Positions 1 through 64,000 of a DNA stretch of 64,000 nucleotides are shown here, one piece after another (within the stretch, counting starts at the first letter, position 1; each line of letters starts with the position of its first letter). The notes under the pieces are model-generated. The model was not told where the DNA came from and made no database searches. It saw nothing but the letters and a program-made list of their open reading frames with translations. The translations under genes were made by a program, and so were the position numbers. The stretch comes from Parietichytrium sp. I65-24A (taxonomy: Eukaryota > Sar > Bigyra > Thraustochytrida > Thraustochytriidae): NCBI GenBank assembly GCA_012862575.1, contig BLSF01000067.1:124001-188000 (forward strand), read 5' to 3'.

Positions 1-91
1 GGGTACAGCTTCAACCAAACAACCACCGCACAGTGGAGGAATTCGAGAAGCTATGCAGACACCGATTGCAGCCAATCCACAAGTCCAATAA
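1..91 (+). CDS. 3' end of a gene cut by the window start (unidentified)
   Basis: Starting at base 2, 29 sense codons run in frame to a TAA at 89-91 and end in TPIAANPQVQ. An AATAAA overlaps the stop (87-92), as expected for a short 3'UTR with a polyadenylation signal. The next gene is on the opposite strand and converges on this end. Only the tail is visible, so no function can be given. The open frame is short and could be chance; the coding-like composition and the AATAAA are the only support. Confidence 0.35.
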   Translation, partial: GTASTKQPPHSGGIREAMQTPIAANPQVQ

Positions 92-447
92 AAAAACTTT
101 GTAAGTTGCACTGCCTCATACTTGACAAAATCCAAGTAAATGTTCAATCAAGTCTTTTCTTCTTTTCTACTATCCCACGCAGCGCTGGCTGTCCGTGCCA
201 ACTTTTCTGGATTGGCGTCTGCTGGTTCAGCATTTCTCTTCCTGTACCTCCTCGCCAAGTCCCACTAATGAAAAGAGAAGAAAAGAAAAGAAGAACGAGA
301 ATAGCCGATCCACTTCTACTAAAACAGTAAATTCACGGCAGGCAGAAACATGATACATCTCGCTCTCAAGTACAAAATTGGTTTTCGTTCCGGATACGCG
401 TAACGCACAAGTGCCAGGCCAGCCGATGGCCAGGCTTTCGAATTGAT
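92..447. other. Convergent intergenic region
   Basis: AT-richer spacer between the partial plus-strand gene and the methionyl-tRNA synthetase. I see no convincing gene, RNA or repeat. Confidence 0.5.
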
Positions 448-2130
448 CTATTTTTCGCTATCTTCAGAATCCTCTAGTGGCGGGAAGAGGACTGGGTTGA
501 CACTTCGGTCAAATGTGTAAACTTGGTGTAAATTGGTGAGGCTTGTCGCATGCTGGAACGTTCGTTGATCCACAGGGACCCCAAGCAGATCAAGTGCTGT
601 CGCGCACGATTGAGGCATGACGGGCTGCAAGAGCAAACAGCTAATTCTAAGGGTTTCAAACATCCAGAATAACGTCGTGTCCGCCTTGCGATGCAGCGCG
701 ATGACTTGCTCGTCGTCGTCCGGCACCCCAGCCTTCTTCAATTCGCGTAACTTTTTACGGGCAACCCAGGGCTCCTCAGCTGTGAAGACGCGGTTCCCTT
801 CGTATAAAACCTGCATGACAAGCTCGATTCCACGGTTAAACTCGACTTGGAGGAAGAGCTCCTCGACTTTGGCAGCGAGGCCTTCCAGAGAGCTGCCAAG
901 TGGCTGTTGCGAGGGATCAAGGTTGGCATACGGTGGTGGCCATGACTCGTACGGAGAGATGCGTTTTGCAACGGACCGAGATAGGAGATTGCCAAGCGTA
1001 TTGGCGAGGTCGTCACGGCGTCGCGATTCCATCATGGCAACTGAAAAGTCTGCGTCGTCGGTGAGCCCACCGCTTTTAATGAGGGCATACCGCACTGGGT
1101 CCAAGCCGTACTTTTCTACGATCTGGAAAGGACATACCACGTTACCAAGAGATTTTGACATCTTGGTGCGGTCAACAGTCCAGTGTGCATGAGCGACCAC
1201 ATGGTCCGGGGGCTCGATCCCTGCCGCGAGAAGAAAGGCTGGCCAGTACACTGCATGGAAGCGAACAATGTCTTTCCCGACAATGTGGTAGACCTTGTCG
1301 ATATCTCCGGTTGCCCAGGACGCAGGCTTGGCCGGGTCGGTCGGGATTTCGACGCCCGAGACAGTCAAGTAATTGGTAAGTGCGTCCAACCACACGTAGA
1401 TGGACTGATCTGGATCCGTTGGGACTGGCAAGGCCCATTGGACCCTGGCCCGCGGTCGAGACACGGATAGATCTTTCATGGTGTTATCCCTCAAGAAGGC
1501 TTCGATCTCATTCCTTCGCGCAGTAGGCGTCAATGTTGCAAGAGCAGGGCGATGAGAGTCTGGGTTTCTCTCCTTCTCGCGCATCCACTCCGCGACGCGG
1601 TCCTGAAACGACGAGAGCTTAAACACGTAATTCTTTTCTTCGAGCCACTCCACTACGTGGCCGCTCTCCTTGGAGCGCATCTTTCCCGAGTTTGCGGGCG
1701 ACTCCTCCACTTGCTTGTCTGTCAAGAACGCCTCGTCCGATTGGCAGTACCACCCCGCGTGCTCTCCCGGCACGATATGTCCCGCGTTGGCCAGTCTCTT
1801 CCACAAATTTGACACTGTCTCCGCGTGCTTTGGGTCCGCCGACGTGCGCACGAACCTGCGATCCTGTACCATTCCCAACACTGCACACATGTCCTGGAAT
1901 TTTGCGCTCACTCCCGCGCAGAAGTCGGCCACGCTGCTTGCGCCATTGGCGGCTGCGGCTGTGGCCACTTTGGCGCCGTGCTCGTCTGTGCCCGTGGACA
2001 ACAGCACACGTCGCCCTTGCAGCCGCAAAAACCGCGTCAGCGCGTCTGCCAGCAGCGCAGAGTACGCGTGGCCCAGGTGCGGCGACCCATTCACGTAGAA
2101 GATTGGCGTGGACACCAGCACTCGCCGCAT
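448..2130 (-). CDS. MARS2: Methionyl-tRNA synthetase, organellar/bacterial-like (MARS2 type)
   Basis: 560 aa class I aminoacyl-tRNA synthetase that charges tRNA-Met. The N-terminus opens directly on the Rossmann fold (VLVSTPIFYVNGSPHLGHAY) with the HIGH-type signature HLGH at residues 18-21. STGTDEHG lies at 45-52 and the KMSKS loop (KMSKSLGN) at 323-330, followed by a helical anticodon-binding domain. It lacks the long C-terminal extensions of cytosolic MetRS and matches the short bacterial/mitochondrial form in length. The ATG at 2128-2130 is fixed by an in-frame TAG 12-14 nt upstream. It therefore has almost no room for a transit peptide, which is odd for a mitochondrial enzyme; targeting may use the first helix or an unseen upstream exon. 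Family assignment is secure; the compartment is inferred. Confidence 0.93.
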   Translation of the reverse strand: MRRVLVSTPIFYVNGSPHLGHAYSALLADALTRFLRLQGRRVLLSTGTDEHGAKVATAAAANGASSVADFCAGVSAKFQDMCAVLGMVQDRRFVRTSADPKHAETVSNLWKRLANAGHIVPGEHAGWYCQSDEAFLTDKQVEESPANSGKMRSKESGHVVEWLEEKNYVFKLSSFQDRVAEWMREKERNPDSHRPALATLTPTARRNEIEAFLRDNTMKDLSVSRPRARVQWALPVPTDPDQSIYVWLDALTNYLTVSGVEIPTDPAKPASWATGDIDKVYHIVGKDIVRFHAVYWPAFLLAAGIEPPDHVVAHAHWTVDRTKMSKSLGNVVCPFQIVEKYGLDPVRYALIKSGGLTDDADFSVAMMESRRRDDLANTLGNLLSRSVAKRISPYESWPPPYANLDPSQQPLGSSLEGLAAKVEELFLQVEFNRGIELVMQVLYEGNRVFTAEEPWVARKKLRELKKAGVPDDDEQVIALHRKADTTLFWMFETLRISCLLLQPVMPQSCATALDLLGVPVDQRTFQHATSLTNLHQVYTFDRSVNPVLFPPLEDSEDSEK

Positions 2131-2937
2131 GGCGCCCGGCTGCTAGCTCGCGCACTCAAGTTGCAGGTGGATTTGGAACAAGTTGCGAGATCCTGCGAGT
2201 TGTTTCGCAACACAGAGAGGACCTCGCACCCGACAACACGGTTTCCTGGCTGTCGCCTTCCCACCGCGCTGCTGCTTGGTCAGTTCACTTGCCGTAGGTG
2301 CCTCGTGGCTCTTATTTGGGAACAGTTGTACGCTGTGAGCTCACAAAGCCACACAATGTCGTAGGAATACATTTACTTTGGTACTTGGTTTGTCGTCCGT
2401 GGTCAAAGTCAGTCGATCTCTTTCACGTTCACGTTCACGTTCACGGTCAATTGATCAATTGATTGATTGACGGCGAGGAGTGAAAATGGCTTCTGTTTAT
2501 TTAAAAGCTTGTGGTTACTGCTCATGAGAATTGCAAGTGTATACATTGCAAGAGCGGGGGCCGTGAAGTGTTGTTAAACCAGATGAAGACTGGTTGTCTC
2601 GTTCACATTGCTCTGGAGAATTCACGGCCCCGAGCTGCGGCAATGTGTGCTTCGATTGACGCACGTGAGGACCGCTGTTGGATGTGCGTTTCTTCGTCTT
2701 GAAAAGCGGAAAGGGCGCGTTGGCAATGTTGGCAACGCGAACAACTTGACGAATAAAGTGGAATGGAGGCATTCGAAGAGAGGGCAAAAGATAACGTTAG
2801 GGTTTCAAGTTACGGTTTCATGACACAGACGGGGGGAAAACAGGTTGGTACGGAACAAAAGTGGATGCCCTGCATGCTCGGCGAAGAGACGGACAGAGTG
2901 CAGAAAAAAAAAAGAAGAACAGAAAAAGACGCGCACC
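2131..2937. other. Intergenic region with short tandem repeats
   Basis: Upstream of the MetRS gene. It holds the TTCACG array at 2422-2445 and then an ATTGATTG-rich stretch to about 2470. ORFs here are short and lack coding character. Confidence 0.45.
2422..2445. repeat. (TTCACG)4 tandem repeat
   Basis: Four perfect copies of the hexamer TTCACG, equivalent to CACGTT repeats, about 300 bp upstream of the MetRS start. An imperfect ATTGATCAATTGATTGATTG run follows directly. It is a microsatellite; a promoter role is possible but unsupported. Confidence 0.85.
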
Positions 2938-3603
2938 TCAGTCAAACGGGTTGAAAGGCACTGGCTTGGCTGAGCCGGTCAGAGAGAGAGATCCCATCTC
3001 GCTCAAAATATCGTCATGAGTCTTGCGGTCTTCGGGCGGAGACGCCAGCGGCTTGCAGTCCAGGGGGCAGAGGACGTCAAAGTCAAGAAGCGGGGCGTCT
3101 TCTTCTGAAGTCAAGGATTCTGCGCTCTCTGAATCGCTGTCGGTGCAATTGCCGTGGTAGTGGCCCACACTTTTCCTATCGGTGCACTCGTCAGCGCAGG
3201 CCTCGCTCAACGATAATGCAATCGCGAGCTCAATGTCCCCATGCGCCTCCAGACTTTCTTGCATGGCTCGCTGCAGCATGGCATGCTCCTCTGACGATCC
3301 TTGCAGAGACATTTCCTGTCTCTGCGGGGTGGGTTTATCTGGTTCGCCAGCGTTAAACTCCGCCTTGATCCGCTTCAGGCCGCCTTCCAGCCTGCTGAGC
3401 GAGCCTTCCAACGAGGACTTGCATAACACCTTGAACTTGTCTTTGAAGGACCTGTGCTTCGCCGCGCGGTACGCCTCATACTCGGCCACATCCGGTGCGC
3501 AGACTTCGAACTCGGGCTTGTCAGCTTCCATCGCTGTGCTGCAGCTCCTGCTCGTCCTCGCGTTGGCACTCGGGTGCGCGAACGCCAGATGCGCCCTGTC
3601 CAT
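2938..3603 (-). CDS. Small UIM protein with clathrin-box-like and NPF motifs
   Basis: About 221 aa from the ATG at 3601-3603; an alternative ATG at 3529-3531 (MEADKPEFEV) gives 197 aa and may be the true start. The N-terminal half is basic and helical. Two ubiquitin-interacting motifs follow in tandem (EEHAMLQRAMQESLEAHG and GDIELAIALSLSEA), both with the Ala-x-x-x-Ser core. The acidic tail has LLDFD, which fits the clathrin-box pattern, and the protein ends in NPFD, an EH-domain ligand. This set of motifs is typical of epsin/Hrs-type endocytic adaptors that bind ubiquitinated cargo. There is no ENTH or VHS domain, so the protein looks like the peptide-motif half of such an adaptor. Role inferred from motifs alone. 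Confidence 0.7.
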   Translation of the reverse strand: MDRAHLAFAHPSANARTSRSCSTAMEADKPEFEVCAPDVAEYEAYRAAKHRSFKDKFKVLCKSSLEGSLSRLEGGLKRIKAEFNAGEPDKPTPQRQEMSLQGSSEEHAMLQRAMQESLEAHGDIELAIALSLSEACADECTDRKSVGHYHGNCTDSDSESAESLTSEEDAPLLDFDVLCPLDCKPLASPPEDRKTHDDILSEMGSLSLTGSAKPVPFNPFD

Positions 3604-5022
3604 CGTTCTCTCCGCTACCAATTTCTCTTCGACGAATGTACGAACGGACGGACAGTCGATGGATCCCCACCACCCAGCTACACCAGCGAGCCAACCAGTC
3701 GCGGACCTAGTCGATGATCCCCAGTGTCCGACTCGAACGATTCAACATATCAACGCGGAACGCGTGGCCGCCAATGTATGTATGTATATACACTAGCCAC
3801 AGACCTACTTTGCTTCCTTCCACCTTTTCTCCGTCGCGCACAGATCAGTGAGGACTTTGTTGTCCTCTGTCCTCTTCGTCTCCACTTTGTCACTATGCAC
3901 ACTTGCTTTTGCTAACAATTCGAATGGCATAAAAGTGTATCACTTTCGCAATGTTCCAACAAAATGCACACTCCATAGGAGTTCTCACGTCTCCGCTAAG
4001 CCCAATTCGAAACCGCCCCAGATCGAGTTCTAATGGGTTACTATGGCCGGGGTTACTGCCATCCTCCGCTCTTGAAACGGTTGTGTAACGGTGGCCTACT
4101 AATGTTTATGATAGATAAGGTGGGTATCGAACGTATAAGGTGTTAGTTTAGAGTTTGCACTAATTTATTTCGAATTTTGCATTGTGACTACTTGTTGTGA
4201 CAATTGTGACAATTGTGACAGTGACAAAAAAAAACCACGTTATGATCGATCAACCATCAACCATCAACGCAGCAAGAACAGATAAAGCATCGGCTTCTAG
4301 CTAGATCGCTGCGAAGGCCGAAAAATGTATCAGAGCTGCCAGTGATCACAGATCACAAAAGATCGATCACACGCAGCAAGCAAACAACACATCTATCTTT
4401 ATCTCTACTAGAAACAACAGAACAACAGCTTGGAGGGATTTCAATCAATCGACGTTGATTGCGACTCGGAGTCAACGAAACATGTGAAACATGGGGACAA
4501 TCGCCGGAGATGGAAGAAGCTGAACGCCGCCACTCTCGCTCGAGCTGCGCTGTCCATCGTCTGCACCTTTTCTTTTTGCGTATCTGAGCATCCGTTCGAG
4601 GACGAGGACATCCTTCATACATGGATACACCGCAACACTCCCAAACCCGCGAAACGAACCCCCGCACATGCGAGAGACTCGCACGTTGGCATCTCGCGGC
4701 AGCCTCAGAATGAGAGAGCCCTCGCACCGCGCAGGAACAACGCCGCTCTTTTGACATTCAATTTCATACAACCAGCGTCGCACAAGCTCTCTCTTCTCCA
4801 ACCCTTTCAGCCGAACGGACCAGGACCAGGACCAGGAGAAGAGGAGACGAGAGGAGAGGAGAGGACAGACAGGAGCGAGGCCAAGGAAGCGAAGAAGGAG
4901 CAAGGAGCAAGGAGCAAGGAGCAAGGAGAAAGAGAGCAAGGAACGTTCGGCGACCGTTCTACTCGCACCGATCGGCAAAGAACACAACCTAAAAACTCGC
5001 ATCTCGCATCTCGCAGCGCGGA
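3604..5022. other. Intergenic region with purine-rich tract
   Basis: Divergent spacer between the UIM gene and the GC-rich coiled-coil gene. It contains TGTGACAAT repeats near 4192-4222, CAACCAT repeats near 4250-4266, and a long GA-rich tract about 4831-4942 that includes (GGAGCAA)4 at 4897-4924. An open frame crosses from here into the next gene in another phase; I treat it as 5' leader, not protein. Confidence 0.5.
4897..4924. repeat. (GGAGCAA)4 within a purine-rich tract
   Basis: Four perfect heptamers inside a roughly 110-bp GA-rich tract that ends about 80 bp before the coiled-coil ORF. It could be part of a leader or promoter; only the repeat itself is seen. Confidence 0.8.
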
Positions 5023-6288
5023 ATGGCCAGCGCGGACACCCCCGCGTCCGTGCGCGCGCGGCTGGAGTCACTGGGATCCCGTCTCGCCCGCGCGGAGGCA
5101 GCGTCCGCGTCGCTGCGTCGCGAGCTGTCGGCCGCGCAGGAGCGCAGCGCGCTGCACGTGCGCGCGGCCGATGCGGCGCGGCGGGATGCGCGCGAGGCCG
5201 TGGCGTCCGCGCGGCGCGAGGCGTCCGCTGCGCACAGCGCCGCGCGGCTCCAGCGCGAGCGCCTCGCCCGCGCGCTCGCGCTCGCCCGCGCCGCGCACCT
5301 CGCGCTGCGGGAGGCGTCCCAGCGCGCGCAGATCGCCGCGGAGCATGCCCGATGCGCCGCGGACCACGCCGTGTCCGCCCTCCGCGGGGTACGCGACGCG
5401 CCCGTGCGCGCACCGCGCATACGGGCCGCTGCGGACGCCGCCCTCGCCGCCGTGTCCGCGCTCGCGCCCGCCGCGGACCCCAGCGCCGCCGAGCTGCATC
5501 TCGACCTTGACCTGGACCTCGACCTCGATGCGGACGGCGGCGGGGTCCGCGGCGAGGACCCCCGGCGCGGCGGCGGACGGTCGCGAGCTGGCGCTGGCGC
5601 TGGCGCGGGAGGAGAGCGCGCGGCTGCGGGCGCAGGTGCGCGCGCTNCGCAGGTGCGCGCGCTGGAGGCGCGGCAGGCGGACGTGGCGGCGCAGGTGGAG
5701 CGGCTGCGCGAGGAGGCGGCGAACGCGCGCGGCGCAGCAGGTCGCGCGGGCGAGCGCGTGCGCGCGGCCGAGGACAGGCTGGCGCAGGAGCAGAGGCTGG
5801 CCGCCTCGCGCGCGGGACACGCGAACGACCTGCTGCGCGAGGAGCTCCAGCGCGCGCAGGCGGAGCTGCAGAGCATGCGCAAGCAAGCAGAGCGCCACGC
5901 CGCCGCGGCCGCGCAGGACGGCGCAGAGCGCGACAGGCTGCGGCGAGCAGTGGCCGAAGGCACAGCAGCCGCGGAAGCCATGCGCCGACAGCTCGCGGAC
6001 GCTGACGGGCTGGCCGCGCAGGTGTCGCAGCTCCAGCGCGAGTGCGAAGGCTTGCGCGCCGCCAGCCAGGCCAGCGCGGCCAGGGCGCAGCGCCTGCAAC
6101 AGGAGCTGGAGGAGAGAGCGACCGAGGCGGAGCGCATGGCGCGCGTCTCTGGGGAGTTGGAAGCGAGACTGGACAGGACTGTGCGCGAGAACGCCACGCT
6201 GCGGCACCGCCATCGCAGCGAAATCAAGGCCAAGGAAGCCGAGAACTCGTACGTGTGGACCAAGCTAGAGCAGGCGCTCAAACTGTAG
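5023..6288 (+). CDS. GC-rich coiled-coil protein, reading frame interrupted by assembly errors
   Basis: About 415 aa, almost entirely Ala/Arg/Glu/Gln heptads (RARLESLGSRLARAEAASAS; later VRALEARQADVAAQVERLRE), ending SYVWTKLEQALKL. GC content is far above every neighbour. The frame is open from 5023 to 6288, but between about 5560 and 5663 it reads as Gly/Arg junk while another phase reads as good coiled coil (ELALALAREESARLRAQVRA). Two defects explain this: a C5 run at 5559-5563 that behaves as one base too long, and a 16-bp duplication around the N at 5647. Removing both gives one continuous coiled coil, so these are probably sequence errors. Short coiled coils of this kind occur in basal-body and cytoskeletal proteins, but no family is recognisable. 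Confidence 0.7.
   Translation: MASADTPASVRARLESLGSRLARAEAASASLRRELSAAQERSALHVRAADAARRDAREAVASARREASAAHSAARLQRERLARALALARAAHLALREASQRAQIAAEHARCAADHAVSALRGVRDAPVRAPRIRAAADAALAAVSALAPAADPSAAELHLDLDLDLDLDADGGGVRGEDPRRGGGRSRAGAGAGAGGERAAAGAGARAXQVRALEARQADVAAQVERLREEAANARGAAGRAGERVRAAEDRLAQEQRLAASRAGHANDLLREELQRAQAELQSMRKQAERHAAAAAQDGAERDRLRRAVAEGTAAAEAMRRQLADADGLAAQVSQLQRECEGLRAASQASAARAQRLQQELEERATEAERMARVSGELEARLDRTVRENATLRHRHRSEIKAKEAENSYVWTKLEQALKL
5631..5663. other. Assembly join: ambiguous base flanked by a 16-bp direct duplication
   Basis: CGCAGGTGCGCGCGCT occurs at 5631-5646, then N at 5647, then the same 16 bases at 5648-5663. Collapsing the 17-nt excess restores the coiled-coil frame across the site. 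This looks like two contig ends joined without merging their overlap. Confidence 0.8.
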
Positions 6289-7726
6289 CACACCAGTGGC
6301 CGCCACTGCTCGGGATTGTTGCCAAGGGATCCATGGGATTCATGACCGCATCGAGGACCATGGCTGGCCGCAAGGATGTCGACAACCGAAACGATATCAT
6401 GAAAGAACCACGTCTGGCAATGATGCCATCGAAGAACATGTTTGGCGATGGTGCACAAGAGGATATCAAAGGAAAGGGCCGGCGACGATACAGAGAAAGT
6501 CATCATCCTCGGCTTTGCTCCCAGATTAGGTTAGTTTTGCTCCCAGATGAGCATGGTAAAAAAAACGTTTACGTCACGCAGACGTTTTGTATTGTATGCA
6601 ACTTTGTTGTCACAGCGCAATTGTGGCTGCCGGTATGCACAGCAGGTGCCACACTGTATCATGAGATCGCTTCTTGTCAAACGGGCCCATGGGTGGGTTC
6701 TCGTTGCAATTGAGCACTATGAATTGTTCGTGCACAAGCAACAAGGACGTTCAACATTCTTGCGCAGACTTTTATGAGACTGGCCAGTTAGTGAAAGTGA
6801 GAATTGAATCATGTTTTGTTTTTTTGTTAGTAAATGAAGAGCAGCGAGGTACACGTTTGAAAAGAGACAATCTTGTTCCGGATTTCGTGCAGTACAATTC
6901 TCCAGACATCTACATCCAGTTCTGCCGAAACTACCGATCCTTTTTCTCACACAATGTTTGCCACCTGTATCATCAAACGGGGCCTGGCTCGTCCGTCCAC
7001 AGGACCAGGAAAGCTGGACCAAAACTGACCAAGTGCCTCGGCTCACAATCTGCGATGGTCTCTCGCAATAGATCTCGCTAGAAGCGGCAGCTCAGGATCT
7101 TTAAGAAGAATCTTTAGACTTTCGTAAATCAAGACTCCGCCATCTGGCCTCCGGACTCTAAATTACCCTTCTTTGCACCTACAAACCGCGATGCCGTCTT
7201 CTTGTTTGCACAATCAAAACTAACCCCACGGAGATGGCGCACGCAAACCCCCCCTTCCTCCCTTCCCCCCTTTCTCGGCACTTTGCACAAGCTTTGTACC
7301 GGCAACTAGTGGAAATTAGTAATAGTGCACACCCTCACCTACAGTATTACACACTCGGGGGTTGTAGTTTTGTAGTTATTCGTAGTCTTGTGTCTTGTGT
7401 ATGTTTGGTAAACGAGTCCTACTGCTGATTGTTGCGCTTTCGAAGCTGCAAGAGAATGCAATAGAATGCTGGGGCGGGAGGAATGGAGAAAGTGGCAACA
7501 ATCTCGCCCCTTGCAAAAGTATCTCGGCCAGCTCCCGGATCCATTGAGATCAACGGCCATCGGCGCAATTGAGGTAGTAAAGAGTACAAAGTGTGGCGGA
7601 AATCAGTCTCGGCGACTTTCTTTTGCCGGGCAGCCAACTTGCGACGTTGCTCTCTGATGTTGGCAAAACTCGAACGGGCAAGCTGAGCTGAGCTGAGCTG
7701 AACACCTTCTCGCGAGCAAGCACAGA
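6289..7726. other. Intergenic region
   Basis: AT-richer spacer between the coiled-coil gene and the GH13 gene. It contains a weak ORF at 6689-7081 (listed separately) and four AGCTG pentamers at 7681-7700 just upstream of the GH13 start. Nothing else recognisable. Confidence 0.45.
6689..7081 (+). CDS. Possible small ORF, unknown
   Basis: ATG-initiated ORF of 130 codons (MGGFSLQLSTMNCSCTSNKD...) ending in TAG. Amino-acid composition is mixed and Cys-containing, with no signal peptide, TM segment or known motif. The antisense strand is also open over 6717-7046, which weakens the case. It may be chance or an exon of an unresolved gene. Confidence 0.22.
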   Translation: MGGFSLQLSTMNCSCTSNKDVQHSCADFYETGQLVKVRIESCFVFLLVNEEQRGTRLKRDNLVPDFVQYNSPDIYIQFCRNYRSFFSHNVCHLYHQTGPGSSVHRTRKAGPKLTKCLGSQSAMVSRNRSR

Positions 7727-10099
7727 ATGGTCAAGTTTGCTGTGACGGTCGCAGTGGCCGGGGCCATCTGCTGCCACGCAAAAGACGTGTGGGAGGACGC
7801 TCCGGATGCTGGGCAGGTTTCGCTACAAGATCTGCGCTCGTGGGCTGACGGTCTAGCGCCTTTCGGCGAACAGCAATTCCAGGATTTTGATGGCACCCGC
7901 GCTGCTAGTCCGGAGGCATGGAGCGACTTGCCCGTGTACCAGGTTTTCACGGACAGGTTCAACAACGGCAACTCTTCCAACGACGAACTCAACCTCCAGG
8001 CCTTCCAAGTCTCCGAGCTCAGCGAAGGCAATTATGGGAAAGTGTACCGGTACAAACATGGCGGCGACATCAAGGGCATTACCGATCGTCTGGACTATAT
8101 GCTGGCTCTCGGTGCGCGCACTGTATTTGCGACCAGTTTTTTGTACAACAATGGCGGCGACTTCCACGGCTATTGCGTGTCCAACCACCTCCGCATCGAC
8201 CCCACGTTTGGAGAACTCTCTGATCTCCAAGTCCTCGTGCGGGAAGCCCACGCCAGAGACATGTACGTGGTGATGGATTTTGTCGTCAACCACGTCTGTG
8301 ACACCTCCACGACCTACAGCGGCACCAGACCGTCGGGTGACGATCATCTTCAGTGCGTCGCCGGTTTGTATGCGCTTGAAAGCGCGGACGCCATCGGAGA
8401 CCAGGGCAACGTCACTGGGAGAGGCGAACTCAGCATTGGCAGCTCCATGTTCTCGCCCTGGAGAAACCAAGACTTCTTCAGCAGATGCGGAACCGGGCTC
8501 GGCAGTGGTGCCGTCGCGGAGGCCATGTTTGGAGACTTTGCGTACACGATGTTTGACCTACAAAGCTCGGTTTATGAAGTACAATACCTCCTCGCCTCCA
8601 TGGCAAAGTACTGGATTGCAGCTGCTGATATCGACGGCTTCCGGCTTGACGCTACCAAGCACACCAGCGATGCCTTGGCCGCCACGTTCAGCACACTCGT
8701 ACGCGATTATGCGTTACAACTTGGAAAGGACAACTTTTATATTATCGGAGAAATCGCCGATGGGCCGTGGTGGCAATCTCGCCAGCTAACCACCATGAGA
8801 AGTGGCTCAGTCTCAACTCAACTGACCAGAGCAACCATCGCATCCTTACAGCCCACCTTTTCCAAGCATCCGACTCAACCTTATCCCGGTTTTACCGCTG
8901 TGTACGATTTCTCGCATGGGCGAACTGCCAGGGCTGTTATGCAAGCGTCATCTTTTCCTGTGGCGCTGGAGACCCTTCTCAGCAGCGACTCGCAGCAGCT
9001 CGTTCGAAGCGCCAAGGAGGACCTAAACTTTTGGGTTCTCGTTGACCAGCATGACTGGGCTCGTTTCCTTGACAAAGGTACTACAGCCTTCCGAACAAAC
9101 AGCGGCGCGGCAGCTCAAGCACACTCCTATATGTTTCTGGCGAAGGGAACCCCACTGATCTATTACGGCTCCGAGCAAGGGTTCAATGGCGACTGCTGGT
9201 GGTCTGCCATGCAAGTCGGGGACGAAGACTCCACCGCGAATGTCCAGGAGCATTGCAGCAATCCAAGCTCCTCGCTTGGGTACCACGACTCCTTATATAG
9301 GCAAACGATGTGGGAAGGTGCTGGGTATAATCTGGGAATGGCTTTCACAGAGCGAGCAGCAAGTCTTGTTCGCATTTCCAAGCCTGGTCCGAACGCATGG
9401 AGCGAGGATTGGAAGAACGACCCTTTCCTCGACTTGGAAAATACCATCACCTTGGCCATTCGCAGGATGTCAATACTTCGGGAGTCGTGCGCTCCACTTC
9501 GCAGAGGGAGTCAGTACTTCCGGTGGGTCGACGACTCTGCCGGCTTACTGGTCTTCTCCAGAATCTACAATGGGGTGGAAATAGTCGTCGTAATGAACAC
9601 AAGATCTGAACCCATCACGATGCCTCAAGACAACTTTTACGTTGATAACGGGATTCTCAGCGTGAGCAACACTTTGAAATTTGTTCAGCTGCTCTCTTCA
9701 TCCGAGGACACCGCATTAGCAGTGCCACAGCAAGGTGGGGGATACAAACTAGATCTCGCCAACAGAGTCATTGAAGGATATACCACCTGGGTGTTTGCAA
9801 GAGAAGACCTGATTTCCGAGGAGCGCGACGCAAGCTTGAACATCCTTCCGTGCAAAACGGAAAAGGCACAAGACGTTGGCAACGAAACCGCAAACGGCGA
9901 CAGTGTTGGCAACAACACGGTGGCGGACGACAACGGTACGGCTGAGTCTTCCAGTAGTGGTGTTGCCGTAGTTGCAGTTGCAGTTGCCGGGTCTGTATTG
10001 ATTGTTGCACTGGGCTCCGCATTTCTGGTTACTAGGCTACGCAAGCCAAGTCAAACCGACCACACGTCGGAAGTGTCGCACAAAATTCCGCCGCTGTAA
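7727..10099 (+). CDS. Membrane-anchored alpha-amylase-family (GH13) protein
   Basis: 790 aa. A signal peptide (MVKFAVTVAVAGAICCHA) is followed by a GH13 (beta/alpha)8 barrel. Visible GH13 signatures are region I DFVVNH (184-189), region II DGFRLDATKH with the nucleophile Asp308, region III IIGEIADG with the acid/base Glu342, and region IV VDQHD with Asp443. The catalytic triad is therefore intact, although the usual Asn of the NHD motif is Gln. A beta-sandwich-like C domain, an Asn/Ser-rich stalk with N-glycosylation sequons, a single TM helix (about 748-772) and a short basic tail follow. This makes it a type I surface or endomembrane enzyme acting on extracytoplasmic alpha-glucans; the exact substrate cannot be told. 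AATAAA lies near 10133. It converges with the DUF697-like gene 122 bp downstream. Confidence 0.9.
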   Translation: MVKFAVTVAVAGAICCHAKDVWEDAPDAGQVSLQDLRSWADGLAPFGEQQFQDFDGTRAASPEAWSDLPVYQVFTDRFNNGNSSNDELNLQAFQVSELSEGNYGKVYRYKHGGDIKGITDRLDYMLALGARTVFATSFLYNNGGDFHGYCVSNHLRIDPTFGELSDLQVLVREAHARDMYVVMDFVVNHVCDTSTTYSGTRPSGDDHLQCVAGLYALESADAIGDQGNVTGRGELSIGSSMFSPWRNQDFFSRCGTGLGSGAVAEAMFGDFAYTMFDLQSSVYEVQYLLASMAKYWIAAADIDGFRLDATKHTSDALAATFSTLVRDYALQLGKDNFYIIGEIADGPWWQSRQLTTMRSGSVSTQLTRATIASLQPTFSKHPTQPYPGFTAVYDFSHGRTARAVMQASSFPVALETLLSSDSQQLVRSAKEDLNFWVLVDQHDWARFLDKGTTAFRTNSGAAAQAHSYMFLAKGTPLIYYGSEQGFNGDCWWSAMQVGDEDSTANVQEHCSNPSSSLGYHDSLYRQTMWEGAGYNLGMAFTERAASLVRISKPGPNAWSEDWKNDPFLDLENTITLAIRRMSILRESCAPLRRGSQYFRWVDDSAGLLVFSRIYNGVEIVVVMNTRSEPITMPQDNFYVDNGILSVSNTLKFVQLLSSSEDTALAVPQQGGGYKLDLANRVIEGYTTWVFAREDLISEERDASLNILPCKTEKAQDVGNETANGDSVGNNTVADDNGTAESSSSGVAVVAVAVAGSVLIVALGSAFLVTRLRKPSQTDHTSEVSHKIPPL

Positions 10100-10221
10100 T
10101 CGCCTGTAATCTTGAAAACACACTGGCTGTTTAATAAACTACTTGAACTCGAGATTTGTACTAGTCACACGTCAACTAAATCGTTTCTCTGAGAAACCAA
10201 CCCACACGGAAAGCTCCTCGT

Positions 10222-11253
10222 TCACCTGTTTCCGAGCTGCTCTAGTTTCACATCGTCATCATCTTCTTTGCTGGGATCAGATATTTCGGATTCCTTGCTT
10301 TCTCGCAGCTCGGCTGAGGCGGCTGACGAGCGCTTCTGCCGTCTACGAAAGCTAAATCTCCTGGAAACAGCCTGTCTGGCAGCGACAACACTCTCTGCAG
10401 TTCGGCGAAGGAATGCCTGGAAAGAGAGTTTGCTCTCGGCCACCTTGTCTACCACAGCTTCTTTCATAAGGTCCCAAGCTTCAAGCATCCATCTAACAAT
10501 CCGCCGTTCATCGACGCCAGAAAAGGCGCGAACGCTTTCTTGCCAAGAGGATAGTGCCTCTTCGCCCTGTGAAAAAAGGACCTTGGCACGCTGTCCGACT
10601 ATGTATGTTGTGGTGACAGCAAGGCTTGCAGTGGTTAGCGGTGCAATGAGCGGGACGGACGCGAGGAGAACCTTGGCCAATACACCATGCGCAATGCGAG
10701 AAGACAAGGCCGCCATTCCCTGCGTTGCGACAAGCCTTGCGGCCCCGGCACTAGCATTCGCGGTCTGCTGTCCCATCCCAGAGAGCAGTAAGATTATGCG
10801 TTGCTGCGAGTTTATGGTGAGCTCTTGTCCATAGTGTTCGGCAAGCTCAGAGATCATGTCAAATTGCAGCTTCAGGGTAATGCTCCCGGTGGCCGCGGCG
10901 CCGAGCGCGAAGGCGTAAACGGTTCCCAAACCAGGTCCCAAGGAAGCAAGAGAAGCAATTGCTACTCTAATGCAAGTGCGTTTGATGATCTCATTCGGGA
11001 TACGATCTTCCTCATCCACCAGGCTCTCCGACTCCTCCTGCTGGCCCACTTCGTCACAGTCACTGAAGGCTTCGAGCTCTTCAAGCTCGTCGTCGCTATT
11101 GGGCGGTGCATCAACACCACCAGTTTGTTTTTGTCTTGGCGGTCGCTCGTCATGCGAAGTCCATCGCACGCCCTTCGTTGCTTCTCGCAACAGCTCAACG
11201 ACCTCTTCCTCATTGTCGCTTTCCTCCTGCTGGTGATCTCTCGCCGCCATCAT
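10222..11253 (-). CDS. DUF697/EcsC-like membrane-associated protein
   Basis: 343 aa. The N-terminal ~85 residues are acidic and low complexity (ESDNEEEVVELL). A hydrophobic core follows with a Gly/Ala-rich helix (GLGTVYAFALGAAATGSITL), then LQFDMISELAEHYGQELT, and further hydrophobic helices (VLLASVPLIAPLTTASLAVT). The sequence 'hydrophobic Gly-rich helix, then Q-x-x-M-I-x-x-(L/I)-A-x-x-Y-G-x-E-L-T' is characteristic of the DUF697/EcsC group, usually found beside GTPase domains in bacteria. No GTPase domain is present here. The C-terminus is basic then acidic, with a possible nuclear-type or membrane-surface cluster RRFSFRRRQKR. Function unknown; an intracellular membrane location is inferred from the helices. 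Confidence 0.72.
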   Translation of the reverse strand: MMAARDHQQEESDNEEEVVELLREATKGVRWTSHDERPPRQKQTGGVDAPPNSDDELEELEAFSDCDEVGQQEESESLVDEEDRIPNEIIKRTCIRVAIASLASLGPGLGTVYAFALGAAATGSITLKLQFDMISELAEHYGQELTINSQQRIILLLSGMGQQTANASAGAARLVATQGMAALSSRIAHGVLAKVLLASVPLIAPLTTASLAVTTTYIVGQRAKVLFSQGEEALSSWQESVRAFSGVDERRIVRWMLEAWDLMKEAVVDKVAESKLSFQAFLRRTAESVVAARQAVSRRFSFRRRQKRSSAASAELRESKESEISDPSKEDDDDVKLEQLGNR

Positions 11254-13128
11254 CTCATAGGCATTTCCTTTGCTGGACCTGTTTCGTGACTGTTATGCCC
11301 TGTCTTTTCAAGTTCAATCTCAATTGATAGCTCAAGTTGACTTTTATTAGAGCCGCTTTCTCTATCCCCTCAGGCTAGCGGCGATGGATCTTGGACCAAA
11401 TTTCCAACTCGAAAAAGCTCCCCGTTTCCGCTATGCTCTATCCGCAGCTAAAAGCCGTCACTCAGGCCGACTGTCGCCACTCGTGAGCCTGTCACGACAG
11501 TTCACGGTTCACAGTTCACGAAGAACAATGCAACGCGCACGTACGCAATCTCTCGCTAATGCGCTCGCTCGGACGCGCGCACACTGCCACGCTGAATGGC
11601 TTCAATGCCACCGCCTCTTTGAGCTCCGCCCTCTGAGGCGGGAACTTGCTCTCTTGCAAGGTGACTATCAGGACTATCAGGACTATCAGGACAATCACCA
11701 GCGTCTTGGCGATCTTGGCGAGACCAGACCACCGGTACTAGAACTGTACACACGCTGTGGCCTTGCCAGTGAGTTGTTGTAGTAGTAGTTGTTGTCGAAA
11801 GCGTGAGATCACAGGTGCCGCGGGAACAGGGTGAGTTCGCTCTCACGCTCTCATTGACTGACAGACAACTCGAAGGATCGCTGCGATCCTCTCAGTGCCA
11901 GGAGCGTGCCAGGACTCCTTTGCTCCTGGAAATTGTCATTGCCATTGTCATTGGCATAGACTGCGAAGAAGTTATACACACAGCAAAAGCAAAAGAAGTA
12001 ATCAGTCCAGCTCCATCATGATCGTTCTCATTGCTCAGAGGCTCTGCGGCGACAAACTAACGAACGCACCAGCCAACTAGCGCTGTCATGGTCATGGTGT
12101 GGCATTCGCAGGCAAGGGACGCAAGGGTGTGTGAGCAGCCCAGTCAGCCCAATCATTGTGGGTAACTTTTAAATCTGTGTACCTCTTCTCAGGCTGGCTC
12201 TGTGGCTCTGTGAGCAGATGCACGTGTGAGATGTGAGACATCTTTCTGACGACTAACTTTCAGAAGGACTTTGTTTGGTCACTGTGGTCGGTTGGTTGTT
12301 GATGTTACCAAGTGTCAGGGCGAGGCTTGCGAGACTGACAAGAGCAACAATGGGTTCAGAGTGGGATGCCAAAGACAATTCGGCAATCCTTAGCTAGGGT
12401 TACTCATACCAAATTATCCATGGAAATTATAGACAGAGTCCTACTCTCCAATGAAGATCTTTCATCAGCGTTTGTCAGTGTGTAACCATTTCCCTACTGT
12501 CTTACCCGGCAGATACTCAAAACCATAGACACCTGACTCAACAACACCACATGAGAGTGTGCACCCCGCGTCACACAGTCCTCATCGTTACGCAAAACTG
12601 GCAGCCACGTTGTGATTTGCGATGAATTAAGGTATTTTTAAGACTGTCTTGCGCAGTCGTAGTCTTCGTGGTCAGTAGAAAGGTACTGCTTCGAGCGACA
12701 GTTTTAAGTTTAAGGCGGGAGTGCTCGCACGAAGTGAGAAGCAGGGAGAAGAGCGGTGGCGTGGTTTAGCAGCAAGTGTGTTTTTTTTCCACTTCCGCAT
12801 ACGCGACATCTCAGTTGCGTTTGAAAGTGCAACTTAGTTTAGTGCAAGTGCACCCTCTTGCGCAAGCCCACGCAGGGCTCTTGAAAGTGTATGCGCACTC
12901 AGTTAGACTCCCGAACGGACGCACGCTGTGTGAAGGAGGTTGGCTGGTGTTGGGACTTGTGTGCAAGTGACTGAGTGACTGAGTGACTGATTGGCTGGCG
13001 TACGTGTACGCCAAGTGTGCAAGTGCAGGTGCGTTGAAAAGGAGATTCTAGTTTGCTGCACTCGGGAAAGTTTTTTATTTGTGAGAAAGCGTTTCTCCAA
13101 GTGGTGGTTGAGTAGGTCGGGGAAAATG
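11254..13128. other. Intergenic region with small repeats
   Basis: Divergent spacer of about 1.9 kb. Contains (GACTATCAG)3 at 11663-11689, GTAGTTGTTGT-like runs near 11775-11795, and GTGACTGAGTGACTGAG near 12966-12990. ORFs are short and unconvincing. The 5' limit of the next gene is uncertain. Confidence 0.45.
11663..11689. repeat. (GACTATCAG)3 tandem repeat
   Basis: Three perfect nonamers followed by one degenerate copy (GACAATCAC). Minisatellite in intergenic DNA. Confidence 0.85.
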
Positions 13129-14055
13129 TCCATAGTTCGCTGCGACTGCACATTGGCGTGGTGCAAGAAAAGGAGGGAGGATTTGGCCATGGCAAACAGG
13201 CCTGAACAAAGGCACTTCTCGCTACCTTCCACGACGACCCCGAGCGGCGGTCCGAGAACAATAGAGAGAGGCCAAATTCTGCGAACGCTCCGCCCGTCCG
13301 GAAAAGAGGTGTCGAAAAGCTCAACCCTAGTCTTCCTTTGGTGGCATTTGCGGCCGAGCGCTTTTGAGTGGAGAAGCTCATTTGCCAAAAAAAGCAAAAA
13401 CAGGGAGCCTAGATGGGTTGTGAGAAGCGGGGTGCCCCTCGCCTTCTCGAGCTTGTATGAAGAACCTCCTCCACACGGGCAGAATGCTGTCTTTGATGGC
13501 ACTAAATGGAACGTTGCCACAAACGAAACAAGTGTACAAGGGGAAGTCGAAGATGCAACTGTGAATCGGAACCGCGAGTTTAAAGGTCGGGAGGTGGCGC
13601 GAGCTTGGAAAGTTCTGGATGAGGTGGCTGCAACTCATGACAATAAGGTGAAGAACGCTGTTCGCTATCTGAAGGCGTACGTAGAGTACATCAAGACCAC
13701 CAGAAGGGATACCTTCAATACCCCTTCTTATGAGAAGAAGAGGCCGTTAGCAAAGTCGCAGGACGGCGGCGAAGCTGATTTGCACAACGATTTTGATGAG
13801 GAAAGGCATCCTCATGACCAGCTCGTTGACCAGGACTTGCATGAAACTTCAGGTGCAACGCAATCGTCACAGTCGCAAGACCCACTTGGAGCCCAGGACC
13901 AGGATAACCTACCTGCGTCCAGCTCTTCACTAACAGCTGGCCACTCAGGGCCCAACGTTCATGTGCCACCCCCTCCCCCAGACATCATTCCGAGGAACTC
14001 AGGTCAACCGCGGGGCCACGGCTCGAAAAGGAGCAAAATGAATGAATACTACTAA
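13129..14055 (+). CDS. Unknown protein with charged central helix and low-complexity tail
   Basis: 309 aa from the ATG at 13129 (MSIVRCDCTLAW); a second ATG at 13189 (MANRPEQRHF) is equally plausible because the first part has poor coding character. The best coding signal is about 13470-14050. It includes a charged helical segment (KGREVARAWKVLDEVAATHD, then VRYLKAYVEYIKTTRRD), an Asp/His/Gln-rich linker, a proline run (VPPPPPDIIPR) and a basic C-terminus (KRSK) that could be a nuclear localisation signal. No known domain recognised. Its stop lies only 219 bp before the start chosen for the methyltransferase on the same strand, so transcripts may overlap. Confidence 0.5.
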   Translation, partial: SIVRCDCTLAWCKKRREDLAMANRPEQRHFSLPSTTTPSGGPRTIERGQILRTLRPSGKEVSKSSTLVFLWWHLRPSAFEWRSSFAKKSKNREPRWVVRSGVPLAFSSLYEEPPPHGQNAVFDGTKWNVATNETSVQGEVEDATVNRNREFKGREVARAWKVLDEVAATHDNKVKNAVRYLKAYVEYIKTTRRDTFNTPSYEKKRPLAKSQDGGEADLHNDFDEERHPHDQLVDQDLHETSGATQSSQSQDPLGAQDQDNLPASSSSLTAGHSGPNVHVPPPPPDIIPRNSGQPRGHGSKRSKMNEYY

Positions 14056-14275
14056 CTTCTTTTCAAGAACACTTCACACTGCATCCTTTTCTTTCTTCCA
14101 CAATCAGCTCATATCCCTACGCGCGGGCGGCAACACTTCTTTACTTCCCTTCGGTTCCCAGCGTTTCTTTCTTTCTGCAACTCGCTTCAATACTAAGGTG
14201 CCGCCGCTACGACCATCCACGGCCATAACGCTCGATCGACCAAAAAGCTTAGGACTTGACACAAGTTGGTGGTGC

Positions 14276-15181
14276 ATGGGGGCTGCTAATCGAGAGCCAC
14301 TCGGTCCCGCGAGACCCGCGAGAGTTGGAGCGGAACAGGCAGACGCGACAATGACAGATGACGGTGATTGCAAAGCTAAGGTGGTGGTGGAGGACGAGGA
14401 CGCGGATGAAGAAGATGCTTCAAGTTTTGACCTCAGTAGTGTGCACGGGCACAAGGTGCAGGATGTGTGTGTGGGAAGTGCGGAAGACTTTGGGGAGGCG
14501 CAAGGACCGGTGTGTGTGAAACTGAAGACCGTTCAGAAACTGTCGCCAATCGAAGCGTTTTTGTTGGCAGACGAAGACAATGCATTGGATCTCACAGGGC
14601 ACCAGGTGTGGCTCAGCGCGCACGTGCTTGTCAACATGCTCGTGGGCAAATTCAGTGGTCGAGGTGCACAAGCAGCTCAACTCACAGCGCTTGAGCTCGG
14701 AAGCGGGACTGGGCTCGTTGGACTCACGCTAGCCCGGCTAGGCTTCAAGCATGTCTTGCTCACCGACAGCGAGGAGTCTGTGGTGGACTTGCTCCGAGAT
14801 AACATTGCTCTGAACAGCTTGAAAGGCAGCTGCTCTGTGGAAAGGCTCTCCTGGTCTGTATCTGGCCAAGCACCAAACCAACTCTTCGACATCGTGATCG
14901 CAAGCGACTGTGTGTACGACACTTCTGTAATCGATCCTCTCATCGCAACAGCACGGCGCTTCATGAAGCCCGGGGCATCGTTCTACCTTTGCAATTGCCA
15001 AAACAGACTCTTCGTCAGCCCAGATAAGGCCGACCAGCTAATGAAAGACGCCGCCCAGTTGTGCGGACTGGCTACTGTCAGCCATCTTTCGCTCAGCGAG
15101 ATACGAGGTAATACGCCGCAGTGGCGCGCAGAGGTCGCCAAGGAGGATCAGCACATTTCTTTATTCGAGATGAAAGAGTAG
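14276..15181 (+). CDS. Protein-lysine methyltransferase, METTL21 / methyltransferase-16 family
   Basis: 301 aa from the ATG at 14276; an ATG at 14351 (MTDDGDCKAK) gives 276 aa. The longest open frame, from 14042, would overlap the preceding gene and is less likely. After an acidic N-terminus come GHQVWLSAHVLVNML and the SAM-binding motif I LELGSGTGLVGLTLARLG. The acidic post-I segment VLLTDSEESVVDLLRDNI and the family signature DIVIASDCVYD follow, then a beta-strand pair typical of seven-beta-strand methyltransferases. This group methylates lysines on chaperones and translation factors in the cytosol; the substrate here is unknown. Family call firm, start uncertain. Confidence 0.85.
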   Translation: MGAANREPLGPARPARVGAEQADATMTDDGDCKAKVVVEDEDADEEDASSFDLSSVHGHKVQDVCVGSAEDFGEAQGPVCVKLKTVQKLSPIEAFLLADEDNALDLTGHQVWLSAHVLVNMLVGKFSGRGAQAAQLTALELGSGTGLVGLTLARLGFKHVLLTDSEESVVDLLRDNIALNSLKGSCSVERLSWSVSGQAPNQLFDIVIASDCVYDTSVIDPLIATARRFMKPGASFYLCNCQNRLFVSPDKADQLMKDAAQLCGLATVSHLSLSEIRGNTPQWRAEVAKEDQHISLFEMKE

Positions 15182-15654
15182 AGTCCCCTTCAATCCTCGA
15201 ACCTCCCGGCACCCGACATCCTTGCAATCAAGCATCTGAGAACCGAGCTCCAACCCGCGGGTACCGAGTTAACTTGCCGTACGAGCATCTTGCCAATCTC
15301 GACTTGGCACGCTTGCATCTCGCACGCATCGAGGCTCGTATGTCTTATGCTGCCACATTGCAATCCTTCCTACATTTCCGATTTAACGTTGTTACCCACG
15401 ATCGCTGCGTAAGGCACATTAGGTGTTTCCCTAGACCTCTAACCGTCGTTTTAGGAGCAAGGTTGGAGCCATGTTCTTGTGCATGTCCGCAACGCAAGAG
15501 AGACAATCAAAGGAGAGCGAAACGCAAAGCGAATGAGCGGGAGGTGACAATCGCATCGTATAATTGTCGAAGCGTCGAAGCCGGCGGAGTGGGCGAGCTC
15601 GGGCGCAGCAGTAGTTGAGAGGAGTTCGTGTCTCGGAAGCGTCCAAACCTGACC
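15182..15654. other. Intergenic region
   Basis: Spacer between two plus-strand genes; the in-frame GTG at 15628 is not used as start. No feature seen. Confidence 0.4.
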
Positions 15655-17043
15655 ATGTGCGCTCTAGTTGCTTCCGAGCGCGGGGTGGATGTGAGGGCTG
15701 TGGAGGAGGCGGAGGAAGAGACAGCCAGAAGACTTGAGTTGGATCCGGAGCTGAGTATGGCTATCGCAGACGGACTGCGCAGCGGACTGATGCATCTGAG
15801 CTTCTGCGAGCTCAAGGCTCTTCCTCCGAGCTTGCCGCGCATGGCAAGCAATTTGATGCGCTTGGACCTAGGATACAACGAGCTGCGAACGCTGCCTGAG
15901 GAAATCGCGCTGCTCTCAAAACTGGAGCAATTGTGGGTCAACGGAAACAAGGAGCTCTTTTGTCTACCAGATGGCATTGTAAAGTGTGTCAAGCTGAGGC
16001 AGCTCGATTGCCGTGAAACCGCTCTACGGCAACTTCCTCTCGGTCTTGGTGCGCTTCCCGATTTGTTACGCATCGATGTGACCAGCGCAGAGTTGTTGGA
16101 CGAGGAAATCAAAGACGCATATTTTCGCGCTCCTGTAAATGAAGGATTGCTCCTGCTAACAAATACAACCGACGTTGACGATCAAGAATTGGATTATGAT
16201 TCTGGAGGAGAGCGCAGCCCACAGGACGACGAGCTGCTCCAGCGGATAGCGCAAATGAAGGAGAAACATGACACTTTGGAGGCTCGAACAGAAAGGCTCA
16301 AGACTTACCTGCAAAACAAGTATAGACTTCGCGAACTAAAGTCGAGTCTGAGGGAGAAGCTCAGAGAAGGGCTTTACCGCGGGCTCTGTGAAAGTGAGGA
16401 GGGGCAACAAAAAGTGGCACAGTTTATTGAGAATGTATTCGAGCATTTCGGCGATTTGGGGGATTTGAGGGATATAGTAAGGAATTGCGAGCGTCTATTT
16501 CCGGAAAAGTTCTCATTTGACTGTCTTCCTGGAGTGAAGGAAAGATTTCTGTCCTTAAAACAGCAGAACGAACGCAAAAAACTGGCTGCAAAACTCGAGC
16601 TGAAACTGCGTGCGTTGTACTTTGACCGAATCGACCCGACTAGCGTGGAAGGTATCGTCAAATCAATTTACGCGGAAATTGAGTCACTCGCGGATATTAA
16701 ATTTCTATTGCGCAACGCCTCTAAGCTTTTCCCTGCAGAGGCTCACGAGATCCGCGCGCACCAAGTACGAACAAACCTGGTCAACTTTCAGAAAGAGCTT
16801 GCGGAGCAAAGGGCAGCCGCTGTTCAAACCGTGTTTCAAGCACTCAAGTCTTATTACTCTCACATTGAACCTCCTCAGGTGGAAGCGTTGGTAAACCTTG
16901 TCTCCAGGTATTTTCGCAAAGTGGATGACCTCAAAAAGCTCGCAGCAGATGCATCTCAGTATTTCCCAATCGAGTTTGAGTCTGCACTCACTGCGCCCGA
17001 GACAGTATGGAAAGCATTCATGGATAACGAAGAGAAAATGTAG
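15655..17043 (+). CDS. LRR protein with three C-terminal ~78-residue helical repeats
   Basis: 462 aa from the first ATG. Residues about 45-160 hold leucine-rich repeats (LMRLDLGYNELRTLPEEIAL; LEQLWVNGNKELFCLPDGIV; LRQLDCRETALRQLPLGLGA). An acidic linker and a coiled coil (QMKEKHDTLEARTERLKTYL) lead to three tandem units of roughly 78 residues. Their conserved cores are VFEHFGDLGDLRDIVRNCER + LFPEKF, IYAEIESLADIKFLLRNASK + LFPAEA, and VSRYFRKVDDLKKLAADASQ + YFPIEF. Each unit begins with a Leu/Lys-rich helix. I do not recognise the repeat as a named domain. Together these suggest an intracellular scaffold. Converges with the two-TM gene, 95 bp apart. Confidence 0.85.
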   Translation: MCALVASERGVDVRAVEEAEEETARRLELDPELSMAIADGLRSGLMHLSFCELKALPPSLPRMASNLMRLDLGYNELRTLPEEIALLSKLEQLWVNGNKELFCLPDGIVKCVKLRQLDCRETALRQLPLGLGALPDLLRIDVTSAELLDEEIKDAYFRAPVNEGLLLLTNTTDVDDQELDYDSGGERSPQDDELLQRIAQMKEKHDTLEARTERLKTYLQNKYRLRELKSSLREKLREGLYRGLCESEEGQQKVAQFIENVFEHFGDLGDLRDIVRNCERLFPEKFSFDCLPGVKERFLSLKQQNERKKLAAKLELKLRALYFDRIDPTSVEGIVKSIYAEIESLADIKFLLRNASKLFPAEAHEIRAHQVRTNLVNFQKELAEQRAAAVQTVFQALKSYYSHIEPPQVEALVNLVSRYFRKVDDLKKLAADASQYFPIEFESALTAPETVWKAFMDNEEKM

Positions 17044-17138
17044 CGCGATCGTGTTGTGCGCGCCTAATCTTTCTAATATATGTTTTGATTGACTGTGAAA
17101 GAATATACAATATGATTTACTGAACGACGACTTGATCT

Positions 17139-17909
17139 TTACTCATACCCCCACTTTCGAAAGGTTTCCTCAACAAAAGCTTCGGGGTCTTTTGCGGTTC
17201 TTGACGAAGCATAAACATGGTGCTGAGGAAACGCTTCCTCTGGCCGCTTGCCCGGATGTTGCTGCAGAGCTGTTGGTATTCTCGGTGGGGCCTCAATACT
17301 TAATTCTTGTTCTGGATGGCTAAATAGGAGCGGAAGACGCGACGCCTCGTCTTCATAAATAGGTTGGACATCGAAACTGTCTTCTAGCTCTGACCAAGCG
17401 GACCGAATGACCCAGTCGCGGCAAGCCAGGCATGACACGACGATTGCAACGAGGGCGAATAACAGCGACACGACTTCAACCACCAACAAGGTTGAAAAGT
17501 TCAATCCGTCAACGGTGCGCGCTTGACCGCAAACAGATGACGATTGTGCCAACGTTGCATTTGACAATGTACCAAGAACACAAGAGCCACATTCTTGGCT
17601 TTGGCTGCATGAGAAACCGCTTTCCCGAGAGTGCCCAGCGATGCAAACTGGCGCAAAGAATCCCTCGGTGCTGCACCAATCACAAGTCCCGTGCTCACTG
17701 TCGCCTCGTGGTAAACATTTCCATCCGCACTCTTCTGATCCAAATTGGGTCGGATGGAAGCATGAGGACTTGGACTGCGAGAGTAAAAATACCAGAAAGC
17801 TCGCTGCAATGAGCAAGATCACCTGGCAAAACCCGCAGCACCCAAAGATCTGAGCTCGCTTCCCCGGCGAGAGCTCCCGCAGAGACACTGTGATCGACTC
17901 GTCCAACAT
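17139..17909 (-). CDS. Two-TM membrane protein with Cys-rich ectodomain
   Basis: 256 aa. A short N-terminus precedes a TM helix (CCGFCQVILLIAASFLVFLL, about 24-44). A lumenal/extracellular loop of about 100 residues follows with at least ten Cys, clustered as SEECGWKCLP, GTCDWCS, CSQSQECGSC and SVCGQAR. The second TM helix (about 148-170, VVEVVSLLFALVAIVVSC) is followed by a cytosolic Pro/acidic tail. The Cys pattern suggests several disulphides, as in small EGF- or plexin-like modules, but no family is recognised. The start ATG (17907-17909) lies only 32 bp downstream of the stop of the spliced minus-strand gene, a very tight arrangement. Confidence 0.72.
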   Translation of the reverse strand: MLDESITVSLRELSPGKRAQIFGCCGFCQVILLIAASFLVFLLSQSKSSCFHPTQFGSEECGWKCLPRGDSEHGTCDWCSTEGFFAPVCIAGHSRESGFSCSQSQECGSCVLGTLSNATLAQSSSVCGQARTVDGLNFSTLLVVEVVSLLFALVAIVVSCLACRDWVIRSAWSELEDSFDVQPIYEDEASRLPLLFSHPEQELSIEAPPRIPTALQQHPGKRPEEAFPQHHVYASSRTAKDPEAFVEETFRKWGYE

Positions 17910-17941
17910 CCCACTTCACGCGTGCTTCCCGCTCGCGTTCG

Positions 17942-18826
17942 CTACTTGGGAACCGTTCGCTCCCTTGCGAAACTTTCTTGCCGTCTCCGCCGGATAGTCA
18001 CCAACGGACCTAAAATAACTGGTGTCTCTTGTTATAGTTTTCTCTTGTAAACAATAGCAAAGCCAACACAAAAAGCGCCACTTGTGTACTACCCAACCTG
18101 CAGCTTTGCATAGACACTTTTTAAGTTCAGTGATCAGAGGCAGAAGGTGGGGGTTTGCTCTTCGATATTTTTCGATGGCCTGACAGAGGGTGCCGTCCTC
18201 TTCAGGTCTTTCTAGGGCAAGTGGTGACATGGCGTCCCGTAAACCATGCGAAGCATGTGAACCATCCGGAAAGGTGAGATGTTGTCCAGCAAACTCGAAA
18301 GTGTTTTTCGTGTATGAAGGGCAAGACAAGGGAAGAAAACGTCGCTTCCAGAGGGCTTTTCAGCGTGCCGAGAAAACAGTGAGAGTCTTGTGTGAACGTC
18401 CATCACCTGTGGAATACAATTTTGAGCTCTATGGATGTCTTCGGAAAAGTGCACTGCCGATAGAAGTTGCGCAAGTAATGTGTATGAGATATTCGAGGAT
18501 ATATCATGCTTGGAAGTGGGTTTCGGTAAGCATTCTTGAACTGGAAGGTTAGATTGATTGCTTCTATCTGTCTCCTTTGGAGGAAGCGCGGCCAGCAAGA
18601 GCAAGTAGACCGCCCGCATCGAAGCTTACTTATTCTTATTTGCCTCCATCTCAAAGTAGTATTCTTCGCCATCATCGCTCAGAAAAATCAAGTCGGACTC
18701 GACAGTGTCCTCTCTCATTATGGCGTCCATGAGATGTTTTACCTCTGCAGCTAAATTTTCAGGACAGTAATTCTTAGTAAATCCTTCAAAGTTTCGAATC
18801 GCTCGTGATACGATTTTCGCATCAAC
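17942..18826 (-). CDS. Spliced unknown gene (at least four exons, 5' end unresolved)
   Basis: Model by eye: exons 18630-18826, 18407-18563, 18098-18293, 17942-18009, separated by GT-AG introns of 66, 113 and 88 nt. All junction phases agree and the frame stays open to the TAG at 17942-17944, giving about 205 codons. The exons read like real protein: an acidic part (SDLIFLSDDGEEYYFEMEAN), a helical part (ISYTLLAQLLSAVHFSEDIH), then LERPEEDGTLCQAIEKYRR and a basic end (VTIRRRRQESFARERTVPK). The 5' part is unclear: the frame upstream of 18826 hits a TGA, while a shifted frame continues (LPFTDKVANLVSAKVVS), so either another exon or a one-base error lies there. No family recognised. Divergent from the LRR gene at 19073. 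Confidence 0.45.
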
Positions 18827-19072
18827 TCACAACCTTGGCACTGACAAGGTTGGCAACCTTGTCTGTGAACGGTAACTCTTGGACCTCAAGGGAGGAGACA
18901 GCGCGGAAAGTGTGTACTTGGTTTGCCCTAATAGAACCTAAAGAGAGCCTAGGGATGTTTGGTGAGGGCAAGCAATATTCGCCTCCGCGGAGTAGGAAGA
19001 GTAAAGTGTTGGGAGCCCAAAGCGACGGACAAGCGGCCCAGGTGAGCCAAAGCTCGCGTGTGAGCAGGACCA

Positions 19073-20215
19073 ATGTCATCTGCAGCGAAAGGAAGAGCCA
19101 AGAATGGCGCAGGTGGGAAGAAACCTGCGATGACAGCTACGATCGCGAAAGCAGCTTCAGGGACGGCAAAGAAGAAGAAAAAGTCGCCGTCCAAAAAGGT
19201 CCAAGAAGAATCGCCGAAGGAGTTTAGCGATCCGTGGGTTAAGCTGAGGTCGCCATACGGCGGCAGGCTGTCAAAAGCCGAGGAGTTTAAGCGGATGCAA
19301 AATGGCAGCTTTAGAATTGTGGTGGTTGAAGAAGATGTGTTGCAGCAGAATCAGCGGATATCAAACCGCGGGGTTACGAGCCTTGGCGCGGTCGAACTGA
19401 GCAGTATTGTCGGCGTGAAGGACGCGGAAAAGGAAGATAGCCAGCAACAGAGTGATGACAATGGAATATACTTGGGAGTTGGAGGCCTAAACTTGCACTC
19501 AGTTGTTTTCGATTCTCAAAGTGAAGTGTGGAGCAGAATTATAGGGCTCGATTTGAATGGGAACAAGCTGGCCAATCTCGTACTTGGAGGACGAAACTGT
19601 TATTTGCGAGAGCTTGTCTTGGAGAACTGTGAGCTCGTCTCATTGAAGGGTCTTGACGTCTGCGAGCACCTCGTCAAATTGAATGTCTCGAATAACACCC
19701 TCAAGAAAAACGACATTGACACGGTATGCAAGTCCTTCGCTCAGCTGCGAAGCTTAGAGGCTCGTCACTGCGCGCTGGAGTCTTCTGACCTTGCATCGAT
19801 TGCAACTCTCACCTCGCTGGAGCAGTTTGACGTATCTTACAACCGCATTGCCGATATGTCGATGCTTCGCAATTTGATCGAGTCTCAAAGCAAAAGAATA
19901 ACGACCTTGGCATTCCAGGGCAACCCGTTCTCCGAGCTTGAGGGGACAGATCTCATCTCTTGGCTCCGCAGCCAGTGTTCTTGCTTGAAAGAACTCAATG
20001 GCGCCCCGTTCAGTCAAAACTTCACATCAAACTTTGATATTGCTTCTGCAGGAGTGTCTTCCAACAATTATGACGGAAACGTACAGGATTCTGCTTCATG
20101 TAGCTGCGTCGAAGGAAATCCATGCGCAGTTCCCTATAACTGCAAAAACTGGGAGAAGAGATTCAAAATTGCAGAGGATGCGCGGCGAGAGCTGGGATAT
20201 CAACTGCACAAATAG
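19073..20215 (+). CDS. Leucine-rich repeat protein
   Basis: 380 aa. The N-terminus is Ala/Lys-rich (KGRAKNGAGGKKPA, TAKKKKKSPSKK), possibly a nuclear or microtubule-binding basic region. From about residue 160 there are four or five SDS22-like leucine-rich repeats: IIGLDLNGNKLANLVLGG, LRELVLENCELVSLKGLDVC, LVKLNVSNNTLKKNDID, LRSLEARHCALESSDLASIA, LEQFDVSYNRIADMSMLRN. An LRR C-cap-like segment follows (TTLAFQGNPFSELEGTDLIS, CLKELNG). The C-terminal tail has CSCVEGNPCAVPYNC and a short helix. Such proteins act as protein-protein adaptors, often at cilia or phosphatase complexes; the specific partner is unknown. Converges with CPT1, 191 bp away. Confidence 0.82.
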   Translation: MSSAAKGRAKNGAGGKKPAMTATIAKAASGTAKKKKKSPSKKVQEESPKEFSDPWVKLRSPYGGRLSKAEEFKRMQNGSFRIVVVEEDVLQQNQRISNRGVTSLGAVELSSIVGVKDAEKEDSQQQSDDNGIYLGVGGLNLHSVVFDSQSEVWSRIIGLDLNGNKLANLVLGGRNCYLRELVLENCELVSLKGLDVCEHLVKLNVSNNTLKKNDIDTVCKSFAQLRSLEARHCALESSDLASIATLTSLEQFDVSYNRIADMSMLRNLIESQSKRITTLAFQGNPFSELEGTDLISWLRSQCSCLKELNGAPFSQNFTSNFDIASAGVSSNNYDGNVQDSASCSCVEGNPCAVPYNCKNWEKRFKIAEDARRELGYQLHK

Positions 20216-20406
20216 TGGAAGGAGCCCGACAAACAATCAACCTTTTTTTTGCTCACTTTCTTTTATTCTGGAAAAATATATAAGCTTATGAAAAGAGAAT
20301 GCACGCGTTCAAGTTGGGCAGCAGGGCCTTCTTATTCGCTGTGCACTTGTTCAATGAAATGACATCAATTAAATACTTCTTCGAGGGTGATGACGGGTCA
20401 CACGTT

Positions 20407-22995
20407 CTATTCGAACAATTTGCACATGTCCTCCAGAGCCTTCGCGAGGTCCTCGGCGAAAGCGTCTGAAGATGTGTTCTCGGCGGAATTCTTGCTGCTG
20501 ATGTGGAAGAAGAACTGGTCCTCCCCAGCAAACATGTAACTCACACCGTAGCCGTCATCAGCCACTGGCCCGAAGCCACCACCAGGGGACACAAAGTTTC
20601 TCGCGACTTCTTTTGGCAAATCCTTTCGAAGGAGGGTCTGATCTTGAGGCTGCTGGGAGGTGGACAAGCGCCAAGGCATAGAAAGGGCCTGGTTCAAAAA
20701 GTCAGAGGATGAGTCAAGACCCTTCGACACAATGTAAAGAGCGAACAAATGACGATCCACTCCTCGGCCAACCATCATAAGCTTGTTCTTCTCGGAATGA
20801 TTCTCCGTTGCGATCTTGAGCTTGCTGATAATCTCCTCGCGCGGTGCGTTTGACTCCATTGCCTGGACAAAGTCGCACGACTCTGCACACAGCGAGCGGG
20901 TTGTCTCAGTACGGCCACCAGCGAAGAGGCGCGTCATACTAGACTCGTAGGTGAGGTCAAAGTGTCCTTGGTTCCTAAAGTATGCCAGCTGCAGAGCCAT
21001 CTGCACGAATCCATCCGGGCTCATGCCATTCTTCTTGATAAATCCCTTGCCATACTCGAGGTGCTCGATCACTCGGAGGTCCACGTCGTTAATCATCTCG
21101 GCGTGGAAGGCCATGGCTTGGTCGATTGCAGCCTGGAGCTCATCATCGATATCCCAGGTCAACCTTCTTGGAACAGGGAGTTCCTTGTTGCGGGCAGCCT
21201 TGGAGCGTTCATTCGATAGAGGGGTAACCATATCGTCAGAGGTCTCGTTTTCGGCGCGCTTTGCGTTCTTAAAGTCAATCAACTCGCTGAGCAGAGTAAA
21301 TTCGTACAAGTGCGCGATAACAGGTGCATCGGCCCAACTGTGCTCGCAGTTGAGTCCAGCGTAGCCGTCCTCGAACACGCACAAGTTGATGCTCTTGTCA
21401 AACCAGCGATTCGTTCCGTTTCCATGGAACAGAGAGCGCGCCACGTCGTCAAGCTTGGAGTAGTGCGTATCCTCGAGAAAGACAATGAATGCGGCGGTTT
21501 CGATGGTTCGGAGGGATCTCTTGTTGATGCCTTCGCTAAAGTACAGATCACGTACTTCTGCCCAGCGGGAGCGAGGACCAGCGGTAAAGGCGGCGATGTT
21601 GGCTCCGCGGCGGGAAGACTTTTGCGGGCCGGAAGCCTGGCTCTCGCCGTTTTTAACAGCGTTCTGGAAGGAAAGCATGCTCGAGGAAGAGGTCATTCGA
21701 CGGCCGTCGCGTTGGCGCATGGAGTCAAGAACGACAAGGTCCTCAAAGGACTGGATGCGGTGTGAGCGGGAGAGGTTTCCGTACGAAGGCTTGCGGGAGG
21801 AAGACAACGAGTTCTTTTGGGACTTGCTGTGCTCCAAGATGAGCTCGAGCTGCTGCTGAATCTCCTCGGTGCTGTAAGGGCGAAGGGCGGTTCCACGTGC
21901 GCCATGGTAGACGTCGAGTTTGTAGTAATGACCGCGGCTGACAACAACAATGTGGCGGGAAAAGTTGGTATGCTTGAGCTCATCACACTCGCGGCCGGGA
22001 ACGCGGGTGGTTCCGAACATGCGCTCATACTGGCGCATGCAAAGCGGAATCATTCCTCGGATGGTCATTGGCTCCAGAGTCTCGTTCTCGACCATGTCTT
22101 TGAAGCGGAGAAAGTGGTGGCAAATTCCAGCGGCACGCAGGCATTGATTGTCAGTTGGGCGGTTCTTCGAATCCAGGACGTAGTAGTTGGAGTTCACAGC
22201 GATTGGGGTGCGGCCATACAGATAGCAGTACTTTTCCCACCAGTCCAACACGTAGTTGCGCGAGAACATGTGCTTGAGACGGAGGTAACGCTGGAACTTC
22301 TTTCCCTCGTTGGCCATAAACTTTTCGCTGAGCTGAACAGTGGTGCTGAATTCTTCCTCGGTGAGCAGTGGGCGAACAGATTCGAGCCACTTTTCGCAAG
22401 TTTCCTTGAGACTAGGGAGAGGCAAAGTTGGCAAGCTCGAGTCGTACGCGTACGTGAGGTTCTTGCGGCCAGTCAAAAGCTTCACTCCTGCTCCCCAGAG
22501 GTTGAGCATCGCCTTTCCAAATTTGGACGATGCTCCGAAGAGCCATCCCTGCCAGCTAAGAAGAAGCTTGAGAGCAAAGCGTTCAACAGACACGATTCCG
22601 AGCACGCCGAGGAACGACGCTGCGGATGCAAGATAGCCCACCCTGAAGGAAGTAGGATAGTTGTCGTGGATTGGATTGAACCGTCCTAGCTTGGTATCCA
22701 GCTCCCAGAGCATCTCGGCGAGCCACCCGCTGCGAACCCAGCTGTCGCCTTGCGCGTTCACCACAACGTACGTCACACCGCCCATGACGGCCAGCAACGT
22801 GGCAGGGGTAGCAGGCCACAAGGTATGCATCATGGCATGCTTGAGCCTCCTGGCATAGTTGGACGCCTGGCTCACCAACACCGGCAGCGAAGGGACCTTC
22901 ACCGTCACCGTGTAGTACCCTTCATAATCCGGCCCCAGGTTGACCCCCCGCTTCTGCAGGTAGTACAGATCGATAGCATTGCGTGCTTCCGCCAT
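20407..22995 (-). CDS. CPT1: Carnitine O-palmitoyltransferase, CPT1-like outer-membrane form
   Basis: 862 aa choline/carnitine acyltransferase, which transfers long-chain acyl groups from CoA to carnitine for import into mitochondria. As in animal CPT1, two N-terminal TM helices (about 62-80 and 118-140) precede the catalytic domain. Catalytic His552 lies in GLNCEHSWADAPVIAHLYEF, after NRWFDKSINLCVFED. The carnitine/CoA side shows YGKGFIKKNGMSPDGFVQMA, and GRTETTRSLCAESCDF holds the usual TETxR-type motif. Odd feature: residues about 392-465 form a Ser/Arg-rich insertion absent from animal CPT1 between the carnitine-side and catalytic halves (for example SLSSSRKPSYGNLSRSHRIQ), with basophilic kinase-like R-x-x-S sites, suggesting a regulatory loop. 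Single exon. Confidence 0.92.
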   Translation of the reverse strand: MAEARNAIDLYYLQKRGVNLGPDYEGYYTVTVKVPSLPVLVSQASNYARRLKHAMMHTLWPATPATLLAVMGGVTYVVVNAQGDSWVRSGWLAEMLWELDTKLGRFNPIHDNYPTSFRVGYLASAASFLGVLGIVSVERFALKLLLSWQGWLFGASSKFGKAMLNLWGAGVKLLTGRKNLTYAYDSSLPTLPLPSLKETCEKWLESVRPLLTEEEFSTTVQLSEKFMANEGKKFQRYLRLKHMFSRNYVLDWWEKYCYLYGRTPIAVNSNYYVLDSKNRPTDNQCLRAAGICHHFLRFKDMVENETLEPMTIRGMIPLCMRQYERMFGTTRVPGRECDELKHTNFSRHIVVVSRGHYYKLDVYHGARGTALRPYSTEEIQQQLELILEHSKSQKNSLSSSRKPSYGNLSRSHRIQSFEDLVVLDSMRQRDGRRMTSSSSMLSFQNAVKNGESQASGPQKSSRRGANIAAFTAGPRSRWAEVRDLYFSEGINKRSLRTIETAAFIVFLEDTHYSKLDDVARSLFHGNGTNRWFDKSINLCVFEDGYAGLNCEHSWADAPVIAHLYEFTLLSELIDFKNAKRAENETSDDMVTPLSNERSKAARNKELPVPRRLTWDIDDELQAAIDQAMAFHAEMINDVDLRVIEHLEYGKGFIKKNGMSPDGFVQMALQLAYFRNQGHFDLTYESSMTRLFAGGRTETTRSLCAESCDFVQAMESNAPREEIISKLKIATENHSEKNKLMMVGRGVDRHLFALYIVSKGLDSSSDFLNQALSMPWRLSTSQQPQDQTLLRKDLPKEVARNFVSPGGGFGPVADDGYGVSYMFAGEDQFFFHISSKNSAENTSSDAFAEDLAKALEDMCKLFE

Positions 22996-24131
22996 GGTGG
23001 CGACTTGGACCCGAGCACCCCCTCAGCAACCCAAACGACCAGGTGTTCCAACACTCGCAGAATCAAGCCAACTGGTGCCTTTCACGGGCACCCACTCCGG
23101 CTCTGACGCTGCTCTCGCGGGTCTTCAACCTATCAGCCGGCCTCTGCGCCGTTGACTGGTCGATTGACTGACTGACTGACTGACTGACTCACGGACTGAT
23201 TGATTTCGAAGAAAGAGAGAAAGAGAAAGAATGTCTCTGTAAGTTATAGTGTGTCTCTGTTCCCTTTTTCTCGCACACAACTGCACAACTGCGCCACGCT
23301 ACTGCTAGCGCTTGCCTATGCGTCCCCTAACAGCACCGATCCAGCCAGCGCTGAGAAAATCTTGTCGCGGTAGCATCCACCAGCGCCACGCTAAGGCGGG
23401 CAGGAGGTCTTCCTTTGACTTGTTCGACCTGCGTTGACTGAGTTGTCTCTGTCTTTCTCTCGTTGTCTTTGCTTTGTTGTCATCGAGTTACTCACTGTCA
23501 GAATACGGAGTGGTACCTTCCAAGTGCACAAGGAAAGAGTGGACAAAGGCGCTCCTTTCTCGCTTTCTTTCTCTTTTCTGAAATCTGAAATTCTAAAAAC
23601 CAACAGTAAATCTGAATTTTCTTCGATTGTGGAAATCCTGAATTTGTTTAACACCTTGATGCTTTACTTAGACGTCAGTACAAACGAATAAACCAAACCA
23701 AACAAGACGGTGAAGAGGAAAAGTTTTGCCCGCACGCTGCCGCGTCGACACTCGCGTCACAAGCGAAATTTCCAACCGCGATTATCTCGTCACAGATGCG
23801 TATTCGTGACGTCAACCGCAGCCTTCGTGGAGCGAACGTGAAATGCGGTTACGGGCGACTCTCATTCGCGGGCATAGGTGGGTCTTAGTAGGCCTGGTTT
23901 GGGAGCGGCTCCCTCACAAGGGTTGATGTAGTAGTGCTATATAGTATTCTGTATGTTTTTCCCAGTTGAGCGATTTTGGAGATTTTGGCTTGCAAAGGTC
24001 TTGGCTGCTTGCTGCACAGAAAATGCCGAGCATCAACCTACCTGGATTGCACACGTTCGCAGGGTTCAGAATGTTCAGAATCAGAGTGAGAATTCAGAAT
24101 TTAGGACCGCTGTCAGGAAATAATCGGGAGC
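22996..24131. other. Intergenic region with microsatellites
   Basis: About 1.1 kb between CPT1 and the spliced gene. Contains (GACT)6 at 23166-23189, a GA-rich run near 23204-23231, and several TTCAGAAT words at 24064-24100. No credible gene. Confidence 0.45.
23166..23189. repeat. (GACT)6 microsatellite
   Basis: Six perfect GACT units, about 170 bp upstream of the CPT1 start. Confidence 0.85.
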
Positions 24132-24797
24132 CTAAATAAGAATTTGCTCGCAGTTCAAACCAATCTTTGTGGATAATTCTTCCTCTTTTGTCGTTTCCCA
24201 TGGCAGCACTAAGTTGCTAATACGTGTTGAGTAAGATATAAGGCTGGATAGGGAGAACCTACAGGATTGCTCAAGCCACCTTTTAAGTTGAAATTGCATT
24301 TCAACTCGCCTTGCTCGAGCGTCCTTCGAGGGGCCAATTGAATGCCTCTAAATCGTTCTTTCCAAAAATTGTGTAGCTCGTCATGAGTCACCTTCTGTGA
24401 CGCCATTGAGACAGTCAATGCACTGTTTACTCGTCTCATGCAGAAGAGATACGTAACATCGTTTCCATTCACGTCTCGCGTACACCCCTGTTACGCGCTG
24501 CTATTCAAGGGGGAAAAAAAAGTACCCCAAACCCAGAGCGCCAAATGGCGACAATCAAGCTAGTTGGAAATAGGACATGCAGGGTGATTTTGGCTCTGGT
24601 TATCCGAGGTGCGGCTACGAAGCAATACCAAAAATACCAAAGCACTGCACAATCAGTTGTGCACGTTCATCACTCATTGACTGCGAGAGCGAGCAAACTC
24701 GGAGCAGCCGTTCATGCGCGATTGCGGATAGCTCGCGTTGACGGAGTGGCGGTAAATTTGCATTTGTCTGCGGTGTACGATAGCTCGAGTCGAACAT
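24132..24797 (-). CDS. Spliced small unknown gene (three exons)
   Basis: Model by eye: exons 24638-24797 (ATG at 24795-24797), 24280-24474 and 24132-24208. The introns are 24475-24637 and 24209-24279, both GT-AG and in consistent phase, giving 143 aa. A second in-phase donor at 24627-24628 would add three residues. The joined product reads naturally: LSAIAHERLLRVCSLSQSMS, then DVNGNDVTYLFCMRRVNSAL, KVTHDELHNFWKERFRGIQL, and a tail LPWETTKEEELSTKIGLNCE. No domain or family recognised; it is a small soluble protein with no signal peptide or TM helix. Divergent from MAD1, about 260 bp apart. More exons upstream cannot be excluded. Confidence 0.5.
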
Positions 24798-25059
24798 CCT
24801 CAGCAGCCGAGCTGGTTGATTGGCTTGCCGTTTTGGCGTGGAGTTCCATTAATCTTAACTTTGGACTTTTGTTTGGGGAGGTGCCGAAGAAGGGCTTGTG
24901 CAAGGCGATACTTTTAGTGCGGTTGACTGTTGTCGCAAGGTGTTGTAGCGGCCCGAGGAAAAGTAGTGGCTAGGTAATATACGGGCAGGTAGGTAGCGGA
25001 CAAGGCGACAGAGAGTTGGAGTCCACTGTTGCAACCGCTTCGAGAAGAAAGCTGTGGAA

Positions 25060-27306
25060 ATGAAGACGCACGGGCGCATGTATGAGCCGCTGACGCCATT
25101 GGTCGATGGCAGGGCGGCTTCGACGCCTTTCACTGGATATTCCAAGATGTCGGGCATCACGCCGGTGATGGATAGGAGTGGATTTCTGGACTCCAGGAGG
25201 GACTCTTTTGGACTGGGCAGTCTCTCTGAGAGGCACCACGACGATCATGGGGACGACGATGAGGATGGCGCCTCGGACTACTTTGGGTTTCGCACATCAC
25301 AGTCTGAACATGTGCCTCCTCTGTTCGCCGGGTCTGATTCGGGGTCTAAGAAGCGGCCGCGTCGAACAGTATCTTTCAGCTCAAGCAAAGCTGAGGAACC
25401 AGCACGGGAAGACTGGCACGAAAAGTATTTGCAGACTAGCCGAGAGAGGAATAAGCTCAAGCATCTTTTGGAAGATTTCCAGGAGAGAGCGGGCAGGAGA
25501 GAAAAGCAGCTCGAAAGAGAGCTGCGACTGGAGAAGACCAAGTCCGAGCAGCGCGAAGCCCAAGTGCGCCAGGCCAATTTGCAAGAGGAGGAGTATCGGC
25601 GGAAACTCAAACAGATGGAGCTTGCGCATATGCAGGAAAAACACGAGCTGAGTGACCAGCTGAGTAAATCCGAGCGTGCACTTCGAAAAGCTAAAGCTTC
25701 GAGCGAAGAGCTTGTGAATACGTTACAGGCTAACGTTTCAGATCTCACCAACGAGCTCGAGTACACGCGGCGGCTTGTGGAGGACAAGGAGCTAGTGAAT
25801 GCTCGCCTGCGCGAACAACATGAGCTCGAGCGAAGCGAACTTGGTGGCGGGCAGGCTTCGGAGGACACTCGCGAGCAGTTGCAAAACTTTCAGGAGAAGA
25901 ACAGGGCACTCGAGCGCGAATGCCGCGACCTTCAAGCGGAGGTTGAAGCTCTTCGCCACGGTGTCGCTGTCGAAGGAAGGGCCAAGGAACTTGTTCGGGA
26001 CCTTCAGCTGGCTGAGAAGAGGGAGTACAATTGCAAGGTCGCTCTCGAGAAAGCAGAGAAAGAGCTGGAGTTTACCCGTGGCAAAGTAATGCAAGCTGAG
26101 GGTCTTCAGGATAAGATTGATCGCCAGAAGAAGAAAATGGAGAGCCTCATTGGCGCGGAAGTGGAGCGCAACAGCCTTTTGGAAGAGAGGAAAGAGTGGA
26201 TCGGTTTGTTCCGAAAAATCCTCGAGAGGAGGGACTCCAGGGATAACGAGATTACACCATCAGTCGCGCTGCGCGCCGTGGCTGACCTCGAGAACGAGTG
26301 CTCCCGGCTTGCGATGCAAAAGAGAGATGCAGCACTGAGAATAAATGAGCTCACAAGCAAGCTTGAGCGGTGCGAGGTAGAGCTCAAGGCTTCTCTCTCT
26401 AAAATGGACAGGTTTGAACAGGACCGAGCAAGCCTCAAAGAGCAAGTTGCAGCTCTGGAGAAAAAAGCTCTATTTCTTAGCAAAGAGCGCGATGCCCTAG
26501 CTCGAGTCGCAGAATCTGTCCACGAAGAAGGCTTTGCTACCTTGTCTAAATCGGAGCAACAGAAGGCTACCAGTTTGGAAGCGTTGCACAAGAAAGAGTT
26601 GGCCGTTTTTCGCGAGAACCTCGCTAGTGCACACAGCCGAATTGCAGAACTGGAAAGTGCAATCTCTGAGAACCAGCGACAGGGATTGTCCCCTGCATTG
26701 CTGCGAACAAAGTCGACTCAATTGCAGCAAAAGGACAAGCAAATCGAAGCGCTCGAGGCCGAGACTAAAAAGCTTGGAAACGCTCTGGAGAAGGCTCACG
26801 ACGAAATTGCAAAGCTCGAATCTCACATCAACGCCGGGGCGTACAATCCGCAACGAACCAAAATTCTCCATCTTACGCACAATCCGCAGGCGAAAGTCTT
26901 TGGTCAGGCCCTCGCAGCTGCGGCGGCGGCCGAGGACAGCAGCTCGAGCGCTGCCAACAGCAACGAACCGGAGCTTCGGTCGCAGCGTCTGAAGGAGGTC
27001 TTCAAGGAAAAGACGAGGGTCTTCAAAGAAGCAGTGTACCTCCTTACTGGATTTAAAGTGGACATGACTAATGACCGTAAACCTCATATCCGTCTCCGTT
27101 CCATGTATGCTGAAAAGCCGGATGACGAGCTTGTGTTTCAATGGACGCCGGGAGAAGGTGGCGGTCTAGAGTTGCTGGAGACCCCATTCTGCCAAGAGCT
27201 TGACGAAAATACTTTTGCATATCTTTCAAAATGCAATTCCGTGCCTGCTTTTCTCAGCACGTTGACTCTTGACCTCTTTAGCCGCCAGACACTTGCTCTG
27301 AGTTAG
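25060..27306 (+). CDS. MAD1: Spindle assembly checkpoint protein MAD1
   Basis: 748 aa from the first ATG (MKTHGRMYEPLTPLV). After a Ser/acidic N-terminus, a long coiled coil covers about residues 120-590. Near residue 600 is the MAD2-interaction motif TKILHLTHNP, the counterpart of human TKVLHMSLNP, which threads through the MAD2 seat-belt. The C-terminal ~110 residues form the RWD-like kinetochore/BUB1-binding domain (RLKEVFKEKTRVFKEAVYLL, VFQWTPGEGGGLELLETPFC, VPAFLSTLTLDLFSRQTL), closely matching animal MAD1. The protein holds MAD2 at unattached kinetochores and nuclear pores to delay anaphase. All functional parts look intact. Single exon. Identification is firm. Confidence 0.95.
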   Translation: MKTHGRMYEPLTPLVDGRAASTPFTGYSKMSGITPVMDRSGFLDSRRDSFGLGSLSERHHDDHGDDDEDGASDYFGFRTSQSEHVPPLFAGSDSGSKKRPRRTVSFSSSKAEEPAREDWHEKYLQTSRERNKLKHLLEDFQERAGRREKQLERELRLEKTKSEQREAQVRQANLQEEEYRRKLKQMELAHMQEKHELSDQLSKSERALRKAKASSEELVNTLQANVSDLTNELEYTRRLVEDKELVNARLREQHELERSELGGGQASEDTREQLQNFQEKNRALERECRDLQAEVEALRHGVAVEGRAKELVRDLQLAEKREYNCKVALEKAEKELEFTRGKVMQAEGLQDKIDRQKKKMESLIGAEVERNSLLEERKEWIGLFRKILERRDSRDNEITPSVALRAVADLENECSRLAMQKRDAALRINELTSKLERCEVELKASLSKMDRFEQDRASLKEQVAALEKKALFLSKERDALARVAESVHEEGFATLSKSEQQKATSLEALHKKELAVFRENLASAHSRIAELESAISENQRQGLSPALLRTKSTQLQQKDKQIEALEAETKKLGNALEKAHDEIAKLESHINAGAYNPQRTKILHLTHNPQAKVFGQALAAAAAAEDSSSSAANSNEPELRSQRLKEVFKEKTRVFKEAVYLLTGFKVDMTNDRKPHIRLRSMYAEKPDDELVFQWTPGEGGGLELLETPFCQELDENTFAYLSKCNSVPAFLSTLTLDLFSRQTLALS

Positions 27307-27592
27307 CAAGGCCTCGCGATACCTGGTAACATAGCTTGCACTCTGTGCGAATTATGTTTCTAAAAATACAAAGGAATCGTGAAGCGGGATTCTCACCATA
27401 CCAAAACGAGACCTTTCACCTGGTTTCACCTTTTCCCTTGGTAAATTTTATTTTTAATTCTAAAATTAAAAAAAAATGAAATTAACAAAAATTGGCAAAA
27501 ATGCAAACGATAATTCTTTTTCTCCTTTGTTGTGTTTTTTTTTCTTTAATGTAAAGTCACATCGCGTGCAGAGCATCTGAGGAAGTAAACTC

Positions 27593-29446
27593 TTAAAGTC
27601 TAGAGCGAATCTTATCATTTGGATTCACGAGGCTCTCGTGCTCTTTTGCTCCAAAAGGCGCATAACGTTTGCTGTCGGGATGGAGCCAGAACAACAAGTC
27701 CCCATCCATGACTGTAGGGTCGATGCCGTCTTTGCGCATTTGCACCTTTTGATGCTTGAAGGTCTGAGTCGTCACTGCGTTTCGTTGCACCCTGACAAAG
27801 ACTGGGATTGCATAGGAAGGCAAGTTGCTCTTTGCGTGCTCGAGAAGCTCATCAACAGCGTTTTGTGGGTCGCGCTTCTCGTCACGAAGAACGACAGCTG
27901 CCATACCAGCTCGGCCTTCGATGTGTGGGATCTGGACGCCGTAAACATTAGCTTCTTGGACAGCCAAGCATTTGGAGAGCTCCGAGGCAACCTCGAAAGT
28001 GGAGACGTTCTCACCGCGCCACCGGAAGGTATCTCCAATGCGATCAACAAATTTGACCCAGCGTTCCGGAGTCTGAACGAGGAGGTCTCCTGTTCGAACA
28101 TATGCGATATCACCATCCTTTGCAAACTTCTTGTTGGTCGCCTTGGAGTCAGTGTAGCCAACAAATTTGCTCACTTCGTCATTCTCGCGAATTGGAAAGA
28201 GGCACTCGCCTGGTTCGTTGTAGGCACAGTCAATCAAGCGACCGTTACCATCGCGAACGAGGTCATCAAGATCAACGTCGTATTTTACAAATCGAACGCC
28301 TTTGGCGTTTTCGGGGTCCAGCCTGCCGACACAGCCCACGCCAGAAAAGTCTCCTTTCTTAAGATTGGAGAGCTCTACTGTGTTGAGGAATGCGCCGTTG
28401 CCTTCCGTCGCGCCGTAAAATTCGACAATCCTATTGATTCCGAAGCGAGTCTGGAACTCGACCCAAATTTCCTTGGAGAGCCCGTTCCCGGTCGCCACGC
28501 GAAGCTTGTTATCGGCGTCGTTGGGAGAGGGAGGCTGCGCAAGCACATATCGGCAAAGCTCACCGATGTACTGGCAAACCGTGGCGCCGTGGTTCCGGAT
28601 GTCCTCAAGCCAATTACGGGCAGAAAACTTGCGGCGAATGACTTGGCACACGCCAAAGTGAAATACCATCCCAGTTCCGACGCCTTGCGCGGAGGAGTGG
28701 TACATGGGCATTCCTGAGCTGTAGAGCACGTCGTTCTCGTTCACATGCGTTCCGAAGGAGGCGGAGAAGGCCCACTCCTTCAAGTGTGTCACGTTCACAG
28801 CTTTTGGAAGCCCAGTTGTACCACTGGTGTAAACGTAGCCGAAAACATCGGTAAACTTAATTCCCTTCCGGACGCTGCGATCCAATCTCGCGAGAGGTTG
28901 CCTGGACAGCTCAGAGTCCATGCAACGTCCGTACGGGCTCGCTCCGCCACTGCACACGCTTTCTACTCCGTGGTTTCGCGCCAGCTCGCGAAACACTGGG
29001 GCGATATGAGATTCAAGCTCAATTCCATAGATGACCATTTTTGCCTTGGAGATGGCAATGGAGTGAACAAGAGGGTGGTTTTTAATCGTGTTGTTGATGA
29101 AGGCGATTCTGATGCCAGCTTTGCAGAGCCCAATCCAATAAATGACATACTCCAAGCGGTTCTCCATGTACAGCGCCACAGTCTCTCCTGGCTGGATGCC
29201 CTCAACCTCCCTCGCCCAGTGCGCGACCTGGTTTGCCGCAGCGTCTGTCTGCGCAAACGTCAGCGTCTTCTTCGGGAACAGCTCGCACCCGACATATGCG
29301 AAGCTGTTGCGCTCCGGGAACCTGTCGCACGTGTTCTCCCACACATCAGCGATCGTGAAACCATCTTTGGCGCCTAGCGCCGCGGCCATAAAGTCCCGCA
29401 GGTTGTTCGCGCGCTTCTCGTCCATCATGTCTCGTGCGCTCTCCAT
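27593..29446 (-). CDS. FATP-type very-long-chain acyl-CoA synthetase / fatty acid transport protein
   Basis: 617 aa from the first ATG (MESARDMMDE; the open frame begins 12 nt earlier at a GTG). AMP-binding superfamily: the P-loop-like YVYTSGTTGLPKAV lies near residue 205, the adenine-binding FYGATEGNGAFLNT in the middle, and YVRTGDLLVQ ... FVDRIGDTFRWRGENVST near the C-terminus. The last of these is the FATP/SLC27 signature. A hydrophobic segment near VIYWIGLCKAGIRIAFIN is where the family meets the membrane. It activates long or very-long-chain fatty acids to CoA esters and drives their uptake. It would feed CPT1 or lipid synthesis. C-terminal KIRSRL is basic. Confidence 0.92.
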   Translation of the reverse strand: MESARDMMDEKRANNLRDFMAAALGAKDGFTIADVWENTCDRFPERNSFAYVGCELFPKKTLTFAQTDAAANQVAHWAREVEGIQPGETVALYMENRLEYVIYWIGLCKAGIRIAFINNTIKNHPLVHSIAISKAKMVIYGIELESHIAPVFRELARNHGVESVCSGGASPYGRCMDSELSRQPLARLDRSVRKGIKFTDVFGYVYTSGTTGLPKAVNVTHLKEWAFSASFGTHVNENDVLYSSGMPMYHSSAQGVGTGMVFHFGVCQVIRRKFSARNWLEDIRNHGATVCQYIGELCRYVLAQPPSPNDADNKLRVATGNGLSKEIWVEFQTRFGINRIVEFYGATEGNGAFLNTVELSNLKKGDFSGVGCVGRLDPENAKGVRFVKYDVDLDDLVRDGNGRLIDCAYNEPGECLFPIRENDEVSKFVGYTDSKATNKKFAKDGDIAYVRTGDLLVQTPERWVKFVDRIGDTFRWRGENVSTFEVASELSKCLAVQEANVYGVQIPHIEGRAGMAAVVLRDEKRDPQNAVDELLEHAKSNLPSYAIPVFVRVQRNAVTTQTFKHQKVQMRKDGIDPTVMDGDLLFWLHPDSKRYAPFGAKEHESLVNPNDKIRSRL

Positions 29447-30681
29447 CTCGCCCAACACAGATACACAGATAGATCCTCCGATCCCACACTCTAATCTCCT
29501 TACGCCGTCTCCTGCTATCTCTACCGCCGACTAGTCAATTGCCTTCTCTTCTTCTTCACGTTTCGCCCGCGCAAGGTTGCATTTGAGGTCTGTTTGGTCC
29601 AAAATTGCACCAGGAGTTTGATGACAGTTTGGACGCCTTGCTGTCAGTTGTGTGTCTGAGAGGAAGGGAAGAGATGTTGCGTTGCTTTTCACAGTCAGTA
29701 CTCGCTCCATTCGTCCAAACTATTGCGAGTATTGGCTCACCAAGAGCGCAAAGGCGCTCTCGTACACTTCTTTTTGGCCAGTTGCCAAGATCGATCGCTT
29801 AAAATATCACATAGAATACATGCAAAGCTCCTCTCTTTCCTTTCGTTTCGCATGTTTTTGGACGACACAAGGATTCGCCGCACCTTGTATCACGATGTGC
29901 CGCTCTGCTAGCGGCGCTAAAACAGCTTTAAGTTACTTGACGTCCGCCTCTTCGTCGGCGTATCTTGGATGAGATCCATTTTCAGTAGTGCACTCAGCAC
30001 TCAGAGGCTCGTGCCACGAAGAACAAAAGTGCAAAGTACGAGTGCTGACATGTGAGCACTCAGTAGCTGCCCCGAAAGCAGGTGTCGGACTTGGGCTTGG
30101 CTTGAGGCCACAGTTGAAAACAGTAAATGTGAAAGCAAAAGAGCGTGACTTTGCTTGATGTGGAAAGGCTTGCAAGAAGAAAGGCAAATCGGTTCATTTT
30201 GTTTCGTTTTGATGATTTGATTTGATTTGATTTGGTTTGGTTTCCTCCAATCCAACGACAAAGGCAGCGTATACATGCGGGTATGATGGGGAGAGAGAGG
30301 AGTCCAGAAAGCGTTCGTCCGCCACTTGAAGACTCATGTCCGTCCCATGGCTATAGCAGCCTGACCACTGCTAGTCGCTGGGCGAGCGTTTACTCGGTGT
30401 GTAAATTTGATTGGGCTTGCTAGTAGGATTGGGAGCGTTGGGCCGGGTCTTGACGTCTGGCTATCATGATAAATCACACGCTCTCAGGCTTTGAAAGAGA
30501 ATGCCGCCGGAGATGGAGAGATGTCCGCCACCTAATCGGCACCCTAAACAAGAAAGCACGAAAGTGGGCGGTTGAAACAGCGGAGAGTCGGAGCTGACTG
30601 GCCTGAGAATTGATTGGTCTTGTTATTTTCTTTGAAACAATCAATCAAGAGTCGAACAGAAAAGAAACATAACGGCATATT
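29447..30681. other. Intergenic region
   Basis: About 1.2 kb spacer between two minus-strand genes. Contains a (GATTT)n run at about 30210-30235. No coding candidate stands out. Confidence 0.45.
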
Positions 30682-32844
30682 TTACTTTTTAGATGTCGCG
30701 AGCAACGAAGCGCCTTTGTCGTCAAGATAAGGCCCTTGGCTGGGAACCCGTTTCGGACAATATGGGTCCCCATCCTCTTCAATATAGGTTCCGCCGTACG
30801 CCTCGGGAGTTTCGCTTGGGGCAAAGAGAGACGACACACTTGACTCCAGCTTTCGTTTGTTTGAGCCGAGAATCGTGATCTTTGAGATGACGCGCTCGGG
30901 CAAAATAGGCGTAAACATGTTCCAAACGCTGTGAAACAACCACGGAGCATTGACAACGATGACTCGTCCCAGCACCTCGGGGTACCCATCAAGAAGCTTT
31001 GGAAGTAGGCGGCGCGCGAGACCAAGGGCCTCATTGATTGGAATCTGGTTGCTTATCTGGAATCCCTCCAAATCGACCACCAAACTGATCTGTGATGACA
31101 CATTCCCATTGTTGCTGATGAAGTGATTATCGAGATCGTTTTGGATCATCTGGAAGAGCCACACACCGAGCTCAAAAAGGTTGTCGCCCTTGTTGCCAAG
31201 TTTACGGAACACTTTTTTGTGATTTAGGGCACCGGCACGAACGAAAACACCGAGCGCGCCGCTCTTGTCTCTAAAGTACCACTCCGAGCGGTCTGCACCG
31301 TTGTCCAACAATTCTACGATCTTATCACAACCAAAATAATCCAGCAACCACCTCTCCGGGGTGAAATTCGCCTGTATATTTTCAGCGTCGTACTCAATGC
31401 GCCAAGAAAGCGATTTTCGCAAGAGGACTTCCGACTTTTTCAAGCTAAGATTTCTTGCGCGCAAATAGCGAATCAAGCGCCAATCGTTGTTGATAAATTT
31501 GTCGTAAACAAACCGGGCTTTCTCATCCTTTGTTTCCAGCAAATCCGAAACCCTGGCCTTGAGCTCCTTGAGTAACTTCTTCTCTCTTGTGCTAATCTCG
31601 GGGCCATCCCCGACCTCTTCAAGCGACATGCCAGCCTCGTCCTCTTCATCCTGGCTGGGCTGACCACCTGCCGGCATTGATTGTCTTTTGCTGCTCCTAC
31701 GCTCCACGCTCAGACGCTTGCTAGCACGTCGGCTCTGCTTGGACAATTTGTTTAGAAGCATCTTGGCCTCGTGCATGGGGACAACCTGCACGGAGCTCAA
31801 AACCGCGGCGTGCCTATTTGTGACCAACAAAACAGCAACGGCTCCAGCGACGCAAATGCACCAAATGAGCGGTCCCACAACAGCGCCAAACGCCTTTCCA
31901 GCCATTGCCAAGACACCAAGTGCTGCAAGCAGTGCGCCTGCAGCCTGTGGCCCGGTCACTGTGCTACGAACACCATGCAACATGTCGTGCTCGAATATAA
32001 GTTTCACCCCGTCTTTGGACACGGACTCGTCGATGAGGACCACGCAATAATGCTTTCCTAAACTCTGGTTGCTCATCTGGTAGAGGTTCACCGCGTGGGA
32101 CGTTATTGTACCTATATGTTTGCCTCGGCGAGAGAGCTCAACCTTGACCACCGCATTCTGCGGCAATGTGCCGACTGAGAGCTTGGACACAGCAAAAAGG
32201 CGTCTTGAGGAAAACAATGGCTTTGATTTCGAGTTGCTCGATGAGAATATCTGTACGGAGTGGATGTCCAGTTCGTCGTCGCGACGGATGCTAGGATCTG
32301 CCATGTCAATCTTCAGCTCGGTATCAACTCCGAGACGGTGCGAGCCGTCCGGCAGCAGCAGAGACCCTTCCGCATTGAACGCCTGTTGAGCCGTGCCTTT
32401 GATTGCGACGGACGACATCGCCTGAACCCAGCGCTGGGCAGTATCTGGGTCTCCAGCTCGAAGCACAACCTGATCCGGGTCGATGCTCAACATTCGAGCG
32501 AAAGAGCTGGTGGTTCGCATAAGGGAGTTGGAGCTCTTGCTTGGTCCCGCCCGTGCGAATCGCAGGGTGATCTCGCAATCTTCCAGCCAGACCTGCTCTA
32601 CGGACCACATGTTGATGGACCCCACCGCTTTCTCAAGATCCTGCCCCGACTTTGGCTCCTTTTTCAGGTACGTCAAGAACCTTTCATGGAGCACAAACCA
32701 TCTTTTGCTCCACATCCCACTCGCGCTTTTCTTCTTCAGCCACCCTTGCACGAGGTCTTTGCCCCCATCTTCGAACGACTTGACAAAGTCTGACGTCCGC
32801 CGAAACTTTCTACTCAGCCTTTTGCTCTTCGCCTCGTCCTTCAT
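30682..32844 (-). CDS. PH / membrane-hairpin / SEC14 (CRAL-TRIO) lipid-transfer-like protein
   Basis: 720 aa. A PH domain at about 28-155 (LVQGWLKKKSASGMWSKRWF, ending DPDTAQRWVQAMSSV) is followed by a beta-rich, possibly C2-like region about 170-290. Then come two close hydrophobic helices (AAGALLAALGVLAMAGKAFG, VGPLIWCICVAGAVAVLLV; about 304-346) and a Ser/Arg and acidic linker. The C-terminal CRAL-TRIO domain starts with the CRAL-TRIO-N helix bundle (RFVYDKFINNDWRLIRYLRA) and contains SQISLVVDLEGFQISNQIPI, ARRLLPKLLDGYPEVLGRVI and VNAPWLFHSVWNMFTPILPE. SEC14 domains carry phosphoinositides or other lipids between membranes and PH domains bind phosphoinositides. With the hairpin this suggests a protein working at membrane contact sites. 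I know no standard protein with this order. Confidence 0.88.
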   Translation of the reverse strand: MKDEAKSKRLSRKFRRTSDFVKSFEDGGKDLVQGWLKKKSASGMWSKRWFVLHERFLTYLKKEPKSGQDLEKAVGSINMWSVEQVWLEDCEITLRFARAGPSKSSNSLMRTTSSFARMLSIDPDQVVLRAGDPDTAQRWVQAMSSVAIKGTAQQAFNAEGSLLLPDGSHRLGVDTELKIDMADPSIRRDDELDIHSVQIFSSSNSKSKPLFSSRRLFAVSKLSVGTLPQNAVVKVELSRRGKHIGTITSHAVNLYQMSNQSLGKHYCVVLIDESVSKDGVKLIFEHDMLHGVRSTVTGPQAAGALLAALGVLAMAGKAFGAVVGPLIWCICVAGAVAVLLVTNRHAAVLSSVQVVPMHEAKMLLNKLSKQSRRASKRLSVERRSSKRQSMPAGGQPSQDEEDEAGMSLEEVGDGPEISTREKKLLKELKARVSDLLETKDEKARFVYDKFINNDWRLIRYLRARNLSLKKSEVLLRKSLSWRIEYDAENIQANFTPERWLLDYFGCDKIVELLDNGADRSEWYFRDKSGALGVFVRAGALNHKKVFRKLGNKGDNLFELGVWLFQMIQNDLDNHFISNNGNVSSQISLVVDLEGFQISNQIPINEALGLARRLLPKLLDGYPEVLGRVIVVNAPWLFHSVWNMFTPILPERVISKITILGSNKRKLESSVSSLFAPSETPEAYGGTYIEEDGDPYCPKRVPSQGPYLDDKGASLLATSKK

Positions 32845-33431
32845 CGTCCACTCCTTCCGCTCCGTCCGCTCGTAGCCTCAGAGTCTTTCCGTCGCTGCCC
32901 GCATGCACGTACTCCAATACCGTATGTGCTTGTGACAAAGACCACATCCTCTCACGGCAACTTGCTCGCAGTTGCACAGTTACGCGTGCTCTTTAACACT
33001 TCCTACTTTCGTAACTCATCATCTCATCGTCGCACTGGTTTTGTGTGCAAACGCTGTCGCTCATCATCTCTCACTAACTTAAGGGGCGTGTGTATTGTGT
33101 GGAGATAGGAAGGCACGTGATGGCAACAATGGCAAATGGTAGTAGTACTCTCAACGCGAGTACTTGGTATGACTGATTGCGCTCTTTGCGCTGATGGATG
33201 CTGATGACGAGTGTGTGAGAGCGGGAATGGGAACGAAGCTGGGTTTTCACTACTGTCTGGTTGGAGATGGGAAAAGACAAGGTTCTGAACATGAAGATCT
33301 ATTTAGGAGCCCGTCCCGAAAGAGATGCGGCGGAGAAAGCTAGCAACTAGAGAAATTGTTCAGTGACTGAAGATATGTTATGTACCTCTCGTTTTCCAAA
33401 AGTTCCTTTTTCGTTGTTTCGTTAACGGATG
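32845..33431. other. Intergenic region
   Basis: Spacer between two minus-strand genes; no gene, RNA or marked repeat seen. Confidence 0.4.
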
Positions 33432-35093
33432 TTATTCGCGAAAGTCACCATCAAAGCCCTGGAAATTAGTCAGCATGAAGATTGAGTGAAATGACTTCTT
33501 CTCGAGCTGATTGCACCAGTTCCAGGTACTCGTGAGCCGCCCGTCGATGCACGAGCCACCATCGTCACCAGAGCCGTCAAAGCCATGGCGAAAGTAGTCT
33601 GCCAGAATCATCTTGCGAAGCTTCTCCTTCCCGTCAAAGTTGGTGTCCATGTACTTTACGAGCTCAGGGTCCTTTGCAAGGTCATCGATCTGATCTAGAG
33701 TTCGAGCGATAGGAGCCAGGAGCCTCGGCACCTGAGTGTACTTGTCGATGAAGATGAGGGCGTTGGGAACGTCGCGATCACCCAAGTGCACCACAGAGAG
33801 CCCGATCCATCTTCCTACCTTTCGTTTCACCGTGCTGAGAATATCTTGCATAGCATTGTCCACACGAGGAGCGGATTGGCATCGCTGTAATCCCTGTCCT
33901 GTGTTGCAAAGGCGATAGCCGTTCCGCTCATCGAGCAAGTCCTCCTCGGCCAAACACCACAGCCGGAAAAAGTTGCCCATGATCTCCCGCCACAGGGTGA
34001 GGGACTGAAGGACAAAGTAATATTGCTGCTCGTGGGAGTGGCTAAGCTTGGAGCCGCCGACACCGTGCTTTATTTGCAGAGATTCTGCGCGGTTTGTTGG
34101 GACAACGTTCGGGTTAAAGTAGGTTTTCAGGTATAGGATCATGCGATCCACAGGACCGCGGTTGCTTCGTAGAAAGCTGGCGTTGTCCGTCACGGACGCA
34201 ACCACCAAGCTAATCTCCTCTCTGCTCAACTGCTCACTGGCGTACTTGTCCAGGAGCTGGGTATTTGCTTGGGCCTTCTCCTTTTGTGCTTGAGCAACCT
34301 GCTGGGGAGTGCCCGGCTCGATTTCGGACGCGGCGACAGCCATCAGGGGGTCCTTGAGCATCTCTAGAGCATCCCCGTGCGCAAGAACCATGTACACGGT
34401 TTTGATGTTTTTTTTCAGACTAAAGCCGATATTCTGCCGGATGCGCGGGGTCATGTTGTCCATGATAGCATACAAAAGCTTTCCATAGGAACTCCTCATC
34501 TTGTCTGGATTCATAATCTTATACCTGCGCCCAATCTCCAAGCACTCTTGGAAGAGAACTTCATTGTCTTCGAGGCGTTTATCCCGTAACACGTTCGCCC
34601 CAAACGTCTTGTAGTCACCACAAATCGACAGCCCTGCGATGATCTGAGCAAGGTCTGTCAGCCCCTCCGAGATCGTGGTGCCCTTGTCGACGGTGCTGCG
34701 TGCATAGTAGTCGTTGGAGCTGACATCCACGCGGTCTGTGTAGTCACTAATGTCCAGAGCCCCTTCCACAATGTCGAGCAACGTTCTCTCGTCTGCACTC
34801 AACCTCATCGGGATGTACTTGGACCGCACGTGCAACTCCGCTAAGATATTGATGCGATTCTTTGACAGCAGCTCCGAGCTGCCCAAACTCCCACCATTTT
34901 CCACCAACACCGCGTCCGCCGAAAGTTGTCCACCGCTTGTATCCATCTCCTCCGGACTATTGTCCAGCGCATCGCGAATGTCAGACTTCATGGCTTCGCG
35001 GATGCTCTCCATCTTGCTCTCATCGAGCTCTTCCTCCACCTCATCCACTCGCGGCTGAGGCAGCATGTCTTCGTCCTCCATCTTGCCTTCCAT
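33432..35093 (-). CDS. DUF2009 (UPF0652) conserved eukaryotic protein
   Basis: 553 aa from the first ATG (MEGKMEDEDMLPQPR). After an acidic N-terminus the whole protein matches the widely conserved DUF2009/UPF0652 family. Strong blocks are ELHVRSKYIPMRLSADERTL, LLDIVEGALDISDYTDRVD, IIAGLSICGDYKTFGANVLR, EVLFQECLEIGRRYKIMNPD, MRSSYGKLLYAIMDN and a C-terminal VHLGDRDVPNALIFIDKYTQ. Members occur in fungi, plants, animals and protists at about 450-600 aa; their biochemical role is not established to my knowledge. There is no signal peptide or TM helix, so the protein is probably cytosolic or nuclear. Single exon, full length. Confidence 0.9.
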   Translation of the reverse strand: MEGKMEDEDMLPQPRVDEVEEELDESKMESIREAMKSDIRDALDNSPEEMDTSGGQLSADAVLVENGGSLGSSELLSKNRINILAELHVRSKYIPMRLSADERTLLDIVEGALDISDYTDRVDVSSNDYYARSTVDKGTTISEGLTDLAQIIAGLSICGDYKTFGANVLRDKRLEDNEVLFQECLEIGRRYKIMNPDKMRSSYGKLLYAIMDNMTPRIRQNIGFSLKKNIKTVYMVLAHGDALEMLKDPLMAVAASEIEPGTPQQVAQAQKEKAQANTQLLDKYASEQLSREEISLVVASVTDNASFLRSNRGPVDRMILYLKTYFNPNVVPTNRAESLQIKHGVGGSKLSHSHEQQYYFVLQSLTLWREIMGNFFRLWCLAEEDLLDERNGYRLCNTGQGLQRCQSAPRVDNAMQDILSTVKRKVGRWIGLSVVHLGDRDVPNALIFIDKYTQVPRLLAPIARTLDQIDDLAKDPELVKYMDTNFDGKEKLRKMILADYFRHGFDGSGDDGGSCIDGRLTSTWNWCNQLEKKSFHSIFMLTNFQGFDGDFRE

Positions 35094-36260
35094 TCTTCCT
35101 TCCGTGATCCCAAACCACGACCCACGACCCACGAACGACTCCAACACCACTGACAATTGAACAATTGAACAATTGAATAATTGAACAATTGAACAATGTA
35201 CACTCTTTTCTGCACTTGCGACGATCTCCGAAGCTACACGAAGTTATCAATAAGTTTAACTTATCTCTTCGCGCTCTCTCTCTCCTTTCGCGTTCTTCCC
35301 AGCGTAAACTTAGAACCAAGACTGCTCTATCTGTGGGACACAAGTCGGAAGCAGCACGATAAGAGCTTACTGCGGGGGACGCTTACTTCGCTACCCCTCA
35401 CACTTCTACTCTATGTTGTAAGGCGACCCTACACCAGATATCGCTTGTCCCCGAGGACACCTTCACTCTTACCAACTATCCATAGACACTAGGATTAAAG
35501 TTAATTCAATCCTATCGGGTGGTAGAGAGACTGGTACTACCGCCCGGTTTACTGGTTTCCGTAAGGATGGGTAACGGAGCGTATATGAGGGTGGGGTTGT
35601 CCTAGCTGAACTCTGTCGGCGACATCTCTGCGCGAATTTCGGAGAGAATTGATCGAAGAAAGCGGCGGCGACGTCTATGGAGAATGTTCGTCGTGAATTG
35701 GAAAGAGCGCATCGATTGTTCAAATGAAAAATGATTGAAATGGATGGAATGGATGGAAGAAATAACTTGAATGGCCAAATGCCGACGCACTTCGACCGTT
35801 GCCTCCTCGCTTTGTACAGATTGTTTAGTGACAGTGCGTGTATCGACTCGTGCGCCACTGCTACGAATGGGTCGAGAGAGACGAGAAAGAAGCACGATGG
35901 GTGCTGTTTCCACACATTCATCATCATTCATCGCACATACAATACGAGGCAATCTAGGCAATCTGGTCTCCTGGAACAAGGAAGTCACGCAAACCTTCGA
36001 AGACTAGCGCCTTCGGATACGACTCATGAGTGTTTGCACATAGACACGTATCGTCAAGCAAACTTGGACTTTGAAAGCGAGATAGTGAGCGCGGTAACAG
36101 TCGGTACCTGGTACCTTGAAGCGTAGCCTGAGCTTTGAGCTGAGCTCGCAACTCGACTTTGACGCAAAGGCAGAGGCAGAAGCAGAAGCAGATCCCAAAG
36201 ATAAAAGGAGCAAGGAAGACGGGAATTTGGGGGCACGCGATCATAGGTGACAGGAGAAGG
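35094..36260. other. Divergent intergenic region
   Basis: Shared upstream region of the DUF2009 gene (-) and the saccharopine-DH-like gene (+). Contains the ACAATTGA array at 35153-35198. Short ORFs on both strands are not convincing. Confidence 0.45.
35153..35198. repeat. ACAATTGA octamer array
   Basis: Five copies of ACAATTGA (one as ATAATTGA) plus a partial sixth, about 60 bp upstream of the DUF2009 start codon. Each unit contains the palindrome CAATTG. It could be a simple microsatellite or a cluster of sites. Confidence 0.85.
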
Positions 36261-37562
36261 ATGGGCCGCGAGTTCGATGTAGTTGTGTTTGGAGTGACGG
36301 GGTTCACAGGCAAGCTCGTGGCGGAGTACTTGCTTCAAAGCTATGGTGTGAGCGGGTCGGGCGTGACTTGGGCGGTGGCAGGAAGGTCTGCAAAGAAGAT
36401 TGAGGCTGTGAAGGCTGAAATTGGAAAACAGGTTGCCCTGGAAGCTGAGGCGAGAGAGATTCCCGTGATCATCGCCGACTCCTCGGACCTGAAATCTCTT
36501 CGCGCAATGTGCGCTCGAACAAAGGCGGTGGTATCCACTGTTGGCCCGTTCATAAACTTCGGAACGCTGTTGGTGGAGGCATGCATCAAGGAAAAGACGG
36601 ACTATTGTGACTCGACAGGCGAAAGCACGTGGATCAGAAGGATGATTGATGTATATGGAGAAGCGGCTGCCAAATCTGGCATCCGGCTGGTTCCAAGCTG
36701 TGGGTTCGACTCCCTCCCGAGCGACCTCGGGGCACTCAAGCTCGTGGAAGGTGTTCGAAAAGACAAGCCAAACGCGGAGATCAAGCAAGTTGTCAACTAC
36801 GTTGGCCCGATCCGCGGCGGGTTCTCTGGGGGCACTGCACACACCATGCTCACAATCATGGGCTCAGAGGACAAAAAGCTGATCGCAAAAGTGTACAGCG
36901 ATCCGTTTGCCCTGGTACCAAAGGGAATGAATGCGGGCCGGCCTGACGGGGACCAGCGCCTGGTCAAGTACTCGCGTAAAGCAGGAGTTTACACCGCGCC
37001 CTGGGTGATGGCTTCAGGAAACGAGCGCGTTGTTCGGCGCAGTGCAGCTTTGCTGGAATACGGTCCCAAGTTCCGATTTTTGGAGGTCTTGGCTTTTAAA
37101 AGCATTCTCAGGGCGATTGCAACGGCTTTTGCCATCAACATCGGCTTTCTTCTTGTTCTGCTGCCACCAATCAAATGGGTTTTGGAGCACTACGTTCTGC
37201 CTTCGCCTGGCTCTGGTCCAAGCCGCAGGTCCATGGACAAGGGGTACGGTATGACCACGTTTCACACCGAAGTGGATGGCACGCCATACACCGTATTTTG
37301 TCACATCTCTAAGGGGGACGTTGGCTACAAGAGCACCGCTATGATGCTTGCTGAATCTGTGATTGCACTCGCAAAATCAAATGATACATCCCGCTCCGAT
37401 GGAGGGTTTCACACCCCGGCAAGCTGCCCCGGTCTAGGCTTAGATTTGGCGGACACGCTGGAGCAAAAGTGCGGCATAATCTTCGAATTTAGAAAGCATG
37501 AGACTCCTAAGGCCGCGCAGAAGGCGATCCTAGCTGTGGATTCCAATCCGAGCAGGCTCTGA
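36261..37562 (+). CDS. SCCPDH: Saccharopine dehydrogenase-like oxidoreductase (SCCPDH / trans-acting enoyl reductase type)
   Basis: 433 aa from the ATG at 36261. The N-terminus has the Rossmann dinucleotide fold FDVVVFGVTGFTGKLVAEYL with the GxTGFTG variant of this family. AVAGRSAKKIEAV is the second-strand region, and TVGPFINFGTLLVEACIKEK and YCDSTGESTWIRRMIDVYGE are family blocks. A hydrophobic segment lies at about 290-310 (AIATAFAINIGFLLVLLPPI), as in lipid-droplet-associated SCCPDH. True lysine-pathway saccharopine dehydrogenases differ in the C-terminal half. The family includes uncharacterised lipid-droplet proteins and mycobacterial enoyl reductases acting on lipids, so a lipid substrate is plausible but inferred. 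Single exon. Confidence 0.9.
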   Translation: MGREFDVVVFGVTGFTGKLVAEYLLQSYGVSGSGVTWAVAGRSAKKIEAVKAEIGKQVALEAEAREIPVIIADSSDLKSLRAMCARTKAVVSTVGPFINFGTLLVEACIKEKTDYCDSTGESTWIRRMIDVYGEAAAKSGIRLVPSCGFDSLPSDLGALKLVEGVRKDKPNAEIKQVVNYVGPIRGGFSGGTAHTMLTIMGSEDKKLIAKVYSDPFALVPKGMNAGRPDGDQRLVKYSRKAGVYTAPWVMASGNERVVRRSAALLEYGPKFRFLEVLAFKSILRAIATAFAINIGFLLVLLPPIKWVLEHYVLPSPGSGPSRRSMDKGYGMTTFHTEVDGTPYTVFCHISKGDVGYKSTAMMLAESVIALAKSNDTSRSDGGFHTPASCPGLGLDLADTLEQKCGIIFEFRKHETPKAAQKAILAVDSNPSRL

Positions 37563-37726
37563 ACACGATGTCCCGATTGCCATGCCACTGATAGAAAATA
37601 CAAACACATATAGTAAGGTAATTTTTTCTTCTTCCTTCTTTCGCAAACTTGGATGATACAGAAAAAGCAAAGTCGGAGGCATAAACTAGCATCGAAAGAG
37701 AAGCTGGGTTGGAGAAACGCGAGCAA

Positions 37727-37775
37727 CACCCCACCTTCCGATAGGGTTTGTTTACGCTGCACTTCGTGGCTTCAC
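37727..37775 (+). repeat. Dispersed ~50-bp repeat, copy A
   Basis: Begins CACCCCACCTTCCGATAGGG and ends CACTTCGTGGCTTCAC. The copy at 46121-46170 is the same but for a small difference in the middle (CTGCA versus CTCTCA). It lies about 165 bp past the stop of the saccharopine-DH-like gene and 72 bp before the end of the sterol oxidase gene. Confidence 0.85.
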
Positions 37776-37846
37776 TTATGCGCGAGCATCCCTACTATAG
37801 CGCAAAGGATGATTTGGGTTGGCACCGCGCAAGGTCTGGTCCTCCT

Positions 37847-38719
37847 TTAGAGCTTTTTCTGCACTTCCTGCTTGGAGCGATATATCTTGTAGTGCTTGTC
37901 CGTGCCCATTACGTAATCCCAAAAACGCGTGTAGCCACCGTACATCCCGACATTGTGTGAATGGTGAAAATCGTGAGCCCGCGAGCAATCAATACCAAGC
38001 CATTCCACTGTCCATGGCGAAAGCGGAAAGGGCAGCGCGTAGCTCGAATGTGCGTCGATGGACTGGTAAATTTTTGCGCACGTGTACAACCAAAATAACG
38101 TGACATGCGAACGTAGCAGGAGTGGTCCCGCAATTGAAGAGATGGAATTTACAAATATGTCCTCCAGTGGGTGCGCGTATTGCACGGCGATCGGTACGCA
38201 ATGCTTGAATTCGTGATGTTGTTTGTGAATCCAAGAGTAAAAATATCTGTGATGGGCCAATCTGTGTGTCCAGTAAAACAAAAAGTCGTCAACTTGCGTA
38301 CAAACGATAAATTGCCAGAAAAGCGTCCACAGCGACGGGCACTCTGGAGAAAAGTCGAGGCGAGCAGCAAACAGTGGGAACGTAACAAAGAGCACTATAG
38401 GTTTGCTCAAAAAATTGTCCACGATGACTTGCTTGAGACACTTGATGATTGCTTCGCGAGAGGGGTATGGCTGGCGCTTCTCGATTCGGTATTCCGGGAA
38501 CAGATCAAAGTAGTCAACTGCAAAGTAGACGGCCTGGCACGTCCAAAAAACAGCTTCGTAAAGCACCATGGAGCAAAGCATGAACCTCCATCTCTCCTGG
38601 CTTCCAAGAACATCCACAATCGCGTCCGGCAACCCGACGTTCTTCGCGCCGACACCCACTGACTTTGCAAAAGCAAATTTTTCGAGACCCCAAGAACTCC
38701 AATCCGCCCATTGCTCCAT
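37847..38719 (-). CDS. Sterol desaturase/C-4 methylsterol oxidase-like fatty acid hydroxylase-superfamily enzyme
   Basis: 290 aa from the first ATG (MEQWADWSSWGLEKFAFAKS). Integral membrane di-iron enzyme with several hydrophobic helices. The histidine boxes are HRLAHH, then HKQHHEFKHCVPIAVQYAHP, and DFHHSHNVGMYGGYTRFWDY followed by VMGTDKHYKIY. These match ERG25/MSMO1 in order and spacing. MSMO1 removes the C-4 methyl groups of sterols in the ER. The C-terminus (RSKQEVQKKL) has a KKxx-type di-lysine ER retrieval signal only in modified form (KKL). Related desaturases share the boxes, so the exact substrate is inferred. Converges with the saccharopine-DH-like gene. Confidence 0.88.
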   Translation of the reverse strand: MEQWADWSSWGLEKFAFAKSVGVGAKNVGLPDAIVDVLGSQERWRFMLCSMVLYEAVFWTCQAVYFAVDYFDLFPEYRIEKRQPYPSREAIIKCLKQVIVDNFLSKPIVLFVTFPLFAARLDFSPECPSLWTLFWQFIVCTQVDDFLFYWTHRLAHHRYFYSWIHKQHHEFKHCVPIAVQYAHPLEDIFVNSISSIAGPLLLRSHVTLFWLYTCAKIYQSIDAHSSYALPFPLSPWTVEWLGIDCSRAHDFHHSHNVGMYGGYTRFWDYVMGTDKHYKIYRSKQEVQKKL

Positions 38720-40889
38720 CTTCGCCGTGATGGACTGTTCCACTGCAAGCGCCAATCGCCAATCGCCAATCGCAGGGCACACAGATCGTACACTGACAAA
38801 AGGCCTCAACTTTCCAAGCCCCCCAAGCTTCCCACTTCACTTGCGACCTCTCCACCTGATACGGGTTTGCAGACTTCGCCACTTATACTCCGTCCGGTCC
38901 CAGCAAACACCGCTCTTCTAAACATATATCTTGGTGGCTCTAGTCAGACGTTCGGAGTAGAGGCAGTTCCATCCCTACTTGCTCACAGTGCGCTGTTCGC
39001 GACTGGCAAGTCTGAGCACAGGATCAAAGACTCTACGATTGCGAAGAGCCCACGAGTTGCAGCAAAGGTTGCAAACAACAGGCGACGACGGCCCCTCCTG
39101 TTCCTGTAATGAACTAACCGCGAGATTTCTCGCGTCTGACAGAGTGTAGTCATGACTAGACGAACTCCTTTGTTAGCCGAATCGGCGCGAGCAATTTTGT
39201 CGCCAATTATTTGCGCGCACAAAGTTTGCATTATCTGTATTGTGTTAAGGAATCGCCATAGCTGGTGGTAGCCTAGTACACTCTCGAGAACAGATACTGA
39301 TACTGGAAGTTAATCAAAGATAGTAATGACGACAAACCCGGAGAAGTATGTTTGTTTTTCGCAAATTCTCTGGACGAGATAAACCCTGCAAATTGCAGGT
39401 CTCTCTGGCACTCATCCATACAATGTAGGGATTGTTATTTTGAATGTATCAGATGCTAGCTAGTACGCTAGGCGTTACCGTTTGACTTTCACACCTCAGG
39501 CCTTTGTGACCAGAGGATGCTGTGGAGAAATATGTCAAATCGAGAAAGCAGAAAAGGATGAGTTACTTGCATCGAGCTGGGCATGAGCTCAAGAGTTCTG
39601 ACCGTCAAAACCGTTGGCACCACTTCTGAGTTCGCAGAAGCATAGTCGACCGCGTCTTTGCGAACGCTCGAAGCCAATGTAACTGCTGCTGCCGCCTCCC
39701 GAGTACGCAGTCGCCAACAAAAGCTTGGAGTGCCTCTCCAAGCTGTCTGCTCGTTATCCGGAAGATCTCACTGACTTTGCTAGCCGTTGAACTTCAAAGA
39801 GACGTTGTCAAGAAGGCTGTGGATGGCCGCTGAGTCAGGGTTTCAGTGCCCCCAACCACTGGTGACGGTGGAAACTGCAACGAATAGCTTTTTGTTGTTG
39901 GGGAAATACCTACAATCTTGACAGATGGAGTTTGCACAGCAAAGACGATGCTCTGGCACGAGCGGAGTTTTCACACCCAATCGATTTGGTATTTGTCAAA
40001 TTAATGCTCCTAGACAGCTCTGATTGAGGCTCAGTTTTGAAATGTCGCCGCAACATCTTCGCGGCTAAGCACTCTCTGATCGAACCAAACGCCTGTGATG
40101 TCGCAAGATGCCGCTCAGCTCAATTTGATAATGCGGAGCCGAAAACCGACTAACCTAGAACGCATAACTCTCGACATTTTTATTTTTCAACAAAATAGCG
40201 AAAAGGATTCTCGTCCATTCGCTTTCAAAACCGACTAACCTAGAACGTATGACTCTCGACACTTTTCTTTTTCAACAAAATAGCGAAAAGGATTCTCGTC
40301 CATTCGATTTCAGGTATTCATCAAATGAACAAAACGGCACCTTTTGGGGGCGTTGTGTGGAAGCTTGGTGCCCAAGGATCCCCAACTGTCCGTTGCTCTC
40401 GTATCGATGAACTATTCGAAACCTTAAAGAGTGCTCCGTTCAGTAGATAGTATCACTGCGGTGTTCACGTGATGGCTGATGCTGACTGTGAGTTGCGTCG
40501 CCTCTCCAGCGCGAACAAGTGCTCTCCAGCTCTCAGCCAGACCTCTCTCAAGCTTGGGTACTTAAGCTGAGGGGTTTGGCTGCTTTCGTCAACTCTTGAT
40601 TGACTGTGAAAGGAAATGTGAGCGTTGAATCTGGCCAAATGCATTGACTGCTTGAGAGGTGGGAGAGAGTAAGTAGACCGATCGATCACCTTGCGCTCAC
40701 AGACATACACTCATCCTCCAATAACAAAGCACCGAGAGTCTCAGTACTTGTGGCAGAGACTTTCAGTACCACAGTGTACAAGTATCGGTGTTTGGCTTCA
40801 GACAAAATCCAGCAGACCCGCAATTGCAAGGAGAGCAAAGCAGGACAAGGAGAGAGAAAAGGTCTTCAGCGTGTGGCATCATCATCAAA
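38720..40889. other. Intergenic region with possible unresolved exons and a tandem duplication
   Basis: About 2.2 kb. A GC-richer island at about 39560-39870 is open in several frames. On the minus strand a stretch reading ASSVRKDAVDYASANSEVVP then TVRTLELMPSSMQ ends at a GTAACT donor near 39568, with a polypyrimidine-CACAG acceptor just downstream. The joined frame stops soon after (HPLVTKA). It may be the 3' part of a spliced gene, but upstream exons could not be settled. The 85-bp tandem repeat is at 40146-40312. The rest is AT-rich with no signal. Confidence 0.35.
40146..40312. repeat. Tandem duplication, 85-bp period, two copies
   Basis: Both units begin CCGACTAACCTAGAACG and contain CAACAAAATAGCGAAAAGGA and CTCGTCCATTCG. 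Units at 40146-40227 and 40231-40312 differ at only a few positions (for example CATAACT/TATGACT). A recent local duplication in intergenic DNA. Confidence 0.92.
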
Positions 40890-42029
40890 ATGCGTCTCGG
40901 ACTACTTGCCTTCGTTGCTGCCATCGGCATTCCCCGCTCGATCGCTTGCGGCTCAGAGTTTGTGGACTTGGGGTCCCGACGCCGTTTGGGTGGGAGCGGG
41001 TCGTGGGCCTATGAAGGCGAACACGGCCAGGAGCACTGGGCAGAGAGCTATGCAGACTGTGACTTGACAGAGCAGAGCCCGATCAACATTCCTGCTGCTC
41101 AGATGCACCTGGCAGCAATTGAGTCTGGTGTCACCCTCGACGGAATTACCTTGCAGTACAGCGAGGCATCCGCGAACATTACGAACAACGGACATACCAT
41201 TCAGGTTAATGTTGCCCAGCAATCCATTGCTTCAAACAGCCTCGCAAATATCGTGGGTCGCTCTTCCGAAACGACGAATGGCTACGAACTGGCACAGTTT
41301 CATTTCCATTGGGCACAAAATGACGAGGAAGGCAGTGAACGTAAGTTTTCTCTGGTTCAGGTGGAAAAGACTTGCAAGAGAGAAGATCCGCACACCTAAC
41401 AATTTTTATTGACTGTACCCTGAAATTTGCGGTCAACAGACACAATTGACGACAAAGCGTTTCCAATTGAATGCCATTTTGTGCACTACAACACCAAGTA
41501 CGCCAACCTTTCGGCTGCCGCGGCCGAGACCGATGGCCTCCTGGTTATCGGAGTGATGTTTCAACTGAGCTCGATCAACAATCCTGGTCTCGTTCCAGTC
41601 GTTGAAGCTCTTGACGTAAACCTCACTTCGGGTACAACAGAAACGATTGTTGTAAATCCAGCCGACATTTTCGCCGGACTCAACACCTCAAAGTTTTACC
41701 TCTATCCTGGCAGTTTGACCACCCCAGGCTGCTACCAGAGTGTGACCTGGGTCGTGATGGAAGAAGCGGTGCCAATCACTGCCCAGCAGCTCGCTGCATT
41801 TCGCGAGGCGCCAGACGTTGAGGGGGCAAACTTTCGAGAGATCCAGGAGCTCAACGACCGCACCGTATACAATCGCGAGTACATGGTCACCGAAGACGAC
41901 TACTTGAAGAAAGCAAGCCCAACTTCTTCGCCAACTCGCGCCGCTACCAATTCTCCTGTGATTTCAGGTACTTCGAAGACTGCCACCTTTCTCTTTGGTG
42001 CCGTTCTTGCAATTGTAGCCGCGATGTAA
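40890..42029 (+). CDS. Alpha-carbonic anhydrase, secreted, GPI-like tail (copy 1, one intron)
   Basis: Join 40890-41340 and 41440-42029; 346 aa. The 99-nt intron (GTAAGT...AACAG) splits a His codon in phase 1. Signal peptide MRLGLLAFVAAIGIPRSIA. The alpha-CA fold is clear: WAESYADCDLTEQSPINIP at the start, zinc ligands in QFHFHWAQ (two His), and the third in ECHFVHYN after GSEHTIDDKAFPIE. LTTPGCYQSVTWVVMEE is near the substrate pocket, equivalent to the human LTTPPLLECVTW loop. The C-terminus has a Ser/Thr/Pro linker and a hydrophobic end (TATFLFGAVLAIVAAM) with no basic tail, typical of GPI attachment. It interconverts CO2 and bicarbonate at the cell surface. The tail-to-tail partner is at 42507-43665. 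Confidence 0.93.
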
Positions 42030-42506
42030 TTTATAGTTAATCACTCTGGACCATCGATAGATTATTTTTTTTTGCGAAAAAGTATAGATTCTTCCAAACC
42101 AATCTTTGTCGCCAGGTGCCTTGTCAGCACAAGTTAGGACAATCTTGAACGATAAATGAAATGAATCAAATCGACTGTGCCAGTGGACATCGAAAACGGG
42201 TTTCGACATACAGGACTTACGATATCGTATCGACAGAGCTCTCTTTACACAGAGAGTAAAGAGAGATCGCGAATGGGGTGAGTGTAAAAAAAGCAGAGCT
42301 CGAGCAATCCTGAGATCTGAGGCCTGCGCAATCATATGAAAGATACTCAACTACAAACGAGACGTCAGAGCTGCAAGAAAGATGCAGTCTGTTCTGGATG
42401 CGTCAGGACTTGCAGCTTTCCCGACTCGAGAGCAAGAAAAATCATGGAATTGAGCCTGTCGGATAGCTTTGAAGATATATAATGCATCTAATTTTTTATA
42501 GGACGT
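42030..42506. other. Convergent spacer between the carbonic anhydrase pair
   Basis: 477 bp, AT-rich, holding both 3' ends. No gene seen. Confidence 0.5.
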
Positions 42507-43665
42507 TTACATAAAAGCAATCAGTGCTGCGACGGCACCAACCAAAAGAGTAGGCATCTGCGACGAGCTTGAAGTTGGGGCCGAGGTTGAGTTTGAGCCT
42601 GATGGTGTTGGGGCTGAGGTTGAGTTTGAGCTTGATGGTGTTGGGGCTGAGGTTGAGTTTGAGCTTGCTGGTGTTGGGGCTGAGGTTGGGACGTACATTC
42701 TATTGCGGTTGTACACAGTTCGGCTATTGAGATCCTGGGTATCGCGAAAGTTGGCCTCCTCGATTCCCTGGCAATCACGGAAGGCGGCGAGCTGTGCTGC
42801 GGAGATTGTGGCAAGATCTTCCATCACGACCCAGGTCACGCTTTGGTAGCAGCCTGGAGTGGTCAAACTTCCTGGATAGAGGTAGTAGTTGGAGGTGTTG
42901 ACATTCGCAATGATGTCGGAAGGGTTCAAGGTGACACTGTCCTGAAAGTCGTTTTCGATTGCCTCAACGATTGGAGTGAGTCCTGTGTTCGCAGTCTCAC
43001 TTATGTTGAACAACACTCCAATCACGAGGAGTCCGTCAGCCTCTGCAGCTGCAAGCGACAGATTCGCGTACTTGGTATTATAATGCACAAAGTGAACCTC
43101 AATCGGCTGGGCCTCCGAGTCGATAGTGTCTGTTTACACCAACATACAAAAAGTATAAGTTAGAAATGGTAATTCACCTTCGCTGCTGCGTCGCGATGAA
43201 CACGACTAACAACTTACGTTCGCTTCCTTTGGCGTCATCATGAGACCAGTGAAAGTGGAATTGGGCGAGTTTGTAGCTGTTTTCCGTGGAGCTGGAGCGG
43301 CCGACAATGTAAGCCAAGTTATTGTCCGCAATACTCTGATTGCTGACGCCGACCTGGATGGTGTGGTTGTTGTTTATAACGGTGACTTCTTCCTCCGTGT
43401 AGTTGAGTTCAATGGCGCCAAGACTGACATCGGCAGAGAGACCTTGCTGCAAAGCCTGGGCCGGGATGTCGATTGGGCTTTGCTCTGTCAATCCACAGTC
43501 TGGAAAGTTCTCGGCCCAGTGTGTCTGGCCACCCTCGCCTTCATACTCCCAGTGCGCCGAGCTACCCAATCGGCGGCGAGAGTGCAAGTCAATGAACTCG
43601 GAACCGCATGCATCGGACAGGGTCGCGCATGATGCAGCAATGACGGCTGGAATGAACGAACGCAT
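42507..43665 (-). CDS. Alpha-carbonic anhydrase, secreted, GPI-like tail (copy 2, one intron)
   Basis: Exons 43218-43665 and 42507-43129; 356 aa. The 88-nt intron (GTAAGT...AACAG) interrupts the same His codon in the same phase as copy 1. Signal peptide MRSFIPAVIAASCATLSDA. Zinc ligands lie in QFHFHWSH and EVHFVHYN. CGSEFIDLHSRRRLG and LTEQSPIDIP are nearly the same as in copy 1. The stalk differs: it carries three tandem 11-residue repeats (TSAPTPSSSNS type), probably O-glycosylated, before a hydrophobic GPI-like end (PTLLVGAVAALIAFM). Copy 1 lacks these repeats. The two genes face each other tail to tail, consistent with an inverted duplication after the intron was already present. Confidence 0.93.
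42575..42689 (-). repeat. 33-bp coding minisatellite in the CA copy 2 stalk
   Basis: About three copies of a 33-bp unit (on the plus strand GGTGTTGGGGCTGAGGTTGA...) encoding the Thr-Ser-Ala-Pro-Thr-Pro-x-x-Ser-Asn-Ser repeat. Near-perfect copies imply recent expansion. Confidence 0.85.
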
Positions 43666-45904
43666 CTTGGCTCGATCTGTCAGTTCCTTTGCAAGCGCTC
43701 TTCCAAGATTCCTTCTATTCGGTTTTGGGTTCTGGGTATTGGGTATTTGGTATTTGGTATTTGGTGTTTGGTGTTTGGTCGGCTGCTGGCGCACTCGTCC
43801 CGCTTTCACTTGATCCCTCGCGATCTGCAGCTGGACTGTGTGAAGTCACCGCCTGAACTACAATTTATCATAAGCACACTTTCAAACATGGTCAACTAAA
43901 TCTTTTGTCTCAGAGATTCTCCGAGATTGAGAAAGATCACCCGGTACTAAGTACGGCAGTACTGAATGCAACTCCTAGTTCTAACCCCGCCTTAGTACTC
44001 ACTGTCAATAGTAGGAAATTCACAAAGCCACTTGGATCAATGTAGTCCTGTCTGAGAGAGAGTACAGTAATATTCAGTACTACGGAGCTGAAAAAAACAG
44101 CCTGAGCAACAAACTAAATTGACCAACCACACGATCTACACATCATTTCACATTGCCAATGATCTTTTCTCTCTTTCCTTTCTTTCCTTCTTTGTTTCTT
44201 TCTTGCTTGCTTAGCATGCGAGAGCTGTCTTTCGATGCACTCACAACACTTTCCGTTACGACGACAATATTCAAAGTTTCACTCTTTCGTCTCTAGCTTG
44301 GTTTATTGTATTAAACTTGATGTTCCTCTCGCTCTCCCCAGTCGGTAAGAGGCGGAGAGGATCATAACAAATCAGACTCGCTGCGCGTGCTTGGCGCATT
44401 CCAAAGTCGGGAGGGTTTCAGAGCTGATTCGCGACAGATTTCAGAAAATTCAGAAATTCAGATTGTGAATTTTTCGAAAGCGAAGAAAATTTCAGCGTGA
44501 AGAGAGATCCAAGGGCACTTCGCACATCTGTTGCCCCTCCGGTGCTTTCCGTCAAACCTAAATCTGTTTGGCTGCTGTTGCCTGCCGTTTCGAGGATATC
44601 GTTGACGATCTCTGAGCACCCTGAGCACTTTGAGCTCCGGCACGAGTTTCAGCGATTCGTAACTCACAGATTGCGTCTTGTGAAATCACCGATAGTTTTA
44701 TATTTCTCTTGGTCTTCGCAACATTCGGCCTCTTGCCCCAGAGACGCCAAATCCGTCGCGAGAAGAGCTTCCAAATGCGCTATCGATTTGACACTCCTGG
44801 AAGCCATTTCTATCCATTTCTCCCTTCGACTTGATAGCGTTCTTGACAGTGAATCTGAAGACTCCTACATTTAGAAACCCCACTGCCAGGACTGCCAGGT
44901 GCAGTGCTTGACGTCCAACAGCCGTCCATTCCTATTGATTAGCTTTGGAGCATTTAGCCACTTCAGCTCAGTGTCAGACAGGAGCATGTTGTAAAGGGGG
45001 CCTTCATCTCGTTCGACGCGAAGATCGCTAAGTTAGCCCACCAACGCCTGCTGGACAACACAAGCCCTCCTTCCCACTTGCTGCTCCTCTCTTCTCCCAC
45101 AGCCGCACAGGGACAGTGCGTTTTGGTTGGGCTCAGCGAGCCTTATTGAATCTCGTGATGAGGTGCCAGTGCAGGCAGTTGCCCTCTCACTGCCAGTCAG
45201 TCGCCAACATCATGCAAGCAAGCAGCTTGGCCACCACAATTTCCATGAAAGTGCGTGACCAGATTCAAGACTTCAAGAGTTCACGCTTCCAACTTACACT
45301 TGTTGAAGAAATGGAATCTAGGCGCGGCCAATACTCTGCCAAAACACTGCCAAAACGGTCTCTTGTTGGCCAACGCACATGAGTAGAAGGCGCAAGAGGA
45401 GCTCCTCTTCAGGAGCACGCACGCACACCTCATAGAGACCGACGTGAAGGTCGCTAGGCTAATTTGCCCTGACCGACTGGAGAGGGAGGTGCAGTGCAGA
45501 CTCTATCAGTAAACGTTATGATGAAGAGTATCCGGAGAAAGTGGGAGCGCGAGTGCTTTGGGAATTGCTTACGAATTGTTTGTGGTGCGGTTCGTACTGA
45601 CCAGTTGCATGAAATTTACCTCACAACACGTTTTTGACACTGTTTTGACTACGATTGGGTTTTGCGTGATCAACGCACTCATGTGATGACTTTCTAAAGT
45701 TACTGTTGAGTTTGAATAATGAATAACACTTGATGTCTGGGTGTCACCAGCAATGGTATTAGTCGCACCGCACCGACCCGTCGACCCACAGCTCTCAGCG
45801 GACTGTATGAATACCGGTAAGGATGTCTTGTGAGTCTACCTGTTTACAGCATCAGCAGTGATAGTCGTATTAGCTAGTACTTGAAAGTTGGCGTTTCACC
45901 TCTT

Positions 45905-45917
45905 CCCCCCCCCCCCC
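45905..45917. repeat. Poly-C run (13 C)
   Basis: Homopolymer of 13 cytosines on the plus strand, the longest C run in the window. Length is prone to sequencing error. Confidence 0.85.
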
Positions 45918-46000
45918 AATTGAGGGTGGATGATCGAGAGATCTTTTGATGGATTGATTGATTTCAAGAAATCTTTTGAAACGAGGTCAACGACGTCCAG

Positions 46001-46070
46001 GTTTTACTCTTTTTGTAAACGCTACTTTACGCATTTTACGCTACTTAACGCATTTTTACTCTTTTCGTAA
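46001..46070. repeat. Nested repeat: TTTTACTCTTTT direct repeats flanking a 20-bp tandem pair
   Basis: Two imperfect units (CGCTACTTTACGCATTTTA and CGCTACTTAACGCATTTTTA) are flanked on both sides by TTTTACTCTTTTxGTAA. Lies 50 bp before dispersed repeat copy B. Confidence 0.75.
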
Positions 46071-46120
46071 TTTCCGACCAAAAAGATGGGTTCCTCAATA
46101 ACCGGTGACTCTCCCTGCTT

Positions 46121-46170
46121 CACCCCACCTTCCGATAGGGTTTGTTTACGCTCTCACTTCGTGGCTTCAC
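46121..46170 (+). repeat. Dispersed ~50-bp repeat, copy B
   Basis: Same orientation and nearly the same sequence as copy A at 37727-37775 (CACCCCACCTTCCGATAGGG ... CACTTCGTGGCTTCAC). Flanks are unrelated, so it is a dispersed element or the conserved core of one, not a segmental duplication. Confidence 0.85.
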
Positions 46171-46227
46171 GTCCCTGCTTCCGATTGCGAGCCACAATAC
46201 GGCCAGTCGGGCATTTGTTTGGATTAA

Positions 46228-46416
46228 TTACTTCGTGTATCCCGGGACAATGACTCCGCGACTGCAGCGGTAGCAGAATTTCGCTTTAGCTTTCAATTCA
46301 TTCAGTGAACACATATCAGTCAAATCAGGCTTCTGGTCCGTCGGTCGCTCACCACAGTCAACCCCCTCAAAGCTCGCTTCTGCTCGGTGTTTTCGTAAAG
46401 CAAGATTTGCCACCAT
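46228..46416 (-). CDS. Possible micro-ORF, unknown
   Basis: 62 codons from a real ATG (MVANLALRKHRAEASFEGVD) ending FCYRCSRGVIVPGYTK. It contains one CxxC pair. It lies 157 bp past the stop of the prolyl hydroxylase on the same strand and may simply be in that gene's 3'UTR. Weak support. Confidence 0.22.
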   Translation of the reverse strand: MVANLALRKHRAEASFEGVDCGERPTDQKPDLTDMCSLNELKAKAKFCYRCSRGVIVPGYTK

Positions 46417-46572
46417 TTTACAATTTTAGCAACGCGCAACGTGCGAGGACAAGTCTTTTTGACTCACGGTGATGACGCACTAGACCATTCGGAGAATCAA
46501 CAGGTGTGCTTAGCTTTTTTACAATTTGTGAACGAAAGGGGTGTATACAGAGTCATGGCACATTTTAGCACA

Positions 46573-48264
46573 TCAGTCGATGTTTGCAATGTGCTGTTGT
46601 CCCTTGTATTTGTCATGCGCGACGAAGGTGAAGACAGTTTCGTTAGTGGATGCGCTCCGAGCGACGAAGCGATGGCCATGGTACGTCGTCATCGGAGAAG
46701 ATTCCCCTGGCTGAATTTGATTTTGATAGTACATCTCCTCGGTGCCGTCGTCCCAGAAAAGATTAATTGGCTCGTCTCGGTTGTTGCGGAATTGAAGTTG
46801 AATGGATTGGTGATCTGGTGCAGGTCGCTGGTCCTTTGCCTTGTCCTTTCCTATCTTTGGGCGATTCCACAACCAAACGTTGGCACTCCACTTGACCCCT
46901 TTAATGACGGGGCAGCCACCGTGAAGTGAGAATGCATCAAGGGAGGAGTCAGCGCCTTGGTTGTAGAAAAGAATTGCACCTCCACGGGTTGTCGAGCTCC
47001 GAAGGGCTGTAGAAGACGTGTTGCACGCCCATTGAGCGTCACTGTTTGCAATATACCCGGCGGTCTTTTCAGTCCCAGGATGCACAATCTGCTCTCCATT
47101 GTATCCGGCGTGGGTTTTTGAGAGGGGAAATACCGTGTGACCGCCCTCCTCGACGTCAGTTAGGTAGACAAACACAGTTGCAAACCGGTTTGTTCCGTTG
47201 TTGATGACCGGGTCGTGACCGTCGTAAGCAGATGCGTCGAACCAGTCGGTGTGTGGTTTGTACCACTCTGAGACGTTGTACCGCAGCACCTGCAGGGCAT
47301 CGGCCATTTCATTATCGAATGGAAGGCGAGCAAGATCGAAAGACCTCCTGCGAACACGGCGCGCTGCCCAGCTGTTGAAGTCCCATGATGTACTGGAGTT
47401 CCGTGTGTTGTCACGCCATCCGCTGAATCCCACCTCGCTTGGTTTAACAAGCTCTTGGTTGTGTCCAAGAATTGCATCAATCTCCTCGTCTGTAATGAAG
47501 TTTTCAACCTGAAATACCCGAGGGGAGCCCGACAGCTGCTTCATTCTAATTGGCTTCCCTGGAATCGGACTTGGAAGGTGCGGGAAAATAACATTCCCGA
47601 TCTCAACATATGGATACACAAATTGGATGCCTTGAGGAACAGTGAAGAGCTTGGTTCCGTTCGCGACCTCCATAAAGGAGAAAATCCTTCTTCCATTTTC
47701 GGTGAAAAGCCGGGCGCCGTTTTCTGGATTGCAGATCTCTCGCAGAGTTTCATTGTTCTCCTTTGCTACATCCATCGCTTCTGGGAGCTCTAGACACGTT
47801 GAGAAAATCATCTCATCCAAGTTGGCCCACTCTGCGCTTGTGGACTCGATGCCACTCGCACTGTTTGCGTCTCCATTATAGTACACTGTGAAGGTGACGG
47901 GAAACTCTGGCATCTCGCTCTGTGAATAGTGTGAGCGGACATCCTCACTCATGTCCTCCTCCTCGATGGGGCTCCCCATCGGAGCATTATTTTGCAAGCT
48001 GGCAAGCTTCGCCCAGTTGCGGGCAGATCTCGTCTGAGCGCGAAACCCATTCTCATCCCAAAACGCGAGGGCAACGGCGACCAATCCGACAAGTACCCCT
48101 CCGAGCGCAAGGAGTTTAAGATTCTTGTCGTTGGTTCTCTCACAACTTTGTTCGCTCTCGACACTCTTTGCAGGTTCCGGGGTCTCCACGGTCTCCACGG
48201 TCGGGAGACTCTCGTCAACCGGGGTAATGGTCTCCATTTGCTCTAGGGCTTCTTCAGGACTCAT
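46573..48264 (-). CDS. Membrane-anchored prolyl 4-hydroxylase fused to a C-terminal pVHL-like beta domain
   Basis: 563 aa. An acidic N-terminus precedes one TM helix (about 49-68, LKLLALGGVLVGLVAVALAF), as in type II ER/Golgi prolyl hydroxylases. The 2-oxoglutarate/Fe(II) domain at about 245-470 has WYKPHTDWFDA (His338, Asp340), EEGGHTVFPLSKTHAG, distal His448 in HGGCPVIKGVKWSANVWLW, and Lys458 for 2-oxoglutarate. All metal and co-substrate residues are present. Residues about 487-560 resemble the beta domain of the von Hippel-Lindau protein: QLQFRNNRDEPINLFWDDGT, then PGESSPMTTYHGHRFVA. Aligned with human pVHL, Tyr98 matches Tyr512, Ser111 matches Thr527, Tyr112 matches Tyr528, His115 matches His531 and Trp117 matches Phe533. 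In pVHL these positions bind hydroxyproline. No alpha (elongin C-binding) domain follows. The enzyme may thus bind its own product. Confidence 0.85.
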   Translation of the reverse strand: MSPEEALEQMETITPVDESLPTVETVETPEPAKSVESEQSCERTNDKNLKLLALGGVLVGLVAVALAFWDENGFRAQTRSARNWAKLASLQNNAPMGSPIEEEDMSEDVRSHYSQSEMPEFPVTFTVYYNGDANSASGIESTSAEWANLDEMIFSTCLELPEAMDVAKENNETLREICNPENGARLFTENGRRIFSFMEVANGTKLFTVPQGIQFVYPYVEIGNVIFPHLPSPIPGKPIRMKQLSGSPRVFQVENFITDEEIDAILGHNQELVKPSEVGFSGWRDNTRNSSTSWDFNSWAARRVRRRSFDLARLPFDNEMADALQVLRYNVSEWYKPHTDWFDASAYDGHDPVINNGTNRFATVFVYLTDVEEGGHTVFPLSKTHAGYNGEQIVHPGTEKTAGYIANSDAQWACNTSSTALRSSTTRGGAILFYNQGADSSLDAFSLHGGCPVIKGVKWSANVWLWNRPKIGKDKAKDQRPAPDHQSIQLQFRNNRDEPINLFWDDGTEEMYYQNQIQPGESSPMTTYHGHRFVARSASTNETVFTFVAHDKYKGQQHIANID

Positions 48265-48735
48265 GATTTGACAATTTGCTGCTCAGTGTTTTCAGCTCGA
48301 GTCTGATTGAGTGATTGCTGGCTTGGCACGGACAATCGCCTGTTTGTCACTTGCACAGCGGAAGGAGGAGTACGGTAGCATAAGACTTTCCCTCCACGTT
48401 GGAAACGATTCCGCATGTTCCGCCTGCAGCAACGTTGCCACAAGACCTACCTACTAGTACCCTTCCTGTAGCTTACACTCTGTTGGAACTGGACAGTTTG
48501 CTGCAGAACACTCCTCCGGGCCTCCCGTCGCTTCGGGACGCGTCGATCTTACACGGTTGTTACGTGAGAAAAACGAGAGGAATTTCCCGCGGAACAGCTT
48601 GCAACGTGTGATACTATCACATAGCCCTTCGATAGCTGCTTCCCTTATCGCAACTGCCAGGTACTAGTACTGACTTTCGCCCTGGCGTATGTGATAGCTC
48701 CTGACGTTTCTCTCCTTTTTATTTGTTGAATTCAT

Positions 48736-48776
48736 CTTGATCAAATCAATTGATTGATTTCAATTGATTGATCAAG
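48736..48776. repeat. Inverted repeat / hairpin, 17-18 bp arms
   Basis: Left arm CTTGATCAAATCAATTGA, 6-base loop, right arm TCAATTGATTGATCAAG; the arms are complementary except for one extra base. About 470 bp upstream of the prolyl hydroxylase start. Confidence 0.85.
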
Positions 48777-49487
48777 CTCAAGAGAGAAAACGAAACTGAC
48801 TTTGCACAAGTACGGCGATTACATGAAGATCCCGTACCATGAGGCCTCAGAGCTTATATGACTGATACAAATGAAGCGCGAGTCCCAGGTAAAATCTGTA
48901 ACAGCCACAGCCAGGACAGCCAACGACTCATTCGCCTTCTTTCATTCACTCAGTTGGTCGCGCGAAACTTGCTAAACTTGCCACGAAGAACACGCGCAAA
49001 GGCAAAAGACCCACCCACCGTCTAAACCAGAGTTGCCTCTTTCGACCCACCGCCTGATTTGCTCAATTTGATTTTCATTCTCCACGATCTCTTCTCGTTT
49101 CGATGAACATGTGAGCAAAAGACGGAATCCGACTCTCTCCGAACGTAGGAAAGAAAGTATCGAGAACAAAAAATTAATTCGGAAGAATGCAAAGAAATTT
49201 CGCACACGCGTGCCATTAAGTGCCATTTTCTCTCTGGGGTAGGGCATATTTTCGGAAACAGATAGGAATTGAAGCGGCGTGTCTAGCACTGCTTCAGCAA
49301 GTCAAAAAACATCATTCTTCTTACTGTAAAGATTTATGTGGTCCTACTTGAGAGTCGCACGAAAAGTTGCTTGTTTCAGCTTTCCTCATAATGTACCTCA
49401 CTGTGGGGAATTTTCTCCTATCATATCCTTAAGCTGTTCTATGTTGCACCACGCCACTTATGACGATCCAAGGACCTGTTCACGTAT

Positions 49488-49505
49488 GTTCATGAGCTCA
49501 TGAAC
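49488..49505. promoter_or_regulatory. Perfect 18-bp palindrome upstream of MBF1
   Basis: GTTCATGAGCTCATGAAC is fully self-complementary. Further GTTC (49478-49481) and GAAC (49511-49514) extend the symmetry. Its position beside the heat-shock elements suggests a dimeric factor site; function inferred. Confidence 0.6.
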
Positions 49506-49535
49506 AAATAGAACAAATATGCGAGCAATTCTTGT

Positions 49536-49587
49536 TTCAGGAACATTCTAGAACAGTCCGATTTTCAGTCGAGTTTCTAGAACCTTC
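49536..49587. promoter_or_regulatory. Heat-shock element cluster upstream of MBF1
   Basis: Two perfect HSF-type arrays. At 49536-49553, TTC-ag-GAA-ca-TTC-ta-GAA gives four inverted nTTCn/nGAAn units in exact 5-bp phase. At 49575-49587, TTC-ta-GAA-cc-TTC gives three more. They lie about 575-625 bp before the MBF1 start and about 1.3 kb from the prolyl hydroxylase start. HSF trimers bind three or more such units, so heat or stress control of MBF1 is the simplest reading. Confidence 0.75.
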
Positions 49588-50114
49588 GTCAGGCTCTCTT
49601 TGTTCGTTCTCCGCTGCTTCGTAACTAAGAGGAGCCCTACGACCGTTGTCATCTATCTGTCCTATACGAAGTCTACTATCCTTCTATTTATTCTTAGAGG
49701 CGCCACTTTAGTACGCTCGTCCTAGTAGACATAGACCTCAGATCTATACCTCTTTAAGGCTCTCCTACGAGCAATATTTCCTATGCTATTGATAATGTAG
49801 TACCTACCTACCTACCTAGCTAGCAGACGGAAGTGATGAATGAGAAAAGCCAACAATCAGTACAATCAGTCAACCAATCCTTAGTCGATCAATCAGACAA
49901 CACATTATTCATCAGACAAGCAGTCAAAGCAAGGATGGATACATGGATACATAGATAGAAAGATAGTTAGACGGAGCTGTGCGAAGGAGAGAGAACAAAC
50001 AAACCAAACAGGCTTACTCAACCTGGTACAAGAGTACCCAAACAACGAAAGAAAGCTTTGTGCGCAGACCTACAACAACGCGGAGCACAAGCAGCGCACG
50101 GAGCATCGACCAAG

Positions 50115-50140
50115 AACAACAACAACAACAACAACAACAA
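50115..50140 (+). repeat. (AAC)8 microsatellite in the MBF1 leader
   Basis: AAC/CAA repeat ending 21 bp before the MBF1 ATG. It is open in frame with MBF1, and would read as poly-Gln, but no ATG lies upstream in that frame within the leader, so it is treated as 5'UTR. Confidence 0.8.
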
Positions 50141-50161
50141 GTAGAAGTAGAAGAAGGAGAG

Positions 50162-50701
50162 ATGGAGCAGCAGGACTGGGCAGAGGTGTCATGGGACAAG
50201 ACCGGCACGAAGCAGGCTGGCGTGAGCAAGAAGAAGCAGCTGGCGTCCGCAGCTCGCAAGGGCCAGCTGGAGACAGAGAAGAAGTTTGGCGCGGCCACCA
50301 ACTCGCAGGGCGGCAGCGTGAACATGGTCAAGTTGGAGGAGAGCGAAGAGCTCTCCGTGGCCAAGGTGAGCGTGGAGCTGAAGAAGATGCTCATGACGGA
50401 ACGGCAGAAGGCTGGCGTGACCCAGAAGGACCTCGCCACCGCATGCAACCTGAAGGCCACGGTCATCCAGGACTACGAGGCGGGCAAGGCGATTCCTAAC
50501 ACTGCTGTCCTAGGCAAGATTGAGCGCGCGCTCAAGCAGAAGAATCCTGCGTTTGTGATCGGCACATTCACCAAGGCCCACAAGAAGGCCATGGAAAAGG
50601 CAAAGGCGAAGAAGGCGGCCACGGAGGGCACTGGCTCTGCTGGGGGCGTCAAGAAGGCTGCGGCAGCGCCTGGTCCAGTGGCTCGCAGCCGCCGATTCTA
50701 A
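50162..50701 (+). CDS. MBF1: Multiprotein-bridging factor 1 (transcriptional coactivator)
   Basis: 179 aa, beginning MEQQDWAEVSWDKTGTK, the conserved MBF1 start (W-x-x-V-x-W/I-x-K). The N-terminal MBF1 domain contains KKKQLASAARKGQLETEKKF. The Cro/C1-type helix-turn-helix covers about 75-135 (LKKMLMTERQKAGVTQKDLA, IQDYEAGKAIPNTAVLGKIE). A basic Ala/Lys-rich tail of about 40 residues follows the usual end of the family. MBF1 bridges bZIP or other activators to TBP in the nucleus and also helps ribosome quality control; it is stress-responsive in several lineages. The heat-shock elements at 49536-49587 fit that. Single exon. Confidence 0.95.
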   Translation: MEQQDWAEVSWDKTGTKQAGVSKKKQLASAARKGQLETEKKFGAATNSQGGSVNMVKLEESEELSVAKVSVELKKMLMTERQKAGVTQKDLATACNLKATVIQDYEAGKAIPNTAVLGKIERALKQKNPAFVIGTFTKAHKKAMEKAKAKKAATEGTGSAGGVKKAAAAPGPVARSRRF

Positions 50702-51276
50702 GTTTGGATCTTGGAGTCAATTGACATGCACTATATTGACCGCCAGAGACAATTTTCCTCACTCTGTTGTTGGGGGAGTCTATTTGCGGCATGGTTCCTG
50801 CTTTTTTGCCGATTCTTGCGCTGAATCGTTAGGCCGGCAAGCGATATTTGGTCTTTGATTTTTATTCTTATTTTTTCGAGATGATGAGGCGCGGTGTTTT
50901 CCAATGTCTACCTTCTGTAGTAAGGCAGAAAGGGGCCGGGAGAGTGATTGGACAAAAAGAATAAACGAACAGAATACCTAGCTTGCTTCTTGCTTTTTCA
51001 ATTTCTTAGTGTCTGGAGTTCAATGTCTAAGCTTTTCATGTTCTGAACAGTTTAGACGTAGGGTTTTATCTTAGGAAATTCAGACATGCACATTCAACAG
51101 ACAGCGCTATCGACGAAAAGAAGCAAATATGTGAAGGAGGAAAATAGAAAGAAATACTTGCTTCCGTTGATGAATTGATGAATTGGCAACACTCAAAACT
51201 TTTAGCTGCGCTTGCAGGCCTGTAGAGTACCGGCACCAGTGGTCGCTTCTCTCATGCCGAGAAGTCAAAATTGGCA
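50702..51276. other. Convergent intergenic region
   Basis: 3' sides of MBF1 and the HAD phosphatase. An AATAAA lies near 50960. Nothing else seen. Confidence 0.45.
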
Positions 51277-52137
51277 TTAGACGTCTTGTTCCAAAGACGT
51301 CTCGAGATCAGCTGCTATGTGAGTCGGAAATCCCTTCGTCTTTGCATCCCATCCATCGACCTGGTCTTGCCTGGTGCACCCGCTCATCACCAGTAGCGAA
51401 TCTACGCCGCCATTTTTGCCGAAAGCGCAGTCTGTATCGAGTCGATCACCCACCATGAGCGTCTCAGAAGCCTCAAAGTCATACTTGGCTAGCAGGTGCT
51501 TGAACAGCTCGGCATTCGGTTTTCCCGCAACATAAGTCTTTTCCCCCTGAGGATCGTCAACACTGTATTGAATTGCGGCAACTTGGCATCCATTCCCAGG
51601 CATATACTTTCCGCCGATCCGGTCGGCACTGTCGGGATTTGTTGCTACAAGCTTGGCACCTGCCTGAAGGTACAAACTTGCCATGCACAGTTTGCGATAA
51701 TTAAAAGCTTGATCCCAGCTGACAAACACAGCTTTGACGTCTGGGTCGATCTCGATTTTGAGAAATTCCTCCGTCGTGACCTTGATGTCGCTGTTGTCCT
51801 GGCAGGTGGAGATTCCCATCTCCTCCAGCTCTTGCACTGCGCCAGTCTCTCCAATCACAAACACTTTGTCGTAATTGTGCTTTTTGCAGTATTCCGCACC
51901 AGCAGATGCAGCCGTGTTGACGTCTTCAAGCGCTACATTTTTAAAACCGAGGTCCTTGAACTTGTCAACATACATCTTTCGGCTTTTCGAACCATTGTTC
52001 GTCACAAACACCACGCGCTTCCCCTGTGCCTTCATCTTCTCCACGGCTCTTACGGAGGACGCAATCGCCTCCGCCCCGTGCCACAGCACGCCATCGCAGT
52101 CCAGCACAAAGTTGCGATATTTGTCCAACAACCTCAT
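51277..52137 (-). CDS. HAD-superfamily phosphoglycolate/4-nitrophenyl phosphatase (PGP/PDXP type)
   Basis: 286 aa from the first ATG (MRLLDKYRNFVLDCDGVLWH). HAD subclass IIA. Motif I is DCDGV with nucleophile Asp13 and Asp15, motif II is VVFVTNNGSKSR, motif III Lys lies in GKPNAELFKHLL, and motif IV in MVGDRLDTDCAFGKNGGVDS. The C2 cap and the late LLVMSGCT block match phosphoglycolate phosphatase/pyridoxal phosphatase. Such enzymes clear 2-phosphoglycolate and related toxic phosphometabolites in the cytosol. All catalytic residues are present. Exact substrate uncertain because the cap determines it. Confidence 0.92.
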   Translation of the reverse strand: MRLLDKYRNFVLDCDGVLWHGAEAIASSVRAVEKMKAQGKRVVFVTNNGSKSRKMYVDKFKDLGFKNVALEDVNTAASAGAEYCKKHNYDKVFVIGETGAVQELEEMGISTCQDNSDIKVTTEEFLKIEIDPDVKAVFVSWDQAFNYRKLCMASLYLQAGAKLVATNPDSADRIGGKYMPGNGCQVAAIQYSVDDPQGEKTYVAGKPNAELFKHLLAKYDFEASETLMVGDRLDTDCAFGKNGGVDSLLVMSGCTRQDQVDGWDAKTKGFPTHIAADLETSLEQDV

Positions 52138-53578
52138 CTTCACCCTGACTCCTGAGCAGTCACGATAGAGACTGCAACCCAACTCGCTCAACTCCAAGCT
52201 CTACACTTTGAGGCGCCTCGAGTGAGTGTGACTTGAACTTCCAACTCCTCTGCTTCCTCGTTCGCTCGCTCGCGTAGTGTATCAAAACTCAAAACACGTT
52301 TCGACAGACTGGAACTTCGAAATGTGGGTACGAGCACCGGTACTCGAGTACTACTGATGCTGTTGGCGATTGCGCAACCTTGGTATCACCGCTGTCCTCA
52401 AGAAGGTCCTCCTGCGTGTGAGAGCTCTTGCTTGCGCCGGTGCACCGACCAAGATTGCTCTCATGGTTTTGCTTTTGTTTGTGTGGCAATGTACACGTAC
52501 GTTTCGCGTGTTGGCAAGGATACTTTGGCATTCATGATCGAACGAGGCCCAACAGGGAAACTCGAGTGAGATATCAATGATCGTCAGTCAAAAGAAATAG
52601 AGGTTCTATCCCCGTTTCAAGACGCTCGACGATGAGCGAGTGCATATGCTTGGCATCTTCTGCTTCTGCCGTGGAGCGCGATGGCCAAGTGGCGTAGATG
52701 GAATTGGTTCGTTGATGCGTGGGGCATGAATGTGACGCGGCGCTCCAAGGTTGGGTTCCAAGTTCCAGACATATTCGACACTCAGCGTTTATTCAATTGA
52801 TGCTCAGTGGATCTCAGTGGTGCCGCGATTGATCTCATTTCGTCCAGTACATGGCGTAAGGTCAAAAACTGGACAATTTGATTGTGAATGTCGTGCCGGA
52901 CGAACTCGCAGCCAATGAAGAATGACAGGAGAAGAAGAAGCTTCGTGGAATTTAGAGATTATTGTTCCTAATCGGAACAGAGGTTCTCCGAAGGTTCTCC
53001 GAAGGGTCTCTTGCGAGGATTTGGGATTCTTCACGATTCTCGCCCTCGTGACCGTTCAATGAGACAAATCTCCATCCTATCGCTCTGTGACACGGAGCCG
53101 CACTGTTAGGGCCCTCCGTCTTGCTGCACCTGACGCCACAATGTCAGAAGAATCTCTCGAAGAGGCTTTTAACAGGCACGTGAAACTTGTGTGCATGTCG
53201 TTTCTCTTTCGCCGCCGTGACCGTGTGACCGTCACAGCCTCAGTGTCAACGTAGCAAGCAAACAAAACAAACTAGTTTTGAACCAACAATGTTTCATCGT
53301 TTTCATCACATCAGAATTCAGAAAAAGTGTGCAAACGAAAAATCCACTTTGGGTATAACACTTCGCTATCAGTTGCCTTAGGAGAAAATTTTCCTATGCC
53401 GACTTGTAGTGACAGAGAAACAAGTGTGAACGGATGTGAACAGAGCGAAAAGGCTTGCAAGCGCAGCGTTTCACTGTCGGGAAGGAGGGGACCACAACCT
53501 CGGGGAGTACGCGAAAGCCTTGCGTTGATTGAGAGGAGCGCTGTGAACCAGTGTGCGCGACAGATGGGGCGGTTTAAG
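52138..53578. other. Divergent intergenic region
   Basis: Between the HAD gene (-) and the SH3 gene (+). Contains a short tandem AGGTTCTCCGA x2 at 52981-53002 and otherwise no gene. The start of the SH3 gene is uncertain; the frame is open back to about 53327, with an ATG at 53396. Confidence 0.45.
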
Positions 53579-54814
53579 ATGTCTGGCTTGGCAGCGTTGG
53601 CGTCGACCAAGTGGAAGAAGAAGAAGAAGCAGAATGAAAAGGAGTTGGTCTCTCACGAGAGCGGAAGGGGTGCCGCGAGGTTTGAGAAAGGCCATGAGAT
53701 CTGCTTGAGTGATGCGAAGGAGGCAGACGCAACTACCTCGCTTGGGTGTGAGGTGCAGAAGAAGAGGGGCAAACGAAGTTCCCTGAAGAAATTGATTGGC
53801 AGGGCTCTCACCTTGGACGCCGCCATGACCGAACGACAAAGATTCGAAACAGAAGAAACCGCGAGCCTTGCAGAAGATGAATTGGACAACTCTACGGAGG
53901 ACGCCCAGGAGGAGGATACTCGGATGGACTTGAATCTCGTTCTGAAGGTTTTGCAAGTGTGTCATCTTCTTCCGTTAAACAAGCTCGACCTGGATGATGA
54001 TGACTTTATTCTTGAAGAGGCAGTTGACGACCCCGCATTCATAATCGACGCATACACTTTGATCGGCCAGCTCCGAACAAACGGGGTATCTGAGGACTTG
54101 TTTCAGATAGATGATCCGTCCAATCCTGATGAAGAGCTGCAGTGTGCTTACAAAGTCTTGGGAACTTTAGCAATCGCGTTTCAGGAGGCCCACCGACAGT
54201 CAATGCTGGGAAATCTTGGCACGTCTCGAGTGTCGATCGAAGCCTTGACAGCCACAGAACTCGAGGTTTTAAATGGTCTTCATGAAATTCGGCCTGCCCT
54301 CGAGGCGGTCGGATTTCTTGACTTTGCCGGCCATTTAATTCCAAGTTTGTCCGCTTCTTTGCTGACTGCGGCTTCGATGGCTCTCAATCCGGCAGAAAAA
54401 GACAATGCAAAAGATTCCTCAGAGCCAACTCATACCGAATGCGCCAACAAACCGGCCCGAGTTTCTCTCCCGAGCACCGGGTATTCGCCCAAATCCATGA
54501 TTGCAGTGCACGACTTTGAGCCTCGTAGCGATTCCGACGTGCGCATGCAGCAGGGCGACAAATTGGAGGTCCTCGAAGTTTTCGAAGATGGGTGGGTTCG
54601 TGGGCGTGTTCACACCGCCAGTGGCGCGCACGCAGAGGGAGAGTTTCCATCGACATTCGTCCGGCCCGAAGACCCTGACATCGAACTCGTCATGATGCGA
54701 GCAATCCTCGACGCGGCAAACAGCAACGGTGTGCCCGCAGAGCTCCTGATCGCGAAAATGTCCAAAGCAGCAGAAACTCGCCAATCTCTCAGAGCCGAGA
54801 TTTGCTTGCACTGA
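53579..54814 (+). CDS. SH3-domain protein with basic N-terminus
   Basis: 411 aa from MSGLAALASTKWKKKKKQNE; ATGs at 53563 and 53396 in the same frame are possible. The Lys-rich start (KWKKKKKQ, KKRGKRSSLKKL) could contact acidic membranes or actin. A helical, acidic middle follows (DLNLVLKVLQVCHLLPLNKL, AYKVLGTLAIAFQEAHRQSM). An SH3 domain lies at about 307-365: IAVHDFEPRSDSDVRMQQGD has the ALYDY-like start, EVFEDGWVRGRV the GWW-like part, and GEFPSTFVRP the final PxxFV. A short C-terminal helix ends the protein. SH3 domains bind proline-rich partners in cytoskeletal and endocytic complexes. The middle region is not a family I recognise. Confidence 0.8.
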   Translation: MSGLAALASTKWKKKKKQNEKELVSHESGRGAARFEKGHEICLSDAKEADATTSLGCEVQKKRGKRSSLKKLIGRALTLDAAMTERQRFETEETASLAEDELDNSTEDAQEEDTRMDLNLVLKVLQVCHLLPLNKLDLDDDDFILEEAVDDPAFIIDAYTLIGQLRTNGVSEDLFQIDDPSNPDEELQCAYKVLGTLAIAFQEAHRQSMLGNLGTSRVSIEALTATELEVLNGLHEIRPALEAVGFLDFAGHLIPSLSASLLTAASMALNPAEKDNAKDSSEPTHTECANKPARVSLPSTGYSPKSMIAVHDFEPRSDSDVRMQQGDKLEVLEVFEDGWVRGRVHTASGAHAEGEFPSTFVRPEDPDIELVMMRAILDAANSNGVPAELLIAKMSKAAETRQSLRAEICLH

Positions 54815-54862
54815 TTGCTCCACGGGGCAGGTCCTCTGCACTCGCACTCTCACACGTCTCCT

Positions 54863-54889
54863 ATCCATCATCCATCATCCATCATCCAC
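54863..54889. repeat. (ATCCATC)n microsatellite
   Basis: About 3.5-4 copies of a heptamer in the SH3 gene 3' region. Confidence 0.75.
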
Positions 54890-57068
54890 AGCAGGCAGTT
54901 ACCCCGTGTCCTGTAAACGGGAGCCCCACTCGTTTCAACTGACGAAATCGATTCCTACTGCCTGCTAAACATTTCGTCTAATAGAGCAGAGCTTCACACA
55001 CCTCCTCCATCTGTTGTGGGATTTTTCTCCAGGCACCACTCGTGATCCCTATATTTTTAATCCTTAGCGAACATTTACCACTCGGTACAACTGTGTGCCT
55101 GTGCGGGTTCCACCCACTCCAAGAGCAGCAGCCACGGGAGGAAGTAAGGGCTCCGTGTGGGACTCTACCGTGAGCCATTAACTGAATGCAAGCAGCAATC
55201 CGTGAAACGTTAGCTGTGTTGGACGGCAGTACTCGGTGAAGATGTTGCCTACTCGTTTCCTTTCCTCGTGGCAGGCTATGAGTTTATACTATGAATCAAT
55301 AATATCAATTAGTTGTAAATACTAAAGTATACCGGTACAGTGAGTTAAACTTCTTGTCTGTGAAAAGATTCTTTTTTCCTTGTTCAATGTTCTGTTCATG
55401 GTCGTTGTTCACTGTCAATCAAATGAATGAATGAAGCAAAAGAAACTGAATGAATACAAAATAATAATTCAGAACTGAGCAAACACAAGTGCGCCTTGCC
55501 ACGTCGCATTCATCATATTATCTCTACTCGCGATAGTACTTTCACTATCATCCTTCAAGTTTAACGTGTCTTTCCACGTCTTTCCTCAGCCAGAAAACGC
55601 TCAGCACCGGCCGTGCTCATCCACTCTACTCCAAAATAAGAACCGGCGCTGGTCCTCAAGCCGTGACCCCTCAGCCACAGTCCTCACGCATTGGCCCCGA
55701 AATGGCTCGGAGCTGGTGTCCCCGAATCAACCCCGGCTCACTTTCAGTTGACAGCTTGCGGAATTCAGATGGCTAGCTCCAGCTACTCGAGGGACTCGAG
55801 AGATGCGGAGAAATGATGGGCGACGGCGCTGCAGCAGAGCGTCTGCGAGAACTGCGAGATCGTGATGGCACGAAAGAATGGCACGATCAAGGCGAAGAAG
55901 AGTTGGGTAATGGAGACGGTTTGCAGGATTGCGTAAGAAAGACGGCACGGCATGGCATGACATGACGTGACATAACATGGCCACGAGGCTGTGAGCAGAG
56001 CAGTTCGTCATAAGCACAGGCTGGATTGGGCCGACAATGTGAAACCGTGGGATCGAAACGCGTCGCGTGGATGTTGACTGTGCTGACAGCGAGTGTGTAG
56101 AGTGCGTGTGGATCATCTCAAGATGAATCTTGATCACGTCCATCGCTGTTCACGGTCGATTAATCGTATCCTGAGTTTTGCGTTGTGAATCATTCTGACC
56201 GTGACAGTGAGTTCTTACATCTGGACTCCGGAGATTAATGTCCAATCGTCCCTTCCTTCGTCCCGAGCTATAGCTACGGTCCGCGGAAGACGTGCCTGAC
56301 TCGGAGTTGCGACCGTCACGAGAGTCACGAGCCTCGCATAGCCTCGCATCGTTTATTAAAACAAGTCTATTCTGTAGCCAACCGAGAGGCCACTGGCCCC
56401 ACAGCAGCGGCGCATGCAACCGCTCTGAAGACGGCACTCTTCTTCCGAGCCGTCACAGAATCCTCTTCGCGGCTGTTGCTAATTTTGACCGACAAATATA
56501 AGTGCAGATCCTTGTGCAATTTAGTTGTCATTTCACGTGTCAGATCCCAACGATCTTGGTTCCTCTTTCGGACGTGGCTGTTTTGATTTGATCAATCGAA
56601 AGAAACTATTGAGTATTGTGAAATCAATCAATCTTGAAATCAACAGAGAAAAAAGGTTGTGGCAAGAGCACGAGAATCACTTGGCCAGCTGCTATAAGGA
56701 GCACTGCCGGGTCCGTTTTCATTCGCGCTACATTAGGGCTCACCAGCCTCTCAGCTAGCCCGCAGATATCGTGCTAGCGAGCCTATCATGCATGGTAGCA
56801 GCGTGCGGTGTGCGAGCAGTGAGGCGGGAGGAGGAAGGATGTGAGGAAAGGAGAAACTAACTTTTCTTTGGCGACTTATAGTTAATATTCGTAAATTCGT
56901 CTACCCCCGCGGGAGGAGAATGTAGGAAGAAGGAGTTGCGGAACGTAAAAGGGTGTCGCCCGAATTGATCCGAATTGGCAAGAATAAGAAGAAAAATTTA
57001 ACAACTTGGCTATTGTTCACATCTCATTCATTGAACACAATCTTAAAATAGAAAGGAAAACGAAAGAC

Positions 57069-57070
57069 GA

Positions 57071-57102
<32 letters not shown>

Positions 57103-57104
57103 AA
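57069..57104. repeat. (GAAA)9 microsatellite
   Basis: Nine perfect GAAA units followed by A-rich sequence. Confidence 0.9.
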
Positions 57105-57711
57105 AAGAAAAGACAACGTATGATGAAATTTGCACGAGTAAAGTCCAACATCTGGCATGACATCAGCCCAGACATACATCACTGGCACTACTAGCTCAGC
57201 ACTCTCCCATGTTCGAAACAAGTGGTTTTTAAAGTTTTAAGAAGTCTTGAGCCAACTCAAAGCCTCGAGCTCGAGTGCGAAGAAAAAGACGTAGAACAAG
57301 CGGAAGAAGGAGACCTGCGACGTTTCGCTCTTAGTCGACACCACTCGCTCTTCCATTGGTTGGAGTCAGCACAGTCGGCGGTGAAGCAACAACACGTAAG
57401 CAATGCGTGAGTGAGGAGAGAAAAGTGAGAAGTGAGAAGTGAGGCCTCCTGGCCCCTTGAGTGGCGTAGTTTATTAGCACTGAGGGCAGACAGTAAGCCT
57501 CTCGCCTACACTCAGTCAACGCGGGCGAGTGAGTATCACAGTGGCTGGCTCCAAAGTCTCCAATGGCCCATTCAACCAAAACCAAGCGCCTCAGAAGAGG
57601 GAAATAGAGGGAGAGGAGGGAGAGGAGGTGCTGCTACCAGAATTCAGAATTCGGCAAGTTTGCAGAATTCACAGTCAGAACAGTTGCTCTGGGCACTCTG
57701 GGCGGTCCGAG

Positions 57712-57765
57712 TCTCTGCTGTCTCTGCTGTCTCTGCTGTCTCTGCTGTCTCTGCTGTCTCTGCTG
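57712..57765. repeat. (TCTCTGCTG)6 minisatellite
   Basis: Six perfect nonamers plus a seventh partial TCTCTGG. Open frame on both strands is a by-product of the 9-bp period. Confidence 0.92.
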
Positions 57766-58194
57766 TCTCTGGTTGACGTTCAAGCTGTTGGTTGAAGGAG
57801 GAGAACTGAAAGGTTTTCGGTTTCGACCTGACGGGGCTTCCAAGACGACCCTCGCCGGCCTTGCCCTGCTCGCTCCGCCTGTCAGGAGCAGAGAGTAGAC
57901 CTGTTCACGACCAGTTCATGCGTCACGGAGAGCAGCTCAAAGCAGAGTGACAGTCGCACTCAGGTCGACGCTCCTGGGAGAGTTTGTTGCCAGCCACGAA
58001 GGCGACTGCGACACCGGGTAAAGCTGCTGCGTGCGGCAGTGGAGTGGCTCGGACGAGACATACAGTTTGGCGAACATTCTCGGTGGCGTGCTACGAAACA
58101 GGAGGTCTTTGGAACAGAGGGCGGCGAGGAACAAGAGCCTCGTGAAGAGGCGTGGCATTGCTTCCAACTTGTATAAGAAACTAAAATCGCAAGA

Positions 58195-60699
58195 ATGCGG
58201 TCTCTTCTGCTGCGAGTTGCAGCGGGAATGGCCGGGGCCCTGAGTCTGACTCATGCGCAGGATCAGAAAGTACTTCGTATTGGGATCGCGCAACAAAAGA
58301 CCGGAACCCTAAGCTGGATTGGAGATGATCTTCAGCTAACTCTTGACATATGGAGGGAGTACCTGGCGACAACCGGAGTCCTTTCAGATATCGGCTTAGA
58401 ACTGGAGTTTGTTTCCATGGACACCGAGAGCGATCTTGATTTGGCGGAGAACATCACCCATCGGCTAATTCAAGAGGAGCAAGTAGATTTAATAATTTGT
58501 CCTGGCTCCGCGGAGTGCGAGTTCTGCGCCATTGCTGTGGAAGAATATGATGTCCTCGCCCTGGCATCCGCCTGCGGAGTAGTAGCGCGTTGCCCTCAAT
58601 CCGCTGATCTTCTGGCAAACTTCCCACCATGTACAAAACCTTGGGAGCGACGATTCGAGAACACCTTTGTAGTGCATCCTGCTGTCGAGTCGTATTTTGA
58701 AGAGGCTATTCGGTTAGCCAAGCTCGGAGGTGCAGAAACAATTGCCTTCATCGGCTTTGACCCGTATCTTACCCTGCCGAACCTGGGATTTCTCCACCTG
58801 CAAGCTTTCGCGGAGGACTCAGGCATGGAAGTCGTTTACTCCACTGACCTCCCTGATATCACCGAGGACCCAAATTATACACTTCCTGAGCTGATAGATA
58901 ACCATCTCTCTACTCTTGATCCTGACATGGTGGTGATGATGCCTCCAAACGAGGAAGCTTGTCGGCAGATCATTACTTGGTTCAAAGCTAAAAACTACCT
59001 CCCGCGCGCGCTGTCGCTTATTAACTGTCTATCCTTCGCGAGTCTCACCGAAACCCTGGGGAATGATATTGCCTTTGTGACGACGCCGTTTCAGTGGCAC
59101 AAGCATCTTCAAGGTGAAGATTTTCGAGAATTGGACGGGATGAAGTGGTCCATGTTTCCCGAAACGCAGAACACCACCACCTCGGCCATGCAGTTTGAGC
59201 TTTTGTACGAAGAACGTACAGGACAGGAAGCCCATTATTTGTCCGCAAGCGCGATGGCTTTGTGGGCCTTTCTACAATCAGCGCTGCTTTCTCTCACTGA
59301 GGCAGAGTTGAGTTCTTTAAATAGCGACAATTTGCGTCGCGGATTTGGCCGAGTCCAGCAATCTAGTTTTTACGGGCCTCTTTTCGTCGGAGCTCAGGGA
59401 ACCAACGACATCAAGCCCATGGCATTGGTGCAGAGTTTTCCCAAGATGCTTCAAGACTCCGTCGGGAAACAGACCTCCAGTTCAAACAGCTATGAATACG
59501 GGAATATCCAGGAGGAAGCAAACTCGAACATCTATCAAGGCACGTACTCGGCACTTCTCATTAGTCCCCTGGACTCGAGCGAGATTGAGTTTGTATATCC
59601 TATGCCACACTGGGATGAGAGAACGCACTCTCCCTCCATCTTCAACTCATCGGAAGAAATTGCAGTCCTCACCACTGTCTGTGTTGCGTCGGCCCTTCTG
59701 ATCCTCATTGCTGTTGCCATTTACACGCACCAGGATATCCCGCAAATCCGATACTCCTCCGTGCCCTTCACTCTGATTACAACTCTGTCACCCATCATAA
59801 TATTTGCCGGAATCCTGTGCACTGGGCTCGAGGTGAATCAGGCAATGTGCTGGTTTAGGCCGTGGCTACTTACTCTTGGTCCGCTTCTCTTTCTGACCCC
59901 GATATTGACGAAAACCTACAGAATTCACGTCATCGACAGAAGTGCGCGTCATTTCAAACTCGTCAAAGTGACTAATCTCGATGTAGGGAAGTGGATTGTC
60001 GCGCTGCTCGTCCCGCAGATCGTCATTAACATCATTTGGGTCATCGTTCGGCCCCCCATCCTTGAAGTTTATGTTCAAGACCCCTTGCGCCCGGTCAACA
60101 ACTACTACCAATGCCCATTGGATACGGCCTTTCTTTCCGTCTCCTGCGCATACATCGGACTTTTCTATATGTTGTCTTTGCTCGCTGCGCTGGAGTCGAG
60201 AAAATTTTGGAAGGAGTTCAACGACGCCAAGGCTCTCTCGAACGCGATGTTCGTTTTGCTCATCGGTGTGATCTTTGTTGTGTCCATCGGCATTGCTGAC
60301 GACCGCCACGCTGTCTACCTTGGTCAGAGTCTCGGCGTGGTCGTTACGATGCTCGGCGCAACGGCAACCTTGCTTGCCTATCAGCTGTTGGAGGTGTCTA
60401 CAAAAAGTATCAACGAGTTCAGAACGCGGTCGAGCGACCGAGATTCCTCGGACAAGGCACAGCCTGACTCCTCATCCTTCACTTTTCCTGAGGACCCTAC
60501 CAAGTGCTCCAAGTGCAAGGTCAACGACCCTGCTTATTGCGCTGGATGCTACAACAACATTATGTATCTCGGCACGGCAGGCTCCATCGAGGAGACCGCA
60601 GTCGAAACGAGCGAGTTACACACCGACACAACATCCACTGGGTCTACTCAACGGAGCAACCTTACAGAAGTTCAGCCAACTGCTCTTCAGACGGTGTAG
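58195..60699 (+). CDS. Class C (GABA-B-like) G-protein-coupled receptor
   Basis: 834 aa. Signal peptide MRSLLLRVAAGMAGALSLTHA. A periplasmic-binding-protein-like (ANF receptor) ectodomain covers about 25-420 (KVLRIGIAQQKTGTLSWIGD; QVDLIICPGSAECEFCAIAV; GGAETIAFIGFDPYLTLPNL) with several Asn-linked glycosylation sites. A 7TM_3 domain at about 485-750 begins AVLTTVCVASALLILIAVAI; a conserved Cys pair is likely Cys543 (TM3 region, MCWFRPWLLTLGPLLFLTPI) with YYQCPLD in loop 2. There is no Cys-rich linker, as in GABA-B and unlike glutamate receptors. The cytosolic tail has CSKCKVNDPAYCAGC, a possible zinc knuckle, and Ser/Thr-rich ends. It senses an extracellular small molecule and signals through G proteins; the ligand is unknown. 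Single exon. Confidence 0.9.
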   Translation: MRSLLLRVAAGMAGALSLTHAQDQKVLRIGIAQQKTGTLSWIGDDLQLTLDIWREYLATTGVLSDIGLELEFVSMDTESDLDLAENITHRLIQEEQVDLIICPGSAECEFCAIAVEEYDVLALASACGVVARCPQSADLLANFPPCTKPWERRFENTFVVHPAVESYFEEAIRLAKLGGAETIAFIGFDPYLTLPNLGFLHLQAFAEDSGMEVVYSTDLPDITEDPNYTLPELIDNHLSTLDPDMVVMMPPNEEACRQIITWFKAKNYLPRALSLINCLSFASLTETLGNDIAFVTTPFQWHKHLQGEDFRELDGMKWSMFPETQNTTTSAMQFELLYEERTGQEAHYLSASAMALWAFLQSALLSLTEAELSSLNSDNLRRGFGRVQQSSFYGPLFVGAQGTNDIKPMALVQSFPKMLQDSVGKQTSSSNSYEYGNIQEEANSNIYQGTYSALLISPLDSSEIEFVYPMPHWDERTHSPSIFNSSEEIAVLTTVCVASALLILIAVAIYTHQDIPQIRYSSVPFTLITTLSPIIIFAGILCTGLEVNQAMCWFRPWLLTLGPLLFLTPILTKTYRIHVIDRSARHFKLVKVTNLDVGKWIVALLVPQIVINIIWVIVRPPILEVYVQDPLRPVNNYYQCPLDTAFLSVSCAYIGLFYMLSLLAALESRKFWKEFNDAKALSNAMFVLLIGVIFVVSIGIADDRHAVYLGQSLGVVVTMLGATATLLAYQLLEVSTKSINEFRTRSSDRDSSDKAQPDSSSFTFPEDPTKCSKCKVNDPAYCAGCYNNIMYLGTAGSIEETAVETSELHTDTTSTGSTQRSNLTEVQPTALQTV

Positions 60700-61189
60700 T
60701 GGCCCTCTTTTTGGAAAGTTCTGACGAACAAACGCTAAGAACCGCGTCGTGCGCGCGCGATCAGTCTCCTTTGGAAACTTTTGCAGGCTACGATTTCAAC
60801 ATTCGATTACACGGTTTGCCATCAACAGGCTGGGCTAATGTGCGCGCGAGTTGCTCGGACGAAACAGACAACAATTTTACCCTTTCCTTGAGCACGACCA
60901 ACCTTACTGCTCATGCTCTTCTCCTCTTTTTTGTCTCTGTGTTTTCCCCCAATATATTTTGATTGTACTGTTCAGTGAATTGAATTGACAGTGAATAAAT
61001 AAATAAAAAGAAACAATTCGTTGTGAATCTCTTCATTTGACCAACCAACAACTTGCAGCTTTTCACCTCCTGTTTCTCTTGGATGGGACAAGCATGGGTT
61101 GTTTTCGATTGCAGAAGAGGGAATTTGGTTGACTGTGAAATTTACTTTTCGTTTTTCACATTTCTAAAGATCAAATATTGCTCAACTCT
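60700..61189. other. Convergent intergenic region
   Basis: 3' sides of the receptor and the PqiA-like gene. AATAAATAAATAAAA near 60994-61009 is a likely polyadenylation signal for the receptor. Confidence 0.5.
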
Positions 61190-64000
61190 TTACAATGGAC
61201 GATTCCAAGTGACGACTCCAGAGTTGTTGCTGTAGTAGTACATTCCAGAAGCGCGATCTAGATGCTGGCTCCATCCTCGCGGTAGATCCTGGGAGTTTTG
61301 CGACGCATAAACTGGGTTGAGTGATTGAGATTGTTGCGACCCACCGGAGGAGCGGAAGCCCGCATTTCCTCCCTTTGGAGAGTTTTGGTTAAAGGCGTCA
61401 GGCGATACAACGGCGCCCTGCCTGCCGGTGCCAAAATTTGCAGCCCCTGCCCGTTGCAAGCAACCCGCCGAGGTAGAAACCATCCTGCAGATTTTAGAAA
61501 GCCGGCTATCCTTATCAAACAAGCCTTCAGTTCTGTAGAATGAACCGGTTGCCTGCATCTGGCGATCCTCGAGCGAGGCATATGACGATCGCATTACGGA
61601 CTGATAAACCGCAAATTTCGTCACTACCGCCAAAGCAAGGAATATTATGCCAACTAGCGGCGAGATCGTCAATTCCACACAGTTCGTTGCGCCATCTGTG
61701 AGCCCAGCTTGGTTTGCTGAGCGCACGAGAGGAATCTGCCCAGTCGAATCAACACCACACACCACCGCGACGGGGGCAAAAACTTCGAGCACTGCCTGAA
61801 CAAGTGTTGTGTTGAGCTGTAGCGCGACTAAGAGGATCGTTGCGACGTAGACGTCTAATGCAGATGTGGAGTTCAAAATCTCTAATGCCTCAAAAAGCCG
61901 CTGCTGTTTCGAGATGGTCAGTTTCTTTGCCCAAAGTATTCCAAGGAAGAGCGCTGAAAAGAGAGGTGCAAAAACAACCAAGTAAAGTAGCGCAGTTTCG
62001 GTTGCAATCGAGAAGAACACTTTGAAGAAGCCATCACTTTGTACAGCAACGGTGGACTGGACCGCGGATATCATCTCAAAGATGTTGAACTCGTTGTTGA
62101 CAATGTCGCCAATAAAAGCGCCAGCCACACCACCTAGGCTAAAGCTATGCGAAGGAACCACGTGACCCAAAACGATGAGAGCCAGAGCTCCAAGTGAACC
62201 TGCGAGTGCCAAGCTCTTCCCAAGAGTGCTGATCGTGTAAAACTCGCCTGCGTGATTTTCGCTTACTCGGTAAGTGTGGTCTTTTACGGCTTCCAACTCT
62301 GTGAATTGAGAAAAGTCTGGGGCTTCGCGCGGCTTGTTCTGCGAGCTGGTGTTTTGCCCGTCGCTGCGGACGATACGACGATGGTGAAAGAGGACCATTT
62401 TGTTCATTAGCATTGCGCACACCACTCCGAAACAAAATAACAAAAGACCCCAGCTCGCGGAGAGGAAGATATCCATAGACACGATGTCGGAATTCGTACT
62501 CGTCTCGGATACAGCGAAGCGAAAGCGAATTGCGGCAGTAATGATGAGCAGAAGCATTGGGAAAAGGAGGGTCCATTTGCCTATACCACTGAAGGTCATG
62601 ACGATCCGTCCCCTGCGAGCGACACTGAGAATGGTGGTTGGGGCAAACCACACGAAGAGCAGACTGAAAGTCCAAACGAATGGCAGCACCCCCGAGCAGA
62701 GACCGATCGCACCTACGAGTAGAAAAGCGTTCCCTTCCACTAGGATGTTGACAAGAGAGTTGGGATCCAAACCAAGCCCAGTGCTATTCAAACTGGGCGA
62801 CAAATTCTCCGTCATGCCGTCGACAAATGTGATCTGCACTGAGACACTTGTGTCCACGGCCTTCACAAATCCCAAAATGAAGAGAAGCACCGACAACAGG
62901 CCAAGTGCCGGGGTACCAAATTTCTTGATTGCCGACGTCTCGGGGTGGCCAGCAAGTGAAAGGCTCGGTTTCATAATCATCGACATGGAGTTTCTCCAGT
63001 TTGCTTGGTTCGCTGCGGACTGTGCGCTCACATTTCGTCGATGCAGACGAACCATAAAGATGCAACAACTGAGGACGCTGAAAACCAGAAAACCACCCAG
63101 TCCAAGCCCAATCACCAAGAAGAGAGTGCTTCCTTCGATTGGTTCGTTGATGAACGAACAGTCGCCAAGGGGTCCATCGAGGACCTCGTCTTGGAACAGG
63201 TCCCAGGTTTGTGCATCAGACATGATTTGCTCGATGAAAGGAACAAACTTGGCTTGCATATACGAGTTAATTCCCGCCATAACTGCAGGCTCTCTCAGGT
63301 ACTCTCCCAGTGCTGCCACAGTCTGGGTGCTGCAAGTGCCCGAGCACTGCAAGTCAACGGAGAGGTCGTCAAGAAAGTTTGCCACTTTGAAGTCAAGCAC
63401 AGCGAACTGCCCGATGTTTTGCAGAGGGCACTGTGGGTTGCCGATGTCGCTTATGGTCATCGTAAGACTCTTGACCACATCAAGCTGGACAAGGGCAAGG
63501 GACTCTGATCCAAGACGGCCAATTTCGAGGTCTAGCGAAATCGAGTTGCGCATTTCTTTTCCGTCTTTGAAGAGCAATCCGTCGATTTGCATATCGATAT
63601 CGGCAGAGATCCGCATCGGCCCGTCGAGAACGAAGACGTTCTTTACGTTCAAAGAGCTGGGGCTCTCCATAAGAGTCGTGTCATTGCTAATCGTGGAAAA
63701 GTTGGAGACAGCTAGGTTGATATTGAGTGTCATGCTTGCGTCGTTATTGAGGCCAAAGTCGCTCAACTTGCCAGTGATGGTGAGGTCCTCAATTTTAAGT
63801 ACGCCGTTCTCGCCGGACTGCTCCTCCGTTACAATCTGAGCCATTCGGTTAAACCCGAGATCGCCGGACACTCCCAGAAAGTCGTTGAGGAGGAAATCTA
63901 GCGGAATAGGGAGGAGATCGGCGATATCTCCAGAAGCGCGCTTTCCGGTATCAACAAAGTACTCCGATTGTACATTGTTGCAGGATGCATCGGTGCTCGA
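61190..64000 (-). CDS. PqiA-like multispanning protein with lipid-binding-type ectodomain and C-terminal WW domain (5' partial)
   Basis: At least 936 codons; the frame stays open to the window end, so the N-terminus is missing. The visible N-terminal ~260 residues are beta-rich, Asn-glycosylated and resemble BPI/LBP-like or SMP-like lipid-binding ectodomains (TITGKLSDFGLNNDASMTLN). A single TM helix follows (LFLVIGLGLGGFLVFSVLSC). Two PqiA-like four-helix units come next: one with RRGRIVMTFSGIGKWTLLFP, the other with QQRLFEALEILNSTSALDVY then VATILLVALQL, each echoing the bacterial PqiA signature (LGxWSMLDVFxVALLVAL). A cytosolic Gln/Ser linker leads to a WW domain at the very end (LPRGWSQHLDRASGMYYYSN, WNRPL) with both Trp and the Tyr block. 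Bacterial PqiA works in inter-membrane lipid traffic; a lipid role here is inferred. Confidence 0.82.
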   Translation of the reverse strand, partial: SSTDASCNNVQSEYFVDTGKRASGDIADLLPIPLDFLLNDFLGVSGDLGFNRMAQIVTEEQSGENGVLKIEDLTITGKLSDFGLNNDASMTLNINLAVSNFSTISNDTTLMESPSSLNVKNVFVLDGPMRISADIDMQIDGLLFKDGKEMRNSISLDLEIGRLGSESLALVQLDVVKSLTMTISDIGNPQCPLQNIGQFAVLDFKVANFLDDLSVDLQCSGTCSTQTVAALGEYLREPAVMAGINSYMQAKFVPFIEQIMSDAQTWDLFQDEVLDGPLGDCSFINEPIEGSTLFLVIGLGLGGFLVFSVLSCCIFMVRLHRRNVSAQSAANQANWRNSMSMIMKPSLSLAGHPETSAIKKFGTPALGLLSVLLFILGFVKAVDTSVSVQITFVDGMTENLSPSLNSTGLGLDPNSLVNILVEGNAFLLVGAIGLCSGVLPFVWTFSLLFVWFAPTTILSVARRGRIVMTFSGIGKWTLLFPMLLLIITAAIRFRFAVSETSTNSDIVSMDIFLSASWGLLLFCFGVVCAMLMNKMVLFHHRRIVRSDGQNTSSQNKPREAPDFSQFTELEAVKDHTYRVSENHAGEFYTISTLGKSLALAGSLGALALIVLGHVVPSHSFSLGGVAGAFIGDIVNNEFNIFEMISAVQSTVAVQSDGFFKVFFSIATETALLYLVVFAPLFSALFLGILWAKKLTISKQQRLFEALEILNSTSALDVYVATILLVALQLNTTLVQAVLEVFAPVAVVCGVDSTGQIPLVRSANQAGLTDGATNCVELTISPLVGIIFLALAVVTKFAVYQSVMRSSYASLEDRQMQATGSFYRTEGLFDKDSRLSKICRMVSTSAGCLQRAGAANFGTGRQGAVVSPDAFNQNSPKGGNAGFRSSGGSQQSQSLNPVYASQNSQDLPRGWSQHLDRASGMYYYSNNSGVVTWNRPL

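Follow-up and report, generated by a model that had tools for sequence, protein, structure and literature searches.

The window analysed here, a stretch of 64,000 nucleotides from the thraustochytrid Parietichytrium sp. I65-24A, encodes a protein in which a catalytic domain of the prolyl 4-hydroxylase (P4H) family is followed by a C-terminal domain with the beta-sandwich fold of pVHL. The pairing is shared by 40 of the 49 proteins of its family and recurs, in the opposite domain order, among P4Hs of a second type. The explanation that we favour, to which we give an even chance, is that of a secretory-pathway P4H in which the pVHL-type domain would act as an ancillary polypeptide-binding module, favouring repeated hydroxylation. 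To our knowledge, the pre-animal origin of pVHL is unclear, and hardly any reader of hydroxyproline is known apart from the HIF pathway.

The window gene and its domains

The gene occupies positions 46573..48264 of the reverse strand as a complete open reading frame of 563 amino acids, with an ATG start and an in-frame stop upstream, and the alignments of its relatives cover up to 95% of the protein. Near the N-terminus, a hydrophobic segment of the signal-anchor type (residues 51-69, 48058..48114, reverse strand) reaches a Kyte-Doolittle mean of 2.5 over 19 residues, in agreement with the membrane anchor claimed by the earlier note. This hydropathy suggests a signal anchor, which would give the P4H a lumenal location. 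The catalytic domain extends over about residues 243-471 (46852..47538, reverse strand); it matches PF13640 above the cut-off in a Pfam search of the protein (E 2.4e-11) and PDB 2jig, a P4H of known structure (E 6.9e-26). The iron ligands of the HxD...H pattern and the 2-oxoglutarate-binding lysine are all present, as His338, Asp340, His448 and Lys458, the complete active site that had been noticed before. Among 35 aligned sequences, His338 and Asp340 never vary, and His448 and Lys458 are each kept in at least 90%. Hydroxylation of proline would be the predicted activity.

Ahead of the catalytic domain, residues of about 120-225 (47590-47907, reverse strand) are conserved in relatives, with the pattern GARLF...G.R..SF...VPQG; they match no Pfam model and look doublecortin-like by eye. 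An NCBIfam search of the whole protein returned no matches. Among the ten open reading frames of the window that were scanned, ordinary-looking genes include a class I (M) tRNA synthetase (448-2130), an alpha-amylase (7727-10099), a carnitine acyltransferase (20407-22995) and a class-3 GPCR (58195-60699).

The VHL-like beta domain comprises about residues 479-563 (46576..46830, reverse strand), within which lies the equivalent of pVHL 69-152. The domain matches the pVHL beta-sandwich fold at high confidence, which bears out the likeness noticed earlier, and the identity to pVHL in PDB 1vcb is 24%. The Pfam VHL model, PF01847, scores the window protein at 18.9 bits with a cut-off of 21, reaches 21.1 bits in a genome-wide search, and matches 7 of 35 family members at E<=10. 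When the 80-residue domain was searched against the PDB as a single sequence, pVHL was not found, and the only match was a viral coat protein (E 0.66). The protein ends at residue 563, the equivalent of pVHL 152, so that the elongin-C-binding alpha domain is absent, as had been stated.

Two domain orders and other carriers of the domain

A search for further P4H + VHL architectures, of the kind that the earlier note had proposed, found both a C-terminal and an N-terminal type. The C-terminal domain is present at E<=0.001 in 40 of 49 family proteins (the window protein and 48 relatives); the count was made with a 15-sequence profile, with E-values for the set of 49, and 25 of the 40 matched proteins lie outside that profile. 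The other nine lack the full domain: five stop before it (P0016, P0038, P0040, P0041 and P0042), P0024 stops inside it, P0034 and P0043 have an odd tail, and P0049 has a different C-terminus. By source name, the family entries include Aurantiochytrium, Hondaea and Aureococcus, and the closest named ones are thraustochytrids. In the same genome as the window gene, a paralog with the same architecture (C127) shares 58% identity over residues 111-561. Two entries are labelled Durusdinium trenchii, a dinoflagellate (P0010), and Batrachochytrium salamandrivorans, a fungus (P0030); these are possibly foreign DNA in those assemblies, which is a guess.

Other searches delimit this spread. A protein-database search with residues 478-563 gave five candidates and two matches, both of them relatives previously found. 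Viral contigs contained four P4H relatives matching residues 250-465 only, and no pattern match of the ShKT-P4H type. In bacterial and archaeal genome contigs, 35 stretches fitted the pattern of the domain alone and none was confirmed. No paper describing a P4H-VHL fusion was found in open-licence PMC text; precomputed Pfam annotation gives the P4H + VHL pair for one relative (P0032), so databases may display it without comment.

The second architecture was found on another contig of the same genome (C58, L010), where one open reading frame encodes a hydrophobic segment, a VHL-like domain, an ShK domain and then a P4H domain. A profile of the C-terminal type detects the N-terminal domain at E<=1e-4 in 45 of the 120 relatives listed for this protein (out of 268 matches, with E-values for the set of 120), and the named carriers among them include Hondaea, Rhizochromulina and Amorphochlora. 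N-terminal and C-terminal types match each other at 98.9% in a profile-profile comparison. Searched against the PDB, an N-terminal profile (A5, consisting of the C58 domain and 12 of the 45, selected by us) finds pVHL in 24 of 26 matches, with a best E of 0.04; the Pfam VHL model gave a match in one of ten N-terminal-type relatives tried (E 0.12) and none in C58. The remaining 75 of the 120 listed fall below the threshold; four of these have weaker matches, and 29 have 80 residues or fewer ahead of the ShK-type motif, which leaves scant room for the domain. In an own-genome paralog of the ShKT type (C39), a VHL-like domain was looked for and none was seen. In C37 (L022), also from this genome, a VHL-like stretch precedes the apparent start of a P4H domain within the open frame; the PF13640 match is interrupted by two stops, which are perhaps introns, and the frame alone has no such match. 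In both C58 and C37, the VHL-like domain comes first, opposite to the window gene.

The domain is also found beyond these enzymes. The Parietichytrium genome contains at least ten VHL-like places, among them P4H genes on C67 (the contig of the window gene), C127, C58 and C37; the first three of these share an open frame with a PF13640 match, and the fourth overlaps the broken one. Three 2OG-like proteins on C30 (L023) and C49 (L037), assigned by eye on an HxD...H pattern, carry a VHL-like domain at their C-terminus; in the pieces of these proteins scanned, Pfam found no 2OG family, and one C49 protein tried gave no PDB match. A C-terminal VHL-like domain is likewise present on an aldo-keto reductase (C13, L005) and an AdoMetDC/spermidine synthase (C21, L004), and on C5 (L001) the domain lies within an open reading frame of unknown kind. 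The motif Thr-[Tyr/Phe]-x-x-His-x-[Phe/Trp] follows a tryptophan in nine of the ten places, in a motif search that favours motifs with His, the family counts given below being taken from the alignment instead. In C49b, the open frame ends before the motif, and what remains of the domain is matched in a different frame.

In bacteria, PF01847 matches 11 of 386 genomes of one sampled phylum, and a profile of the bacterial domains finds pVHL at E 1.2e-10. Among ten readable proteins (L122-L130 and L132, leaving out L131 with its internal stop), the equivalents of Trp88 and Thr/Ser111 are kept in all ten, His115 and Trp117 in nine each, and Tyr98 in seven. Some of these domains begin like pVHL, with LRSxNS, and several of the proteins are secreted- or lipoprotein-like by eye. 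Nine were scanned for other domains: one has a CAP domain and none a P4H. As for the suggestion that the window gene represents an older use of the VHL fold, its presence outside animals, in protists and bacteria, stands.

The pocket and a proposed role of the domain

According to a passage in PMC9528729, the hydroxyproline bound to pVHL is surrounded by Trp88, Tyr98, His110, Ser111, His115 and Trp117, with Ser111 and His115 bonding its hydroxyl and Tyr98 its carbonyl. In text from PMC6650433, Trp88, Tyr98, Ile109, Ser111, His115 and Trp117 are given as nearly invariant across vertebrates and invertebrates. In an ungapped alignment to pVHL, the window domain retains Asn78, Trp88 (Trp504, 46753..46755, reverse strand), Tyr112 and His115, with three substitutions: Ser111 by Thr527, Trp117 by Phe533 and Tyr98 by Gln514 (46723..46725, reverse strand). 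The stretch equivalent to pVHL 111-117, Thr527-Tyr-His-Gly-His531-Arg-Phe533, is encoded at 46666..46686 of the reverse strand. The earlier note had Tyr112 and His115 kept and Ser111 and Trp117 changed, in accordance with this alignment; it also had Tyr98 kept, which is contradicted by the placement of Gln514 at that position.

The family repeats this pattern. In the 40 domains ranked for conservation (without P0016, P0024, P0034, P0038, P0040-P0043 and P0049, nine of the 49), the His115 equivalent and Phe at position 117 are found in all 40, position 111 is Thr in 34 and Ser in six, position 88 is Trp in 37 and Tyr in one, with two gaps, and position 98 is occupied by Gln in 33 and by Tyr in one. 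The seven most conserved of 72 columns are the equivalents of His115, Trp88, Trp117, Tyr112, Asn78, Ser111 and Tyr98, which puts the five pocket positions at ranks 1 (His115), 2 (Trp88), 3 (Trp117, here Phe), 6 (Ser111, here Thr/Ser) and 7 (Tyr98, here Gln). Random draws of five columns, 200,000 in all, never matched these five, a generous figure, since aromatic and His columns generally score high under the measure used. The Ile109 and His110 columns rank 11 and 12, with His at position 110 in one of the 40. The N-terminal domains of the second architecture keep Trp88 in 44 of 45, Thr/Ser111 in all 45, His115 in 43 and Phe117 in 42.

In the mechanism that we favour, the N-terminal membrane segment would anchor the P4H in the secretory pathway, and the beta domain would hold a proline-rich substrate near the catalytic domain, possibly gripping it by already hydroxylated prolines in the pVHL-equivalent pocket. 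A chain so retained would favour repeated hydroxylation of a single polypeptide. The fold, the fusion, the catalytic residues, the absence of the alpha domain, the conserved pocket and the recurrence of the pairing were obtained by computation; a lumenal location, peptide binding, a preference for hydroxyproline and processivity are what we infer. Because P4Hs are found paired with the domain in two orders, a substrate- or product-holding role accounts best for it, and the occurrence of the pairing in two P4H families and two orders lends new support to a functional link. Several observations count against it: Tyr98, with its carbonyl bond in pVHL, is lost in most family members; the pocket signature is also present in the aldo-keto reductase, the AdoMetDC/spermidine synthase, the unknown protein and the bacterial proteins; 75 of the 120 listed ShKT-P4H relatives fall short of the 1e-4 threshold and the C39 paralog shows no such domain; and the Pfam model rarely names the N-terminal one.

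The same signature gives weight to a second reading, a tentative but real possibility, in which the domain is a generic mobile beta-sandwich with a conserved structural core. Its cluster of Trp, Thr, His and Phe would lend the fold stability or bind some other ligand, with no preference for hydroxyproline, and the domain would serve the P4H in stability, partner binding or localisation. Since the cluster is kept in other domains of this genome and in bacteria, across unrelated partners, it is a property of the whole domain family, and its conservation in domains with no known link to hydroxyproline could be structural or for another ligand. Either the signature is structural, or it goes back to an old ligand of the ancestral domain, which may have been hydroxyproline or something else. 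The P4H-fused pocket is less pVHL-like than the bacterial ones. An indifferent module would not be expected, however, to pair repeatedly with P4Hs of two subfamilies in two orders, and a hydroxyproline ligand is conceivable in bacteria, since they also have P4Hs.

A true pVHL-like reader, which would retain or count the hydroxyproline made by its own enzyme, is a third reading and the strong form of what the earlier note proposed; we consider it possible but less likely. Thr/Ser at 111 and His at 115, both kept in 40 of 40, and the P4H partner in two architectures speak for such a write-and-read enzyme, but the loss of Tyr98, the change of Trp117 to Phe and the occurrence of the signature with partners other than P4Hs speak against it. 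Finally, that an unrelated tail was mistaken for a VHL domain, through chance similarity or a faulty gene model, would fit the Pfam score just under the cut-off and the single-sequence search without pVHL, but is extremely improbable given the controls of a 23-row profile (A1, 23 of the 40 family domains), which matched 3 of 338 reversed or shuffled proteins at E<=1 (best 0.32) and, among 495 open reading frames of the window, its own domain and one other at 0.017.

More broadly, these fusions might reflect an ancient physical partnership of prolyl hydroxylation and VHL-type recognition, in which a reader was acquired by protist P4Hs on two or more occasions, at either end of the protein, and the animal PHD/pVHL pair is a later split with an alpha domain added for ubiquitin ligation; we regard this as rather unlikely. 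A family of P4Hs that carry a VHL-type domain of their own, in two orders, offers a testable system for hydroxyproline binding by the VHL fold outside animals. The same P4H family bears on whether recognition arose together with the hydroxylase, and the bacterial and protist domains allow pocket residues to be compared without elongins.

Comparison with known systems

Compared with pVHL (PF01847; PDB 1vcb and 1lm8), which has Tyr98, Trp117 and an alpha domain, the window domain has Gln and Phe at these positions, no alpha domain, and a P4H to which it is fused. Bacterial VHL-domain proteins, of which a Litorilituus protein is an example in a passage of PMC9002001, belong to the same domain family as the P4H-fused domain (97.4% in a profile-profile comparison) and have the pocket signature in common with it; those studied here (L122-L132) are closer to pVHL than the window domain is, with Tyr98 in seven of ten. 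The P4H structures 2jig and 6tp5, the latter a transmembrane one, share the catalytic domain and the HxD...H...K residues with the window protein; P4H structures match residues 242-470 at most, the VHL-like tail lying outside the match. For the collagen P4H alpha subunit, the catalytic relative among the matches is 7zsc. This subunit has a helical peptide-substrate-binding domain N-terminal to its catalytic domain, and in it, too, the polypeptide is held by a domain apart from the catalytic one, as proposed here. The holding domain of collagen P4H is helical and N-terminal, whereas that of the window protein would be a C-terminal beta sandwich of the VHL type.
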